Positions 1 to 64,000 of a stretch of DNA of 64,000 nucleotides are shown piece by piece. How positions within the stretch are numbered: position 1 is the first letter of the stretch; every line of letters starts with the position of its first letter. The notes under the pieces are model-generated. The model was not told the origin of the DNA. It saw only the letters and a list, made by a program, of their open reading frames with translations, and ran no database searches. Location of the stretch: the NCBI GenBank assembly GCA_017161655.1, contig JADFCV010000001.1, forward strand, positions 342,164 to 406,163, written 5' to 3'. Position numbers and translations under genes: made by a program. The stretch is from Candidatus Sumerlaeota bacterium (GTDB lineage Bacteria > Sumerlaeota > Sumerlaeia > Sumerlaeales > Sumerlaeaceae).

Positions 1-1023
1 AGGAACTTAATGTTTGTCGGAGCCAATGATGGCACGCTACGGGCGTACGACTTGCTCTCCGGCAGTGTGTTTTGGGAACGCAAACTCGGTGCTGAAATAT
101 TCTCAACCCCTGCCGTCGTGGAGAATCTTCTCGTTGTGGGCTGCAACGATACATACGTATACTGCCTAGACGCGTACACCGGCATCGAACGATGGCGCTT
201 TCGAACCAACGGCGCTGTGCTTGCGTCTCCACGAATTGTCGGTGACACCGTCTACATTGGGTCAGGCGATGGAGTCATGTATGCCCTCGAGCTGGAAACA
301 GGACGCTTGCAGTGGCAATTTGCAGCGCAAAAGATGATCAAGTGCCGTCCTGCCTACGCGCGTGACCGCATCTTCTTTGGTGCGTGGGACAATTGGTTTT
401 ACAGCGTAGATGCCAAAACTGGAAAGCTTGCATGGAAGGTTCCCGTTTCTGTGACCCCACAGTTTAGTGCGGCCACAGCAAATCCAGCCACGACAGGCAC
501 GCGTGTGATTTTTACCTCGCATGACTATTGTGTGCGGTGCCTCGACCAAAAGACTGGTTCACATCTATGGATGTATCGTCCTCAGCCTGAAGAGCTGGGA
601 CCAAGCTATTCATCGTTTGTATTTTGTGATAATGTGGCCTACTCAGGCTCGATTGCTGGAGCGGTAGTGGGATTCAATCTGCTCTCAGGGAGGAAAGTTG
701 CGGACATAGCAGTACGCCCCTCGGTTCCGGATGCTCTTTTTGACTCCGCCCCAGTTCTCGCCGGCCAGTATCTTTACGTGGGCTCTACCGGCGGCAATGT
801 CTACTGCGTTGACCTTAAGTCGAAAAAGGTTCGGTGGAGTTTTTCACTGCAGCCCGGTTTCATTTTTTCCGCGCCAGCCTTGTGGGGAGACCGGCTTCTC
901 GTCGCCTCAATGACGGGGACTATCTACGAGCTGACTCGTCCAGAATTTCCCGATAAACTACCCTTCGAGGTCCCAGAAGCGATTACGCCAATCACTGGCG
1001 AGGTGGGCGATTGGACTTGGTAG
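1..1023 (+). CDS. PQQ-like beta-propeller repeat protein, 5' truncated by window edge
   Basis: Repeated blades such as 'GTLRAYDLLSGSVFWERKL', 'YVYCLDAYTGIERWRF', 'VMYALELETGRLQWQF'; frame is open to base 1. Confidence 0.85.
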   Translation, partial: RNLMFVGANDGTLRAYDLLSGSVFWERKLGAEIFSTPAVVENLLVVGCNDTYVYCLDAYTGIERWRFRTNGAVLASPRIVGDTVYIGSGDGVMYALELETGRLQWQFAAQKMIKCRPAYARDRIFFGAWDNWFYSVDAKTGKLAWKVPVSVTPQFSAATANPATTGTRVIFTSHDYCVRCLDQKTGSHLWMYRPQPEELGPSYSSFVFCDNVAYSGSIAGAVVGFNLLSGRKVADIAVRPSVPDALFDSAPVLAGQYLYVGSTGGNVYCVDLKSKKVRWSFSLQPGFIFSAPALWGDRLLVASMTGTIYELTRPEFPDKLPFEVPEAITPITGEVGDWTW

Positions 1024-1031
1024 GCCTGCCC

Positions 1032-1487
1032 ATGGGCAAGATTCTTGGCTTGGACATCGGTGACAGAAGGATTGGCGTTGCAATCAGCGATGAGCTTGGC
1101 CTGCTCGCTCGTCCGGTGGAGATCATCGATCGCCGCAAGATTGACCCGGTTGCGCGGCTCTGTGAAATTGCCAAGCAAGAAAGCGTAACGACCGTCGTTG
1201 TGGGATTAGCTCGCAACATGGATGGGTCGGAGGGAACGCAGGCAAAGAAATGTCGAGAATTCGCCAGTTTGCTCGAAAAGAACCTTCCAAATGTTTCAAT
1301 TGTCATGTGGGACGAGCGACTCTCTACCAAGGCGGCGAAACGTGTAGCGGTGGAAACACGCTCAAAAAGTCAGAGACGAACACAGTCGCTCGACGCAACA
1401 AGCGCCTGTTTCATCCTCCAGGGCTACCTTGATTTCCTTAAGTGTCGACATGAGGCTGAAACCGAGAACGGAGAACCTCATTTATGA
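1032..1487 (+). CDS. ruvX: Putative Holliday junction resolvase RuvX/YqgF
   Basis: N-term 'MGKILGLDIGDRRIGVAISDELGLLARP', 'VVVGLARNMDGSEG', 'WDERLSTKAA' typical of YqgF; ATG at 1032 preferred over the upstream TTG. Confidence 0.92.
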   Translation: MGKILGLDIGDRRIGVAISDELGLLARPVEIIDRRKIDPVARLCEIAKQESVTTVVVGLARNMDGSEGTQAKKCREFASLLEKNLPNVSIVMWDERLSTKAAKRVAVETRSKSQRRTQSLDATSACFILQGYLDFLKCRHEAETENGEPHL

Positions 1488-1768
1488 TGAATGTTCTGGC
1501 GTACTGTCGCCGAAACATCTTCGTTCCGCTGTCAGTCTTGGTCATTCTTGCCGGAACTATTGGATACCGTCTCATTGAAGGCTACTCCTGGCTCGATGCC
1601 TTCTACATGACCTGTATTACTGTGGCGACTGTTGGTTTTTGTGAAGTGCACGAATTGTCGCCCGTCGGCAAGCTTTTCACTGTAGGGATCATCATCGCCG
1701 GCCTCGCAACAGTGGTTATTGCTGCATCACGCATTGGTGAAGATTTGATTGCTGCGACTGCCCGTTAA
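1484..1768 (+). CDS. Two-TM potassium-channel-like pore module (TM1-P-loop-TM2)
   Basis: 'TCITVATVGFCEVHELSPVGKLFTVGI' pore loop between two hydrophobic segments; ATGA overlap with ruvX stop. Confidence 0.8.
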   Translation: MMNVLAYCRRNIFVPLSVLVILAGTIGYRLIEGYSWLDAFYMTCITVATVGFCEVHELSPVGKLFTVGIIIAGLATVVIAASRIGEDLIAATAR

Positions 1769-1780
1769 CGGAGAGAGCGT

Positions 1781-2497
1781 ATGGAAAAGAGAAACTTGGA
1801 ACTCCGGAATCACTATATTCTCTGCGGGTACGGCCGCATGGGGCGTGTCATAGCAGAGCATCTGCGGCAGGAGAGAGTGGATTTTGTCGTTGTAGACAAC
1901 CGGTTAGAAATTGTGGAAATGATCTGGGATAGTGGCGGATACGCTGTCTGTGGGGATGCTACGGCCGATGCCACGCTGGAGAAGGCGGGAATTCACCAGG
2001 CTAAGGGCCTTGTCACAGTTCTTTCCAAAGACGCAGAAAACGTTTTCGTTGTTCTCACTGCTTCTCAACTCAATCCCAAGCTTGTCATTTTGACGCGTGC
2101 CAACAATGAAGAGGCGATTCCGAAACTTTACCGGGCCGGCGCGACGACCGTCATCAATCCCTATGAGAGCGCAGGAGCACGGATTGCTCAATCACTTCTG
2201 CGACCGGCGGTGACGGATTTTATGCGTATCATGTCTGGTACAGGAAGTCTTGAGGTTGGTGTGGAACAGGTCGAGGTTCAGGATGGATCTGCTCTTGCAG
2301 GGGTGAGCCTGCGCGACAGCAACATTCGGCAAACGACAAATGCCATGATTGTGGCAATTCGCAAAGCCGCTAAACAGCAAATGCTTTTTAATCCGGATCC
2401 TGGCACGCTTCTGGAAACAGATGACATTCTTATTGCCATAGGAACGAAGGACGCATTGGATAAACTTGCAGAACTGGCGCGAGCGAAAAATACGTAG
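1781..2497 (+). CDS. TrkA-N/TrkA-C (RCK) NAD-binding regulatory protein
   Basis: 'NHYILCGYGRMGRVIAEHL' Rossmann GxGxxG, 'FVVVDNRLE', TrkA-C-like C-terminus; SD-like GGAGAG 5 nt upstream; same frame as the preceding ORF. Confidence 0.88.
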   Translation: MEKRNLELRNHYILCGYGRMGRVIAEHLRQERVDFVVVDNRLEIVEMIWDSGGYAVCGDATADATLEKAGIHQAKGLVTVLSKDAENVFVVLTASQLNPKLVILTRANNEEAIPKLYRAGATTVINPYESAGARIAQSLLRPAVTDFMRIMSGTGSLEVGVEQVEVQDGSALAGVSLRDSNIRQTTNAMIVAIRKAAKQQMLFNPDPGTLLETDDILIAIGTKDALDKLAELARAKNT

Positions 2498-2559
2498 CTT
2501 GAATACGATGTTGGGTAGCCCCGCGCCTTTTTTTGAGTGGCTAGAAAGGAAACGTGCTA

Positions 2560-3588
2560 ATGAAAAAACATGTTCTCATAACTCTTCTCGTTCTACTTGG
2601 AGCGATCACCTCATTCAGCATAGCTGGCGCTGAGCAGACCAGTCCGACGAAGGGAACCTTTAAAGTTGGACTTGTCTTCGATGTGGGGGGGCTTGGTGAT
2701 AAATCGTTCAATGATGCGGCATACCAGGGGCTGAAACGAGCTGAAGCGGAGCTAGGGGTCATCGGGGAATACCGTGAACCAGGCGAAGGAGCTCACAGAG
2801 AGGCCCACCTGCGTCACTTCGCAAAAGGCGATGCAAATCTCATCATCGGCGTGGGATTCCTCTTTACCGACGAGATCCGCGCTATGGCCCTGGATTATCC
2901 CAAGAAAAAGTTCGCGTGTGTTGACTACACAGTGGACGAACGGGAGATCCCGGAAAACCTAGCGGCATTGACCTTCCGCGAAGAGGAGGGGGCCTTCCTT
3001 GTTGGGGCAATTGCAGCCCTGAAATCGCAAACGGGAAAGATAGGATTTGTTGGCGGCGTAGAAAGTCCCCTGATAAAAAAATTCGAGGCGGGCTATACCC
3101 AGGGAGCGAAGTACGTCCGACCCAATGTCGAGGTCAAAGCTGTTTATGCTGGAGTGAGCGATACTGCGTTCAAGGATCCGCAAAAGGGAAAAGAACTGGC
3201 TTCCAGCCTTTATGACGCAGGCTGTGACATCATCTATCATGCATCTGGATCGACTGGCCTGGGTGTGTTTAAGGCTGCGGAAGAGCGCAAGAAATTTGCA
3301 ATTGGCGTTGATCGTGACCAATCCGACGAAGCCGCGCCTGGGGTCGTACTCACCAGCATGACCAAAAATACCGATGTCGCGGTTTACGAGATTATTGAGG
3401 CGGCGGTCAAAGGCACCTTCAAAGGTGGAGTGGTAAGTCTGGGCCTCAAGGAGGGCGGTGTTGGCTATGTCTACAATGAAAAAAACAAGCATCTCATAGG
3501 CGAGGAAATCCACAAGAAGGTGGAGGAGCTAAAAGAGAAAATTATCAAAGGCGAGATCAAGGTGTCTCCAATGCCGCCGAAAGAATAA
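2560..3588 (+). CDS. BMP/PnrA-family substrate-binding protein
   Basis: Signal peptide, 'KVGLVFDVGGLGDKSFNDAAYQGL', 'GKIGFVGGVESPLIKKFEAGYTQGAKY', 'GVDRDQSDEAAPGVVLTSMTKNTDVAV'. Confidence 0.92.
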   Translation: MKKHVLITLLVLLGAITSFSIAGAEQTSPTKGTFKVGLVFDVGGLGDKSFNDAAYQGLKRAEAELGVIGEYREPGEGAHREAHLRHFAKGDANLIIGVGFLFTDEIRAMALDYPKKKFACVDYTVDEREIPENLAALTFREEEGAFLVGAIAALKSQTGKIGFVGGVESPLIKKFEAGYTQGAKYVRPNVEVKAVYAGVSDTAFKDPQKGKELASSLYDAGCDIIYHASGSTGLGVFKAAEERKKFAIGVDRDQSDEAAPGVVLTSMTKNTDVAVYEIIEAAVKGTFKGGVVSLGLKEGGVGYVYNEKNKHLIGEEIHKKVEELKEKIIKGEIKVSPMPPKE

Positions 3589-3624
3589 GGCGTGAAACGA
3601 GTCGCGTCCGTCGCTACACATGTT

Positions 3625-6189
3625 TTAGAAACTGACGTCGACCACAATTGGGCGATTGCTCACAGGCACCTCGAGCCGGAGCGTTGCGTTCTTCCACTCA
3701 AACTCAGCGCGATGTCCGTTGATGCGAGCGTTTTGGGGTTTTCGCTCGAGGCAGTGAATGAGAAGTTCCCATGTTTTGCGCGGCGACACGTATTTACCCT
3801 GAGGCTTGCCGATAACGAAATGAAGTGATTTACCGTCGTAGCTACCTTCAAAGGTCGTTCGCAGTTCCTTACCTTCGCGGTAGGCGGTCGTAAGGCCGTC
3901 GTCTTCGACGAGGAGCCCACTGATCTTCTCTGCCGGGAAAATTTCGAGTTGGGTGAGTTGCAGCGATTTTTCGCCAACGTATTGCTGGACTTCTTGCCGT
4001 GGAATCACAGAACCAGTTTTCACGAAAAGTGGTGGCTCTGCGGGCGGAGCCTCGACGACATAGTAATTCTGGCCCGAGTAACTCTTGTGTGTCCACCAAT
4101 GGATCCACGTGCCTGTGGGGAGATAAACCATTCTGCGGTCTTTGGCTGGCTCAATCACAGGAGCCACAAGGAGGCTGTCGCCGAGTAAGAATTCATCGGC
4201 CAAGCGCTGGCAGTTCGTATCATTTGCGTAATCGACAATGAGAGGGCGGTTGATTGGAAGCCCAGCCTCACACGCTTGAACAAAGGTCGTGTAAAGGTAG
4301 GGGAGAAGGGTCATTCGGAACTCGATCATTTTGCGGGCGACGTTCTCAACCTTTGCACCGAATGACCAGGGTTCTTGCGATGCTGTTCCTGCGGCGCTAT
4401 GAGTACGACAGAAGGGTTGAAAAACTCCCCACTCGATCCATCGCGAGTAAAGTTCCGGATAACAATCATGGGCGAATCCGCCAATGTCGCAGCCCACAAA
4501 AGGAATGCCGCTGAGTCCCATGCTCAGATTAAGTTGCAGATCCAGTGTCATGCTAGCCCATGTGGATTGATTATCTCCAGTCCACATGAGAGCATACCGT
4601 TGGACGCCTGCCCAGCCAGAGCGCGTGATGACGAATGGTCGCTCGTTGGGGCGGGCCTCCACGAAGCCGTCGTGGGAAGCTTGGGCCATTGTGAGACCGT
4701 AAACCTGATGGAGGCGCGAGTGCGGGTTTTTGCGCCCGAAATCGTATTGAATCACGCGGCCTGGGAACTCTTTTTCCTCGAAGATGTGCGGTTCGTTCAT
4801 GTCATTCCAAATACCGGCAACACCTTTATCGAGCAAAGTCTGCTTCTGATATTCGCCCCATCGTTTTCGCACGTCGCTGCGGGTAAAGTCGGGGAAATGT
4901 GTTTTGCCGGGCCATACTGTTCCAACGAACGGCTCGCTGGTTTGTGGATCCATGCAAAAGAAACCATCTCGGTGGATGAAATCCCTGTAGACCTCATAGT
5001 TTGGATCAATTTTCACTCCGGGATCCACAATGGTCACAGTCTTGAATCCTTGCGCTCGGAGGTCGGCGAGGAGTTGCTGAGGGTTAGGAAAACGCGTCGG
5101 GTGCCACGTAAAAACGCGATACCCGTCCATGTAATCAATGTCGAGGTAAAGCACATCGCAAGGGATTCTGCGCCGCCGGAATTCAGCGGCAATTTCTCGT
5201 ACTCGCGACTCGGGGTAGTAGGACCAGCGACACTGGTGGTAGCCAAGGGCCCAAAGTGGCGGACGTTCCATGTGTCCAGTTAGATCTGCCCACTCCTTGA
5301 GCACCCCAGCCACGTCCTGCCCAAATAGCAGCCAAATCACGGCATCCCCGGTGACGGTTTGATAGCTGTGAAGCGTTTGGCGCGTAAAACCAAGATCCCA
5401 AATCTGCTTACCAGGATTGTCTATGAAGAGCCCAAAAGCGGCGCCATTGCGCGGGTTCACATGGATCACAAAGGGAATCTGACAATAGAAATTCTGGCGA
5501 GGATTTCTGGAAAAGTCGTCGATATTCCAAAGTGTATACCGCCCTCCCGAGCGATCGAACGTCTCCCCGACTTCTCCCATTCCCACAGAAATTTCCCCTG
5601 GCGTCACGCGCCTTGAGAAAGTGATGCTTTCGCCCTCGAAGCGTGCCGCACGGGGAGCTGTCTGAAAAACTGTGCGCCCTGTTCTGTCCTTCACAACGAA
5701 CGCGAACGGCTGTGACTGCAAATCGATCTCCAGTTCTTCAGTCTGAACTCTAACAAAGCCAACTTCTTGGAAAAGTCGATAGCTGGGGTGGGGCCAATTG
5801 CGCGGAACGACCGCATAGCTTACGTCCTTCTGGTGTTCCGCTCCTTGAGCAACACGAAGCCTCAGCACGCGCGTTGAAGCAATGTCGAGAGAGATCCGAT
5901 GAGCATCTTCGAGTATTGACCAGACCGGAGTGGGACGAGATGGCATTGCGTAAAATTGCTCCTTTTCAGTTGGACTGGATTCAATGAGTTCGGCGGCAGA
6001 AGGTGTGGCGTTGGCAGGGGGAGCCGCAAGAAGGCCCCAACTTGCTCCATAGATCGCAGCTACGATAGCAAGCACGCGGTAGTAGGGGACTTTGCACCTA
6101 CGGGTCTTCTTAAGGTCGCACTCAGAGCCGAGCTTGTGACCCGGTAGCAATGCCTTTCGTATGCGATGTACCATAGCGTTTCTACTCAT
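3625..6189 (-). CDS. Glycoside hydrolase family 31 alpha-glucosidase, probably secreted
   Basis: 'GIWNDMNEPHIFE' nucleophile region, 'ALMWTGDNQSTWASM' acid/base region, 'DVLYLDIDYMDGYRVFTW'; hydrophobic N-terminal segment; ATGA overlap with the upstream gene. Confidence 0.93.
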   Translation of the reverse strand: MSRNAMVHRIRKALLPGHKLGSECDLKKTRRCKVPYYRVLAIVAAIYGASWGLLAAPPANATPSAAELIESSPTEKEQFYAMPSRPTPVWSILEDAHRISLDIASTRVLRLRVAQGAEHQKDVSYAVVPRNWPHPSYRLFQEVGFVRVQTEELEIDLQSQPFAFVVKDRTGRTVFQTAPRAARFEGESITFSRRVTPGEISVGMGEVGETFDRSGGRYTLWNIDDFSRNPRQNFYCQIPFVIHVNPRNGAAFGLFIDNPGKQIWDLGFTRQTLHSYQTVTGDAVIWLLFGQDVAGVLKEWADLTGHMERPPLWALGYHQCRWSYYPESRVREIAAEFRRRRIPCDVLYLDIDYMDGYRVFTWHPTRFPNPQQLLADLRAQGFKTVTIVDPGVKIDPNYEVYRDFIHRDGFFCMDPQTSEPFVGTVWPGKTHFPDFTRSDVRKRWGEYQKQTLLDKGVAGIWNDMNEPHIFEEKEFPGRVIQYDFGRKNPHSRLHQVYGLTMAQASHDGFVEARPNERPFVITRSGWAGVQRYALMWTGDNQSTWASMTLDLQLNLSMGLSGIPFVGCDIGGFAHDCYPELYSRWIEWGVFQPFCRTHSAAGTASQEPWSFGAKVENVARKMIEFRMTLLPYLYTTFVQACEAGLPINRPLIVDYANDTNCQRLADEFLLGDSLLVAPVIEPAKDRRMVYLPTGTWIHWWTHKSYSGQNYYVVEAPPAEPPLFVKTGSVIPRQEVQQYVGEKSLQLTQLEIFPAEKISGLLVEDDGLTTAYREGKELRTTFEGSYDGKSLHFVIGKPQGKYVSPRKTWELLIHCLERKPQNARINGHRAEFEWKNATLRLEVPVSNRPIVVDVSF

Positions 6190-6548
6190 CGCCTCAAACA
6201 GTCTTGCGCGTTTTGCAGTGCCTCCACTACAAGCAGGGCCACATGGCGCTTGGTACGCGGCAGCCCACCCAGCAATTCTTCAACAATTTGTTCTGATATG
6301 GCCGTTAATATGTTGACGGGCTTTCCTCGCAAGAACTCTGATACGACGGAGCCGGCTGCGATTGTTGGAACACAGCCTTGCGCCTGAAAGGTGCATTCAG
6401 CAATGTGTTCACCGTCGACTCGGATAAAAAAGCGAAGGCGATCGAGGCACGCCTCATTTGTTGCCTCGCCTACAAGCGACGCGTTGGCTAGTTCTCCACA
6501 ATTGCGGGGTTGTTGGAAGTGCTCGACTATGATCGTGCTATACTTCAC
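6186..6548 (-). CDS. IscU/NifU-N-like Fe-S scaffold variant
   Basis: 'VEHFQQPRNCGEL', 'NEACLDRLRFFIRVDGEHI', 'FQAQGCVPTIAAGS', 'GGLPRTKRHVALLVVEAL'. Confidence 0.8.
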   Translation of the reverse strand: MKYSTIIVEHFQQPRNCGELANASLVGEATNEACLDRLRFFIRVDGEHIAECTFQAQGCVPTIAAGSVVSEFLRGKPVNILTAISEQIVEELLGGLPRTKRHVALLVVEALQNAQDCLRR

Positions 6549-6651
6549 GGTGGCAAATTGCTGTTAGTAGATCGTTCTAATCAAGCATAGAGTCATGAAG
6601 TTCATGTTGGAGTTTCAAAAATCTCGTCACTCTGGCTGGTAAGAAAAAAAG

Positions 6652-7683
6652 ATGATAAAAAATAAGAGATATCTGCTGCTTTTTTTTCTCTGCACCCCAG
6701 CATTCATGCCGGGGGGCGCCAGGGCATGCTTCTACTCAACGTACGCACTTGATACGAAGCGCAACACTCAAACGAGCCTCGACGATGTTCTGCTCGACCG
6801 CTACGTGGAAGAAGAGAAATCGCGAGCGCGGGCAAATTACTATACTCAGGAGCTTAAGAAGCGGGAGCGGGAATTACCACAAAAACGCCAGGACCCTGAG
6901 TTTCTGCGCGATTATGGCTATCTGCTTCATGTGACGGGAAATACGCCCGCCGCAATTCGAACCTGGGAAGAAGCATTAGGGAAAGCTCCGAATGACTATG
7001 CACTGCTGTGTAACCTTGCCACGGCCTACCAAATGCTCGGTGTGGACCACTATGTGCGGGCAAAGGAACTTTTAGAAAAAGCTGTGCAGCAGAAACCCGG
7101 CTTCCGGCACCATGCAGAAGAGTTCCACATCAGACTTTTGGAGCACCTGATTGCGCAAAGCAAGGACTGGGAGTATATACGGCGGGAGTTGCTTTTTCCA
7201 GAACTGACGGCCGCTTGGCGTAATCGCAAAGATCCCCCAAATCGATTCTCTCTATCGGCTCTGCCCAAAGATGCAGAGCAAGGCCTGACAGAACTCGTTC
7301 GCCAGTTCCCGAAACAGGCCGATACATGGATGGTTCTCGGCATGATTCTCGAGTCGAACAAGAAGTGGAGGGAAGCCCGCCTCGCTTACCAAAAGGCGCT
7401 GAAATACGGCTGTGGCATGACCGAAGAGTTGCGTGATTACTTTGAAAAATATCGGGTCTTCGCTGAAAAAAAGAATCCTATCAGATACGTCGGATGGCTC
7501 TTTCTAAGCGCCTTTATTCTTATGATAACGGCTCTCATTGGACCACGGATTCTTGGTACCGTGAAAGCGGTTGTGGAAGATATTCAAGAGGTGCGTCGGC
7601 AGAAGGCGGCAGCTGACTCACGCAGTCACGAGACGCATTCCAAGACGCAGCAGTCTAGGCGCCAAGAGCCACAGAAAAAATGA
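6652..7683 (+). CDS. TPR-repeat protein with signal peptide and C-terminal TM helix
   Basis: N-terminal signal sequence; TPR-like 'DYGYLLHVTGNTPAAIRTWEEALGKAPNDYALLCNLATAYQMLG'; TM 'YVGWLFLSAFILMITALIG'. Confidence 0.75.
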   Translation: MIKNKRYLLLFFLCTPAFMPGGARACFYSTYALDTKRNTQTSLDDVLLDRYVEEEKSRARANYYTQELKKRERELPQKRQDPEFLRDYGYLLHVTGNTPAAIRTWEEALGKAPNDYALLCNLATAYQMLGVDHYVRAKELLEKAVQQKPGFRHHAEEFHIRLLEHLIAQSKDWEYIRRELLFPELTAAWRNRKDPPNRFSLSALPKDAEQGLTELVRQFPKQADTWMVLGMILESNKKWREARLAYQKALKYGCGMTEELRDYFEKYRVFAEKKNPIRYVGWLFLSAFILMITALIGPRILGTVKAVVEDIQEVRRQKAAADSRSHETHSKTQQSRRQEPQKK

Positions 7684-7690
7684 AGGCAGC

Positions 7691-9910
7691 ATGAGCGACC
7701 TTTTTGACAATTCTCACGCTCTAGACGAGCTTATTGGCACCGTGAACCGGGTGATCTATTCAAACCCGGACACTGGTTACACGGTGGCAGCGTTGCTGCC
7801 AAAAGGTTCGCGACAAGAGATCACGATCGTTGGATACTACCTCAATGTTCATCCGAATGAAGAGATTCGTTGTCGTGGCGAGTACATTGAGGATAAACGT
7901 TACGGTCGCCAATTCAAAGTTCACTGGTACGAGTCCATCCTTCCCACTTCGCTCGATGCGATCGAACGCTACCTTGCGAGTGGAGTCATCCGCGGAATTG
8001 GAAAAAAGTATGCGAAGCTGCTGGTCCAACATTTCGGTAAAGATATTTTCGACGTCATCGAGCACTCGCCTGGGCGATTAGCAGAAGTCCCTGGCATTGG
8101 TCCAAAAAGAATTGAAGAGATCATAAAAAGCTGGCACAGCCAGCGTGCGCTGCGCGAGATCATGCTTTTCCTTCAGGAGCATGAAATCCCGCAGTCGCTC
8201 GCGCCGAAAATCTATGCACAATATGGAACCGACGCAATCACGCAGCTACGCCGAAACCCATATCAGCTGGCGATGGATATCCGGGGGATTGGCTTCAAAC
8301 GCGCGGATGGGGTGGCGAAAAAGCTCGGTATCCCCCCTGACAGCATCGAGCGGGTGAAAGCCGGCTGTTATTACTTGTTGTCCGAGCTGGCCGAGGAGGG
8401 ACACACATATTTTCCGGCTGAGCCATTTGTGCAGCGGGCAGCTCAGACGCTTGAGGTGCCTGAGGGACTGGTTGTGCAAGCTCTCAATGCGCTTAAAGCC
8501 GAGCGTTACGTGGTACTTGAGCGTCTGCCCGACGGTGTTGGGGGGATCTATTTGCGTGCGTTGCATCAGCACGAAGCTGGCGTCGCGCAACAATTGGCCA
8601 CAATTGCATCAACGCCGAAACTCATCCCCAAAATCCCCCTAGAGGACGAGCTAAAAGCTTTTGAGGCCGCCCATCACTTCGAGCTAGCCGCAAATCAGAA
8701 GTTAGCGATAGCCTGTGTTGTCCGCGGCGGGGCTGCCGTTATCACTGGTGGGCCGGGGACAGGAAAAACGACCATCGTCCGCACGTTTCTGCGAATACTG
8801 GAGAAATACGGACTGCGGGTGGTTCTCGCAGCTCCGACTGGGCGCGCTGCCAAACGTATGCAGGAGCTTACCCACCATTCGGCTTCCACCATTCATCGCC
8901 TCTTGCAGTATTCGCCTCGCGACGGGCGCTTTCTGCGAAACCGACAGAATCCGATTCGTGCTGATTTCATCGTGGTGGACGAGGCATCCATGGTGGATAT
9001 CTCGCTTGCGTATCATTTTCTGCAGGCTGTGCGACCTACAGCTTCGATTGTCTTTGTGGGCGATGCTGATCAGCTGCCATCGGTTGGGCCAGGCAACTTT
9101 CTCCGCGACTTGATCACCAGCCAGCGTTTGCCAGTCGTGCGACTCCGCGAAATTTTCCGACAAGCTCAGCACTCTCTGATCATTCAGAATGCTCACAGGA
9201 TTAATAACGGGCAGATGCCTTTTGTGAATTCTGAAAATGATTCTAGCGATTTTCAATTCTATCGGGCTGAAACCCAGGAAGAGGCGTTGTCGATTGTTAA
9301 GGATCTCGTCGCGAGAAAGATTCCAGCGGCACGTGGGTTTCATCCCAAGTCAGACATTCAGGTTCTGGTTCCCATGCACCGAGGACTCATTGGCGCACAA
9401 AATCTAAATCGGGAACTCCAGGCACTGCTGAATCCACAAGGAAGCGCAATCGAACGAGGCGGAGCTCTTTTTCGCGTTGGCGACAAGGTAATGCAGGTAG
9501 CCAATGACTACGAGAAGAATGTCTTCAATGGGGATATCGGTTTTATCCTAGCGATCGACCGTGAAGAACGCCTGCTGAAGGTACAGTTCGACCAACGAAT
9601 CGTTGTTTATGATTTTTCCGAACTCGACCAACTCGAACTGGCTTATGCCGTCACGGTTCACAAAGCGCAGGGAAGCGAGTACCCCGCAGTTATCGTCCCA
9701 CTGCATTTTTCACATTCGATTATGTTGCACCGGAATCTGATTTACACTGCTGTCACACGTGGCAAACGGCTTGTCTGCTTAGTGGGGCAGTGGGGCGCCT
9801 TGCGAATGGCCGTACAAAACGTCAGGGAAACGCCGCGTTTTTCGGCTCTCCATCTGAGGCTGCAGCAGCTCTTACCAGAGCAAGCCGTGGATTCCTCCCC
9901 GCTGGCTTAG
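7691..9910 (+). CDS. recD2: RecD2-family ATP-dependent DNA helicase
   Basis: N-terminal HhH region 'VPGIGPKRIEEIIKSW', Walker A 'ITGGPGTGKTTIVRTF', 'VVDEASMVDISLAYHFL', 'AYAVTVHKAQGSEYPAVIVPL'. Confidence 0.93.
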   Translation: MSDLFDNSHALDELIGTVNRVIYSNPDTGYTVAALLPKGSRQEITIVGYYLNVHPNEEIRCRGEYIEDKRYGRQFKVHWYESILPTSLDAIERYLASGVIRGIGKKYAKLLVQHFGKDIFDVIEHSPGRLAEVPGIGPKRIEEIIKSWHSQRALREIMLFLQEHEIPQSLAPKIYAQYGTDAITQLRRNPYQLAMDIRGIGFKRADGVAKKLGIPPDSIERVKAGCYYLLSELAEEGHTYFPAEPFVQRAAQTLEVPEGLVVQALNALKAERYVVLERLPDGVGGIYLRALHQHEAGVAQQLATIASTPKLIPKIPLEDELKAFEAAHHFELAANQKLAIACVVRGGAAVITGGPGTGKTTIVRTFLRILEKYGLRVVLAAPTGRAAKRMQELTHHSASTIHRLLQYSPRDGRFLRNRQNPIRADFIVVDEASMVDISLAYHFLQAVRPTASIVFVGDADQLPSVGPGNFLRDLITSQRLPVVRLREIFRQAQHSLIIQNAHRINNGQMPFVNSENDSSDFQFYRAETQEEALSIVKDLVARKIPAARGFHPKSDIQVLVPMHRGLIGAQNLNRELQALLNPQGSAIERGGALFRVGDKVMQVANDYEKNVFNGDIGFILAIDREERLLKVQFDQRIVVYDFSELDQLELAYAVTVHKAQGSEYPAVIVPLHFSHSIMLHRNLIYTAVTRGKRLVCLVGQWGALRMAVQNVRETPRFSALHLRLQQLLPEQAVDSSPLA

Positions 9911-10221
9911 CGCTTGAGAAGCCACCGCGGAAAACTCAAAAAGGAAATAGAATCTCTTCGTCTGATTCCAAAAGGTCTTCGTAAGATGTGACCAGCCGTC
10001 ACGACGAGAGCGATTCCGGCCATGACTGCGGCAGCAAGCAGCAAAGAAAAGCCGACCACAACAGCCCCTCCCAGAAGCGAGAGTACGCTATTCGCGGGCG
10101 TTCGAAAAGTGCGTATGATTCTTTGCCCCTGAAACGGCTGTGCTTCGACTTCTATCAGTTCCGATGCAGGAGAGCTCGCTTGTTGCTGTCGCATGCGTAC
10201 AGGAAATCTGGTTTTTTCCAT
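9907..10221 (-). CDS. Small hypothetical membrane protein
   Basis: 104 aa, long hydrophobic stretch 'SVLSLLGGAVVVGFSLLLAAAVMAGIALVVTAG'; TTAG stop overlap with recD2. Confidence 0.55.
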   Translation of the reverse strand: MEKTRFPVRMRQQQASSPASELIEVEAQPFQGQRIIRTFRTPANSVLSLLGGAVVVGFSLLLAAAVMAGIALVVTAGHILRRPFGIRRRDSISFLSFPRWLLKR

Positions 10222-10423
10222 CGTTCTTAGCTATTCTCTGCGACCTCGAAGAATTCGGTAAATTGAGAAAGACACTCCGGTGCCTCTCCTGCTATTTCGC
10301 CTCTGTGGCATGCGTGTGACTATGCAGTACAGTCCACCGCTCTTCTGAATAAACATGGATTTCATTCTTTACGGAAAATCAGAGAAAGGCTGTGACCAGG
10401 CTCAGTGGTCGCAAAGAACGAAA

Positions 10424-11026
10424 ATGCCGTGTAGTGTCTTAAATGAAAGCGTCCTGGTGCTCAATAGGCACTGGGTAGCTGTTCATATTACGAGTGCGCG
10501 TCGCGCACTCGTCCTACTTTACTCCGATCACGCGCGAGTGGTGGCAGAGGACTATTCGACCCACACTTTTGAGAGCTGGCGTGAGCTCTCAGCAGCAATG
10601 GAGACAGTCAAAAAGATCATCACGCCTGGCTTTCAGATAGCCGTGCCAGAAGTGATCATGTTGACGGAGTTCAGCAAATTCCCACCCCGTCACGTCAAGT
10701 TTTCGCGGCGTAATATTTACCTCCGGGATAACTTTACGTGTCAGTACTGTGGGACAGTCCCTCCGCGCGAAGAACTCACCATTGATCATGTTGTTCCCCG
10801 TTCACGAGGTGGTAAGACCGTGTGGGAAAATGTCGTTCTCGCGTGTGTCAAATGCAACACCATGAAAGGCAATCGCCTGCCGGAAGAAGCGGGGCTCGTG
10901 CTCCGAACAAAGCCTCAGAAACCGCACTGGCTGGCCTGCACAGGCTTTAATTTGCCATCACAGCCAAGCTCGCTCTGGCAGCGTTTCCTGGATAACGCCT
11001 ATTGGAATACGCCGCTGCGACCCTGA
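10424..11026 (+). CDS. HNH endonuclease family protein
   Basis: 'RDNFTCQYCGTVPPREELTIDHVVPRSRGGKTVWENVVLACVKCNTMKGNRLPEEAGL' HNH motif with two CxxC pairs. Confidence 0.9.
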   Translation: MPCSVLNESVLVLNRHWVAVHITSARRALVLLYSDHARVVAEDYSTHTFESWRELSAAMETVKKIITPGFQIAVPEVIMLTEFSKFPPRHVKFSRRNIYLRDNFTCQYCGTVPPREELTIDHVVPRSRGGKTVWENVVLACVKCNTMKGNRLPEEAGLVLRTKPQKPHWLACTGFNLPSQPSSLWQRFLDNAYWNTPLRP

Positions 11027-11065
11027 CTTACACCTGCGCAGAACTCAAGAACGGCGAAGGGCATT

Positions 11066-12343
11066 CTATTCGCTGAGCTCAACGACAAAAAACTTTGTCT
11101 TACCAGCCTTAAGTTTGTAAACACCCGCAACGAGCGGCATCCGAGCAGACGATGGCAAAACTGTATCATCATCCAGTTCAATCGGCTGACTTGGCGGCTG
11201 ATCAAACACTTTCACGCCCCCTTGCTGGATGAGTCGCTGCGCTTCGCGAGCTGAAGCGGCGGCTCCCGTTGCCGTAAGGACCTTTATGAGATTCGGCGTT
11301 TCAGCGAGACTAAAACGATATTTGTCAGCTGTTTCTTCAGGAAAAACACGGAGGCTGAACCGGGAACGGAATTCTTCAGCTTCACGCTCGGCTGCTTGCG
11401 AACCATGGTACAGTGATACTATGGTTCTGGCGAGCAACTCTTTTGCGTCGCGAGGATGCATTTCTCCGGATTGCACACGTTCACGGATGGCCCTTGTCTC
11501 CGCAGGTGAGAATCCAGCGGCCAGTTGAAAGTAATCCCACATAATTTCATCAGGGATGCTCATGGCTTTGCCGAACATGTCGCGCGGCGGTTCTGTGATC
11601 CCAATGTAATTGCCCAGGCTCTTGCTCATTTTGTTGATGCCATCGAGACCCACGAGCAACGGCATGGTCATGATGCATTGGGCCTCCATTCCTGCTTCCT
11701 TCTGAAGCGTTCGGCCTACTAACAAATTGAACTTTTGATCGGTTCCGCCAAGCTCGATGTCGGCCCGAATAGCAATAGAGTCGTACCCTTGGAGCAACGG
11801 ATAAATGAATTCGTGCAGGTAGATGGGGACCTCACCCTCGAACCGGCGATGGAAATCCTCGCGTTCAAGCATTTGCGAGACGGTGAATTTGCTCATGAGT
11901 TCAATGGTGGCGGACACATCCATTTTTTCGAGCCATGTCGAATTGAACACGACCTCCGTACGCTCGCGGTCGAGAATCTTGAAGATTTGATCCAGATACG
12001 TACGTGCGTTTTCGAGAACCTGCTCTTTTGAGAGCCGGGGGCGAGTCGTGTTCTTGCCGCTTGGATCGCCGATTCGAGCTGTGTAGTCCCCTATGAGGAA
12101 AACCACTTGATGCCCAAGATCTTGAAACTGCTTTAGCTTCCGGATGGGGACACTGTGTCCTAGATGAATATCCGGAGCAGAAGGGTCTGCTCCATATTTA
12201 ATTCGGAGGGGGCGACCTTCTCTTTTGGAACGAAGGAGTTTGTCGACAAATTCGTCGAGCGGCAGGATTTCGACCGTATTCGAAGCGAGGATTTCGTATT
12301 CCTCGCGAATCTCTGCGGGTATCACTAATGTCGTTTCACTCAT
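11066..12343 (-). CDS. tyrS: Tyrosyl-tRNA synthetase
   Basis: 'IKYGADPSAPDIHLGHSVPIRKLKQFQDLGH', 'KMSKSLGNYIGI', C-terminal S4-like domain. Confidence 0.95.
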   Translation of the reverse strand: MSETTLVIPAEIREEYEILASNTVEILPLDEFVDKLLRSKREGRPLRIKYGADPSAPDIHLGHSVPIRKLKQFQDLGHQVVFLIGDYTARIGDPSGKNTTRPRLSKEQVLENARTYLDQIFKILDRERTEVVFNSTWLEKMDVSATIELMSKFTVSQMLEREDFHRRFEGEVPIYLHEFIYPLLQGYDSIAIRADIELGGTDQKFNLLVGRTLQKEAGMEAQCIMTMPLLVGLDGINKMSKSLGNYIGITEPPRDMFGKAMSIPDEIMWDYFQLAAGFSPAETRAIRERVQSGEMHPRDAKELLARTIVSLYHGSQAAEREAEEFRSRFSLRVFPEETADKYRFSLAETPNLIKVLTATGAAASAREAQRLIQQGGVKVFDQPPSQPIELDDDTVLPSSARMPLVAGVYKLKAGKTKFFVVELSE

Positions 12344-12515
12344 AGCGATTCGGCCCTAGGGATACAAAGCAGTGAAATCAACAGCAGATTTATCTCCGCG
12401 CTCGGACTTTCCTTGGCGAGTCACGTTTTCCGCCATACACGGCGGGCGTGAGAAATGCGATTCCTGGGACTCACAGGGTTTTTGCTGCCTGCGCGAACTA
12501 TGGCGCAATTCTTTG

Positions 12516-14108
12516 TCACCCCTGTGTAAGAAAAGCGGCTAACTCGTTGGGCGCATGAGCATCGACAAAATCACGAAAAGTCTCACCGTTCTTTGCCCAG
12601 CTGTCATAGGCCTTGCACAATCGAATGAGCGCGGGAGCTAAGTCCGAAGCCGGAACTTTTCGAACGATTGTTTCGGCAAAGCGCGGCTTGCTCCCCGTTC
12701 CACCTCCGAGCTGGATGTCATAAACTTCAACCGGTTGCCCATCAACCTTGGTTAGTCCTCCGCGCAGACCAATATCGGCAATCGCTGTCTGCCCGCAATT
12801 GTTTGGACAGCCGCTAATGTGTATCCTCACCTTGCGTTGGAACCCAGGCAGTGCTTCCTCCAACGTTCTCGAGAGTTGAAGTGACAATGCTTTTGTTTCG
12901 GTGATAGCAAGATTGCAGAACTCTGTCCCTGTGCAGGCCACCATGAAACGCCGAAAGGTGCTTGGCCGTGGTGAGTACCCTAACGCTTCAAGTTCTGTGA
13001 CGACCCTGGGAACATCCTCTTCAGCGACGTGGGTCACAATGAAGTTCTGTTTATTGGTATTACGCAAGGTAGCGCACTTTGAATAGCGATCGACGATGTC
13101 AGCTAGTCGCAGGAGTTTTTCTGCCGAACTACGTCCCGAAGTCACACCTGCACCAATATAGTAGAGACCTTCCTGCTTTTGCGGATGAATTCCCAAATGA
13201 TCATCCTCAGTGTCGGTAGGGGCGGGCGGTGCTTCAAAGCGAGTCAATGCGTAACCGAGCCTTTGCTCGAGAAGGCTCAGAAAGCCTTCTGCACCTAAAC
13301 CAATCTTTGGGTCATGAATGAGAAACTTTAGTCGAGCTTTTCCGCGGTCTTGGCGCAGCACGTCGCTATCGCGAAAGATTGCCGCAATCTCGCGAACCAC
13401 TTCAAACACCTGGTCATAATGAAGGAAGACCTTGAGATCGGCGGCAAAATACGGTCGCGTTGAAAGGCCGCCGCCGACCATCAGACCAAATCCATACTCG
13501 TAGTGCCAATCGACTTTCCGTTCGACCCCATAAATGCCAATATCGTTAATTTGCGGCTGGGCGCAACGTTGGCGGCAACCCGAGATGGAAATCTTAAACT
13601 TTCGAGGAAGGTTAGAAAACTCCTTGTTTCCCGCGAGATATGTGTTAATGCGTTTGACGAGAGGAGTAGCGTCGCAGAACTCCGTGGCATCAAGTCCAGC
13701 GACCGGGCAACCAACAATGTTTCGAGTAATGTCCCCACAGGCTCCCACCGTCATTAGCCCAACTCGATGCAACCTCCGGAAAATTTCAGGGACATCCTCG
13801 ATACGGATCCAATGAAGTTGGTAATTCTGGCGCGTTGTGATATCCACCAAGCCGCGGCCGAATTGTTGCGCAATTGCTGCAACTTCACGCACCTGGTTCG
13901 CGAGAAGGTCCCCATTGGGCACCTTGATCCGGAGCATGAAGTATCCGTTTTTGGGCTTTTGCTGATACAGGCCGTACCAACGAAAGAGGTCTATAAACTC
14001 CTTATCCATCTTGTCGAAACCGGCGGCCGCTGCTTGGATAATGTCTTCGAGGACATCCAATCCGTCTTTTCGTCTTTTTAGTTCTTCGATGGCGGAGGGC
14101 ATATCCAA
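12516..14108 (-). CDS. Nitrite/sulfite reductase (siroheme, ferredoxin-type)
   Basis: Siroheme/4Fe-4S motif 'CTGTEFCNLAITETKA...HISGCPNNCGQTAIADIGLRG', 'TTRQNYQLHWI'. Confidence 0.9.
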   Translation of the reverse strand: MDMPSAIEELKRRKDGLDVLEDIIQAAAAGFDKMDKEFIDLFRWYGLYQQKPKNGYFMLRIKVPNGDLLANQVREVAAIAQQFGRGLVDITTRQNYQLHWIRIEDVPEIFRRLHRVGLMTVGACGDITRNIVGCPVAGLDATEFCDATPLVKRINTYLAGNKEFSNLPRKFKISISGCRQRCAQPQINDIGIYGVERKVDWHYEYGFGLMVGGGLSTRPYFAADLKVFLHYDQVFEVVREIAAIFRDSDVLRQDRGKARLKFLIHDPKIGLGAEGFLSLLEQRLGYALTRFEAPPAPTDTEDDHLGIHPQKQEGLYYIGAGVTSGRSSAEKLLRLADIVDRYSKCATLRNTNKQNFIVTHVAEEDVPRVVTELEALGYSPRPSTFRRFMVACTGTEFCNLAITETKALSLQLSRTLEEALPGFQRKVRIHISGCPNNCGQTAIADIGLRGGLTKVDGQPVEVYDIQLGGGTGSKPRFAETIVRKVPASDLAPALIRLCKAYDSWAKNGETFRDFVDAHAPNELAAFLTQG

Positions 14109-14271
14109 ACTCCTATAAAACGACTAGACTATTAGTAGTTATTTCCTGCACCCAAAAAGTATTCACCGGGAGTGTCACCTAGCTGATAAAAGGGAAGTGA
14201 ACATGTGACGCGAAGCACGCCTACCATTCGTGCTAAGGCAAAGACGGACTAAAGTCGCATTGTGCCCGTCC

Positions 14272-15990
14272 TTATTTTATATACTCGCTAATGACGCTGC
14301 GAACTATCGGATTGCGCGCGAGAGCCTCCGTGGCCTGAGCGTAGGTAAAGTGTCCCGTTGCGAGCAGTAACGCCTTTGGCACCACCTTGTCCACATCTTT
14401 CGCGAGTTCGATGCAGGTGCTGACAGATGTCTCCCGCTGGGCTTCGGTAAGTTCGTCAGTCTGAAAAATAGATTTCAGGAGAGCCTCGAGTGCCTCTTCT
14501 GCGGAGACGTTCATAAGGTCAGTGATAATCGAGATGGTCCGATGAAAGAGCTTGTTGTTTGAAATGCGCAAATCGACCATTCGGTTGCCGAAGACTTTTC
14601 CAGCGAGGATGTGAGCACCCGTCGTCACGGCATTGAGGACCAACTTCACCGCCATTTCAATTGGCGCCACTCCGAGGGGAGGGGCAAAAGGGACAGGAAG
14701 ATGGACAGTCACATCGGTGTCGAGGTGACTGTCATCCCAGGTGACGGAGGCAGTGTGGGCGCCCCTCGCGCGGATTTCTTTTAGCAAGGTTTGAGACGTC
14801 GGCGTCGTGCCGATGAAAATGCAAAGGTCATCCTCTTGCAGGAAGGGGAGTTTGTCTCGTTGGAAGTCCTCAAGAGAGATTCGGTAATGCGAGGCTCGGG
14901 CCGAGAGGTCGACTGTGCCGTCGGGAAATAGGCAGCGCCATCCCGCTTCCACAAAGCCTCGAACATCCTCGAATCCAGCACCAAACGTGGGCGGGCACTC
15001 GGAAGCGTCAATTAAACCGAGAATGCCTCCATCGACGTGGGCACCTCCCTGGCTAGTCTGCAGTGCACGTCCTGCGCCGCCGAGGTAGTAAATGTGGCGC
15101 TTTTTATGAAGGGCTTTGCCGCCCCATTCGACGAGCTGCGCCATGTGCTCGGCTTGGAGATAAGTCACGCGATAAGCGCCTTCGTACGCTCGTAGACATT
15201 GCACAACGTAATTCTCTAGATCAGATTCCTGCAACTCGCCCTTCAAGAGCTGAAGAGCAGCGGAGAAGACAATCTCCAAGACAATCTTCGTTGCTGTTCC
15301 GCTTTTCATGCGGGTTGAGCCTGTGATTGGTTCGGGCCCTACGATGGGATTGAGTATGCTTCCATTTGGCGCGTTGGCGACTTTTTCCGCCGTCGCCTTA
15401 AACGGAATGGGCCAGCCTTCCACAGGTACTGTTCGCGCTAATTCAATGGGGTTAAAACCTACAAGCACTGCATGCCAATTGGGAGTTTCCAGTGCTAGCT
15501 CGAGCTGCCCTGCTATGTAGGGCGCACTGAAGCCGCACGTAATTCCAAAGTAGAGGACCCGGGGGGCATGATGAGCCATGTCCTTAAGCTCTTGCTGAGC
15601 TTTGTACGGGTCGTCTTCGGCTCCTTCCTGCGCCTGGATGAGTGCTGGCGGTCCCCCCGCAATAAGAAATCGGTAAGGTTCAAATCCCAAGGCTCGCCAC
15701 TCGACGTTGAACTCACGGGCCAGAAACATCGCAAGGCGTCCGCTCGTGCCAGCGCCACTAAGAATTATGAGATTTCGCGAATCCGCGCAGAAATTGCGCA
15801 CAAGTTTTGCGACGCTCATCATGGCCTCGATGCAAGGCCGGTCGTAGAAGCCTGCGTGCGTGCTAAAGCCTGCGAAAATTTGTGCGTCGGTTTGGCGGAG
15901 TAATCGGACTATACCCAGGGGCGGGGCAAGATCAATGTCCTGTGTCAATGGGTTCGGTGTTTCTGTCAGCGAGCGAAGTCTGCGCTCCAT
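14272..15990 (-). CDS. Double-SIS-domain MurQ/glucokinase-regulatory-protein-like protein
   Basis: 'NPLTQDIDLAPPLGIVRLLRQTDAQIF', 'ILSGAGTSGRLAMF', 'QEGAEDD', 'GPEPITGSTRMKSGTATKIVLE', then second SIS 'DASECPPTFGAGFEDVRGF', 'NAVTTGAHILAGKVFGNRMVDLRISNNKLFHR'. Confidence 0.85.
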   Translation of the reverse strand: MERRLRSLTETPNPLTQDIDLAPPLGIVRLLRQTDAQIFAGFSTHAGFYDRPCIEAMMSVAKLVRNFCADSRNLIILSGAGTSGRLAMFLAREFNVEWRALGFEPYRFLIAGGPPALIQAQEGAEDDPYKAQQELKDMAHHAPRVLYFGITCGFSAPYIAGQLELALETPNWHAVLVGFNPIELARTVPVEGWPIPFKATAEKVANAPNGSILNPIVGPEPITGSTRMKSGTATKIVLEIVFSAALQLLKGELQESDLENYVVQCLRAYEGAYRVTYLQAEHMAQLVEWGGKALHKKRHIYYLGGAGRALQTSQGGAHVDGGILGLIDASECPPTFGAGFEDVRGFVEAGWRCLFPDGTVDLSARASHYRISLEDFQRDKLPFLQEDDLCIFIGTTPTSQTLLKEIRARGAHTASVTWDDSHLDTDVTVHLPVPFAPPLGVAPIEMAVKLVLNAVTTGAHILAGKVFGNRMVDLRISNNKLFHRTISIITDLMNVSAEEALEALLKSIFQTDELTEAQRETSVSTCIELAKDVDKVVPKALLLATGHFTYAQATEALARNPIVRSVISEYIK

Positions 15991-16092
15991 GTTTTTCTTC
16001 CCAATGTTCTAGTCATTCTTCAAGCGGCGAGCCGTCATAGCTCTCTTCGACCTAACTTGGGCTCTAACCGTGTGTCCACGAACGGCTGTGTT

Positions 16093-17100
16093 TCAATAGA
16101 GAAAAAGAGGGACGGAGACGTCGCTCCAATAGGTACCATCTTCAGCTACGGGTGCCAGAGCTAATGCGAAAACATTTGTTTCATCGGGGGAAGTGCTCCA
16201 CTCACCAGCTCCTGCCCTGACTCCGGCGAGACTGAAGTGCTTGCCAAAAGAACCATCCTTGAGGACGGAGATTTTTTCCGCCCAAATAGGCGTCCCCCCA
16301 TCGTGTGGCATAAGAAAGAGCGCCACTTGCTTGCACGGCGAGGTGACTCTTCCAGCGATAAAATAAATTCCGTTGGTGTCCAGGCGCACGCCAGGAAACG
16401 TCAGCATCGTAATTTGGATGCCATTGCTCTTGAAAACCGAAGTTGGGAAAGGGGAGTTGCCCGGAAACTGATAAGCGGATTCCATTCCATTCTGTGAGAA
16501 ATACTCTTTCCCTTCTTGGGGGACTCCATCCGGGCAATCTGCAAACCTAATGGGAAGTGATTGCCCCAATGCGTCCTGAACCTGAAAATGCAGGTGAGGC
16601 CGCGTTGAATAACCAGTGTTGCCACTCTTTGCAATGGGTTGGCCTCGGCAAACGATGTCACCCTCACGAACAAGTGCGGAATGGGCTTTGAGGTGTAGAT
16701 ACTGACTGAAGATCCCCCTGCCATGGTCGATGATAATGCGATTTCCCCGCACGCGTCCCTTGGGCTCCAGAACTGCGGCAGTATGATTCTGCTGGACACA
16801 AACGATTTTCCCGCCGGCAGCCGCACACACTGTTTCTCCCTCCGGCAAATCGAAGTCCCAGGCATAATAATTGAAACCGTAGTGGCTAAAAGTCCCCCCA
16901 ATCCCCTGAATAACTCGGAAACATTTTCCTTTTTCGTAGGGCAGGCAAAACACAATGCCGCTGGTTGCCCTGTCGCCTGTATCGCCGATCATGACATCAG
17001 CGTCCTGCGCGAGGACAAGCTGCTCGGACAACGTAGAGAACGTTCCTACGAAAATGAGCACAAGGATGATAATTGCCCAAGGGATGTGATGCTTAGCCAT
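16093..17100 (-). CDS. M23-family (LytM-like) metallopeptidase, exported
   Basis: Signal peptide; 'HYGFNYYAWDFDLPEGETVCAAAGGKIV', 'GNRIIIDHGRGIFSQYLHL', 'GNTGYSTRPHLHFQVQD'. Confidence 0.88.
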   Translation of the reverse strand: MAKHHIPWAIIILVLIFVGTFSTLSEQLVLAQDADVMIGDTGDRATSGIVFCLPYEKGKCFRVIQGIGGTFSHYGFNYYAWDFDLPEGETVCAAAGGKIVCVQQNHTAAVLEPKGRVRGNRIIIDHGRGIFSQYLHLKAHSALVREGDIVCRGQPIAKSGNTGYSTRPHLHFQVQDALGQSLPIRFADCPDGVPQEGKEYFSQNGMESAYQFPGNSPFPTSVFKSNGIQITMLTFPGVRLDTNGIYFIAGRVTSPCKQVALFLMPHDGGTPIWAEKISVLKDGSFGKHFSLAGVRAGAGEWSTSPDETNVFALALAPVAEDGTYWSDVSVPLFLY

Positions 17101-17302
17101 ACCTGTTGCTCCATAAGCTAGGCAGACGTTTCAGAGTTTCAAGTGGTTCCGGGGAGACCGAGAACTGCTGCTCTTCTTCTGCACGTGGTGTGGGAGTGAG
17201 TGGTCCCTTTTTTCTCAGCTCTCTTTCAAATTCTGTTTCAGAACGGCCTCATGCTAATCACATTTGATTTTGCACTTCCCGAGCCCAACAGTGCGTGTGC
17301 AG

Positions 17303-18361
17303 ATGTTTGCGCGATATCTTTTACAACCCGAAATTGCAGCCGTGCTTGTAAGCGTTATCGTCTCCTATGTTGCGACGTGGTTTGTTCGCGCAGCGATGTG
17401 GCGACTCGGCGTCTTAGATATGCCTACCAGCGAGCGCAAACGCCACCGGAGTCCTGTGCCGTATGAAGGGGGAGTCGCTATTTACTTTGGGTTTGTTGCG
17501 GGCCTTATGACGTATGTCTTTCTGGATTCGTCATCGCTCTTTTGGCTCGATGTGGCAAAATCCCTTATCATCGGAGCAACCGCCAGTACCGCCCTTGGTG
17601 TTATCGACGATGTTATGGATTTGCGACCTTGGGTCAAGCTGGTAGGGCAGTTGCTCATCGGCGTCATGATGTATGAGTTTGGTTTTAGGATTGAGCGAAT
17701 CAGTAATCCTTTCGGTGCCGAACTCAGTGTTATGGGCGTTATAAGTCTCGTTGGCACTGTGCTATGGTTTGCTTTACTAATGAACGGGATTAACATGATT
17801 GACGGGGTGGATGGTCTTGCTGCTGGCATCGTGGCTATTTCTGGCGCGACATTGGGTGTCATTGCCCTGGATTTACAGCAGCCGGCGGCAGCGATGATCG
17901 CGTTCGTTGTGAGTGCGGCGTGCGTTGGATTTCTGCCACACAACTTCTTCCCGGCTCGAATCTTTATGGGAGATGCAGGAAGCCTTCTTCTTGGTTTTTT
18001 GCTTGCCGCGCTGACTCTGATGTCGAGCAGCAAGACTCCAGCTGTTCTGACCCTTGCTGTGCCTATTGTGGCTGTGTTCCTGCCCCTTTTTGAAACCATT
18101 TTTGCATTCAGCCGTCGTTTAGCCAAAGGACAGCACCCTTTTAAAGCCGACCGCAGCCACTTGCATCACCGATTTCTGGATCTTGGATTCACGGAGCGCC
18201 GCACCGTTCTCATTCTTTACTATCTCACGGCGTACGTTGGTGTGATTGCGTACGTGCTGCAAAAGCTTGAGTCCCGCCTGACATTGCTCATGGCGTTTTT
18301 TCTTGGTCTTGGCTTGCTGCTTCTCGCTGAAAGTATGGCCTATCTGCACGAACGGCGGTAG
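17303..18361 (+). CDS. WecA/TagO/MraY-type undecaprenyl-phosphate glycosyl-1-phosphate transferase
   Basis: 'DMPTSERKRHRSPVPYEGGVAIYFG', 'GVIDDVMDLRPWVKLVGQ', 'NGINMIDGVDGLAAG', 'FPARIFMGDAGSLLLGF', 'DRSHLHHRFLDLGF'. Confidence 0.92.
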   Translation: MFARYLLQPEIAAVLVSVIVSYVATWFVRAAMWRLGVLDMPTSERKRHRSPVPYEGGVAIYFGFVAGLMTYVFLDSSSLFWLDVAKSLIIGATASTALGVIDDVMDLRPWVKLVGQLLIGVMMYEFGFRIERISNPFGAELSVMGVISLVGTVLWFALLMNGINMIDGVDGLAAGIVAISGATLGVIALDLQQPAAAMIAFVVSAACVGFLPHNFFPARIFMGDAGSLLLGFLLAALTLMSSSKTPAVLTLAVPIVAVFLPLFETIFAFSRRLAKGQHPFKADRSHLHHRFLDLGFTERRTVLILYYLTAYVGVIAYVLQKLESRLTLLMAFFLGLGLLLLAESMAYLHERR

Positions 18362-19122
18362 TGCTGCCGGGAAGAATGTTTCCGTCGCATGCTTTTCAGC
18401 CGCTCCCAGGCATCCAGGCGCCGCTGTATCGGTGCTGCGATCCGAGCATTGATTTCATCAATACATTCTTTGATCTTTGACCGGTCTTCGAGTCGTTCGA
18501 CGGTGATTGGGGCATGATAGGTCACGATGATCGGTCGGAACCAGCGGGGTAGCAGATTTTGCCGTGGCCAGGCTTCGTATGCGCCAACAATTGAGACCGG
18601 AACAATTGTCGCCCCTGTCGCAAGTGCCAGGCGTGCAACGCCAGGCTCAAACGGACAAAGCTTTCCTGTGGCACTGCGACCTCCTTCCGGAAAAATGAGC
18701 ACGACTTCATTGTTTTTAAGAACCTTGAGTGTCTCTACCACTGCGCTCTTGTCGGGGGCCTCCTGCTTTACTGGAAAAGCCCCATAAAGACTGATCCACC
18801 AGCCTAGAATAGGAATGCGAAACAATGGCTCCATTGCCATGAAGCGCATCCGGTAAGGGATCCCGGCTGGGATGACGCAGGCATCGTAGTAGGAAACATG
18901 GTTAGGCGCAATGATGGCGGGGCCTTGCCCTGGCAGATTCTCGCAGCGGCGATAACGAAGACAGTGAAAAACGCGAAAATAAATGATAAAAACTATACGC
19001 GTTAACTCCCAAAGAATGTTGGTGCGGAGAATGTCGCCCCTTGGTCTCGCAAGGCCTGGCATGAGTTTTCTTAGCATTGCTCCGTCATCCAGAAATTCAC
19101 AGTTTTCGAGATCATGTTTCAA
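18340..19122 (-). CDS. plsC: 1-acyl-sn-glycerol-3-phosphate acyltransferase (PlsC family)
   Basis: 'APNHVSYYDACVIPAG' NHx4D motif, 'VVLIFPEGGRSATGKLCPFEPGVARLA'. Confidence 0.88.
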   Translation of the reverse strand: MKHDLENCEFLDDGAMLRKLMPGLARPRGDILRTNILWELTRIVFIIYFRVFHCLRYRRCENLPGQGPAIIAPNHVSYYDACVIPAGIPYRMRFMAMEPLFRIPILGWWISLYGAFPVKQEAPDKSAVVETLKVLKNNEVVLIFPEGGRSATGKLCPFEPGVARLALATGATIVPVSIVGAYEAWPRQNLLPRWFRPIIVTYHAPITVERLEDRSKIKECIDEINARIAAPIQRRLDAWERLKSMRRKHSSRQHYRRSCR

Positions 19123-19234
19123 ATTGCCTACGTGTCCGCTCCTATATTATGAGGTTTCAGCTGTTTGCAAGGCTGCATGGAAGAGGCTGGTCGTATTATT
19201 TACTTTCATCGCAGGAGGAGTCTGAGCTGGACTC

Positions 19235-20743
19235 ATGAGAATTGAGTTAGTTTCGCATACCAGGAAGCACGGTTTTCGACGCGACGCCCTGCTTGCCATT
19301 ATTCTAGAGGATGCCAAGAAACGCGAGTTTCCCATCCCTCACGTCCTTGAAAGTCGTGGATTCGGAGAACTGTGGAGGAAGGTTTATCCTCTTCTGGTAG
19401 CTCAGGAGAGTGCTCCGGAATTGTTCCCCGCAATCGGGTCAGAGGGACTTCCTGCTCATCTGTGTGCTCTTGTGCCTGCGCGGATCAAAAACCTTCCAAT
19501 CGATGAAGCGCAGCGGGTGGTTGGCGCGCGAGTCGCAAGGTTCGCGCACGATCTAAACGTGCAGCGTGTTTATCTTCTTGTCATCGGTGACGACTGTCAC
19601 GCAGTTTCCTTGCGAATAGTAGAGGGAGCCATTCTCGGAGCGTATTCCTTCACCCGCTACCGAAACTCGACAAGCGAGCCTGAACTCCAGGTGGAGCTTT
19701 TGTGTGACGAAGGTGCAATGAAAACTTTGCGGAGCGAGCTCCGTGGGATTCAATTGGTTGCCAACTTGCAGAATCGCATTCGCGATATCGTCAACGAAGG
19801 GCCAACGGAATGTGGGCCCGATCGCCTTATCGAGCATGCGAGACAGATTGCCCGTTCAGCTGGCTTAGAAATGGACGTCATCCGCGGACGACAGCTTGAG
19901 CGTTCGGGGTATACTGGCATAGTAATGGTAGGAAAAGGCGCGGATGAAGCCCCCGCCATGATTATCCTGCGCCACACGCCCAGGAAAAGGAAAACTGCTA
20001 AAAAATTAGCACTGGTAGGTAAGGCGGTGACGTTTGACGCTGGCGGTTACTGCCTGAAACCCGGGAAAGATATGTGGCTGATGAAGGGCGACATGGCTGG
20101 TGGCGCAGCAGTTCTGGGGGCCATGGCAGCTATCGCTCAATTAGATATTCGCCAAGATGTCATCGGCATTGTTCCCTGTGCGAAAAACCTTGTGAGCAGG
20201 TCCGCGTATCTTCCTGGCGACGTCATCCGCACGAAAATTGGAAAATCGATTCACGTGACAAATACCGATGCAGAAGGGCGGCTTCTGCTTGCAGATGGGC
20301 TTATTCGCGCCGGTGAGGAAAAAGCTAGTGTCATCGTTGATATCGCAACATTGACCGGATCCGTTGTTCGTGCACTTGGGAGTTCGATCGCAGGTATCAT
20401 GGGCAACGACCCTGAGCTCGTTCATTCCATCATCTCTGCTGGGGCATCGGTAGGAGAAGCGTTCTGGGAGCTGCCCCTAGTTGCAGAGTACAAAGAGCAA
20501 CTGAAGAGCGAAGTCGCAGATCTCGATAATGTCGGTAAGTCGCCAAACGCTGGCTCCATTATTGGTGGTCTTTTTCTTCAAGAATTTGTGCCGGCAGGAG
20601 TAAAATGGGCGCACCTTGACATCGCAGGCCCATTCTTCTTTGAAAAACGTTGGCGTTATTACAGCGCTGGAGCCACCGGTTTTGGTGTGCGCACATTGGT
20701 GCGCTTTGTCAGCGAGTTTGACTCCATCTGCACCAAGACTTAG
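19235..20743 (+). CDS. pepA: M17 leucyl aminopeptidase
   Basis: 'LVGKAVTFDAGGYCLKPGKDMWLMKGDMAGGAAV', 'VTNTDAEGRLLLADGLI', 'KWAHLDIAGP'. Confidence 0.93.
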   Translation: MRIELVSHTRKHGFRRDALLAIILEDAKKREFPIPHVLESRGFGELWRKVYPLLVAQESAPELFPAIGSEGLPAHLCALVPARIKNLPIDEAQRVVGARVARFAHDLNVQRVYLLVIGDDCHAVSLRIVEGAILGAYSFTRYRNSTSEPELQVELLCDEGAMKTLRSELRGIQLVANLQNRIRDIVNEGPTECGPDRLIEHARQIARSAGLEMDVIRGRQLERSGYTGIVMVGKGADEAPAMIILRHTPRKRKTAKKLALVGKAVTFDAGGYCLKPGKDMWLMKGDMAGGAAVLGAMAAIAQLDIRQDVIGIVPCAKNLVSRSAYLPGDVIRTKIGKSIHVTNTDAEGRLLLADGLIRAGEEKASVIVDIATLTGSVVRALGSSIAGIMGNDPELVHSIISAGASVGEAFWELPLVAEYKEQLKSEVADLDNVGKSPNAGSIIGGLFLQEFVPAGVKWAHLDIAGPFFFEKRWRYYSAGATGFGVRTLVRFVSEFDSICTKT

Positions 20744-20770
20744 GGCGCAATTTCTTGGAGGTGCAGGGTT

Positions 20771-21511
20771 GTGTGGTCGTCGTTTACAAAAGACGAAAAA
20801 AAGCTGTTCATCTTTCTGCTTGTGTTGCTCTGCCTGGGCGCCGTCGTCCTTCCCTACATCGATGGTCGTCGCAAGGTGGACATCTTTACCGCGCGTGGTT
20901 CGGAGGAGACAAACGCAGCCAAGCCTGAGAGAAGAGGAAGACCGACGGCATCGCGAGGCAGTGACGCGCCGGGGAGAGCATCAAATCTGCTCGATCTGAA
21001 CACTGCAACGGAGTCACAGTTGGTTGGCCTGCCAGGAATCGGTCCTGTACGAGCCGCCGCTATTGTCGCTTATCGAAACCAACATGGCCCTTTTCAGTCT
21101 TTAGAAGATCTTGCCAAAGTACATGGGGTTGGAAAGGCCACACTGCGTAGCCTGGAAGGCTTTGTCACAGTGGGAGTCTCGCAGCAGGAAACGTCGAGCA
21201 CTGCTTCTCAGGATCATGCCAATAAAACCATCGGTTTCACTCCTTCCCCGCCGAGTACTCCACTCACGAATCCCTCTGGTCCGGGAAGCGGCACTTTACC
21301 ACCTATGCCATCAGCCGCCGTTCTCGACCTCAACGCTGCAACTGTTGAACAGCTCAGTGAGCTTGAGCAAATAGGTCCCATCCTTGCTCAGCGGATCGTG
21401 GAGTACCGCAACAAGAACGGGCGTTTTACGAACATAGAGCAGCTCGACAAAGTGCCAGGTATCGGCAAGAAGCGAATAGAACTTAATAGGCACCGATTGA
21501 TTGTGCGTTGA
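20771..21511 (+). CDS. ComEA-like protein with N-terminal TM and two helix-hairpin-helix domains
   Basis: 'LLDLNTATESQLVGLPGIGPVRAAAIVAYRNQHGPFQSLEDLAKVHGVGKATL' and 'VLDLNAATVEQLSELEQIGPILAQRIVEYRNKNGRFTNIEQLDKVPGIGKKRI'; GTG start. Confidence 0.88.
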   Translation: MWSSFTKDEKKLFIFLLVLLCLGAVVLPYIDGRRKVDIFTARGSEETNAAKPERRGRPTASRGSDAPGRASNLLDLNTATESQLVGLPGIGPVRAAAIVAYRNQHGPFQSLEDLAKVHGVGKATLRSLEGFVTVGVSQQETSSTASQDHANKTIGFTPSPPSTPLTNPSGPGSGTLPPMPSAAVLDLNAATVEQLSELEQIGPILAQRIVEYRNKNGRFTNIEQLDKVPGIGKKRIELNRHRLIVR

Positions 21512-21516
21512 GGTCG

Positions 21517-22647
21517 TTACAAATAAACGCGCTGGAGTCGCTGACCAACTCTCGTCGTAAGTTCGTAGCCGATAGTACCAATTTGCTGTGCGACGACTTC
21601 TGGCCGCAGAACAGTGTTTCCGCTTCGACCGAACGCAAGGACTTCGTCCCCAACCGCCACGTCCGGAACATCAGTCACGTCAATCAATAACAGATCCATG
21701 CATACGCGTCCAACCTGGGGTACAAGGGTGCCACGAACTGCCATTTGGGTTTTGTTGCTGGCATGTCGCGGGTAACCGTCGGCGTAACCGAGCGGAACAG
21801 TGGCTATGCGAGAGGGGCGCCTAGTGACAAAGGTATGACCGTAACTCAACCCAGTCCCAGCCGGAACATCTTTAACGAAAATCACGCGTGTTTTCATGCT
21901 CATCGCAGGGATGAGATTCGGACGTGCCTGCACCTCGAAACTAGGTAGTTGACCGTAAAGGCTTATTCCTGGCCGCACGGCGTCAAAATGTGCCTCGGGA
22001 AAATCGAGTAAGGCTGCTGAGTTTGCCAGGTGAAAGCATGGGACGTCGATCCCTGCCGTCTTGATCGTATCTCGAACACTCGCAAATGTTGCAATTTGTT
22101 TGCTGGTCAGCTCACGGTCTGTCGTGTCGGCGCACGGCAAATGACTCATAACGCCTGCGATCTTCATGCAGTCGAAAGTCGTGATTTTTCGAATGAACTC
22201 GAGTGCGTGAGAGGGAGGTAGTCCTAGCCGTCCCATCCCGACATCGATTTTCACATGAACGCGTGCAACTTTTTTAAGCACTCGTGCCGCTGCAACAATT
22301 GCTTCCACGTGGTCTTCTGCGCAGACAACCATTTCGCAGTCGAGCCCCAGAAGAGCCACGGCCTGGCCGGATAGGGGAGGACCAAAAACAAGTATTCGCG
22401 AACAAATGCCGGCTTCTCTCAATTGAGCAGCTTCTTCTGCCCGGGCCACACACAAAACCTTTGCGCCTTCCTCCACAAGCACGCGGGCAGTCTTGACTGC
22501 TCCGTGCCCGTAGGCGTCCGCCTTGATCACTCCGAAAACTTCGACGTTAGGTGCCGCATATTTTTTGAGTTCCCTGTAGTTGTGGCGGATCGCACCGAGG
22601 TCGATTTCTATCCATGAAATTGGTTCGATCTGGGATCCCGTTTCCAT
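21517..22647 (-). CDS. alr: Alanine racemase
   Basis: 'SWIEIDLGAIRHNYRELKKYAAPNVEVFGVIKADAYGHGAV', 'RPGISLYGQLP', 'GRVCMDLLLIDVTD'; start trimmed from 22686 to avoid pgsA overlap. Confidence 0.93.
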   Translation of the reverse strand: METGSQIEPISWIEIDLGAIRHNYRELKKYAAPNVEVFGVIKADAYGHGAVKTARVLVEEGAKVLCVARAEEAAQLREAGICSRILVFGPPLSGQAVALLGLDCEMVVCAEDHVEAIVAAARVLKKVARVHVKIDVGMGRLGLPPSHALEFIRKITTFDCMKIAGVMSHLPCADTTDRELTSKQIATFASVRDTIKTAGIDVPCFHLANSAALLDFPEAHFDAVRPGISLYGQLPSFEVQARPNLIPAMSMKTRVIFVKDVPAGTGLSYGHTFVTRRPSRIATVPLGYADGYPRHASNKTQMAVRGTLVPQVGRVCMDLLLIDVTDVPDVAVGDEVLAFGRSGNTVLRPEVVAQQIGTIGYELTTRVGQRLQRVYL

Positions 22648-22655
22648 TTTTTCGC

Positions 22656-23282
22656 TTACTCGGAAATGATGTCTCGGTTTTTCCACAAGTATTGAATGCC
22701 CGAAGCGATAGTGAGAGCGACAATCACAAAAAGAATGAGCAGAAAGGTAATGCTCAAAAATCGCTCAGCAAGTGGGAGCATTTCCGCATGTTTCCAGCGG
22801 AGATAATCACGCAGACAGAGCCCCGCGAGCACAATTCCGATTCCGACGAGTTGGCTGATAGTTTTGTGTTTTCCTAGGTAGTCGGCCTGAATGATTCTTC
22901 CTCTTTCGAGAGCCAGGGCGCGCAGGCCGGTGACGAGAAATTCCCGTGCGAGAATGACAATAATAGCCCAAGCGGGGAAAATCGGTCGTTTTTCAGAAAG
23001 ATCGAGTTCTACAAAAGCCACGAAAGCCGACATTGTGAGAAGCTTGTCCGCTAACGGGTCCATGAGTTTGCCAAAATTTGTTACAAGGTGATAGCGGCGG
23101 GCAAGATAACCATCAATCATATCGGTGAGTGCAGCTACGACAAAAAACAAAAATGCGAGAATTCTGGCAAAGAAAACGACGTCCAGTCGCGTGGTCACAT
23201 TCTCCGCTAGTAAAAGACCAACGAAAAAAGGAATAAGGATAATTCGTAGAATTGTTATTTTATTTGGCAGATTCAGCTTCAT
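22656..23282 (-). CDS. pgsA: CDP-diacylglycerol--glycerol-3-phosphate 3-phosphatidyltransferase
   Basis: 'MKLNLPNKITILRIILIPFFVGLLL', CDP-OH-P motif 'DMIDGYLARRYHLVTNFGKLMDPLADKLL'. Confidence 0.93.
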   Translation of the reverse strand: MKLNLPNKITILRIILIPFFVGLLLAENVTTRLDVVFFARILAFLFFVVAALTDMIDGYLARRYHLVTNFGKLMDPLADKLLTMSAFVAFVELDLSEKRPIFPAWAIIVILAREFLVTGLRALALERGRIIQADYLGKHKTISQLVGIGIVLAGLCLRDYLRWKHAEMLPLAERFLSITFLLILFVIVALTIASGIQYLWKNRDIISE

Positions 23283-23293
23283 GACTTTCCCGA

Positions 23294-23857
23294 TTAAAAC
23301 GCGCCACTCGAAACATAAAAGTGCAATATCGTATCTCCGTAACTCTCGCATCGGAAGCGACGCAACCGTTCACAAGTGTCCGGTAACAATTCTCGAGGCG
23401 AAGACTGGATGACAACCACAGCAGAGGATTCTAGTGGTAAATGAATAGCTACTGATTCGAGAGATCGCAGAGCTTCTCCAGTGTCGTATGGTGGATCCGA
23501 GAAAACGAGGTGATAACGCGGCCAGCCAGTGGTCTTCTGCATCTCAAGCCAACGCTTGGCGTCAGCGCGAACAACCCGACATCGTTGCTCATAGCCAAGT
23601 TTTTTGATATTATCACGCAGTGCCTGCAGAGCCCTTTCACCTCGCTCAACGAAAGTGCATTCGACCGCTCCCCGGCTCAGCGCTTCGAGCCCGAGGCTTC
23701 CGGCTCCAGCGTATAGGTCGAGAACGACGGCACCCATGACTTCATGGCGCAAGATATTGAACAACGACTCTCGCACTCGCCCAAGGGTTGGCCGAGTATC
23801 GCCACCCCGGGGAGCTTTTAAAACGAATCCCTTTTTCTCGCCAGCAATAATTCGCAT
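23294..23857 (-). CDS. rsmD: 16S rRNA (guanine966-N2)-methyltransferase
   Basis: 'MRIIAGEKKGFVLKAPRGGDTRPTLGRVRESLFNIL', 'VLDLYAGAGSLGLEALSRGA', 'FSDPPYDTG'. Confidence 0.92.
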   Translation of the reverse strand: MRIIAGEKKGFVLKAPRGGDTRPTLGRVRESLFNILRHEVMGAVVLDLYAGAGSLGLEALSRGAVECTFVERGERALQALRDNIKKLGYEQRCRVVRADAKRWLEMQKTTGWPRYHLVFSDPPYDTGEALRSLESVAIHLPLESSAVVVIQSSPRELLPDTCERLRRFRCESYGDTILHFYVSSGAF

Positions 23858-23961
23858 CGCTACGATTGTGAGGCCACGTTGAGAGGCCGCTTCAAGACAC
23901 TTTGATTCAGAATTGTATCGTTCATCAACGCAGAACCGACAAAACAGCTAGGAGTCTGCCA

Positions 23962-24336
23962 ATGCCGCACGTAATTTTGCGCGGGACAGTAAAGCTTCAA
24001 GAAGCATGTGAACGTTTCTCCCCTGCAGTGGTTAGCAACGCAGGCTGGATCACGAAGATCACCGACTGCTTTCTCAACTCTCGAGAGACATGCATGCTCT
24101 TTGAAAGCACAGTCGTATGCAAAGGGGTAACGCACAACTTCTATGTACGGGTGGACCAAAAGCAAGACCAGATAACTGTACGCATTGAGCCTCGAACCAA
24201 CGTCGAAAAGAACGACGGCGTCAAACGTGCGGTTGCCATGGCTGCTCAGTTTCTCGCATCATTGTTTCCCCAGCTTGCTTTTGAGAAGTCTAACCTACCG
24301 CCCGAAATGCTTGCTGGGCTGGAGGAAAAGCAGTGA
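23962..24336 (+). CDS. Conserved-looking hypothetical protein
   Basis: 124 aa 'MPHVILRGTVKLQEACERFSPAVVSNAGWITKITDCFLNS...', GTGA overlap with trmB suggests a real coupled gene. Confidence 0.6.
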   Translation: MPHVILRGTVKLQEACERFSPAVVSNAGWITKITDCFLNSRETCMLFESTVVCKGVTHNFYVRVDQKQDQITVRIEPRTNVEKNDGVKRAVAMAAQFLASLFPQLAFEKSNLPPEMLAGLEEKQ

Positions 24337-25016
24337 ATCACGATGAAGTTTTGCCAGCCGCTGCAGGCGTTCCTATTTCTTATCCTGATTTGCAGGAGCT
24401 TGGTGATCTCGCCAAAATCTTTCCCCGTCAGGCGCCGCTTGAGTTAGAGATCGGCTGTGGGCGTGGAGATTTTCTCTTAGCGTATGCTTCGCTTCATCCG
24501 GACGTGAATTACTTGGGAGTGGAGCGCAAACTCGTTATTGCTCGAAGAGCTGCCAGTAAATTAGCGCGTGCAGGGTTATCGAATGTACGAATCATACATG
24601 GCGAAATCAGCTACCTCGTAGACCGCTATCTTCCAGATCATTCACTTCAGGCCATTCACTGTTATTTCCCCGATCCATGGCCCAAAAAACGTCACGCTAA
24701 ACGTCGTCTTTTTAAGGAGGGAACGCCTGAGCTTTTCGCAAGGCTTTTACGCCCGGCGGGGCTGGTTCACGTTCGGACGGACGTTCCAGGATATTTCGAG
24801 ACCATTTGTGAACTTTTCGATTCTTCACGCCTCTATGTGCGTGTGGGTGTCCCGGAGGAGCTTCTTGGTTGTCTGACCGGTTTCGAACGTCGGTTTGTGG
24901 CAGAAGGGAAACCAATCTTCCGCGTGAGCTATCAGCTGCAGCCTTTGAGTTATACAGGCGAGCCTGACGACTTGAAGAATAAGGTTGAATCGGCTGACAC
25001 GGGTGTGAAGCGGTAA
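24333..25016 (+). CDS. trmB: tRNA (guanine46-N7)-methyltransferase
   Basis: 'LELEIGCGRGDFLLAYASLHPDVNYLGVERK', 'IHCYFPDPWPKKRHAKRRL'; GTG start. Confidence 0.93.
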   Translation: MNHDEVLPAAAGVPISYPDLQELGDLAKIFPRQAPLELEIGCGRGDFLLAYASLHPDVNYLGVERKLVIARRAASKLARAGLSNVRIIHGEISYLVDRYLPDHSLQAIHCYFPDPWPKKRHAKRRLFKEGTPELFARLLRPAGLVHVRTDVPGYFETICELFDSSRLYVRVGVPEELLGCLTGFERRFVAEGKPIFRVSYQLQPLSYTGEPDDLKNKVESADTGVKR

Positions 25017-25061
25017 TAGCAGGGTCGCGACTCAGTCGAAAATTTTTTGGAGGGAAGGAAC

Positions 25062-26027
25062 GTGCAAGAAATCGCAAGGCGTGCTCTAGATGAGCACGGC
25101 CGGCCGCCAATTGTTTTCTCGGGAACCGCAAGTGTAGAGCTGACGCAGTCAATTTGCGACAATCTGGGAATCACACCGGGAGCCGTCGAAATCCGTCGTT
25201 TTAGCGATGGAGAGATCCGAGTAAAAATCAACGAGAGCGTTCGGGGTGCCAATTGCTTTGTGGTACAGTCTTGCTATACGCCGGTAAATGAGCACCTCAT
25301 GGAGCTGTTCCTCATTCTGGATGCTCTCAAACGCGCCAGCGCAAAGCAGGTGAATGCTATCATTCCTTATTACGGGTATGCTCGGCAGGATCGCAAAGAT
25401 GAAGGTCGTGTCGCGCTATCCGCGCGCTTGGTGGCAAACCTTCTGACCGCAGCTGGAGCCACACGGGTCGTAGCCGTCGACCTGCACTCAGCACAGATTC
25501 AGGGTTTTTTCGACATTCCCGTGGATCATCTCTATGCAGCCCCTGTTTTGGTGGATTATATTCGGAAACGTGGTTTTTCTGATTTCGTCGTTGTGTCGCC
25601 AGATGTCGGGAATGTGAAGCGCGCTCGTTCGTATGCCAGCCGTTTGGGAGCCCCGCTTGCCATCATTGACAAGCGCAGACCTGAGCCAAATGTTGCTGAA
25701 GTCATGAACATTATTGGCGAAGTCAGTGGCAAGGATGTGTTCTTGTTCGATGACATCATTGATACGGCAGGGACGCTTGTCGGAGCTGCTGAAGCACTAA
25801 AAAAACGCGGCGTAGGACGAATCTTCGCTTGCTGCACTCATCCAGTGCTCAGTGGTCCAGCCAAGGAGCGCCTTGCAGCTTCTTGCATTGAGGAGATCAT
25901 TGTCACAGATACGATTCCACAAAGAAACAGCTTGGACAAATTGACAGTGGTTAGCCTGGCGCCAATGCTGGCCGAAGCGATCACCCGAATTCATACTAAT
26001 GAGAGTGTGAGCACACTTTTCCGATGA
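25062..26027 (+). CDS. prs: Ribose-phosphate pyrophosphokinase
   Basis: 'RFSDGEIRVKINESVRGANCFVVQS', 'IIPYYGYARQDRKDEGRVALSARLVANLL', PRPP loop 'VFLFDDIIDTAGTL'; GTG start with strong SD. Confidence 0.95.
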   Translation: MQEIARRALDEHGRPPIVFSGTASVELTQSICDNLGITPGAVEIRRFSDGEIRVKINESVRGANCFVVQSCYTPVNEHLMELFLILDALKRASAKQVNAIIPYYGYARQDRKDEGRVALSARLVANLLTAAGATRVVAVDLHSAQIQGFFDIPVDHLYAAPVLVDYIRKRGFSDFVVVSPDVGNVKRARSYASRLGAPLAIIDKRRPEPNVAEVMNIIGEVSGKDVFLFDDIIDTAGTLVGAAEALKKRGVGRIFACCTHPVLSGPAKERLAASCIEEIIVTDTIPQRNSLDKLTVVSLAPMLAEAITRIHTNESVSTLFR

Positions 26028-26983
26028 GTAACGGACGGCGAAAGGTTCGCCTGAGAGTACCGGCGACAACAGCGAATCTTGGTCCCGGGTTCGACTGCCT
26101 TGGACTCGCGCTTCAGTGGTACAACTACATCGAAATCGCCGAGCAAGATGGGAACGAGCCAGCTTTCATCATCGCAGGACGGGAAGCCCCGGACGATTTG
26201 CCGACAGGTCCAGAGAATCTTACATGGCAAGCCATCGCTCGAGTATTTCGTCTGGCGAACACGCCCATGCCTTCCGTGACAGTGCGGGTAACTATCGAGA
26301 CACCTATCGCACGAGGATTAGGGAGCAGTGCTTCGGCGATTGTAGGGGGAATGGCTGCGGCGAACGAATTCCTGGGAAACCCTGTCCCTTCCGATCAGCT
26401 GGTTGCGGAGATGATCGCTATGGAAGGGCACCCTGATAACGTCGTGGCCTGCTATTACGGTGGACTCACGGCTTCGTTGGTCACGGACTCCGAAGTTTAC
26501 GTTCGCAAATATGATCCTGCTGAATCGCTTCGGTGTGTTCTCATTGTTCCAGATTATCGCCTGTCCACCTCAAGTGCGCGGAAGGTGCTGCCGAGTCGAA
26601 TCCCGGTAAAAGACGCCGTCTTCAACCTGGCACGTATCCCCTTTGTGATTGATAAACTGTGCACCGGCGACGTGTCGGGGCTGGACGTCATCATGGATGA
26701 TCGTCTTCACCAGCCTCACCGACGCAAGCTTATAGCCGAGTACGATCTGATCGAAGCAGAGGCAATGCGAGCCGGAGCCGCTGCAGTTTGTCTCAGTGGT
26801 TCCGGACCTACTCTGCTAGCTATTGCTGACGCAGAACGAGCTGACGTCGTTGCAGATAGCGTTCAGCGGATGCTCAATGACGTTGGCAAAAGGTTTCTTG
26901 TTCAGATTGTTGCGCCTGATGCCCAGGGGGTCTGCGTTGAGGACGAAGCAATTCCGGTCCCCCCGGACGAGCCGAGTCCTTAG
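26024..26983 (+). CDS. thrB: Homoserine kinase (GHMP family)
   Basis: 'RVPATTANLGPGFDCLGLAL', 'PIARGLGSSASAIVGGMAAANEFLG', 'GAAAVCLSGSGPTLLAI'; ATGA overlap with prs. Confidence 0.94.
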   Translation: MSNGRRKVRLRVPATTANLGPGFDCLGLALQWYNYIEIAEQDGNEPAFIIAGREAPDDLPTGPENLTWQAIARVFRLANTPMPSVTVRVTIETPIARGLGSSASAIVGGMAAANEFLGNPVPSDQLVAEMIAMEGHPDNVVACYYGGLTASLVTDSEVYVRKYDPAESLRCVLIVPDYRLSTSSARKVLPSRIPVKDAVFNLARIPFVIDKLCTGDVSGLDVIMDDRLHQPHRRKLIAEYDLIEAEAMRAGAAAVCLSGSGPTLLAIADAERADVVADSVQRMLNDVGKRFLVQIVAPDAQGVCVEDEAIPVPPDEPSP

Positions 26984-27090
26984 GCGCATGCGCTTTGAAA
27001 CGTATAGGATCTGCTTGTTTTGTTTTTCCTTTACCAGAGCACGGGTGGCCTTCTCTCTGGCAGCAACCAGACAAAAGCGGAACCGACGAT

Positions 27091-27291
27091 TCACCACTCG
27101 GCAGGCGGCGGGGTCTTGGCTGGCGTCATAGGCTTCGCCGAGGGAGAGAGATCGGGAATAGGATAGGCGGGTGGACCTACGGGCCTTTCTGTTGGAGCCC
27201 AACCAAGTGTGTTTGTGCGCGAATTATATGCGCACCCTCCCAAAATGAGAGAAACAATCATGAGTGTTATGAAAAGAGTCGCCTTCATCAT
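27091..27291 (-). CDS. Small Pro-rich lipoprotein
   Basis: 'MMKATLFITLMIVSLILGGCAYNSRTNTLGWAPTERPVGPP...' with lipobox L-G-G-C. Confidence 0.6.
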   Translation of the reverse strand: MMKATLFITLMIVSLILGGCAYNSRTNTLGWAPTERPVGPPAYPIPDLSPSAKPMTPAKTPPPAEW

Positions 27292-27330
27292 AAGTCCCTT
27301 TTACATATACACACCGGTAGATGGTCAAGC

Positions 27331-28443
27331 ATGACTAAGAGAGCAAAGCGGAAAGTTCTCATCGCGGCGGGGGGCACTGGGGGACATATCTTGCCGGCTA
27401 TCGCCCTGGGACATGCCCTTGAGGAGCGAGGTGATGTAAGCGTCTCTTACCTTTGTGGCGAGCGCCCTGTCGAACTGGATTTGTACCGGCGCGAGAATAT
27501 AGAGCCGTTCGTTATGCCGGTGCGTCAGCTGGGCAAATCAGTAACGGAGCGGGTTCGTGGCCTTTACGCCGCTGCATCGGTGGCTTGGCATTGCGTGAGG
27601 CTCATTCAGAAGCAAGGCATCGACATTGTCGTTGGCATGGGCGGCTATGTCTCGGGTCCAGCGCTTCTTGCTGGCATTTTGTGTGGTAGCTCTACGGTAA
27701 TCCATGAGGCCAATTCGGTTCCAGGAAAGACAAATCGCTGGGTTGCTCCGTGGGTCACTGCAGTTGCTGTAAATTTCCCTTCCACGGCCTCGCAGCTGCG
27801 AAGCAAACGGTGCCACATTATCGGGATGCCAATCAGAAAACGTATTTGGTGCGGTTCGCGCGAAAAGGGGATAGAACTGTTTCGGCTCGATCCTCGCAAA
27901 CGAACTCTTCTTGTCGTTGGCGGAAGCCAAGGCGCGCGCTATCTCTATCATTCACTTGTGGCATCATTGCCCTTCTTAGATAAGCCAGCGTTTGAAGATT
28001 TGCAGCTCTTGTGGAGCGCAGGGACAAATAATTATGACGAGCTTGTGAGGGCAGTAGATGAGCTCCAACTTCGCTATTTGAACGTGAAAGTTGTTCCTTT
28101 TATAACAGAAATGGAACATGCGCTAGCGTGTGCTGATGCGGCCATTTCACGTGCTGGCGCCAGTACCATTGCAGAGCTGCTCGCAACAGGTGTGTACGCC
28201 CTCTATATTCCTCTTCCGTCCGCAATCTATGATCACCAGCGGCGCAACGCCGAGGAGCTTGTGCGAGCAGGGGTTGGTATGATGCTCCTTGAGCAAGAGA
28301 TGTCGCCTGAGCGTGTTGCATCGCGAGTTGAACAGCTCTTTGCCGATGCTCCGAACAGACGAGAGGCGGTGAAAGAAGCCGGGGAAATTCACCGCATGGC
28401 TGCCAGCAAACTGGCGAATTTGGTTTGCGAAATGCCTGCTTGA
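27331..28443 (+). CDS. murG: UDP-GlcNAc--undecaprenyl-PP-MurNAc-pentapeptide GlcNAc transferase
   Basis: 'KVLIAAGGTGGHILPAIALGHALEERG', 'GMGGYVSGPALLAG', 'HEANSVPGKTNRWVA', 'AISRAGASTIAELLATG'. Confidence 0.94.
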   Translation: MTKRAKRKVLIAAGGTGGHILPAIALGHALEERGDVSVSYLCGERPVELDLYRRENIEPFVMPVRQLGKSVTERVRGLYAAASVAWHCVRLIQKQGIDIVVGMGGYVSGPALLAGILCGSSTVIHEANSVPGKTNRWVAPWVTAVAVNFPSTASQLRSKRCHIIGMPIRKRIWCGSREKGIELFRLDPRKRTLLVVGGSQGARYLYHSLVASLPFLDKPAFEDLQLLWSAGTNNYDELVRAVDELQLRYLNVKVVPFITEMEHALACADAAISRAGASTIAELLATGVYALYIPLPSAIYDHQRRNAEELVRAGVGMMLLEQEMSPERVASRVEQLFADAPNRREAVKEAGEIHRMAASKLANLVCEMPA

Positions 28444-29029
28444 ACAAGCAACGGGGGATGGTTCGCATCCCATGCGGCTCTATGCTTATTACGCGTGGCG
28501 ACTAGATGTGGTGGAAAGGTTCGCCTCCCCGCCGCTGGCGAGCACGAGTCGGGTTGTATCAGGGACATTAGAAGCAATGTGAATTCGAAATCACGATCTC
28601 CTCACCTCCTGTGTCGCGGGCCGAAGAAGTCTGACGAAACTGGTTACTTGAGCTAGAATAGAACCGGCCTATGTTTGCAGGGCTTCTTGTCTTCCTACGT
28701 AGGCAAATGCAGCGTATGCGCTCCAACGGTACAACAACGACACCCCTAGGCCGGCCGATCATTATATGCCGTGAGGCGTGTCCCGACAGCATATCCTTTA
28801 GGACTCAGGAAGCCCCGAAAACCGCAAGATTTGTGAGCAATGGAGACCTGGAAAAGTCTTTGTGAGACTGTTAGATTGGCTCACAATGCATGATCTTGCG
28901 AGAGCCGGCAAAGATAGCTTCGCAAAGTACTTCTCATCCCTGTTTGTTCGATACCGAAAAGCCACTCGAACACGAACCGAATCCCTCTGTAGCAGAAATA
29001 AGAGGATGACTCGACGGGTGAGACACAGC

Positions 29030-30400
29030 ATGAGGAGCACGAAAGAGTACTACACGCCGGACCTTGCTCGGCTAAAGAATCTCTCCACTGAGGCCAAGGT
29101 TATTCCTTTAGCCGAAGCGACAGCGTTGTTGGACGGTGGCGAGCTTCCTTCACTGTCCCTCGCTGAGGTCGCCAGTCTCGTAAAAACCGTTCTTCAAGAC
29201 CCTGGTGGCGAGGTGACGCGTCTTATCCTCGAGAAAGCGAGCGCCGTACGGCGTGCACTCTTCGGCGACGCTGTGGTTCCTATGGCCCCTGTCGAAATCG
29301 CTAATACTTGTGCATCAGATTGTGTCTTTTGTGGATGGCGGATTTCTAACCGCGAGATGAAGCGCCTCCGCATGCCAGATGACCTTATTCTGCTTCAGGT
29401 CGACTACCTATTGGAACTCGGCATTCACTATATCGAGTTCGTTTCGGGAGATGACTTAACAGCGGTTCGTCAGCAGCTGCCTCGATTGCTCGCCGAAACG
29501 CAGAAGCTCTTCGAAAGTCGCCGTATCCACGGCAAGACATGTTTTTGCACGATGGCCCTCACCGAGCGGCAATATGTGGACCTGCGCGACGCTGGGGCGG
29601 ATGCTATGATTGTGTGGCAAGAGACGTATGACCCAGAGGTTTTCAGGCAGTATGTGACCGACGGGCCAAAGTCTTTTGGCATCCGTGATGATTGGAGTTT
29701 AAACCCGGGTGGCGACGGATGGCTTTTTCGCTATCAGTCGCAAGAGCGCGCTTTGCGCGCAGGACTCGAAGTGGCTCTTGGAACGATGCTTGGGTTGAAT
29801 CCTGATCTTACGTTTGAGTTTGTTGCAACTGTCGACCATGCGCGGTATTTGTTGGAGAATTATCCAATCACAGCGGATCACCCCCTCATTATCGGCATGC
29901 CCATTTGGAATCCTATTCCTACGCGCTCAGCGGATTTGCGCCGTGATGATTTACCGAGTATGGAGCAAGTGTTTCCCTTGTTCGCAGCTTTGTACTTGCT
30001 CAGCTTGCCTTCGCCGGCGACGTGGGTCTTTCCCAATTGTCGTGTGCCGCTCTCTGTTCAGGTCGAAGCAGCGCGCGTCGCGGGAGCTTTTACCTCTACG
30101 GAAGTCAAGCTGGGACCAGGAGGATATCTACCGTCGGTCATTCACAAAATGGAAATGCGTGGGGAGGATACACTTGCTCTTCGCAAGCGGTTGGCCACAC
30201 TGCTTCGCGACGCGGGCGAGAATGTGGACGAGTTAGCGCGCTCGCTCGACGAGCGAGAGCAATTCGTGCACCACTACCACGCTCATGAGACCTACCTGCG
30301 AGCGCTGGCACAGGCTGGACTGCAGGTCGTGAGGGGTGTGCGCATTCCGGCCTCCCCTGAAGCTGCTTCTACGGACGGGCACGCCGTGGCGTACAGTTAG
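29030..30400 (+). CDS. ThiH/HydG-like radical SAM protein of unknown function
   Basis: CX3CX2C in 'VEIANTCASDCVFCGWRISN', 'AMIVWQETYDPEVFRQYV', 'RALRAGLEVALGTMLGLN' in ThiH/HydG order; start uncertain (28862-29030). Confidence 0.85.
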   Translation: MRSTKEYYTPDLARLKNLSTEAKVIPLAEATALLDGGELPSLSLAEVASLVKTVLQDPGGEVTRLILEKASAVRRALFGDAVVPMAPVEIANTCASDCVFCGWRISNREMKRLRMPDDLILLQVDYLLELGIHYIEFVSGDDLTAVRQQLPRLLAETQKLFESRRIHGKTCFCTMALTERQYVDLRDAGADAMIVWQETYDPEVFRQYVTDGPKSFGIRDDWSLNPGGDGWLFRYQSQERALRAGLEVALGTMLGLNPDLTFEFVATVDHARYLLENYPITADHPLIIGMPIWNPIPTRSADLRRDDLPSMEQVFPLFAALYLLSLPSPATWVFPNCRVPLSVQVEAARVAGAFTSTEVKLGPGGYLPSVIHKMEMRGEDTLALRKRLATLLRDAGENVDELARSLDEREQFVHHYHAHETYLRALAQAGLQVVRGVRIPASPEAASTDGHAVAYS

Positions 30401-30402
30401 AG

Positions 30403-30909
30403 TTAGCGCACGCGTCCGAAGTCGTCTTCCACTCGTACGATGTCATCCTCATCGCTAGGAAAGGACGGATCTACACTTTGCCAGATTTCAGCGATTCGTC
30501 CCCACCCCTGGAGACCGGTGAGTCGATGCCACGCACCGCATGGAATACGAATGATCTCACCCGTGTTGAAGACAAGGGATTCAAGGCTTGAGCCGTCTGG
30601 GCCAATTTCGATTTTTACCGGGCCGTCAATCACACGCCAATGCTCGCTGCGCCGATGGTGATATTGAAGTGATAGACGTTTGCCGGGTGCTACGAGCAAA
30701 ATTTTCGGATCGAGGCGGAGGCCAGTGTCAAAACGAGGGACTTCTGTGTCTTTCCAATAGGCTTCGTAAAAGCGCTGAAGACAGTTTTCGCTAAACCGCA
30801 AAAAGCCTCCCCACGGCCGATCCGCGGATGAGAGGTCTTCCAATATTTCGAGACCAAAACCTCTCGCCTCAGCTTTCAGGCGCTCAAAAAGCCAATGTTT
30901 TAGTTCCAC
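30403..30909 (-). CDS. Cupin, phosphomannose isomerase type II-like
   Basis: 'DRPWGGFLRF', 'ILLVAPGKRLSLQYHHRRSEHWRVIDGPVKIEI', 'IRIPCGAWHRLTGL', 'EDDIVRVEDDFGR'. Confidence 0.85.
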   Translation of the reverse strand: MELKHWLFERLKAEARGFGLEILEDLSSADRPWGGFLRFSENCLQRFYEAYWKDTEVPRFDTGLRLDPKILLVAPGKRLSLQYHHRRSEHWRVIDGPVKIEIGPDGSSLESLVFNTGEIIRIPCGAWHRLTGLQGWGRIAEIWQSVDPSFPSDEDDIVRVEDDFGRVR

Positions 30910-31011
30910 TTTTTTCTAACTCCTTCCTGGGAAAGCTAACTCCTTGATCTAGGATTCAAGCGGGTTTGCAACATCCAAAGGTCACTCCCGCAAACGACTA
31001 TTTGAACCTAT

Positions 31012-33261
31012 CTAGAGAAGGTCATAAGGATCGACGTCTACGACAATTTGAATTTTGCTGTGACCTCTCGTCTTTGAGAACGCCTCGATCGCTTGCCGCG
31101 TGATTTTTCGCATCTCTGTAGCATGATCCCCACGCATTAAGGCGCGCCAACGATATTTGCCCTCCAGTTTTTGCAACGGAGCTGGGGTGGGGCCCAGAAC
31201 GGTGATCTGATCGCGATGCGGGTAAGCCAGGTCCTTGAGAATGCCGACGAATTGACGGAAGAGGTCTTCGCTTATCTCCGGATCGGATCCGACTCCAAGA
31301 AATGCAATCAGTCGAGAAAATGGTGGAAATCGCAAAACTTTGCGCACGCGAATCTCCTTTTCGAAGAATCCCGCATAATCATGGTTCTGTGCATAGCGCA
31401 CGGCGTAGTGATAGGGCACGTACGTCTGAATCATGACTTTGCCAGGAGAGTCGCCTCGGCCTGCTCTCCCAGCCACTTGTGTCAGCAAGGAAAAAGCTCG
31501 TTCTGCTGCGCGAAAATCTGGTTGAAAAAGCGACACATCCGCAAGGGGCACCACCACCAACGCAATCCCTTCGACATGTATGCCCCGCGCGATCATCTGT
31601 GTCCCGATGATAATGTCCACTTCTCTGCGGCAGATTTTCTCCCATGTTTCAATGTGGGCGGTGCGCCTACGCATGGTATCGAAATCGATCCGTAGAAGCC
31701 TTTTTTCCGGAAAGAGACGAGCTAATTCTTCCTCGATACGCTGAGTGCCCACACCAACCATCGAGAGCTCGCTGTTTTCGCAATAGGGACAAGTCGTCGG
31801 ACGTCGCTGCGAGAAGCCGCAATAGTGGCACACCAAACGGTCGCCGACCTTGTGATAGGTGAGCGCCACGTCGCAATGTTCGCAAGAAAGAGACCGTTTG
31901 CATTCCAGGCAGATGACAAAGTTAAAAAAACCACGCCGATTAAGAAAAACCAGTACCTGATTGCCATCGGCCAGGGCTGCTTTCATAGCAGCAACGACCT
32001 CGGGAACCAGCAAGGCAGTCTCTTGTTCCATCTGGACCTTTTCTGTAAGATCAATAATCGAAATCGGCGGAAGAGGGCGCCCGTCAATGCGCTCTTTCAG
32101 AGTCAACAGCTCAAACTTGCCTGTCACCGCTTTATGATAGGTTTCGACGCTAGGCGTAGCGCTTCCGAGTAAGACTGCGGCATCTTTTAAATGAGCGTGG
32201 ACAATCGCGACGTCTCGAGCATGATAGCGCGGCGCCGTGTCTTGCTTGTATGTTGGCTCATGCTCTTCATCCACGATAATGATGCGAAGGTTTTGCAGTG
32301 GAGCAAAAACAGCCGAGCGCGCACCAATCAGGATGCGACATTGCCCTTTCTCAATGCGCAACCATAGATCGAACTTTTGGCCCAGTGTAAGGCGCGAATG
32401 ATAGACTCCGACAAGTTCTCCAAATCGTCTGCGAAAACGATCTACGGTCTGCGGAGTCAGCGAGATTTCTGGTACGAGAACAATCGCAGACCCACCCTGT
32501 TCCACTGCGTGTGCAATGGCCTGAAGATAGATTTCTGTTTTCCCACTCCCCGTGACTCCATGAAGAAGGAAGGTTCGGTGCTTCCGTAAGTCGAGCTGAG
32601 ACTTGACCGCCTGGAGGACTTGGCGCTGCGCATGAGTCAGTTCCAGTGGCGCTTCAGCTTCCAGCCTTCCAGGATAGTCGTCGTGGCGCTCGACAACCTC
32701 CTCTCTCCATTCCAAGATACCAGCACTGAAAAGTCTGCGTAGGACAGAATCCGACACTCCTAGCGAAGAGCGTAGTTCTTCTGCTGAAGCCTCGCCGCCG
32801 CGGTTCTTCAGCCATTTGACGACAGCAGCTTGTTTGGGAGTGAGCTGCGTCGGGGCTATGTCTTTCTCAACTAGGCACAGCCGTCGCTGGGTTTTCGAAG
32901 AGACCTCATTGAAACCAATAAAGGAAACGCATGCTAATGTTTGACCGAACGGAGCGAGATAGTACTCGCTCATCCAACGAGCTAAATCAAACGACCCATG
33001 ATCGAGCAAAAACTCCGGAGTGATAACGCGCTCGATTGGCCGGATCTTCCCAAGGGGAAGTGCGTCGACGGTGCTTTTCAAACTAACGATGCATCCTCGA
33101 ACACGCCGTTTTCCAAAAGGAACAACAACCAAACGCCCTGCACGAGCAGATGATTCAAGCAGCGGAGGGACCTCGTAGGTGAACAGTCCATCAACGGGTT
33201 CGTCCACTGCAACGTCAGCGTAGAGCTTTGGTGTCCTCTCGTTCACTTGCATCGGCGGCAT
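31012..33261 (-). CDS. priA: Primosomal protein N' (PriA helicase)
   Basis: 'LLHGVTGSGKTEIYLQAI', 'IIVDEEHEPTYKQDTAPRYHARDVA', Zn cysteines 'CLECKRSLSCEHCDVALTYH...CHYCGFSQRRPTTCPYC'; start may extend to 33393. Confidence 0.94.
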   Translation of the reverse strand: MPPMQVNERTPKLYADVAVDEPVDGLFTYEVPPLLESSARAGRLVVVPFGKRRVRGCIVSLKSTVDALPLGKIRPIERVITPEFLLDHGSFDLARWMSEYYLAPFGQTLACVSFIGFNEVSSKTQRRLCLVEKDIAPTQLTPKQAAVVKWLKNRGGEASAEELRSSLGVSDSVLRRLFSAGILEWREEVVERHDDYPGRLEAEAPLELTHAQRQVLQAVKSQLDLRKHRTFLLHGVTGSGKTEIYLQAIAHAVEQGGSAIVLVPEISLTPQTVDRFRRRFGELVGVYHSRLTLGQKFDLWLRIEKGQCRILIGARSAVFAPLQNLRIIIVDEEHEPTYKQDTAPRYHARDVAIVHAHLKDAAVLLGSATPSVETYHKAVTGKFELLTLKERIDGRPLPPISIIDLTEKVQMEQETALLVPEVVAAMKAALADGNQVLVFLNRRGFFNFVICLECKRSLSCEHCDVALTYHKVGDRLVCHYCGFSQRRPTTCPYCENSELSMVGVGTQRIEEELARLFPEKRLLRIDFDTMRRRTAHIETWEKICRREVDIIIGTQMIARGIHVEGIALVVVPLADVSLFQPDFRAAERAFSLLTQVAGRAGRGDSPGKVMIQTYVPYHYAVRYAQNHDYAGFFEKEIRVRKVLRFPPFSRLIAFLGVGSDPEISEDLFRQFVGILKDLAYPHRDQITVLGPTPAPLQKLEGKYRWRALMRGDHATEMRKITRQAIEAFSKTRGHSKIQIVVDVDPYDLL

Positions 33262-33423
33262 GTCAGTGCGCGGGACAATCCTGGAGTGTTGTCCCGCGAA
33301 TCCATTTGGAGTCGGATGCCATCTAGCATTTCCGCTCTTGCGGTTTGGTACAAGCGCAATGTTGGTTAAGGGCCGTACTGGTTTTTCTTGCACAGGATAA
33401 CGCTTCTAACGCATCTACATGCC

Positions 33424-34086
33424 ATGCGCTTGATACTAGGTTGGATCCTTAGTTATGTCTTCGGTTCGATTCCCACAGGCTTGCTTGTGGCGAAATTGGC
33501 TGGTGATCTCGATATCCGCGACTATGGAAGCGGCAATATCGGAGCAACAAACGTTGCACGAGTCCTGGGGAAAAAGTGGGGAGCCATTGTGCTGGCGCTT
33601 GATATTCTCAAGGGATTCGTGCCAGTGGCGATTATTCCCTCACTTCTGGGATTACCCACGCGGGAGACTGGATTGGTCGAGATCACAATCGGTGCCGCTG
33701 CAGTTTTGGGGCATTGCTTTAGTGTCTTTCTTCGCCTCAAGGGTGGCAAGGGTGTGGCCACAGCAATCGGTGTTTTTCTAGCCATAGCTCCACTGCAAAT
33801 TATCCTGCTAACAGTCATTGGACTTATTCTCATTGCTTGGAAAGGCTACGTGTCGTTAGCGTCCATTCTTTGTGCCGCGCTTTTGCCTTTCTTCTTGTAT
33901 TTCTCGCACCAGCCACTCGCTGTGCTCCTTGTCGCAGAGATCCTTGCTGCGCTCGTGATTATTAAGCACTGGTCAAACATGCTAAGGTTGGTCCGAGGTG
34001 AGGAGATTCCTGTTTGGCAGGAATCCCCCAATGAAAAGGACAGCGAGCATATTCCAATCACACGGGACGGAGACAGGAACGCCTGA
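33424..34086 (+). CDS. plsY: Acyl-phosphate:glycerol-3-phosphate acyltransferase
   Basis: 'SYVFGSIPTGLLVAKLAG-DLDIRDYGSGNIGATNVARVLGKKWG', 'LRLKGGKGVATAIGVFLA'. Confidence 0.94.
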   Translation: MRLILGWILSYVFGSIPTGLLVAKLAGDLDIRDYGSGNIGATNVARVLGKKWGAIVLALDILKGFVPVAIIPSLLGLPTRETGLVEITIGAAAVLGHCFSVFLRLKGGKGVATAIGVFLAIAPLQIILLTVIGLILIAWKGYVSLASILCAALLPFFLYFSHQPLAVLLVAEILAALVIIKHWSNMLRLVRGEEIPVWQESPNEKDSEHIPITRDGDRNA

Positions 34087-34088
34087 CC

Positions 34089-35096
34089 ATGGAACGAATA
34101 ACAGTCTTCGGCGCAGGCGCGTGGGGGGCAACGCTTGCGGATCTCTTGGCGCGAAAAGGATTTCCTGTCAAAGTCTGGGACGTCGATGTTGAACTGCTTG
34201 CTCAATTAGCGACGACACGTCGCCGCGGCAAACCACCTGCTTTAGTTGTGCATGAATCCGTTGCTTTTGAAAAGGACCTGGCTGCTGCTGCGGTTGATGC
34301 TGACGTCTGGGTTTGCGTTGTTCCGTCGTTTGCTGTGAGGGAGCTGTGTCGAAATCTTCGAGCCAGCATGGGGGGAGTGGGGCAGCGCGTCTTTGTAAAC
34401 TGCGCCAAGGGTATAGAAGAAATTACGCTAGCGACCCCCAGCGTCATTTATGCAGAAGAATTTGGACAACAGCATTTGGCACGCTACGCAGTGTTATCAG
34501 GGCCAAGTCACGCGGAAGAGGTTTGTTTGGGAATTCCCACCAGCGTCGTGTCTGCTTCCGACGACGTGGCGACGGCACGTCGGGTTCAATCTCTTTTCGG
34601 GACCCGTGTTTTTCGTGTCTACACGCAAGAAGACCGCATTGGGGTGGAGATGGGGGCAGCTCTCAAGAATGTCATTGCTATTGCTGCGGGAGCGTGTGAC
34701 GGACTCGGTTTTGGCGACAACACGAAGGCGGCACTCATCACCCGCGGCCTGGCGGAGATCACTCGTGCAGCATGCGCCTTGGGGGCGTCACCTCAGACTC
34801 TTGCAGGACTTGCAGGCTTAGGAGACCTTATTGTCACTGCAATGAGCCGACACAGTCGCAACAGGCTCTTTGGTGAACTTTTGGCCAGGGGGCGAAGTGT
34901 CACAGACGCCTTAAAAGAAGTCGGTGCCGTCGTGGAAGGGTATCGGACTTGCCGTTCGGCTCACATGCTCAGTCAGAAAATTGGAGTGGACATGCCAATT
35001 ACGGCGGCGATTTATGGAGTGCTGTTTGAAGGTACAAGCATTCAAGACGCGACGGCCCAACTACTTGACCGAGACCCAAAACCTGAGATCTACTAG
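34089..35096 (+). CDS. gpsA: NAD(P)-dependent glycerol-3-phosphate dehydrogenase
   Basis: 'ITVFGAGAWGATLADLLARKGFPVKVW', 'SGPSHAEEVCLGIPTSVVSAS', 'GAALKNVIAIAAGACDGLGFGDNTKAALITRGLAE'. Confidence 0.95.
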   Translation: MERITVFGAGAWGATLADLLARKGFPVKVWDVDVELLAQLATTRRRGKPPALVVHESVAFEKDLAAAAVDADVWVCVVPSFAVRELCRNLRASMGGVGQRVFVNCAKGIEEITLATPSVIYAEEFGQQHLARYAVLSGPSHAEEVCLGIPTSVVSASDDVATARRVQSLFGTRVFRVYTQEDRIGVEMGAALKNVIAIAAGACDGLGFGDNTKAALITRGLAEITRAACALGASPQTLAGLAGLGDLIVTAMSRHSRNRLFGELLARGRSVTDALKEVGAVVEGYRTCRSAHMLSQKIGVDMPITAAIYGVLFEGTSIQDATAQLLDRDPKPEIY

Positions 35097-36088
35097 CGCA
35101 GTAATTTCTTCCAGAATTGTGCAAAGATCTGTCGGTAAGCACGCATTCGCTCCCGATTCTGGGAATGACAAGCAGAAAAGAGAACTGAGCCAACGCTCAA
35201 GAGAGTCATGCGTAGAGCCAAATCCATCAGGATGGAGTATCGCACTCCAACTCTCCGCCAACGTGGGCAATGAAGTTCTAAGAACGTGTCTAATCCGCGA
35301 AAGAACCTTGTGATTGCCAAAGCCCGGTTCTCAAGCGACGGTTCTCCCTGGCTGTGGATAATCGAAATCCGCGGGTCTTGGATAATCTCATAGCCCGCGT
35401 TCTTCAGTCGGAAGCAAAGATCGGTATCTTCGGCGTAAAGGAAATAAGAGGGAGAGAATCCCTCGATCTCATCCCACGCTTTCTTAGGAATTAGCATGGC
35501 ACTCCCCATGACCCAGTCCACAGTCCGAGGTTTTAAGTGTGGCTTGTAGAGGCTAGGGAACCCGTATGCTTTGCGGAGTTTCTTCAAGAGACCCGACAAC
35601 AAGCTGTGATAGAGCCAATAGGTGAGTGGGCCTGGAAACTTATATGTCGAGCGCTGAAGAGTTCCGTTCTCGTTGTAGAGTGCTGGCGCGAGAACTCCTA
35701 TGCGCACTCCAGATTCTCTTAATTTGGCGAAGGAGTTGAGCCAGGCCTCCATCATATCGGGGGGAACAATCGTATCGGGATTAAGAATGCAAAGCATCGG
35801 TGCGTGAGCGTATTGCGCTCCAACATTACAGCCCAGGCCATAGCCCATATTCTCTGCGTTCCGAACAATGCGCACGGGCAGACCTTCCAGATTCCGCCAA
35901 TCGTCACTGGGCGAGGCATTATCGACCACAATAATCTCTATGGGTATGTTTTGGCATGTTAGCGATTCAACACATCTGCGGACGAATTTGCTGGTTTCAT
36001 AGTTCACGATAATTACTGAAACGGAGGGGAGAGCGTCCTCCGCTTGCTGTTTAAGTGAAAACGGTTCTCTTGGTTCTATGTGTTGCAT
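35093..36088 (-). CDS. Family 2 glycosyltransferase (rhamnosyltransferase-like)
   Basis: 'VSVIIVNYETSKFVRRCVESLTCQNIPIEIIVVDNASPSD', 'CILNPDTIVPPDMM', 'SYFLYAEDTDLCFRLKNAGYEI'. Confidence 0.9.
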   Translation of the reverse strand: MQHIEPREPFSLKQQAEDALPSVSVIIVNYETSKFVRRCVESLTCQNIPIEIIVVDNASPSDDWRNLEGLPVRIVRNAENMGYGLGCNVGAQYAHAPMLCILNPDTIVPPDMMEAWLNSFAKLRESGVRIGVLAPALYNENGTLQRSTYKFPGPLTYWLYHSLLSGLLKKLRKAYGFPSLYKPHLKPRTVDWVMGSAMLIPKKAWDEIEGFSPSYFLYAEDTDLCFRLKNAGYEIIQDPRISIIHSQGEPSLENRALAITRFFRGLDTFLELHCPRWRRVGVRYSILMDLALRMTLLSVGSVLFSACHSQNRERMRAYRQIFAQFWKKLLR

Positions 36089-36093
36089 TGTCT

Positions 36094-37644
36094 TTAATCA
36101 GCGAGAGTCGCCTCTGACTCCTCCAATCTTTTTTGGAGCTCACCGTTTTTTCTGCAGAATAGGCGGAAACGATCGAGTTTGGGCAATGCGGGATGAGCCC
36201 AATAATGATGGTAAAACCACCGGATGATCGGATGGCTTGCAGGAGCGGGCACATCTCGCGTATCCATAACAAGAAGCTCTGGGGGGGTTCGCTGGAAATC
36301 TTGTAGTGTCCGGCGCGTGAGTGTCTGCGTTGTTGGCCCCCAAAGCACCGGAATACAGAAAAAAACGCCGCTGGCAGGACGTCGTTGCGCTGATTCGTAA
36401 AGTGTCGGCGCAGTTCCCCAAACGTAGAGTGTCTCGGTGGGATGTAGAAATTCGCGAAGTTGTTTTCCTATGAAAGCTTCGTTTACGAAACCTGGACCGT
36501 ATTTCGCATAAGACCACAGTTCTGGTGGTCGCAAATAGAACGGCGCCTGAGTGAGCATCTGGCAAATTATCAGTGCGCCAACGAGAACGTATATCCACTG
36601 GCGGCCGCTGTGGCCTCTGAAACATCTTTGTGCGCATATCGCGCTTCCCGCGAGTATGCACCAGAACGGCAGCCAGAGTTGATAGTAATGAGGGTAGAAT
36701 CGACCCGGTAGAGAATAGGCTAAAAAAGTGCTACAAGCCCAGGCTCCTAGCCATAACCTCGTTTCTCTGTTGCTCCACCCAATCACGTAATAGATGCCGA
36801 TGCCCGCCAGGATAATTGTTGGTAAGACATTTAACGCTGCTTGAGGAAGCAAGCGTAATGGCGACAAACCGGAAATGACGTTTGCTAAAGGATTCTTACT
36901 GTATTCAGCTCCCCACTGAACCAAAGTGAGGTACGCATCGTAGGTAGTATTTTGGACAATGAAAACTGTTAAACAGATAACACATGGCAAAATAACACCC
37001 ACCGCAAAAACAAGAAGGTAGAAAACCAAACGGCGCTTTTCGCCCAACTGTTTTTGCTGCCAGTGATACACCCATGCAGCGCCCAACAGCGCTACGTGCG
37101 GAACCATAACGGTCTTGAGAAGACAACCTAATCCCAGCAAAGTGCCCGCTAGAAATGCCATTAGGGTGCGTTGCCTTTTCTGGACGGTTGCCAGAAGAAA
37201 CACCATAGCCCACACGACACATGTGTTCATGAACACTTCAACATTGGGCTGATTTGCTTGCAGCAAGCAATCGGCAGCAACCAATGTCCAGATAACGGCT
37301 GATGTGATTGCTGCTCTCTCGGAACGGAAAAGCTTTTTAGAGAGCAAGAAAACTCCTATGAGGGTCAGAACCGTTGCGATGGTCCATAAGACATACCGGG
37401 CGAGAAATGGATTCGTTGTCCAAAGTGCAGCCAATGCGTAGATCCAATATACGGCGGGGGGCTTGATGTCCCAAACATCTGCGTAAAGCCGTTTGCCGTG
37501 CAACAGTTCTTGTGCAACTACCCAATAAGTCGAAAGGTCTGTTTCTGGAGGCTCACTCCACGTGCGGAGCCTCATGAGCATAAGCAGCCCCACGCATGAG
37601 ATCAGAATACTCCCGCGTAGGCGTTGCAGCCCTTGAGGTGTCAT
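36094..37644 (-). CDS. GT-C (ArnT/GT39-like) integral membrane glycosyltransferase
   Basis: Many TM segments; 'LLHGKRLYADVWDIKPPAVYWIYALAAL' typical PMT/GT39 N-terminal loop; start at 37644 gives ATGA overlap with prmA. Confidence 0.8.
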   Translation of the reverse strand: MTPQGLQRLRGSILISCVGLLMLMRLRTWSEPPETDLSTYWVVAQELLHGKRLYADVWDIKPPAVYWIYALAALWTTNPFLARYVLWTIATVLTLIGVFLLSKKLFRSERAAITSAVIWTLVAADCLLQANQPNVEVFMNTCVVWAMVFLLATVQKRQRTLMAFLAGTLLGLGCLLKTVMVPHVALLGAAWVYHWQQKQLGEKRRLVFYLLVFAVGVILPCVICLTVFIVQNTTYDAYLTLVQWGAEYSKNPLANVISGLSPLRLLPQAALNVLPTIILAGIGIYYVIGWSNRETRLWLGAWACSTFLAYSLPGRFYPHYYQLWLPFWCILAGSAICAQRCFRGHSGRQWIYVLVGALIICQMLTQAPFYLRPPELWSYAKYGPGFVNEAFIGKQLREFLHPTETLYVWGTAPTLYESAQRRPASGVFFCIPVLWGPTTQTLTRRTLQDFQRTPPELLVMDTRDVPAPASHPIIRWFYHHYWAHPALPKLDRFRLFCRKNGELQKRLEESEATLAD

Positions 37645-38516
37645 TGTCGACTTGCTAGTAAGGCAGCCCATTCGGCTTCGTTCTCGTAGTGACTGACTAT
37701 AAAACCAGCAGACTCGACAAGCGTCTTTGCTGTTTGACTCTCCGCTGCAAGAAAACCGGAGAGAGCGAGAAGCGTCCCTGAATGCGAAAAGTGGGGAAGA
37801 AGCGGAATGAGACCTCTAAAATTATCAAGCAGCATATTGCACAAGATAACGTCAAAGTTTGAAGGACGCAACGTATCTGCTCTTCCCACCAGAATTTCAA
37901 CGGTCCCACGGGGAATGTTGTTAAGTCGTAAATTTTCCGCGGCGTTCTCAATGATATCAGGATCGATATCCACTCCTAAGCACCAGGAGGCGCCACAAAG
38001 GGCAGCTGCAATCGCTAGGATCCCGCTCCCTGTACCTAAATCTAGCACCCGTTTCCCCTCCATGGGAATTTTTTCCATGAGAGTCAGGCACAATTGTGTG
38101 GTTGCATGGGTTCCGGTACCAAACGCCATGCCTGGCTCGATGAAAATGACAATGCGTTCGGGATGAAATGCGGCAGTTTGTTTTTCCCATGGTGGAAGGA
38201 TGACAAACTTTGAGCCAACTTTCACGGGAACGAAAAATTGTTTCCACATTTCGTTCCAGTTCTTCTTGGTTATGATGCTTTTGTGAATGGCCGTGGGGAT
38301 AGAAAATCCCCTTTCGTTAAGCCACTGGAGCAGGGTTCGGGTGATATGTTCAGTGTCGCTTTCTGCTGGGAAGGTGAGTCGAAAAATCGTTTCGTTTTCA
38401 GCTGTTTCCAAACCGAGGCAATTGACATCTGCTAGAATTTCCCACAAGGTCTCATCCAAGTCGCGCTGCGGTGCAGCAAATGTCATTTCAATTCCTTGCC
38501 AAGTGACTGTGCCCAT
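37641..38516 (-). CDS. prmA: Ribosomal protein L11 methyltransferase
   Basis: 'IEPGMAFGTGTHATTQLCLTLME', 'VLDLGTGSGILAIAAALCGA', 'DVILCNMLLDNF'. Confidence 0.92.
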   Translation of the reverse strand: MGTVTWQGIEMTFAAPQRDLDETLWEILADVNCLGLETAENETIFRLTFPAESDTEHITRTLLQWLNERGFSIPTAIHKSIITKKNWNEMWKQFFVPVKVGSKFVILPPWEKQTAAFHPERIVIFIEPGMAFGTGTHATTQLCLTLMEKIPMEGKRVLDLGTGSGILAIAAALCGASWCLGVDIDPDIIENAAENLRLNNIPRGTVEILVGRADTLRPSNFDVILCNMLLDNFRGLIPLLPHFSHSGTLLALSGFLAAESQTAKTLVESAGFIVSHYENEAEWAALLASRQ

Positions 38517-38642
38517 ATCTGTACTTCACAAAAGAAAGAATTGCCGACGCAAGCTGCGTTTGTGCGTTTTGAGTTGAACGCCACATCCGAAGGCACCACT
38601 CTGACAGGCCGAACAGTAAAGAAAACGGGAAAGTCGAACCAC

Positions 38643-39239
38643 ATGGTTGCACAGAAAACGAAGAAAAGCACAGCCAAGGAAAAATCCGGGTGCCCGATGA
38701 ATTTCAGTGTTTCTGACATCAAGGAACTCTTTATTTTGATGAAAGAAAACGACATTGCAGAGTTGAACATCGAACAAGGTGACACCAAGATCCACATAAT
38801 AGGGTCACGTCCACCTGCTGTTCAAACGGCTCCAGTTTCACCGGTTGTTCCCGTCGTACCAAGTCTTCCCTCTGTAGGGATCGCTCCACCTGCTCCTCAG
38901 CCATCAGTCCCTTCAGTGGCGACAACGCCTACGCCCGAAGTCGCCAGTGAGGGGGAAAACCCGTCTGGAGCACCCGAGGCAGAGGTGCTTCCAGCCAATG
39001 TGAAGACTATCACCTCCCCGATGGTGGGGACCTTTTACCGTGCGCCTGCCCCAGATGCCGATCCGTTTGTTGAGGTGGGCGATCGAGTGAAGGAAGACAC
39101 AACCCTGTGCATTATTGAAGCTATGAAACTTATGAACGAAATTAAGGCTGAGATGCGCGGGAAAGTCGTCAAAATTCTCGTAGAGAACGGCATGCCGGTT
39201 GAATATGGTCAGCCGCTATTTTTGATCGAAGCTGAATAG
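38643..39239 (+). CDS. accB: Acetyl-CoA carboxylase biotin carboxyl carrier protein
   Basis: 'MNFSVSDIKELFILMKENDIAELNIEQG', biotinylation motif 'CIIEAMKLMNEIKAE', Pro/Val-rich linker; start could be 38643 or 38697. Confidence 0.93.
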   Translation: MVAQKTKKSTAKEKSGCPMNFSVSDIKELFILMKENDIAELNIEQGDTKIHIIGSRPPAVQTAPVSPVVPVVPSLPSVGIAPPAPQPSVPSVATTPTPEVASEGENPSGAPEAEVLPANVKTITSPMVGTFYRAPAPDADPFVEVGDRVKEDTTLCIIEAMKLMNEIKAEMRGKVVKILVENGMPVEYGQPLFLIEAE

Positions 39240-39305
39240 CGTAAAGTTCCCACAACGACCACTCAGATTTTACGAAAAGCTAGGCGGTCATTTAGGATAC
39301 GTTCT

Positions 39306-40649
39306 ATGTTCAAGAAAATCCTCATAGCCAATCGGGGTGAAGTTGCCCTGCGGATTATCCGAGCCTGCAAGGAGCTGGGTATACGGACTGTCGCAGTGTA
39401 TTCGGAAGCGGACGCAAATTCGCTTCATGTCAAGTTTGCGGATGAGGACGTATGCATTGGTCCAGCCCCGAGTTCGGAGAGCTATCTCAACATTCCCCGT
39501 ATCATCAGTGCTGCGGAGATCACTGACGCAGAAGCGATCCACCCCGGCTATGGATTTCTTGCTGAAAATGCGGAATTTGCTGAACTTTGCGAGACCTGTA
39601 AAATTAAGTTCATTGGTCCTTCGCCCGAAGCTATCAGACGGATGGGCGACAAAGCGGAGGCCAAGCGCACAATGCGAGAAGCTGGAGTCCCGTGTATTCC
39701 GGGCAGTCCCGGGCTTGTAACGGATCTAGCTGAAGCACGTGCCATCGCGGACGAAATAGGGTACCCGGTCATCATCAAAGCCGCGGCGGGAGGGGGAGGC
39801 CGGGGAATGCGGGTAGCCCATACCCCTATTGCGCTTTCAACTTCGTTTGTCACGGCGCAATCCGAAGCTGAGAAAGCTTTTGGAAATCCGGGAGTCTATA
39901 TCGAAAAGTTTATAGAGAATCCTAAACACGTCGAGGTGCAGATCCTCGCGGATGAACATGGCAACGTCGTCTACCTCGGCGAACGTGACTGTTCTGTCCA
40001 GCGACGCCATCAGAAACTCATTGAAGAAAGTCCATGTCCTATTCTCGACGACGAGACCCGGCGCAAAATCGGTGAGGCCGCAGTTCGAGCTGCGCAAGCT
40101 GTTGGCTACGCCAATGCTGGGACCATTGAATTCCTCCTGGATAAAAACAAGAACTTCTACTTCATGGAAATGAATACCCGCATCCAGGTTGAGCATCCCG
40201 TGACGGAACAAGTCACTCTCTTTGATTTGGTGCAGGCACAAATCCGAATTGCAGCGGGTGAGAAACTGCCGATCAGACAAGAAGACATAAAGCTTATTGG
40301 CCATTCCATCGAGTGCCGGATCAATGCGGAAAACCCAGAGAAGGGATTTATTCCGTCGCCTGGGCGGATCACAACTTATCACGTGCCCGGCGGGCCGGGG
40401 GTACGTGTGGACTCGCATTGTTACCAGGAGTACGTCATTCCGCCGTTCTACGATTCTATGATTGGGAAGCTCATCACCTGGGCTCCGACTCGCGAGGAGT
40501 GTATTGCTCGCATGCGGCGTGCCCTCGACGAGTTTGTCATTGAGGGAGTTGCGACTACCATTCCATTCCATCGCGCTGTGATGGACAGCGACGAATTCTT
40601 GCGTGGGACATTCGGCACGAGCTTTGTTGAGAATTTCTGGAAAAAATAA
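39306..40649 (+). CDS. accC: Acetyl-CoA carboxylase biotin carboxylase subunit
   Basis: '[36 protein letters not shown]', '[14 protein letters not shown]', '[18 protein letters not shown]'. Confidence 0.96.
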
Positions 40650-40651
40650 AA

Positions 40652-40681
40652 CTCTGGGCTGCCCGTCTGGACAGCCCAGAG
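40652..40681 (-). terminator. Intrinsic terminator downstream of fusA (between convergent accC and fusA)
   Basis: Perfect 10-bp inverted repeat CTCTGGGCTG...CAGCCCAGAG; on the minus strand it is followed by TTTTATTTTTT. Confidence 0.85.
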
Positions 40682-40703
40682 TCGCAGAGAATCTTGAGCA
40701 AGT

Positions 40704-42803
40704 CTACCGGACGATGTCTTCTCCGGTGATTTTGTCGGCGATGGCTTTGGGCACTTTGTCGTAATGCGAGAACTGCATCGTGTACGTGGCTCGGCCTTGT
40801 GTCCGGCTACGAAGATCCGTTGCGTAGCCAAACATCTCGCTCAAGGGAACATTAGCTCGGACGACCTGGTAATTCGCACGTCTCATCGTTTCCTCGATCT
40901 TACCCCGACGCGCAGTAAGGTCGCCAAGGACGTCTCCAAAGAACTCTTCTGGAGTCACCACCTCGACAAGCATGATAGGCTCAAGCAGTTCCGGTGCGCA
41001 CTTACGTGCCCCTTCCTTAAAAGCAATGCTGCCCGCGAATTCGAAAGCAAGCTCACTCGAGTCCACTGGATGGAACGAACCATCATAGAGGGTAACTTTG
41101 ATATCTACCATGGGATAGCCCGCAAGCACGCCCGTTTTCATGGCGTTGACCACGCCTTTCTCGACCGCCGGGATATACTCTTTCGGAATTATTCCGCCAA
41201 CAATATCGTTAACAAATTCAAATCCGGACCCAGGGGGCATGGGTTCTATACGCAGCACCACGTGGCCATATTGCCCCTTGCCGCCACTTTGGCGAATGTA
41301 TTTGCCTTCCGCCCGATCAATAGATTTTGTAATCGTTTCGCGATAAGCCACCTGGGGCTTCCCAACGTTAGCCTCGACGTTGAATTCTCGGCGAAGGCGA
41401 TCTACAATGATTTCTAAGTGAAGCTCTCCCATACCGCTCAGGATCGTTTGATTGGTTTCGTTGTCGGTCCGTACGCGGAAGGTCGGATCCTCTTCCTGCA
41501 GGCGTGCCAACGCCGCGCTCAGTTTGTCCTGGTCCGCTTTCGTCTTAGGTTCGACCGCAATGTGGATGACCGGCTCGGGGAACGACATAGGTTCGAGAAG
41601 TATCGGGTGATCCGGATCAGCAAGCGTGTCGCCGGTCTGCGTATGTTTTAGGCCCACCGCTGCTGCAATGTCACCTGTCCGCACCTCGTCGAGCGGTTCG
41701 CGGTCATTTGCGTGCATGAGCAAAATGCGTCCAATGCGCTCGGTCTTGTCCTTCGTGCAATTTAAGACGTACGAGCCTGTTTTCATGACGCCGCTATAAA
41801 CTCTAAAGTAAGTCAATTTCCCTACGTGCGGGTCGCTCATGATCTTAAAAGCGAGCGCGGAAAAGGGTTGATTGTCGTCGGGAAGACGCTCCTCAGGCTC
41901 GCCAGTTTCTGGGTTTTCTCCTTTTACTGGCGGCAGATCGACAGGTGAGGGTAAGTAATCGACTATCGCGTCGAGTAACGGTTGAACCCCCTTGTTTTTG
42001 AAAGATGAGCCGCAAAGCACCGGCGTGATTTTGGCCGCGAGGACGCTTTTGCGGATAAGCGGCTTTAGTTCCTCAGGGGAAAAATCGTGATTCTCGGCCA
42101 GCAAATACTTGTCCATGAACTGTTCGTCGTATTCAGCGATGGATTCAAGCATCTTTCCGTGCCATTCCATCGCAAGCTCTCGGTACTCGTCAGGAATCTC
42201 TGTGACCTGAAATTCGCGTCCTTTTGACGGATCATCACCAAGCGGCCAAATGTAGGCACACATATCGACGAGGTCGACCACTCCCCGGAAAGTATCCTCC
42301 ACACCGATTGGGATCTGAATGGGTACTGGATGACAGCCCAGGCGCTCACGCATCATTTCCACGGTGCCAAAGAAGTTTGCTCCTACACGATCCATCTTGT
42401 TGATAAAGGCAAGTCGCGGAACACCATATTTATCGGCCTGGCGCCAAACCGTTTCGCTCTGAGGCTCAACCCCGCCTACAGCACAGAAAAGAGCGATAGC
42501 TCCATCGAGCACGCGGATCGAGCGTTCGACTTCCACCGTGAAGTCCACGTGGCCAGGTGTGTCGATGATGTTGATCCTGTGGTCTTTCCAGGTGCATTGA
42601 GTTGCTGCTGAAGTGATCGTGATGCCGCGTTCTTTCTCTTGTTCCATCCAGTCCATTTCGGCCGCACCCTCATGCACTTCACCGATTTTATAGGTTCGGC
42701 CGGTATAAAAGAGGATGCGTTCGGTTGTTGTCGTCTTGCCCGCGTCTATATGGGCCATAATGCCGATGTTTCGCATTCGGCTTAGAGGTGTTGTCCTAGG
42801 CAC
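40704..42803 (-). CDS. fusA: Elongation factor G
   Basis: '[25 protein letters not shown]', '[23 protein letters not shown]', '[12 protein letters not shown]', full ~700 aa length. Confidence 0.95.
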
Positions 42804-42977
42804 AGCACTACTTTCCCTTCAATACGTTTTTGGATAATTCAGAGATGGCAGAACAAAATCGTCTGCTGGTCGCCGGTAAAACCCGTTTCCAGTACAAAAG
42901 CCTTTGGTGCTTATTTATGGCGACCTCGTGACAAGCCTTAGAGAACGCGAATCTCTCCCGTGATGAGAACGGTTCTC

Positions 42978-45071
42978 CTAATTCTGGCGCAGTCCGAGTT
43001 TTGTGCGCTGACGGACCTTCTGGAGAGCAAGCGTAAGTTCAGGAATCTGCAGAATAAACGAGACAAAAACATAAACACCTAGACCAATGACTGAGGCCAC
43101 TAAGAGACGAACAAGCTCGTCAAGCTGAAGTGCTGCGAACCAGCCTCGGCGATGCGGGCTCGTGCCAATCTCGAATCGGACACTGAGATTCTCGACTGGC
43201 GCACGTACGATTGCAACCAAGTAGGCTGGCTCCTTCAAAGCGGTCGAACTAGGTTGCCTTGCTCTGTGAACGGTGATCAGCAATTCGCCTTCGTGCTTTT
43301 CGCGATCAAAGACGAAATGCGATACCGCAAGTGACGCAGTGGTGCTTCCGCGGGGGGAGAAAACCACGGCAACACGGGATTTGGTAAAGTCCACGGGGGG
43401 TGGAGGCGTATCATCACGCGCTATCAATTGCCAAAACTCTTTCAGTTCTTCAGGAGAATGGAGTAGCAGGACGCCCCCAGCGTCATAGCGGGCGCTCACG
43501 TGACCGGGAAACTGCTCGCCGCGCTCGATGACGATGAGGGGAGAGCGCCCGAGTCTCTGAAACGCGAGGACGACAAGCGACATCACGCATGCCGCCGCTA
43601 GCATTCTCCAGATGGTCGTGAGATCGCGAAGTCCATCTTCTACAGAGAGCCGTCTGTTCAGAATAAAGTAAGAGAGGAAAGTTGTGACGCAATAAGTCAC
43701 AGAGGCTGCAATGGGAACGCAAAGGATACTCAAAGCTGGGTAAAAGGCAAGCATGAGCCCTATCGAAATCAACACCCCGACGATGTTGATCCACATGGGG
43801 GTGCGGGTGTCTTGCTGAGCGTAAAAACCGCGACTGGCAAGAATGACAAGGGAGTAGGGAAGAATCGAAAGGGCGTAGACGGCGAGAAAACGTGCTGTCA
43901 GTTGTGTGTTCGCGTATGTGAATTGTCCTCTCTCGAAAATGACGCGGACAATTGGTTCGGCGAGGACTATTAGAAGTACGATAATGGGCAGAAGGACGAA
44001 AACCGTCCAGCGCGTGCCAACAACAAGCGAAGCGAGAAAGTCTCGCTTAGCTCCCTTGGCCGCATGCTCGGCAAGAACCGGATACAACACGGTTGCAATC
44101 GAGACAGCAATAATTCCGTAAGGCATCATGATGAGCTGGAAACAAAACGTGTACGTCGTAAAGCCGCTACCGACCGTGTAGAGAAGGTTCGATCGAACAA
44201 GGGTAGCCAGTAGATTAGCAAGGCCAACGCCTAGTACCGGCAACCCCAGGCTGAAAACGGAACCTATGAGAGGATCCCGCAGACTAAACTGTGGGCGCAT
44301 TGGCCAGCCAACAGCGAGAAGCCATGGCACCTGACAGAGTGCCATGGCCGCGATACCCAAGGTTGTTCCTATGGCAAGCCCCGTGATGCCGATAAGCCCA
44401 AAGTGATAAAGGAGAAGTGTGCCTATGACGACGAGATTGTTGAGGATCGGGGCTGCTGCTGTGATAGCAAATACCCCTCGCGCATTGAGAATCGCCATGA
44501 AAACAGCGTTGAGGCCGTAGAAAAACATCTGCGGTGCAAAAAAACGGAAAAAATACGTTGCGAGTTCCCGGCTTTGTTCAGCGTGAACACCCTTGCCCAA
44601 GTGAGTGAGCGACTTGACGATGGCGGGGGAAAACACAATGGCTAAAGCCGAGACAAAAGCCAGAATAACCCCAACATAGCCTAGTAGCAGATTTGCTACG
44701 CGCCAGGCCTCAGCGGAGTTTTTTCCATGACGTTGCTGCGCCTCCACAAGCAAGGGAATGAGGATTGCGCTTAGCATTCCCCCAATCACAAATTCATACA
44801 CAATGTTGGGAATCGTGTTGGCGAGCTGGTAAGCGTCGTCAAAACGTCCGCTTCCAAGCACTGCGGCAAACGCCGAAACGCGAAGCAGCCCAGTGATTCG
44901 GCTGAGCAGGGTAAGAAGAGAAAAAGCTAATGTGTTTTTTGCAAGCTGACTCACCGCGTCTGACAGCTCGTGCTTCGATGTTTCTGAGGTCAAACGTTTT
45001 CCGCGTCGGTAGAGTGTGGCTGAGGACGCAACACACGGGGCTTTGGAATTCATTGCGTAACAAGAGCTCAT
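42978..45071 (-). CDS. murJ: MurJ/MviN lipid II flippase with extra C-proximal soluble domain
   Basis: 'TLLSRITGLLRVSAFAAVLGSGRFDDAYQLANTIPNIVYEFVIGGMLSAILIPLL', many TM helices; ~130-aa hydrophilic insertion before last TM. Confidence 0.9.
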   Translation of the reverse strand: MSSCYAMNSKAPCVASSATLYRRGKRLTSETSKHELSDAVSQLAKNTLAFSLLTLLSRITGLLRVSAFAAVLGSGRFDDAYQLANTIPNIVYEFVIGGMLSAILIPLLVEAQQRHGKNSAEAWRVANLLLGYVGVILAFVSALAIVFSPAIVKSLTHLGKGVHAEQSRELATYFFRFFAPQMFFYGLNAVFMAILNARGVFAITAAAPILNNLVVIGTLLLYHFGLIGITGLAIGTTLGIAAMALCQVPWLLAVGWPMRPQFSLRDPLIGSVFSLGLPVLGVGLANLLATLVRSNLLYTVGSGFTTYTFCFQLIMMPYGIIAVSIATVLYPVLAEHAAKGAKRDFLASLVVGTRWTVFVLLPIIVLLIVLAEPIVRVIFERGQFTYANTQLTARFLAVYALSILPYSLVILASRGFYAQQDTRTPMWINIVGVLISIGLMLAFYPALSILCVPIAASVTYCVTTFLSYFILNRRLSVEDGLRDLTTIWRMLAAACVMSLVVLAFQRLGRSPLIVIERGEQFPGHVSARYDAGGVLLLHSPEELKEFWQLIARDDTPPPPVDFTKSRVAVVFSPRGSTTASLAVSHFVFDREKHEGELLITVHRARQPSSTALKEPAYLVAIVRAPVENLSVRFEIGTSPHRRGWFAALQLDELVRLLVASVIGLGVYVFVSFILQIPELTLALQKVRQRTKLGLRQN

Positions 45072-45124
45072 CGGCGGTAATTGCCTTTAATAAAAATTAG
45101 CGAGATTGTTCAGAAGGAAGGGGA

Positions 45125-46363
45125 TTGGCCGTGGGAACAGCTGAGGTCCGAATGCCAAAATTAAGCGAGTCCATGACCGAGGGAAAGGTCCTGCATTGGG
45201 CAGTGGGTGTTGGCGATTTTGTTTCCGCCGGCGATGTGCTTGGGGAGGTAGAGACTGATAAAGCAAACATGGAGCTCGAGGCTTCTGAGCCAGGCTACGT
45301 GGCCGAAATTCTTGTTCCAGTTGGTAGTGTTGTCCCTGTAGGCACGCCGCTCATAAGGCTGGTGAGTAGTCTGGAAGAGCTAGGCGATCGCGTCTCTTCT
45401 CCTCACATCGCAGTTGAGGCGGCAGAAGCATCCTGCGAGGTTCTGGCTACAACTGATCTGACTTCGCCAGAGAGGGAGGGCAGAGAGCAAATTCTTCCCA
45501 ATGTCTCTCCAGTTGCTGAGGAGCTAGCTCAGCAATTGGGCTTGGATCTGAACGCGATTGTTGGCAGTGGGCCTGGTGGGCGCATCATGAAACAAGACGT
45601 ACTTCGTGCGGCTGCACGACATCGCTCAAGCTCCGAAAATTCTGCTACGCGCGACCAAACTGCCATTATAGAGCTTCCAGAGCTTACTGAACACGGGACT
45701 ATTTCCGAGCCGAGCCAACCTGTCGATGCCGATGAAGAACTCCACATCGTTCCTGTCTGCGTTGAAACGGTAACTTTGCGCTCGCACATTGTGGGGGAGT
45801 CGCTAATCGGAGCTCTCGCTGCGATCCTTAACCAGATGCAACTCACCCACCGCTTGCATTGGGACGATTTACTGCCCCTCGTCGCAGGGCGAGCTTATGC
45901 CATTGCCTTGAAGCAGGCTCAAAGCCATAATTTGAAAGATTCATTTTCCGCAGAGGCCGTGGCCGGCACGATTGCCATTGGTGTGGGGCCGACCGGAGGG
46001 CGGAGATATCCCTTACTTCATTCCGTCGCAGCTCTTCCTCTTTCGGCCATCATCACCACATTTGCGGAACTGCGCGAAAAGGCTTTAGCGGGGACGTTGC
46101 GCAGTGAAGAGTGTCGTGGAGCACAACTGGTTGTAGAGTCCCTAGGAACAACAGGGGCTGCGCTTAGTGCTGTTCATTTGAAGGAAGGTTCATCACCCGT
46201 GGTTTTCGTCAGCCGTATTTGCGAATCAGAGCTAAGTATGTCTTTGGTTGTAAGAGCTTCGCTCGAGACTGTTGGTGCATGGAGCGAAATTCACGACCGA
46301 GCTTGTTTGATTCTAAGGAATTCTTTGCTTCTCGCGGAGTGTTTTGAGAATTGCGAGCAGTGA
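45125..46363 (+). CDS. 2-oxoacid dehydrogenase E2-like protein with lipoyl and peripheral-subunit-binding domains and a degenerate acyltransferase domain
   Basis: Lipoyl domain 'MPKLSESMTEGKVLHWAVGVGDFVSAGDVLGEVETDKANMELEASEPG'; PSBD 'VSPVAEELAQQLGLDLNAIVGSGPGGRIMKQDVL'; C-terminal domain lacks HxxxDG. Start TTG 45125 or GTG 45131. Confidence 0.85.
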   Translation: MAVGTAEVRMPKLSESMTEGKVLHWAVGVGDFVSAGDVLGEVETDKANMELEASEPGYVAEILVPVGSVVPVGTPLIRLVSSLEELGDRVSSPHIAVEAAEASCEVLATTDLTSPEREGREQILPNVSPVAEELAQQLGLDLNAIVGSGPGGRIMKQDVLRAAARHRSSSENSATRDQTAIIELPELTEHGTISEPSQPVDADEELHIVPVCVETVTLRSHIVGESLIGALAAILNQMQLTHRLHWDDLLPLVAGRAYAIALKQAQSHNLKDSFSAEAVAGTIAIGVGPTGGRRYPLLHSVAALPLSAIITTFAELREKALAGTLRSEECRGAQLVVESLGTTGAALSAVHLKEGSSPVVFVSRICESELSMSLVVRASLETVGAWSEIHDRACLILRNSLLLAECFENCEQ

Positions 46364-46367
46364 TTTG

Positions 46368-47147
46368 ATGGACATCAGAGTGCTAACGAATCTCGACCTC
46401 ACCAATCAGCAGCTTTGCCCTGGTTCGGGGGAGATTCTTTTCGAGGACTCGGGCTTGAAGGCTTATTGGTTGGGGCGTCTGGAGTACGAGCGAGGCGTGG
46501 CCATCATGGAGTCTTTTTTGCGCTCTAAGCTCGCAGGTGGTCTGGAGGATGGCTTTTTCTATCTCGAACACGATCCTGTGATCACCTACGGGCGCGCAAC
46601 CCCGCTGGCACATCTGCCATCAGCTGACTTAAGAATTCCGTGTGTCCAGGTCTCGCGCGGCGGACTGGCAACTTACCATGGGCCCGGACAGTTGGTTGGG
46701 TATATCGTTCTTGATCTGCGTCGCCGTGCTTCAGGCGCTGCCCCAGACCTTCACGATTTTCTTCGCGGCGTGGAAGAAGGGATCTCTGCCTATCTCAATG
46801 AGGAGTGGAATTTGCCCGCAGGAAGCATTTCCGGCAAAACTGGTGTCTGGATTCTCGACCCTTCGAAACCTAGAAAGATCGTGTCAATTGGAATTGGTGT
46901 AAAGCGTTGGGTGACTTACCATGGCTTTGCCCTCAACGTAACCACCGAACTTGATGTATTTTCCCATTTCGTTCCGTGTGGTCTTGAGAACGTGACAATG
47001 ACAACGATTGCGAATGAACTGGAGCAGAGGGGGCGAAAGGCCAATCAGTCGTTTGAGTTAAACGCCGTCGCCAGATTGCTTCATCCGTATGTGATGTCCG
47101 CACTGCGCCAGCGTGGCTGGTGCTCTGAGGAGGGCAGCAAGTGCTGA
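46368..47147 (+). CDS. lipB: Octanoyl-[acyl carrier protein]:protein N-octanoyltransferase
   Basis: 'VQVSRGGLATYHGPGQLVGYIVLDLRR', 'KTGVWI', 'SIGIGVKRWVTYHGFALNV', 'FVPCGLENVTMTT'. Confidence 0.93.
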   Translation: MDIRVLTNLDLTNQQLCPGSGEILFEDSGLKAYWLGRLEYERGVAIMESFLRSKLAGGLEDGFFYLEHDPVITYGRATPLAHLPSADLRIPCVQVSRGGLATYHGPGQLVGYIVLDLRRRASGAAPDLHDFLRGVEEGISAYLNEEWNLPAGSISGKTGVWILDPSKPRKIVSIGIGVKRWVTYHGFALNVTTELDVFSHFVPCGLENVTMTTIANELEQRGRKANQSFELNAVARLLHPYVMSALRQRGWCSEEGSKC

Positions 47148-48094
47148 ACAATTCCTCAATCAGTTCGCATGCGATACGTCGGCACCCCGAATGGATTCGA
47201 GCAAAGATGCCCGGAGTGGGGGAGTTTGATTACACTCAAAAGGTTCTCCGCGAAACCCGCCTCCACACAGTGTGCGAAGAAGCGCAGTGTCCAAACCGGA
47301 GCGAGTGTTACGCACATCGAACCGCAACGTTCATGATTTTGGGCAACGTCTGCACGAGGCGATGTGCATTCTGCGCTGTGCCCCAGGCTATTCCCGCCGC
47401 CCCGCCTGATCCTGAGGAACCAGAGCGGCTGGCAGAGGCTGTCGCGCGCTTAGGGCTCCGTCACGTCGTGATTACGAGTGTCGATAGAGACGACCTGCCA
47501 GACCAAGGTGCGCAGCACTATGTCCGGTGTGTGGAGGCCATCGTGTCACGAGCACCTGGCACTCGGGTCGAACTCTTAATTCCAGATTTTCGCGGTGATG
47601 AGCTGGCTCTTCGAACGGTCCTGAGTGCTCCGATCGACGTCCTCGGTCATAACATCGAAACCGTGCCACGGCTGTATCCTGTTGCCCGGCGTGGAGCTCG
47701 TTATGCTCGGTCTGTGATTTTATTAAGCCGTGCCAAAGAACTCCGCCCCAGCATTCTAACGAAAACGGGTTTGATGTTGGGATTGGGTGAGCGTGACGAG
47801 GAAATTGAAGCTGTTCTCGCCGATTTACGTGATGCGTGCGTGGATATTCTGACCATTGGCCAATACTTGCAGCCGACGCCGACGCAACTGCCAGTTAGCA
47901 GATACCTTTCACCGGCCGACTTTCAGCGCTGGCGCGAGCGAGCTTTGCGCATTGGATTCCCGTGGGTTGAAGCGGGACCGCTGGTTCGGAGTTCGTACCA
48001 TGCCTGGCAGCAGACAGAACAAGTTCGTGCTCTGACTGCTGTTCAAGATCACGTTGCAGGCGCACCAACTTGTGGATCGGCTAATGTGAAATGA
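47141..48094 (+). CDS. lipA: Lipoyl synthase
   Basis: 'CEEAQCPNRSEC' and radical SAM 'CTRRCAFC', 'GQYLQPTPTQLPVSRYLSPADF', terminal 'RSSYHA'; GTG start overlapping lipB. Confidence 0.95.
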   Translation: MLNNSSISSHAIRRHPEWIRAKMPGVGEFDYTQKVLRETRLHTVCEEAQCPNRSECYAHRTATFMILGNVCTRRCAFCAVPQAIPAAPPDPEEPERLAEAVARLGLRHVVITSVDRDDLPDQGAQHYVRCVEAIVSRAPGTRVELLIPDFRGDELALRTVLSAPIDVLGHNIETVPRLYPVARRGARYARSVILLSRAKELRPSILTKTGLMLGLGERDEEIEAVLADLRDACVDILTIGQYLQPTPTQLPVSRYLSPADFQRWRERALRIGFPWVEAGPLVRSSYHAWQQTEQVRALTAVQDHVAGAPTCGSANVK

Positions 48095-48166
48095 CTGTGT
48101 GGACTGCACGTTGGGAGTAAGCAGACTGGCCTGGCTGAGCAAGTGTGACTTTGTGCGGGAGCTGCC

Positions 48167-50074
48167 ATGGTGCTGATTAGAGATTTCCTATGGTTTGTCC
48201 TCTTTCTCCCCACGTTTTTCCTTGTGGGTCATGTGATGTTATCTCGTCCTCTTGCTGGCTCACTTGGTCGGTTGAGTTACCTCTGGCTCGCTGTGACCAC
48301 TGGAATGCTTAGCACCTCTCTTCTCGCGTTCGCCCTCGGTCTTCTGCACGTCTTTACGACCACAACTGTGGTTATGCTTCTTGTCTTCTTCTGGTTGGTG
48401 TTTTGCGCGAAAGCACTCTATCAACCGGCTTTTGTCGCCCCATTGCGTGTTATGGCTCACTCCTTCGTTGCCAGTGTTGCTGAAGGTTGGCGCAAGGCAC
48501 CGATTCTCACCACCCTTCTCGCTTTCGTACTTGGTCTTGCGTTTCTTGCATGCGGAACCCCGGAAGTAAGGGGTGATCCAATCATTTACCACATCACGGA
48601 AGCGTGGCTTTACGTTCTCCACAGAGGACACGTTGAGATCCCTTCGTCTGCTCTTACCTACATTCCTCAGAATCAGCAACTGCTTTACGCCTTGGCTCTT
48701 TCCCTGGGCTCGGACAGTCTTGCCAAGTCTTGGCACTGGTTACAGGGGGCTTTGCTGCTTATCGGAACAGCAATGCTCACACGCTATCTGGGCGTTTCGC
48801 GCAAAGGGAGCATCGCTGCAGCCGTCATCGTTGCCGTCTGTCCTATGTGGTTCTACCTTGCGACCACGACCTATATCGATCTCGCTGTCGCCAACTATCT
48901 CCTTGCTTGCATCTATCTTCTTCTCGTGGCGACGGACGAAAAGAGTGGCACAAGTGCAACTCTCGGGGCTGCAGGTGTATTTGCAGGAGGGGCGCTAGGC
49001 TGCAAATACACAGCAGGGATCGTTGGCTTTGTGCCCGCTCTTGTGGCATTGTTAGACCGCATGGGTTTTTCGGAGCGCCGATCGTTTAGAGAAAGCTTTC
49101 GCCGAGTTTTGCTATTCTCTATTGCCACCTTCGTGGTTTTCCTGCCCTGGCTCTTGCGGAACTGGTGGTGGACCGGTAATCCCATTGCTCCAAGTTTTAT
49201 GCGACAGCTAGGGCCCAAAGGCGTACCTGAGAGCACACTTTCGTGGCCTGATATTCTTGCAATCCCGGCGGAACCAGTAAACGGTCCCTTCCTACTCCTG
49301 CGTGCCTACATTTTGATGTTTTTCTCCTTGAGCGATTTTGGCAACTTTCTCCCCACTCTTGGGCTTGTAGTGGGCGGGATCGGAAGCGTGTTGCCTGAGA
49401 CTCGTCGCCGGTTTTGGTCCCCTGAGATTCGTTTCCTCGTTTTGTTTCTTGCGGTTGCTTTCTTACTGGGTGTCCCTACGGCCGCTTTGCGGCGCGATTC
49501 CCGCTATATCATGGCGCACGTAGCCATTCTGGCTGGAGTCATCGTGTATTGGTTTGAGCAACTCCAAGCCGCGCTGGCGGGCCGACGTCGCCTTTTGGGA
49601 TGGATTGGGGCGGCTGCGATTTCGTCGCTTGCGGTGAGTGGGGCGGTCCAGGTGTACCTGCGTTTGGGGGACCTGAATGAAACAATTCTGCCAATCTTTG
49701 ACGCACACGCAAGAGATGAATACTGTCAGAAAAGATTGTCAAATTATCAAGCTAACAGGGAATTAGCAAAATATGCAGACCAGATCGATGGGCAGGTCCT
49801 CGGAGCTGCGTATCCTGCGCCAGTCCCTTATGTGCTTGGGGGAGCACCATTGAGACACGAGCTTCTCGTGCAGAGGGTGAATGAGCTAGAACCAAAGCAT
49901 TTAGCGGGTTTGTGGCGGATGGGAGTGAGGTACCTTTTCGGCGAGGTGCGTTCCGAATTACTCCCTCATCTAGAGCTGGTTGGGGATTGTCATGGCGTAC
50001 ATCTTTGGCGCATCCGACACAACTCGCCCGCACTTCATACGGACGGACGAGCAAAGAAATCTGGTTTGCCATGA
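48167..50074 (+). CDS. GT-C (GT39/ArnT-like) integral membrane protein
   Basis: Many TM helices, 'GDPIIYHITEAWLYVLHRGHVEIPSSALTYIPQNQQLLYALAL' loop typical of dolichyl-P-sugar-dependent GTs. Confidence 0.7.
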   Translation: MVLIRDFLWFVLFLPTFFLVGHVMLSRPLAGSLGRLSYLWLAVTTGMLSTSLLAFALGLLHVFTTTTVVMLLVFFWLVFCAKALYQPAFVAPLRVMAHSFVASVAEGWRKAPILTTLLAFVLGLAFLACGTPEVRGDPIIYHITEAWLYVLHRGHVEIPSSALTYIPQNQQLLYALALSLGSDSLAKSWHWLQGALLLIGTAMLTRYLGVSRKGSIAAAVIVAVCPMWFYLATTTYIDLAVANYLLACIYLLLVATDEKSGTSATLGAAGVFAGGALGCKYTAGIVGFVPALVALLDRMGFSERRSFRESFRRVLLFSIATFVVFLPWLLRNWWWTGNPIAPSFMRQLGPKGVPESTLSWPDILAIPAEPVNGPFLLLRAYILMFFSLSDFGNFLPTLGLVVGGIGSVLPETRRRFWSPEIRFLVLFLAVAFLLGVPTAALRRDSRYIMAHVAILAGVIVYWFEQLQAALAGRRRLLGWIGAAAISSLAVSGAVQVYLRLGDLNETILPIFDAHARDEYCQKRLSNYQANRELAKYADQIDGQVLGAAYPAPVPYVLGGAPLRHELLVQRVNELEPKHLAGLWRMGVRYLFGEVRSELLPHLELVGDCHGVHLWRIRHNSPALHTDGRAKKSGLP

Positions 50075-50526
50075 ATCTTGGCGACTTTATCAAGCACGCC
50101 GTTGATGAATGCAGGTGTTTCGCTATCGCAGTATCTTTTCGATAGCTCGATGTACTCGTTGATTGTCACACGCGGCGGTATGTCGGGAAAGAAAGCTATT
50201 TCAGCGACTCCAAGCAAAAGAAGTGCAAATTCCACTCTGCCAATTCGGTCAAGCTTCCAATTCTCTAAAACCTTCAAAAGATCCGCCTCGATCTCTTTGC
50301 GACGCTGCTCAACAGTGGAGTAGAGTTCTCTCGCAAAGGGAGGAAAGTTTTTCCAGCTTTGAGCCATTTCGGAGAGTTGCAGCTCGATCTCCGCGCAAGG
50401 GGCATTTGTGTGTACGTGGGCAAAAACCACGAGCATGGCAAGGCGGCGTGCCCGCCGACGTTCGAGAGTCCAACGCCGCAAGTTTTCATTTTTCGTTTTA
50501 GCCGAGCTCATGATTTCAAAGGACAC
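50035..50526 (-). CDS. nusB: Transcription antitermination factor NusB
   Basis: 'RRRARRLAMLVVFAHV', 'LDRIGRVEFALLLLGVAEIAFFPDIPPRVTINEYIELSKRYCDSETPAFINGVLDKVAK'. Confidence 0.9.
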   Translation of the reverse strand: MSFEIMSSAKTKNENLRRWTLERRRARRLAMLVVFAHVHTNAPCAEIELQLSEMAQSWKNFPPFARELYSTVEQRRKEIEADLLKVLENWKLDRIGRVEFALLLLGVAEIAFFPDIPPRVTINEYIELSKRYCDSETPAFINGVLDKVAKIHGKPDFFARPSV

Positions 50527-50574
50527 GTGCTGATTGGTATTTGGTTGCCCCGTTTCTATTCGACACTCTAGTGA

Positions 50575-51930
50575 CTATTCGAGGGCTACCGACATAGGTT
50601 TTCTCTCCGGACGGAATGTGGGATCCGTCTGTGCGAAATACTCGCTGATGGCGTTATAAAGCAAGATGGCTGTCAATTTTTGAAACTTTGGGTTAATCAG
50701 ATAACGCAATTCATCGCTGTTCGTGATGAATCCTACTTCTAGCAGCACTGCAGGCATATAAAAGTTTTTCAGAACGACAAAATTCGCGCTTTTGATTCCG
50801 CGTGCGTAACTCCGGAAATAGGGATGCTGCTGAAAAGAGTTCAGGATTCGTGTGCATACAACGTAGCTTTCGTATTGCCAACTTTCAAGTCGTTGGCGCT
50901 CCAGATCCGTAAGCAGTTGTGCCAAAAGGGGAGTCCCGGCTCTAGTTGCGGAGCCGTTTGCCAATACGTCCAAGTTCTCTCGCTCTGCAACAGCTTTAGC
51001 AGCGGCATCGTCTGCGCCTTTTTCGCTCAGATAAAAGATCTCCATACCTCGGGCGTTTGGATTACCAGCCCCATCGTTCATGTGAATAGAAATAAAGAGG
51101 TCGGCTTTCTGCTTTTCCGCAAAGGCAACCCTGTCGGAAAGAGGCACTAGAGTGTCTCCCGTGCGCGTGAGAACTGCCACCATGTTGGGGCTCGAATCGA
51201 TGATCTTCTTCAAATGATAGGCGAACTGGAGAGTGAGTTCCTTTTCGTAAATGATGCGCCCATTGACCAAGGCTTGACTTGATGCCCCTTGATTAGCCCC
51301 GCCGTGTCCAGGATCGATCACGACGATTTTCTTGGCGCCCTGGCTTCTCCGGCCCAACAGAGGTGAACTTGGTGGCTCAGGAATCGGTGGAATCCGCGTA
51401 GACGAGACACGATCACGAATGACGATAGGAGACGACACATCATTGAAAGGTGGACCCGAAGTGCGACTAGCCCCGGAGATAGGCGGGCTTACTAGCGACG
51501 AAGTCGTTGCAAGCGTGTCAATGAAAAGGCGAAAGGGAGCAGTTTCTCGCTGAACTTGAAATCCCTTAGCTTGGTCCTTCACGTAGAAAACAAAGCGTAG
51601 CACGCCGTGCTCGGGGTAAGAAATAGACTCAACTTGACGTACGAGAGAATCGTTGATGTCGAGTAAGCGTCTTTTATAGGCCGTGGTGATGCCGTAGACG
51701 TCCACATAGTAGAATCCTTTCTCGCGGATATTGTCAACGGCATTGACGACGACATCTTGATCCAATTCCACGGCAAAGCGTGTTCTTTCAGCTTCCGAGT
51801 CCCACGAAATCCGCGTCACAGAAGCGCCGTAGAGAGCTGAAATCGCGAAAATGCAGAGTAGAAAAGCAATTGCCGCCCACGGTTGGTTAGTTCGGTCGCA
51901 AAAGGGAAACCATTTGCTCACATTCTGCAT
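50575..51930 (-). CDS. N-acetylmuramoyl-L-alanine amidase (AMIN + amidase_3)
   Basis: AMIN-like N-terminal region; 'KKIVVIDPGHGGANQGASSQ', 'ADLFISIHMNDGAGNPNARGMEIFYLS', 'AVLLEVGFITNSDELRYL'. Confidence 0.92.
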   Translation of the reverse strand: MQNVSKWFPFCDRTNQPWAAIAFLLCIFAISALYGASVTRISWDSEAERTRFAVELDQDVVVNAVDNIREKGFYYVDVYGITTAYKRRLLDINDSLVRQVESISYPEHGVLRFVFYVKDQAKGFQVQRETAPFRLFIDTLATTSSLVSPPISGASRTSGPPFNDVSSPIVIRDRVSSTRIPPIPEPPSSPLLGRRSQGAKKIVVIDPGHGGANQGASSQALVNGRIIYEKELTLQFAYHLKKIIDSSPNMVAVLTRTGDTLVPLSDRVAFAEKQKADLFISIHMNDGAGNPNARGMEIFYLSEKGADDAAAKAVAERENLDVLANGSATRAGTPLLAQLLTDLERQRLESWQYESYVVCTRILNSFQQHPYFRSYARGIKSANFVVLKNFYMPAVLLEVGFITNSDELRYLINPKFQKLTAILLYNAISEYFAQTDPTFRPERKPMSVALE

Positions 51931-52010
51931 TTTAGGTCTTTCGTGAGCGAGAGTCCTTCCAGTAAGCAGCTATCGTCGGCAGGCTTTTCGTACGCTTCGG
52001 CGATCTCCTG

Positions 52011-52493
52011 CTACCTGGAGGTAAGTTCAGCCACGTGAGCCGTAATCTGTTCCTTTTCGCTGGGATCGTTACACAATGCAAGGTACTGTTCCCAGGCTTG
52101 GTGCGCGGCAGCCTTTTGCCCTAAGCGCTCATAGCACAGAGCAAGATTATATGCTGCCTCTTGGAATTTGGGGTCAAGCTTGAGAGCCTCTGCAAGGTAC
52201 TCGGCTGCCTCTTTCCAGTTGCTCTCTCCGATGGCGAAACAGGCAAAATTGTAGAATTCCACGGCTGTGGAAGGGGCAAGGCCTAACTGTTTCCGAATGC
52301 GGATGCGCTCGCTGTCAGAAAGCGAGAAGTAAAACGCAAATCCATAGACTTCTAGTGCCTGATTGATATCTTCGTGCAAAAGCGCGCGGAACTGCTGCAG
52401 GTGCATGTCATAAAGGTCGCTTTGTCCGTGCAATGCTTCCAGTGTTTCGGAATCCAGAAAATGTTCAGTTTTTGCATCTACAGTTTTGGGCAT
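52011..52493 (-). CDS. TPR-repeat protein
   Basis: 'AEYLAEALKLDPKFQEAAYNLALCYERLGQKAAAHQAWEQYLAL'. Confidence 0.75.
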   Translation of the reverse strand: MPKTVDAKTEHFLDSETLEALHGQSDLYDMHLQQFRALLHEDINQALEVYGFAFYFSLSDSERIRIRKQLGLAPSTAVEFYNFACFAIGESNWKEAAEYLAEALKLDPKFQEAAYNLALCYERLGQKAAAHQAWEQYLALCNDPSEKEQITAHVAELTSR

Positions 52494-52728
52494 TCGCGTT
52501 TTCTCCTCAGAGGGAATAGACTTCTATGGTACAAGAGGCTGCGCTTCGGTGCGTTACTCTCATCGCTTTCGGTCTATAGTCGGTCATGTCGGATTTTATT
52601 TCGAGTAGACATTTCACCTCTCAGGGTGGTTTGATAAAGAGATTTGGCACAGGATTTTCACGCAGCTAAAGGGGAATGCAGATATCCGTTTCGAATACAG
52701 AAACAGATAAGGCATAAAAGGATGGATT

Positions 52729-53838
52729 ATGGAAGCCAAACCCAAAATATCAGATATCCAAGTTACAGAAGAACTCCTGCGCCGCCTTCCAAAGACTGAG
52801 TTGCACTGTCATCTCGACGGCTCGTTGCGTGTCGAAACGATTCTAGAACTGGCTGAAAAGCAAAAGGTCAGACTTCCCGCAGATGATGTGGATGGACTGC
52901 GGAGACATGTCGTGGTGCCCGATGACTGTCCGAGCCTGGTGGACTACCTTAAGGCGTTTGACGTTACGCTGTCCGTTATGCAGGAAGCTGACGCTCTCAG
53001 TCGAGTGGCTTATGAGTTAGTCGAAGATTGCGCCAAAGAAAACGTGCGTTACCTTGAAGTCCGATATTCTCCGATTCTGCATACCCAGAAGGGATTGCGT
53101 CTCACCCACATTGTGGATGCGGTCCTCGACGGCCTAGCGGCCGGCGAAAAGGACTTCGGTGTAAAAACAGGCGTGATCATCTGTGGCATGCGGAATATCA
53201 ATCCGGAAACGTCCTACCGGCTGGCGGAGCTTGCGATTGCCTACAAAAACCGAGGTGTGGTTGCGTTTGATCTAGCAGGTGCCGAAGAAGACTATCCTGC
53301 GAAAAAACATAAGGACGCCTTTTTTCTCATTCTGAAGAACAATATCAATTGTACACTCCATGCCGGGGAAAGCTACGGCCCCGAGTCCATTCATCAGGCG
53401 ATTCATTATTGTGGTGCCCATCGAATCGGCCATGGAACACGTCTCAAGGAAGATGGGGATCTCCTTAACTACGTGAATGATCACCGGATTCCTTTGGAAA
53501 TTTGCCTTACTTCAAACGTGCAAACGAAAGCCGTGAAAAGCTTCGAAGAACATCCGCTACGTTTCTATTACGATTACGGCCTTCGAACGACAATTTGCAC
53601 AGACAATCGTTTGATGAGCGATACGACCATCACCAAAGAACTCTACCGAGCCCATAAATACCTGGGATTCACGATGAATGAGATTGTTGACCTCATCGTC
53701 TTCGGTTTCAAAAGTGCGTTCCTTCCGTATCGTACTAAAGTCAAGCTACTGAAAAGTGTGTTCGACGAACTCAATCAGTTGGTGTTGGAACCAAAAACTC
53801 AAAAGCTCCATACGACCGCGCAGGCGGAGGCTCTTTAG
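52729..53838 (+). CDS. add: Adenosine deaminase
   Basis: 'PKTELHCHLDGSLRVETILELA', 'NCTLHAGESYGPESIHQAIHYCGAHRIGHGTRL', 'TICTDNRLMSDTTITKEL'. Confidence 0.92.
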   Translation: MEAKPKISDIQVTEELLRRLPKTELHCHLDGSLRVETILELAEKQKVRLPADDVDGLRRHVVVPDDCPSLVDYLKAFDVTLSVMQEADALSRVAYELVEDCAKENVRYLEVRYSPILHTQKGLRLTHIVDAVLDGLAAGEKDFGVKTGVIICGMRNINPETSYRLAELAIAYKNRGVVAFDLAGAEEDYPAKKHKDAFFLILKNNINCTLHAGESYGPESIHQAIHYCGAHRIGHGTRLKEDGDLLNYVNDHRIPLEICLTSNVQTKAVKSFEEHPLRFYYDYGLRTTICTDNRLMSDTTITKELYRAHKYLGFTMNEIVDLIVFGFKSAFLPYRTKVKLLKSVFDELNQLVLEPKTQKLHTTAQAEAL

Positions 53839-53866
53839 CAGGGCATCGAATAGCAGTTTTCCCAGT

Positions 53867-53897
53867 GCGCTCAGGGCAAGTGCCCTGAGCGCTTTTT
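53867..53897 (+). terminator. Intrinsic terminator downstream of adenosine deaminase gene
   Basis: GCGCTCAGGGC AAGT GCCCTGAGCGC hairpin followed by TTTTT. Confidence 0.92.
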
Positions 53898-53978
53898 CGT
53901 TGGAAGCCGGCGCATTCCCGGTTCCAATGGTCACAGAAGTTCCGAAGGAGCCAGGAAACAAGGCTAGTTTCTCCAGCA

Positions 53979-55274
53979 ATGAGGATGATGCGACTTATTA
54001 ACTTTTTATATATCGTCTGGTTAGGCATTCGTGAGCGCTGGTCACGCGTGTTGCTGACCTCTTTTGCGTTAGCCTTCGCTGTAGCTGTGACTCTCACTGC
54101 GTTCTCGCTGGGTTTCGGATTCATCAGGCGGGCGGTTGCTCAGGCGGAGGAGATGTTTCCCAGAAGCATTCTCACCGTGCGACCGAAAACGCTGGACATT
54201 GCTGCTTTTCGGTTCAATGCCACAACGCTCGACGACGCAACGGTAGAGAAACTTTCGAGATTCGACGGTGTCGAGTTCGTGGCACCCCAACTGAGTCTTA
54301 AAATGCCGTTGCGCGCAGAAGGTGACATTATGGGGCAGAGTGCCACAAGCGATGTCGTCGTCGTAGGAATCGGGCCGAGGCTGGTGGAGCGAGACGTCGA
54401 GCCAGGCTTTAGCTTCCATTACGACGAGGCCACTTCTCTCCCCATCCCCTGTATCGTGCCACGTTTTTTTCTCGATATGTACAACCTTGCCTACGCCGAT
54501 TCCTTGGGGCTGCCGAAAATTAGCGAGCACTATCCAATCGGGAAGGAGTTTTCACTTGTCCTGGGTGAGACCTACCTCTTTGGTCCTGCACGCGGGAAGG
54601 CGCTGACACTGCCTTGCAGGATCGTTGGTATCACACGCCAGACGGGACTCATGGTGGGCGTTCTCATCCCCTTGGGTCACGCGAAAGCTCTCAACGCGTG
54701 GTATCAGGAGAGGCAATCGGTGCAGTATAACGCTGCACACCTGAAGCTGAAAGATCTCAGCAAATATGATGAGATCACGAGTACCGTTCGGGCCATGGGC
54801 TACACCATAGAAAGCCAGGGAGAAGCGCTCGACAAATTCCTTTTCGTCGCTCGACTCGCCGCCGTGAGTGTTTGTGTTTTCACGTTCTTGGTTGCTGCTG
54901 TAGTGGCGATAGCTATTTTTAATGTCTATTCACTAGCCCTCTTGTTACGGCAGGCCGAACTTCTTGTCTTGCGTGCAGTTGGGGCAACGCGACGTTTTCT
55001 CACGGCGATGCTTCTTGCAGATGCGGCGATCGTCGGGGCAGGAGGCGGGTTGATTGGTGGGGGAGCAGCTTCTCTCATGATTCGTAGCATCGAGCATGCT
55101 CTCACCGTCATTGCTGCAAAGCTATCGTTTATTCCCGCGACCCTTTCTTCCAGCATTGTCGCAACTGTCTTTTCAGGGCTTGGGATGGGGATGATTCTTG
55201 CAGTCGTCATCACGGCTCCAATTGTCTGGCTTAGGGTTCAAAAGAGCGCTACGAACCAAGTTTCAGAACTCTGA
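53979..55274 (+). CDS. FtsX/MacB-type ABC transporter permease
   Basis: N-terminal TM, large extracytoplasmic domain, then three TM segments; 'RQAELLVLRAVGATRRFLTAMLLADAAIVGAGGGLIGGG' typical FtsX-domain motif. Confidence 0.85.
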   Translation: MRMMRLINFLYIVWLGIRERWSRVLLTSFALAFAVAVTLTAFSLGFGFIRRAVAQAEEMFPRSILTVRPKTLDIAAFRFNATTLDDATVEKLSRFDGVEFVAPQLSLKMPLRAEGDIMGQSATSDVVVVGIGPRLVERDVEPGFSFHYDEATSLPIPCIVPRFFLDMYNLAYADSLGLPKISEHYPIGKEFSLVLGETYLFGPARGKALTLPCRIVGITRQTGLMVGVLIPLGHAKALNAWYQERQSVQYNAAHLKLKDLSKYDEITSTVRAMGYTIESQGEALDKFLFVARLAAVSVCVFTFLVAAVVAIAIFNVYSLALLLRQAELLVLRAVGATRRFLTAMLLADAAIVGAGGGLIGGGAASLMIRSIEHALTVIAAKLSFIPATLSSSIVATVFSGLGMGMILAVVITAPIVWLRVQKSATNQVSEL

Positions 55275-55359
55275 AGCATCTCTTGCTGCGCGGATTTCTA
55301 CAGCTTTGATTGTGCCACATCAGAAGCTGCCCGGTTTCTGCTTCCGGAAGTGAGGAGAT

Positions 55360-55395
55360 AAAAAAGAAACTCGGCTGGCATACACCAGCCGAGTT
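55360..55395 (-). terminator. Intrinsic terminator downstream of pseudopilin gene
   Basis: Minus strand AACTCGGCTGG-TGTATG-CCAGCCGAGTT followed by TCTTTTTT. Confidence 0.88.
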
Positions 55396-55424
55396 CACTT
55401 GCTGCAATCGTTGCGCGATCGGGG

Positions 55425-56060
55425 TTAGCGACCCGACTTTCCCTTCCAGCGGATAATATCCCCAGGCGAGATTGTGCCGTTCGTTGGATCGTATTCAATA
55501 AAAGGCCCCGGATAACTTGGAATAAGAACGGCGAATACTCGATCTGGTCCGGGGCTGAAAAGCAGCCATCCAGCGTCATCTGTATAGGAGTTAGTGATGG
55601 GGTTGTAAAAGTCTGGATAGTACTGGAAGAAGTTTGGAGCTTGGGCAAACACGGCATCGAGTTGTCCGAGGATTCCTTGGCTGTCGCTATTGGGATTGCG
55701 TCCCCACAAGACGTACACGCGATTCAGGACGTCAGGGTCTACGTTATTAAAGGGATCTGGGAAAACAGACGTAATGTAGGCTACGGGAGTCGTAAACGCG
55801 GAATTAACACGCGTTCGTGTCCAGGTAGGATCGGATGGTGGTCGGTAGGTCCGCCCCAATCGGTTGTTGTCAACGAGATACGCCTCAATGGCGGTCGCAA
55901 AGCTGCGCATATCGGCTTTCACACGCGACACCTTAGCACGAGTTTGTGCCTCGAGAAAGTTTGGGACTGCGATAGCAGCAAGGATGGCAATGATGGCGAC
56001 AACGATGAGCAGCTCGATGAGGGTAAAGCCACTACGCTGCGCTGGGATATGTTGCTTCAT
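55425..56060 (-). CDS. Type II secretion/type IV pilus-like pseudopilin
   Basis: 'QRSGFTLIELLIVVAIIAILAAIAVPNFLEAQTRAKVSRVKADMRSFATAIEAY' prepilin peptidase site and class III signal. Confidence 0.92.
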   Translation of the reverse strand: MKQHIPAQRSGFTLIELLIVVAIIAILAAIAVPNFLEAQTRAKVSRVKADMRSFATAIEAYLVDNNRLGRTYRPPSDPTWTRTRVNSAFTTPVAYITSVFPDPFNNVDPDVLNRVYVLWGRNPNSDSQGILGQLDAVFAQAPNFFQYYPDFYNPITNSYTDDAGWLLFSPGPDRVFAVLIPSYPGPFIEYDPTNGTISPGDIIRWKGKSGR

Positions 56061-56522
56061 GGTAGGTCTCCTTTTTTTTGGGATTTCGGGAGAAGTGTGG
56101 CAAACTAGATGAAGTCCGGGGCACTTCTTCCCTTTTTACTATAGTTCTAAAACATCGTGTTAGAGCGGGCATTCAAGAGAAATCTGCACTCATTTTCACG
56201 TTAATTTGGTTGTGAAGCTTTATGTCCATCGGAGCAACTCCCCGGTTTGGAGGACTGGTTGTGTCCGTTTTACCATTGTCATGTTCTACATGGTGTTCCC
56301 CCAACATCCCTGTGGGGGCCTACTGCATTAATGAATCACAGGAGATTAGGACTTATTCTTTTTCGGTTGTTGACACCGAGGGCTATCGACGGCCAGACCA
56401 GCGACGCAGGTTTGTTCTTCGCATTGGTTATCTTAGCGCAGTCGCGTAAAAAAAACAGACGTTTTCGAAAAGAAAAATGCGGGGGCACTGTAATAGGGGA
56501 CCGGAATTCTGAGTGTCGGCGT

Positions 56523-56599
56523 GGGCCTATAGCTCAGATGGTTAGAGCGCGCCCCTGATAAGGGCGAGGTCGGTAGTTCGACTCTACCTAGGCCCACCA
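56523..56599 (+). tRNA. tRNA-Ile (anticodon GAT), CCA encoded
   Basis: GGGCCTA/TAGGCCC acceptor stem, anticodon loop CTGATAA (GAT at 56557-56559) on CGCCC/GGGCG stem, T arm GGTAG-TTCGACT-CTACC, 3' ACCA. Confidence 0.96.
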
Positions 56600-56772
56600 A
56601 TGTTCGCTCCCAGCCACTCTTCACACTGCCTTAAATTGCGGAAAAAGTGCCTCTATTTCGATGCGTTTCTGGAGAATGGGTCAGAAACCGACACCTTTGG
56701 CAGGCTTGACAGTACTTGCTCGTTTTCGCTTCTGTTGGTTTACTGCTTTGCACAAGAAAGGCTAGGTAGACA

Positions 56773-57462
56773 ATGAATGGATTACGCGTCCTTTTTGTTG
56801 CGGTGGCTTTTTACGCGGTGGCAACGCTTCCAGTCCATGCCGGAGATGAACTGCAGTTAGCCATGGAGAAGATGAAGCAAGCGTTCTCAGAGATCAAGGG
56901 ATTTCAAGCCGAAGTGGAAACCCGCCATGAAACAAGTGACCAGGATGTGACGCTGACTCGGTCACTGCTTCTTTCAAAAGCTTACGGCTGGAAGATCGAG
57001 GAAGGATTCGGGAAACTTCATCGGCTCATCATCAACGATTTTGAGACAAACATCGTTTACTACCCCGCGCAGAAGCGCGCCCTGAAGCTTACAGCAAAAT
57101 CGCCCGATATTGCAGCGGAATTCCGGAAACCTGTGTCTGAGCTCAATCCAATCTTTTCGCTTGATCGTGCTTCACTGAAATTGCTGGGCAGCGAAGAAAT
57201 TGGCGGGGAAAAAGTTTATCATTTTGAAGGAACCACGACGACTCAATTCTTACAAGGGGGGAAGCCGGTAAAGATTCGCATTGAGGCGTGGGTTGCGGAA
57301 CGCGATGGTTTGCCGCGCAAAACCATTGAGCGTTGGGAAGACCGGACTGGAACGACCGTGTACCGGAACGTTGTTCTGCGTGACGATTTAACTAGTGATG
57401 TTTTCAAATTCACTCCGCCAGAGGGAGTCGAAGTGATTGAACTCGGCAAGGAAGCTGAGTAG
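56773..57462 (+). CDS. LolA-like outer-membrane lipoprotein-sorting protein
   Basis: Signal peptide; LolA/LppX fold pattern 'MKQAFSEIKGFQAEVET...GWKIEEGFGKLHRLIINDFETNIVYYPAQKRA...DVFKFTPPEGVEVIEL'. Confidence 0.75.
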   Translation: MNGLRVLFVAVAFYAVATLPVHAGDELQLAMEKMKQAFSEIKGFQAEVETRHETSDQDVTLTRSLLLSKAYGWKIEEGFGKLHRLIINDFETNIVYYPAQKRALKLTAKSPDIAAEFRKPVSELNPIFSLDRASLKLLGSEEIGGEKVYHFEGTTTTQFLQGGKPVKIRIEAWVAERDGLPRKTIERWEDRTGTTVYRNVVLRDDLTSDVFKFTPPEGVEVIELGKEAE

Positions 57463-57629
57463 CGTCCACAGCTCCCGGTGAAGCGCCGCCTTTAGGCAGC
57501 CGTGTTTCAAATCTCACCGCGAGCTGACAGTAGCTTTGGATGAAAATAAGGGGATGCGGTTTTTCTCCTCCCGTTCGCGGCTGTCAGAGACGCAATCAAA
57601 TTTTCCGTCTTGGAGGAAAAAGGACGTTT

Positions 57630-59042
57630 TTACGGCTGGCGTGCCAACTGCTGTTTTTCTCCGACCACATTCAAAGTTACCGCTGTGAGCACCGCTTGCT
57701 GGTCAGGGTAATCCACAAGTGTTGTTCTAGAGACGTAGCTGACGTTTGTTGTCGGAATTGCTCCTGGCTCGTTGCGGACAAGACTTAGCTTCGCTTTGCC
57801 TGGAGCTAACGCTCGCATATGGATTCGTGCGAATGTCCCGGTGGAGCGGAGTGGCTGCAGCTCGCATCCCTCTTCGTAGATAATGACGCCGCGTTCGTTG
57901 TCAGCTCGATTCCACTTGTGAAAATCGAACGCAAACTCCCGATGAGCGAATCCATCCTCGATGTTCACTCCGCTGCGGATCCAATTGCCTTTGTCGACGT
58001 CGAGCACCTCTGCGGTATTGGGATCGAACTGCAGGAATAGTTGCACGCGGTCAAATGGGTTGCCGTAAGGGTTCTCCAGGATTATGTCCACTGTGAATTC
58101 GTCTCCTACCGTGACGATCTTTGTGGAAGGCACAAGTCGGAGTCTCATAGACGGCTGAGATATTTCGTCTCGCGTGCTGGCTACAAGTAATCCGTTTTGC
58201 CCAATTTTTTGCACCACGGGCTTGTTTGCGCGGGGGCGAATGAGTACGTTAGCGTGAATGACCCCGTCGCCTCGTGAAGTCGCAGTCCCAAGGATACTTT
58301 GACCTTTAAAGCGAATGTCGCTGTAGTCACTGTCAAACTCAAAGCGGATTTCCGCAGTATCTGCCGGCGTGAGTGCTTCCCAGTAAAGGAAGGCAATGGC
58401 TCGCTGTGGGAATTTCTGCGGCTCGTGCAGTTTCAGATGAAACGCAAGGATGCCGTCTCCAGATTCAAAGGCATATTCGACTTCGTCTTCCAAATAAGGC
58501 GTGAGTGGAGCAAAGTCCACGGCCAGGAGATTCAGTGTGTGAGGTGGAAAGCTAATCTTAACGAAAAACTCGTCAGCCATGCCGTCTTTGGTATCGGCGG
58601 CTATTTCTGTTAGAAAGGTGTCTCCGGGTTTTACCACGCTGTCAAACGGACGAAAGAATAATAGGCTTCTTGCTTCGCTGCGCGCAGTTGTGGGGCCGGA
58701 AGGCGGTGGGGTCGCGGTTGGGAGAGAGCCTTGTTGCGGGGGTACATAGACGCGCACGGGTCCCTGGGGCGGTGGTGTGGTGCCGGGCGCGCCGGCCGCA
58801 GCACTTTCGGTGGCTGGCTGCTCGGCTTTCTGCTGCTCTCGTGCTGCTGCGGCTTTGCGGGCTTCTTCTTCCTGACGCTTTTTGTTCTCCTGGATAATCT
58901 GTTCAATCCGCCTTTGGTGCGCCTTGATACGCTCCTCGCGGCTCATTGCCCGGATTTGATCGAGTGAGGGCGTGGGTTCCTGGCCAAAAGCGACGGAAAC
59001 CCACGCGATGACAAATGCCAGGAAAAGAATTCTCGTTTTCAT
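57630..59042 (-). CDS. Secreted protein with charged coiled-coil, Pro-rich linker and two cohesin-like beta domains
   Basis: Signal peptide 'MKTRILFLAFVIAWVSVAFGQ'; 'RIKAHQRRIEQIIQENKKRQEEEARKAAAAREQQKAEQ'; 'VVKPGDTFLTEIAADT' and 'IVTVGDEFTVDIILENPYGNPFDRVQLFLQFDPNTAEVLDVDKG'. Confidence 0.7.
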   Translation of the reverse strand: MKTRILFLAFVIAWVSVAFGQEPTPSLDQIRAMSREERIKAHQRRIEQIIQENKKRQEEEARKAAAAREQQKAEQPATESAAAGAPGTTPPPQGPVRVYVPPQQGSLPTATPPPSGPTTARSEARSLLFFRPFDSVVKPGDTFLTEIAADTKDGMADEFFVKISFPPHTLNLLAVDFAPLTPYLEDEVEYAFESGDGILAFHLKLHEPQKFPQRAIAFLYWEALTPADTAEIRFEFDSDYSDIRFKGQSILGTATSRGDGVIHANVLIRPRANKPVVQKIGQNGLLVASTRDEISQPSMRLRLVPSTKIVTVGDEFTVDIILENPYGNPFDRVQLFLQFDPNTAEVLDVDKGNWIRSGVNIEDGFAHREFAFDFHKWNRADNERGVIIYEEGCELQPLRSTGTFARIHMRALAPGKAKLSLVRNEPGAIPTTNVSYVSRTTLVDYPDQQAVLTAVTLNVVGEKQQLARQP

Positions 59043-59230
59043 TGCTTTTTTCACCGTCGTTGAACAACTTTTTCGTGGCAAGAACAATGCCACATTTGCA
59101 GATAGCTTGTGCGTAATTTTGTGGCTACGGTACGTCAGTGAGCGAGTAAGAGACAAAAGTTTTCCGACGATGAGCAATTGAGCAACCAGGCAATCTTGGG
59201 AAAAAGTTCTCATAGGCAAGGAGAGCAAGG

Positions 59231-59977
59231 GTGCATCCAGAAGAGTATAGCCGAATGTATAAGGTCGAGGACTCTTTCTGGTGGTATCGTGGGTTACGTT
59301 CTCTTCTTCGTCACACCATTTCGCAACTTGCCCGAAAAACCGATGCCCGGCCGTTACGAGTGCTCGACGCAGGCTGCGGAACGGGCGCGAATTTGACTGC
59401 TTGCCGGGACATGGCGTATGCAGTGGGCGTGGATCTTGCTCGGGAAGCCTTGGCGTTCGCGGCCCAACGCGGAATAAGAAACATGGTGCGTGGGCGGGTT
59501 CAAGAAATACCGCTACGAAACAATAGCTGCGATGTTGTCCTGAGTATCGACGTCCTCTATCACCAATGGATCGAAAACGATTTGCAGGTTTTGCGAGAGT
59601 ATTACCGTGTCCTTGTGCCGGGAGGATGGCTGGTGATCCATGTCGCAGCCCACGAGTGGCTTCGGGGAAGTCATGACGAAGTTGTGATGACGCGGCATCG
59701 CTATACTCGTCCCGAACTCGTGGAGAAAGTGTCGGCAGCGGGTTTTCGCGTTCGTCGGGCGACTTATCGCAACTCTTTGCTTCTGCCATTCATGTTGGTG
59801 CATCGCGTCATATCCTCCCGTTCGCCAAAGCCCGCTTCGGACCTCCAGTTGCCTCCGTCCTGGGTGAATCAGTTGCTCTATGCCGTACTCTGCGCGGAAA
59901 ATACTCTCTTGCGTATCGTCGACCTCCCTGTCGGTGGATCGCTTTTCATCTTGGCCCAGCGCCCGGTAAGTAGCTAG
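59231..59977 (+). CDS. Class I SAM-dependent methyltransferase
   Basis: 'LRVLDAGCGTGANLTACRDMAYAVGVDLAREALAFA', 'DVVLSIDVLYHQWIENDLQVLREYYRVLVPGGWLVIHV'; GTG start. Confidence 0.88.
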   Translation: MHPEEYSRMYKVEDSFWWYRGLRSLLRHTISQLARKTDARPLRVLDAGCGTGANLTACRDMAYAVGVDLAREALAFAAQRGIRNMVRGRVQEIPLRNNSCDVVLSIDVLYHQWIENDLQVLREYYRVLVPGGWLVIHVAAHEWLRGSHDEVVMTRHRYTRPELVEKVSAAGFRVRRATYRNSLLLPFMLVHRVISSRSPKPASDLQLPPSWVNQLLYAVLCAENTLLRIVDLPVGGSLFILAQRPVSS

Positions 59978-60561
59978 TTATCTTCACTCGCTTTTGTAAG
60001 CAAAGCTGCCAATCGGTGGAAAATAATGGCAGCGGCTGCGCGGACAGACAGGTGATTATAAGGACCGACGCCTGCGATCGGCTCCAGAACATGATCCGCG
60101 TCAAGAATGAGTTCTGGATGCAAGCCCCAACCTGTCCCGAAAAGGAGACATACTGGTTGCTCAGGGACGTTGCGAATGTGGTCTATCAAGCTCTCAAAAG
60201 AAAGTGTGTTCGGATATCGCCGAGCACTTGTGGCTACCCACAGGGGCTGCCTCCCATGCCTCTCTTCAATGACGTCAGCAACGTGTCCAAGGTCTGGTGC
60301 GATATTCACCAGCGAAAGGGCGTCTTTGCGATTGGGATTGTAGGTGGCTCCCCATCCCGCACTCCAATGGTGGATAATCCGACAGGCCAGCCAGCGCTGA
60401 GCTTTCACGGGTGTGACGACGAAGTACCCACCGAGACCGAAAGTTCTTGCCGAGCGAGCAATATCGTGGATATCGAGATTTGTTATGGCCGTGGCAACCG
60501 CCCGGTCATGCTTATCTCGAATGGGATAATGAACGAGAGCTGCATAGAGTTTATCGAACAT
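59974..60561 (-). CDS. SPOUT-type RNA methyltransferase (TM1570/PF09936-like)
   Basis: 'LYAALVHYPIRDKHDRAVATAITNLDIHDIARSARTFGLGGYFVVTPV', 'LLFGTGWGLHPELILDADHVLEPIAGVGPYNHLSVRAAAAIIFHRL'. Confidence 0.82.
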   Translation of the reverse strand: MFDKLYAALVHYPIRDKHDRAVATAITNLDIHDIARSARTFGLGGYFVVTPVKAQRWLACRIIHHWSAGWGATYNPNRKDALSLVNIAPDLGHVADVIEERHGRQPLWVATSARRYPNTLSFESLIDHIRNVPEQPVCLLFGTGWGLHPELILDADHVLEPIAGVGPYNHLSVRAAAAIIFHRLAALLTKASEDN

Positions 60562-60681
60562 AACATCCTTTTTCTTGAGTTTGTATCTTGATGAGTGCAA
60601 CAAATTTAGGGTCGAGCGCGCTACGGATACAATGTGGCTCGCAGATTTGGGCAACGGGATTTGCATGGGAGTCACACCGCA

Positions 60682-61659
60682 ATGAAAAAAATACTAAGCC
60701 CTCACAGTAGGGTTACAATCTTTCTTGGAGACGTTGTACGCCGACTCCCTTCTCAATGGGTTTGGCCGCTGAGTCAGTGGGTCGGCCGACTCCTTTACGT
60801 ACTCCATGGCAAACGCCGCCGGGACGTTGAGAGAGCTTACCGGCTTCTTTGCGAAAAGGCGATGCTTCCAGACGCTCCCAAACGCCTGGCTCTGAGTTAT
60901 TTTGAGCATCAGCTCATGCTCATGACAGCAGCATATTCGATGCGCGGTCAGCCGCACTCGAGGTTCGAAGAGCTTTGTGAGATCGAAGGGCTCGATGCAG
61001 TACGTGAGGTTCATCGCTCAGGGAGGGGGTTGCTTGTAATCTCTTTTCATTTTGGAACCCATCTACTCAGCTTTGTGAAACTTGAGCGGGAGGGGTTCCC
61101 TATTACAACCGTGCGGCCGTCATGGATGGAGGAGCTGAAAGGGGAAAAACTTCGTCGAATTCTCTTCATTGATCGTGAAACTATTTACGTGAGCGAAGGC
61201 AGTGGCCTTGCAAGCCCTGTGCGTCCGATCGTCCGGGCACTTCGTGAGGGCAAGATTGTTGGATTTGCACCTGACGGAGATCAGGGGGGCGCACTCATGG
61301 AGATGCCGCTGTTCGGAGGCCACTATCCAATGCGCCGCGGCCTGTTCGAGATTATTCGTCTTTCGCGAGCTCCAGTCGTTTATGCGCAAGGAATGCTTCG
61401 CAATGGAAAATACTATATTTGGTATTCTGATATCATGGAGCCGCCAACTAATGGCACTGTGGAGCCTTTTTGTAGGGAGCTCCAGCAGTTCTTGCAGAAG
61501 CGTTTTGAAGGTTTCATTCGCGAATACCCTGCTTCCATTTGGTGGACCAAGCCAATGGAAATTGCTCTCGGGTTGAGGTCATTACAGACGTCGCAATTGT
61601 GGAAAGAGAAACCTGTTTTGTCCCGAGCAGAAGGGCTTGACTATGGCCAAATCGATTAG
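60682..61659 (+). CDS. LpxL/HtrB-like lysophospholipid/lipid A acyltransferase
   Basis: 'GRGLLVISFHFGTHLLSFVKLEREGFPITTVRPSW', 'REGKIVGFAPDGDQGGALMEMPLFGGHYPMRRGLFEIIRLSRAPVVYA'. Confidence 0.78.
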   Translation: MKKILSPHSRVTIFLGDVVRRLPSQWVWPLSQWVGRLLYVLHGKRRRDVERAYRLLCEKAMLPDAPKRLALSYFEHQLMLMTAAYSMRGQPHSRFEELCEIEGLDAVREVHRSGRGLLVISFHFGTHLLSFVKLEREGFPITTVRPSWMEELKGEKLRRILFIDRETIYVSEGSGLASPVRPIVRALREGKIVGFAPDGDQGGALMEMPLFGGHYPMRRGLFEIIRLSRAPVVYAQGMLRNGKYYIWYSDIMEPPTNGTVEPFCRELQQFLQKRFEGFIREYPASIWWTKPMEIALGLRSLQTSQLWKEKPVLSRAEGLDYGQID

Positions 61660-61793
61660 TGAAAATGGACATGATTAGAAGTGTGTTGGGGGACGTGTCT
61701 GCCCCCGTCACGTGTGTGTTCATTATACTGGAAGGAGCCTCAGTGAGCGTCTCAAACCAGGGAGGCGTTGCAGTGAGGAGCTGAGCAAAAGGT

Positions 61794-63587
61794 ATGTTCA
61801 AACCCGAGAACCCCATCATTGTGCAGAGTGACATGACAGTACTCCTCGAAACAACTGGACCGTTGTTCGAGGAAGGACGCGATTTTCTGGGCCAGTTTGC
61901 GGAATTAGAAAAAAGCCCAGAATACCTTCACACGTACCGAATTACCCCCCTCTCCCTGTGGAACGCCGCAGCTGCGGGATTGAAGGCTGACGCAATCATT
62001 AGCCGGCTCGTGGAGCTAGCCAAGTACGCTGTGCCCCAGAACGTGCTCACCGAGATACGTGAGCAAATGGCACGTTTTGGTAAGTTGCGGCTTATCAAGG
62101 ATGATGCGACAGGGGAACTGCAGCTCATTTGTGATGATCGTGCAGCGTTAGAGGAGATCTGCGCCTCGCCACGCGTGACTGAGTTTTTGATCGAGCGGCG
62201 TGATGATCGGACTTTGATCATCAACCCGGCCTATCGGGGCCGAGCTAAACAGGTTCTCATCAAGCTTGGCTATCCGGTGGAAGATCTAGCGGGCTTCACT
62301 GAGGGTGATCCTCTGGAATTTGAGATCCGCCCTGTCACGCGGCTAGGTCTTCATTTTGACCTGCGCGAATACCAGAGGGATGCCGTTGAGACATTCTGGG
62401 CAAATGGCTCGAGAGCTGGAGGAGCAGGTGTACTGGTTTTACCGTGCGGAGCAGGGAAAACAATTATTGGCATCGGGTGCATGGAGAAAATTCAGCAGCA
62501 CACGCTCATTTTAACCACAAATATCACTGCATTACGCCAATGGATACGGGAGCTGCTGGACAAGACCACTTTATCGGAAGACCAGATTGCGGAGTACAGC
62601 GGGGATAAAAAAGAAATCCGACCTGTGACCGTGACCACCTATCAGATGATGACGTACAAGCCTACCAAAGCAGATCATTTCCCACACATGGATTTGATCA
62701 AACAGTACAACTGGGGCTTGATTATTTACGACGAGGTCCATCTTCTCCCGGCTCCTGTTTTCCGTGCAACGGCGGAGATCCAGGCCAGACGTCGGCTAGG
62801 ACTCACGGCGACGCTGGTCCGGGAAGACGGGCGGGAAGATGATGTTTTTTCGCTCATTGGCCCGAAGCGCTTCGACAAACCCTGGAAAGAACTCGAACAA
62901 CAAGGGTGGATTGCAAAAGCTCGATGTATGGAAATCCGCGTGCCGATGCAACCCGACAAGCGTCTCGACTACGCCAGAGCGGAGCTTCGTGCGAAATATC
63001 GTCTTGCGATGGAAAACCCCGACAAGATTCCTGTCTTGCTGCGATTGCTTGATAAGCATCGTGAGGACAATGTGCTCATCATTGGTCAGTATCTGGACCA
63101 ATTGGAGGAAATTAGCAAGCTGACGGGGGCCCCCATCATCACAGGTGAAACGCCAAATGCCCAGCGAGAGGAACTCTATGCGGCGTTCAAGTCCGGAAAA
63201 ATCAAGATACTTGTGGTGTCGAAGGTCGCCAATTTTGCGGTAGATTTGCCGGATGCCAACGTGGCGATTCAGGTCAGCGGAACATTCAGATCACGTCAGG
63301 AGGAGGCTCAGCGAGTTGGGCGTGTTTTGCGCCCCAAGCCGGGGCAAAATTATGCCTACTTCTACTCCATTGTGACGAAAGACACCAAGGATCAAGAGTG
63401 CGCAAAGCAACGGTCGCTGTTTCTGACCGAGCAGGGATATCGTTACAAAATTAAGATCGTTGATTTGTCCACACTCGATCAGGAAAACTTTGACTTTGAG
63501 GAAGCTGAGGACCTCGTCGGTGTGGATGCGATGACAGAAGATTTCGATGAAGAAGATGCGGCTCTGTTGGAAGCGCAGGATATGTAA
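61794..63587 (+). CDS. XPB-type DNA repair/unwinding helicase (SF2)
   Basis: 'LREYQRDAVETFW', Walker A 'LPCGAGKTIIGIG', 'IIYDEVHLLPAPVFR' (DEVH), RED motif 'TLVREDGREDDVFSLIGPKRFD', 'QVSGTFRSRQEEAQRVGRVLRPK'. Confidence 0.93.
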   Translation: MFKPENPIIVQSDMTVLLETTGPLFEEGRDFLGQFAELEKSPEYLHTYRITPLSLWNAAAAGLKADAIISRLVELAKYAVPQNVLTEIREQMARFGKLRLIKDDATGELQLICDDRAALEEICASPRVTEFLIERRDDRTLIINPAYRGRAKQVLIKLGYPVEDLAGFTEGDPLEFEIRPVTRLGLHFDLREYQRDAVETFWANGSRAGGAGVLVLPCGAGKTIIGIGCMEKIQQHTLILTTNITALRQWIRELLDKTTLSEDQIAEYSGDKKEIRPVTVTTYQMMTYKPTKADHFPHMDLIKQYNWGLIIYDEVHLLPAPVFRATAEIQARRRLGLTATLVREDGREDDVFSLIGPKRFDKPWKELEQQGWIAKARCMEIRVPMQPDKRLDYARAELRAKYRLAMENPDKIPVLLRLLDKHREDNVLIIGQYLDQLEEISKLTGAPIITGETPNAQREELYAAFKSGKIKILVVSKVANFAVDLPDANVAIQVSGTFRSRQEEAQRVGRVLRPKPGQNYAYFYSIVTKDTKDQECAKQRSLFLTEQGYRYKIKIVDLSTLDQENFDFEEAEDLVGVDAMTEDFDEEDAALLEAQDM

Positions 63588-63590
63588 ACC

Positions 63591-64000
63591 ATGAAACTCA
63601 GAACCATTCTTCAAAAGCTCCCACTTGAACAATTATTGCGCATAGCGGAATTTTGGCAGTTTCCTCTCCCCGCGACAGGAGAGCCTCAAGGGGAAGAGGA
63701 ACGCGTGCGTCTCGTGGAGTATCTCTACCCGCGCATGCAAACAACAAAGTATTTCCTCCGCGCTATGGATCGGCTCAGTTCGTCCCAGCGCGACGTTCTG
63801 AAGTTTTTGGCAATCCATGGTGGCGAGGTTTCCCTTCGGGAGATTACTGAGCGATGCTATGGCAATGATCCACAACAAGCCGAAGCAGACCTCCGTGATT
63901 TGTCCGCCAAAGCCTTTATCTATTTAGACGAGTCGGAACCTGAATTCCCATACGTCGTTCTGCCAGAGAGTGTGCGTTGCAACTTCGAGCTCGGAACTCA
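63591..64000 (+). CDS. Helicase_C_3 / XPB-Ssl2 N-terminal-like protein, 3' truncated by window
   Basis: Frame open to the window end from ATG 63591 (3 nt after the XPB stop): 'MKLRTILQKLPLEQLLRIAEFWQFPLP...FLRAMDRLSSSQRDVLKFLAIHGGEVSLREITERCYG...DLSAKAFIYLDES'; not in the supplied ORF list because no stop is reached. Confidence 0.6.
   Translation, partial: MKLRTILQKLPLEQLLRIAEFWQFPLPATGEPQGEEERVRLVEYLYPRMQTTKYFLRAMDRLSSSQRDVLKFLAIHGGEVSLREITERCYGNDPQQAEADLRDLSAKAFIYLDESEPEFPYVVLPESVRCNFELGT

Follow-up and report, generated by a model that had tools for sequence, protein, structure and literature searches.

A catalytically degenerate E2-like protein encoded with lipB and lipA in Sumerlaeota: a candidate dedicated lipoyl carrier

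Why would a genome that encodes canonical 2-oxoacid dehydrogenase components carry, directly ahead of its genes for lipoyl cofactor assembly, a further E2-like protein that lacks the catalytic residues? The question is raised by a 64,000-nucleotide stretch of DNA (the window), part of a Sumerlaeota (BRC1) metagenome-assembled genome, in which a gene here termed pseudo-E2 encodes a lipoyl domain (LD), a peripheral-subunit-binding domain (PSBD) and an inactive E2-fold domain (Table 1).

The pseudo-E2 and its setting

The domain order of the window protein is that of the canonical E2 of 2-oxoacid dehydrogenases, but HxxxDG, S/TxxN and the N-terminal arm of the E2 core are missing, and the best NCBIfam match, TIGR01349, reaches 124 bits against a family cut-off of 445 bits. 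Specifically, alignment to canonical E2s places VRASLETVGA opposite YDHRVIDG, such that both the His and the Asp are absent, and VVESLG opposite TISNLG. No HxxxDG-like peptide was found in any of the six frames between positions 45701 and 46500, and a catalytic motif hidden in another reading frame was rejected on these grounds. With respect to the start of the protein, the frame as called opens with TTG at 45125; an alternative GTG at 45131, which follows AGAAGGAAGGGG, is the likelier true start.

An AlphaFold2 model built from five related sequences gave pLDDT values mostly between 78 and 93 over residues 214–404, a short loop excepted. When the modelled C-terminal domain was searched with Foldseek, the best PDB matches were E2 catalytic cores (E about 2e-10, TM to target about 0.6–0.7), and the Pfam 2-oxoacid_dh model (PF00198) gave a sub-threshold match to residues 284–368 (21.0 bits; cut-off 23). 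Since the predicted structure matches E2 cores and the catalytic residues are gone, this domain is predicted to have kept the E2 fold and lost the chemistry. An earlier, sequence-only reading of this DNA had described a catalytically degenerate E2-like protein with an intact LD (ETDKA), an E2-like C-terminal layout without DHRxxDG, VESLG in place of S/T-x-x-N, no HRVVDG-like peptide in an alternative frame and a gene abutting lipB and lipA, and in all of these particulars it is borne out.

The lipB ATG lies 4 nt after the pseudo-E2 stop codon and, given this short gap and the overlap of lipA with lipB, pseudo-E2, lipB and lipA have the appearance of a single operon. The upstream neighbourhood of murJ, EF-G and accC is common to the window genome and two relatives (G002 and G005), and murJ is also found in a third (G003).

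Table 1. Features of the window and of related loci in the Sumerlaeota family
Feature	Coordinates	Strand	Remarks
accC	39306-40649		Conserved neighbour
EF-G	40704-42803		Conserved neighbour
murJ	42978..45071	-	Conserved neighbour, divergent
Pseudo-E2 gene (LD, PSBD, inactive E2-fold domain)	45125..46363	+	412 aa
LD, residues 5-80	45137..45364	+	Pfam Biotin_lipoyl 2.8e-21, residues 7-79; lysine K46 in ETDKA
PSBD, residues 127-160	45503..45604	+	Pfam E3_binding 4.3e-13
E2-fold C-terminal domain	45749..46339	+	Without catalytic residues or N-terminal arm
VESLG	46133..46147	+	S/T-x-x-N-L-G expected (alignment)
VRASLETVGA	46250..46282	+	Aligned to the YDHRxxDG active site
lipB, octanoyltransferase	46368..47147	+	TIGR00214, 129 bits, cut-off 83.55
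lipA, lipoyl synthase	47141..48094	+	TIGR00510, 385 bits, cut-off 310; overlaps lipB end
LplA-like gene next to aceE	L128 8688-12242; G001:C39, G003:C32, G005:C1		LplA-like protein of L128 at 11496-12242
Family E2o without PSBD	L129 7397-8671; L197, L200, L201, L203, L205, L207		

Variation across the family and origin of the locus

Pseudo-E2s were found in six genomes of the Sumerlaeota family, namely the window genome and five relatives (G001/SKW119, G002/HGW-BRC1-1, G003/SKW162, G005 and G006/SSF23), the proteins of these relatives being 29–42% identical. HxxxDG is absent from all six, and the degenerate state is a conserved trait. The S/TxxN segment has one exception, the G006 protein, which still has TITNLG. 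The lysine context ETDKANME is invariant in the six. In the loci retrieved from other phyla no pseudo-E2 was found; every E2 there that is complete at its C-terminus retains the His. Several Chloroflexi loci (L043, L045, L054, L058 and others) encode E2s with the motif DHRxLYG, in which the Asp of HxxxDG is replaced by Tyr and the His is kept.

Compared with its same-genus copy, the window protein is 68% identical in the LD, 68% in the PSBD and 38% in the inactive domain; for the two canonical E2s, catalytic-domain identity within the genus is 88–92%. For the inactive domain pN is 0.43 and pS 0.75, with synonymous divergence saturated, and in simulations of neutral drift to the observed divergence the 197-codon domain stayed free of stops with P about 0.002 per lineage. 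The excess of pS over pN and the low probability of a stop-free frame under drift indicate that the inactive domain is still under constraint, as judged from its sequence.

In two further family genomes (G004 and G007) the corresponding place is taken by a bare LD of 85–88 aa. The 88 aa LD of G004 directly precedes lipB-lipA, and the order in G007 is an 85 aa LD, a pseudo-E3 gene (below), lipB and lipA. Because these two genomes have the LD alone in the same place, the LD, whose lysine lies in ETDKA or EADKA in every case, is the only part universal to the eight family genomes. The bare LDs are unplaced in the LD tree, and their orthology to the pseudo-E2 LD rests on position and motif. Seven of the eight genomes (five of the six with a pseudo-E2) have the LD-bearing gene at the head of the lipB-lipA cluster; the exception is G006, where lipB-lipA lie on another contig.

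Two other stand-alone LDs were observed. G004 encodes one of 101 aa (L209 3787-4092, minus strand) away from lipB-lipA, after a 674 aa dehydrogenase-E1-like gene. A genome of another family, G010 (96% complete), encodes an 80 aa E2-type LD beside lipB-lipA (L160 7705-7947, minus strand); it contains GcvH and an E3-type protein, and no E2 catalytic domain was found in it.

In G002, G003 and G006 the gene that follows the pseudo-E2 encodes a relative of dihydrolipoamide dehydrogenase, here termed pseudo-E3, as does the gene after the bare LD of G007. As regards E3, the earlier statement that no E1 or E3 genes lie nearby holds for the window genome but not for the three relatives with an E3-like gene directly after the pseudo-E2. 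All four pseudo-E3s share with dihydrolipoyl dehydrogenase (E3) the first FAD motif and TIGR01350 (lipoamide dehydrogenase) as best NCBIfam match. Unlike E3, they score below the TIGR01350 cut-off and have lost the NAD motif, the Asp in the second FAD motif, the His-Glu dyad at the C-terminus and the CxxxxC disulfide, with GGTCLNVGCIP changed to GGAxxHExxxP such that both redox cysteines are gone and a His-Glu pair (HE) is invariant at the old disulfide site. In a tree the four group together on long branches, and only that grouping is supported. The soluble transhydrogenase SthA, suggested as their source by a shared His and Thr at the disulfide site, was rejected, as each of the four is matched best by the lipoamide dehydrogenase model. 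Pseudo-E3 was not among the hits in the window genome, G001, G004 or G005; elsewhere in the window genome the dimerisation domain was found only in the canonical Lpd and a CoA-disulfide-reductase-type protein.

With respect to origin, other phyla have functional clusters of the form E2-E3-lipB or E2-E3-lipA (for example L038, L085, L089, L091, L097 and L103), from which we infer that the pseudo-E2 locus is probably what remains of an E2-E3-lipB-lipA operon that lost its dehydrogenase function. In the LD tree, E2s of pyruvate dehydrogenase (PDH) operons from other phyla are closer neighbours of the pseudo-E2 LDs than is the AceE-type E2p of the family itself. The source would have been a PDH operon of the E1-alpha/beta type; the E2 acyltransferase and E3 dehydrogenase chemistry would then have been lost in a lineage with a separate AceE-type PDH, and the LD retained.

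A carrier role for the lipoyl domain

Canonical E2s, E1 and E3 are present elsewhere in the window genome. Across the family, canonical AceE-E2p (PDH) and SucA/E2o (OGDH) enzymes are encoded elsewhere in seven of the eight genomes, as is a canonical GcvH (7/8), and all eight contain LipB together with one LplA-like protein (single-domain in the five checked). In four of the seven genomes with aceE, the LplA-like gene is its immediate neighbour and is transcribed divergently. The exception among the eight is G007, in whose assembly (66% complete) no E2, AceE, true GcvH or working Lpd/E3 was found, and which contains the LD, pseudo-E3, lipB, lipA and the LplA-like gene. These absences may reflect an assembly gap; we estimate the chance of four separate loci missing together at about 1% if the losses are independent.

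The explanation that we favor, with a probability of a little under one half, is that a relic of an E2 gene now serves the neighbouring LipB and LipA as a dedicated lipoyl carrier, possibly as a relay hub. We infer this role for the LD from the sequence comparisons above: the LD is the sole element in all eight genomes, its lysine context is invariant, it leads the lipB-lipA cluster in seven of them, and the pseudo-E2 frame has been maintained after catalysis was lost. The co-occurrence of canonical E2p and E2o enzymes with LipB and an LplA-like protein also fits. Mechanistically, LipB would octanoylate the LD lysine, and LipA would insert sulfurs into the octanoyl group on the LD. More speculatively, the LplA-like enzyme may then move lipoyl groups from the LD to the working E2 proteins, in a relay whose hub would be of E2 type instead of GcvH type, and the folded pseudo-E2 and pseudo-E3 domains, equally speculatively, may still hold the lipoyl arm.

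In Bacillus subtilis and humans, an established lipoyl relay runs through GcvH and an LplA-like amidotransferase (PMC7253636). The role proposed here resembles that of GcvH (B. subtilis) and GCSH (human), on which LipA finishes the cofactor before LplA-like transfer, and an acceptor encoded together with an octanoyltransferase and a lipoyl synthase fits such a hub. The pseudo-E2 LD would differ in being an E2-type carrier in a family where seven of eight genomes also have a canonical GcvH. Several observations weigh against the carrier role. LipB and LipA could lipoylate the E2 proteins directly, as in Escherichia coli, which would make a hub unnecessary; LplA-B-type second genes are also present in some relatives without a dedicated LD; lipB-lipA are on a separate contig in G006; and in G007, if the absences are real, there is no relay target and the LD would have a function of its own. 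The dedicated lipoyl-bearing scaffold of the sequence-only reading comes close to our preferred explanation, although the pseudo-E3, the bare-LD relatives and the E2-E3-lip clusters had been missed; its suggestion of non-canonical acyl transfer found no support.

Alternative readings and implications

The G007 gene content also suggests a function independent of 2-oxoacid dehydrogenases and glycine cleavage. It is possible, though we consider it unlikely, that the lipoyl carrier and the dead E2 and E3 folds form a lipoyl-assembly platform for LipB and LipA with such independence. A similarly doubtful proposal would have the LD serve its own pathway as a redox or sulfur carrier, with the pseudo-E3 as a repurposed flavoprotein partner and the pseudo-E2 as a scaffold. 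As a precedent, LbpA of Hdr-like sulfur oxidation is a lipoyl protein that functions apart from the classical enzymes (PMC6067878), and with sLpl(AB) and LipS1/S2 it also exemplifies a dedicated lipoyl protein whose gene lies with those for lipoate assembly. That no other lipoyl-requiring enzyme is apparent in G007, that G010 has its bare E2-type LD next to lipA without an E2, and that the pseudo-E3s keep the first FAD motif and the invariant HE are all consistent with this proposal. However, LbpA is GcvH-like and encoded with shdr and lipS1/S2, whereas the window LD is E2-type and sits with lipB-lipA, with no hdr genes seen; no genes for sulfur oxidation or another candidate pathway were seen in the conserved neighbourhoods, and the pseudo-E3, without NAD motif or redox disulfide, is missing from four of the eight genomes.

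Across the family the pseudo-E3, the PSBD and the catalytic domain have been lost in a mosaic pattern, and the inactive domain evolves far faster than canonical E2 catalytic domains; both observations could instead point to a decaying operon whose parts are being lost lineage by lineage with no selected function left. We regard this as distinctly unlikely, as the frames are open in every genome despite saturated synonymous divergence, drift would seldom have left the domain without a stop, and the LD lysine context and the pseudo-E3 HE (4/4) are invariant.

Eukaryotic pyruvate dehydrogenase provides known examples of pseudo-E2s, and why these are inactive has been called unexplained (PMC10156792). 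The eukaryotic E3-binding protein (E3BP; protein X, PDHX) has the same E2-like layout, with LD, PSBD and a dead catalytic domain, and by the criteria of that study (PMC10156792) the window protein could be a bacterial analogue that joins an E2 core and recruits E3 through its PSBD, for instance for E2o. All seven family E2o proteins lack a PSBD (the E2p proteins scanned have one), the PSBD of the pseudo-E2 is as conserved as its LD, and the Foldseek matches of the modelled domain include the E3BP structures 6h60 and 7r5m. Nonetheless, the PSBD, earlier described as intact, keeps its fold-defining residues but has lost the conserved basic pair of helix 1, whose charged side chains recruit E3 (PMC9974300). 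Usually RR or RK, this pair reads EE in the window protein, and none of the six pseudo-E2s retains it intact; 46 of 50 canonical E2s and all seven family E2p proteins possess it. The pseudo-E2 further differs from PDHX in its linkage to lipB-lipA rather than to aceE or sucA and in the pseudo-E3 of three relatives. G004 has an E2o without PSBD and yet only an LD, and G007 keeps LD and pseudo-E3 with no E2 found. The broken pair in six proteins and the two relatives without a PSBD make an E3BP role improbable.

Finally, an active acyltransferase with a site rebuilt from other residues, or an assembly artefact, is scarcely credible even though the E2 fold is partly predicted with confidence, since the pseudo-E2s share no common replacement for His, Asp and S/TxxN (opposite HxxxDG, each of the six has a different stretch), and sequencing or assembly error is ruled out by the same loss in five independently assembled relatives, one of which (G005) is a single contig of 3.29 Mb.

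As far as our literature searches reach, no report of a bacterial pseudo-E2 tied to lipB-lipA was found, and the Sumerlaeota paper that was found mentions pyruvate dehydrogenase and not this arrangement. Within that reach, the pseudo-E2 is a protein of a known kind, and what is new is its setting with cofactor-building genes rather than with a dehydrogenase. In genome annotations, pseudo-E2 and pseudo-E3 genes of this type should not be taken as evidence of a second pyruvate dehydrogenase. The mosaic of full, partial and bare LD versions within the family provides natural experiments on which part is needed, and if the LD is indeed a dedicated carrier, the lipoyl hub of these bacteria would be of a kind absent from the literature found.
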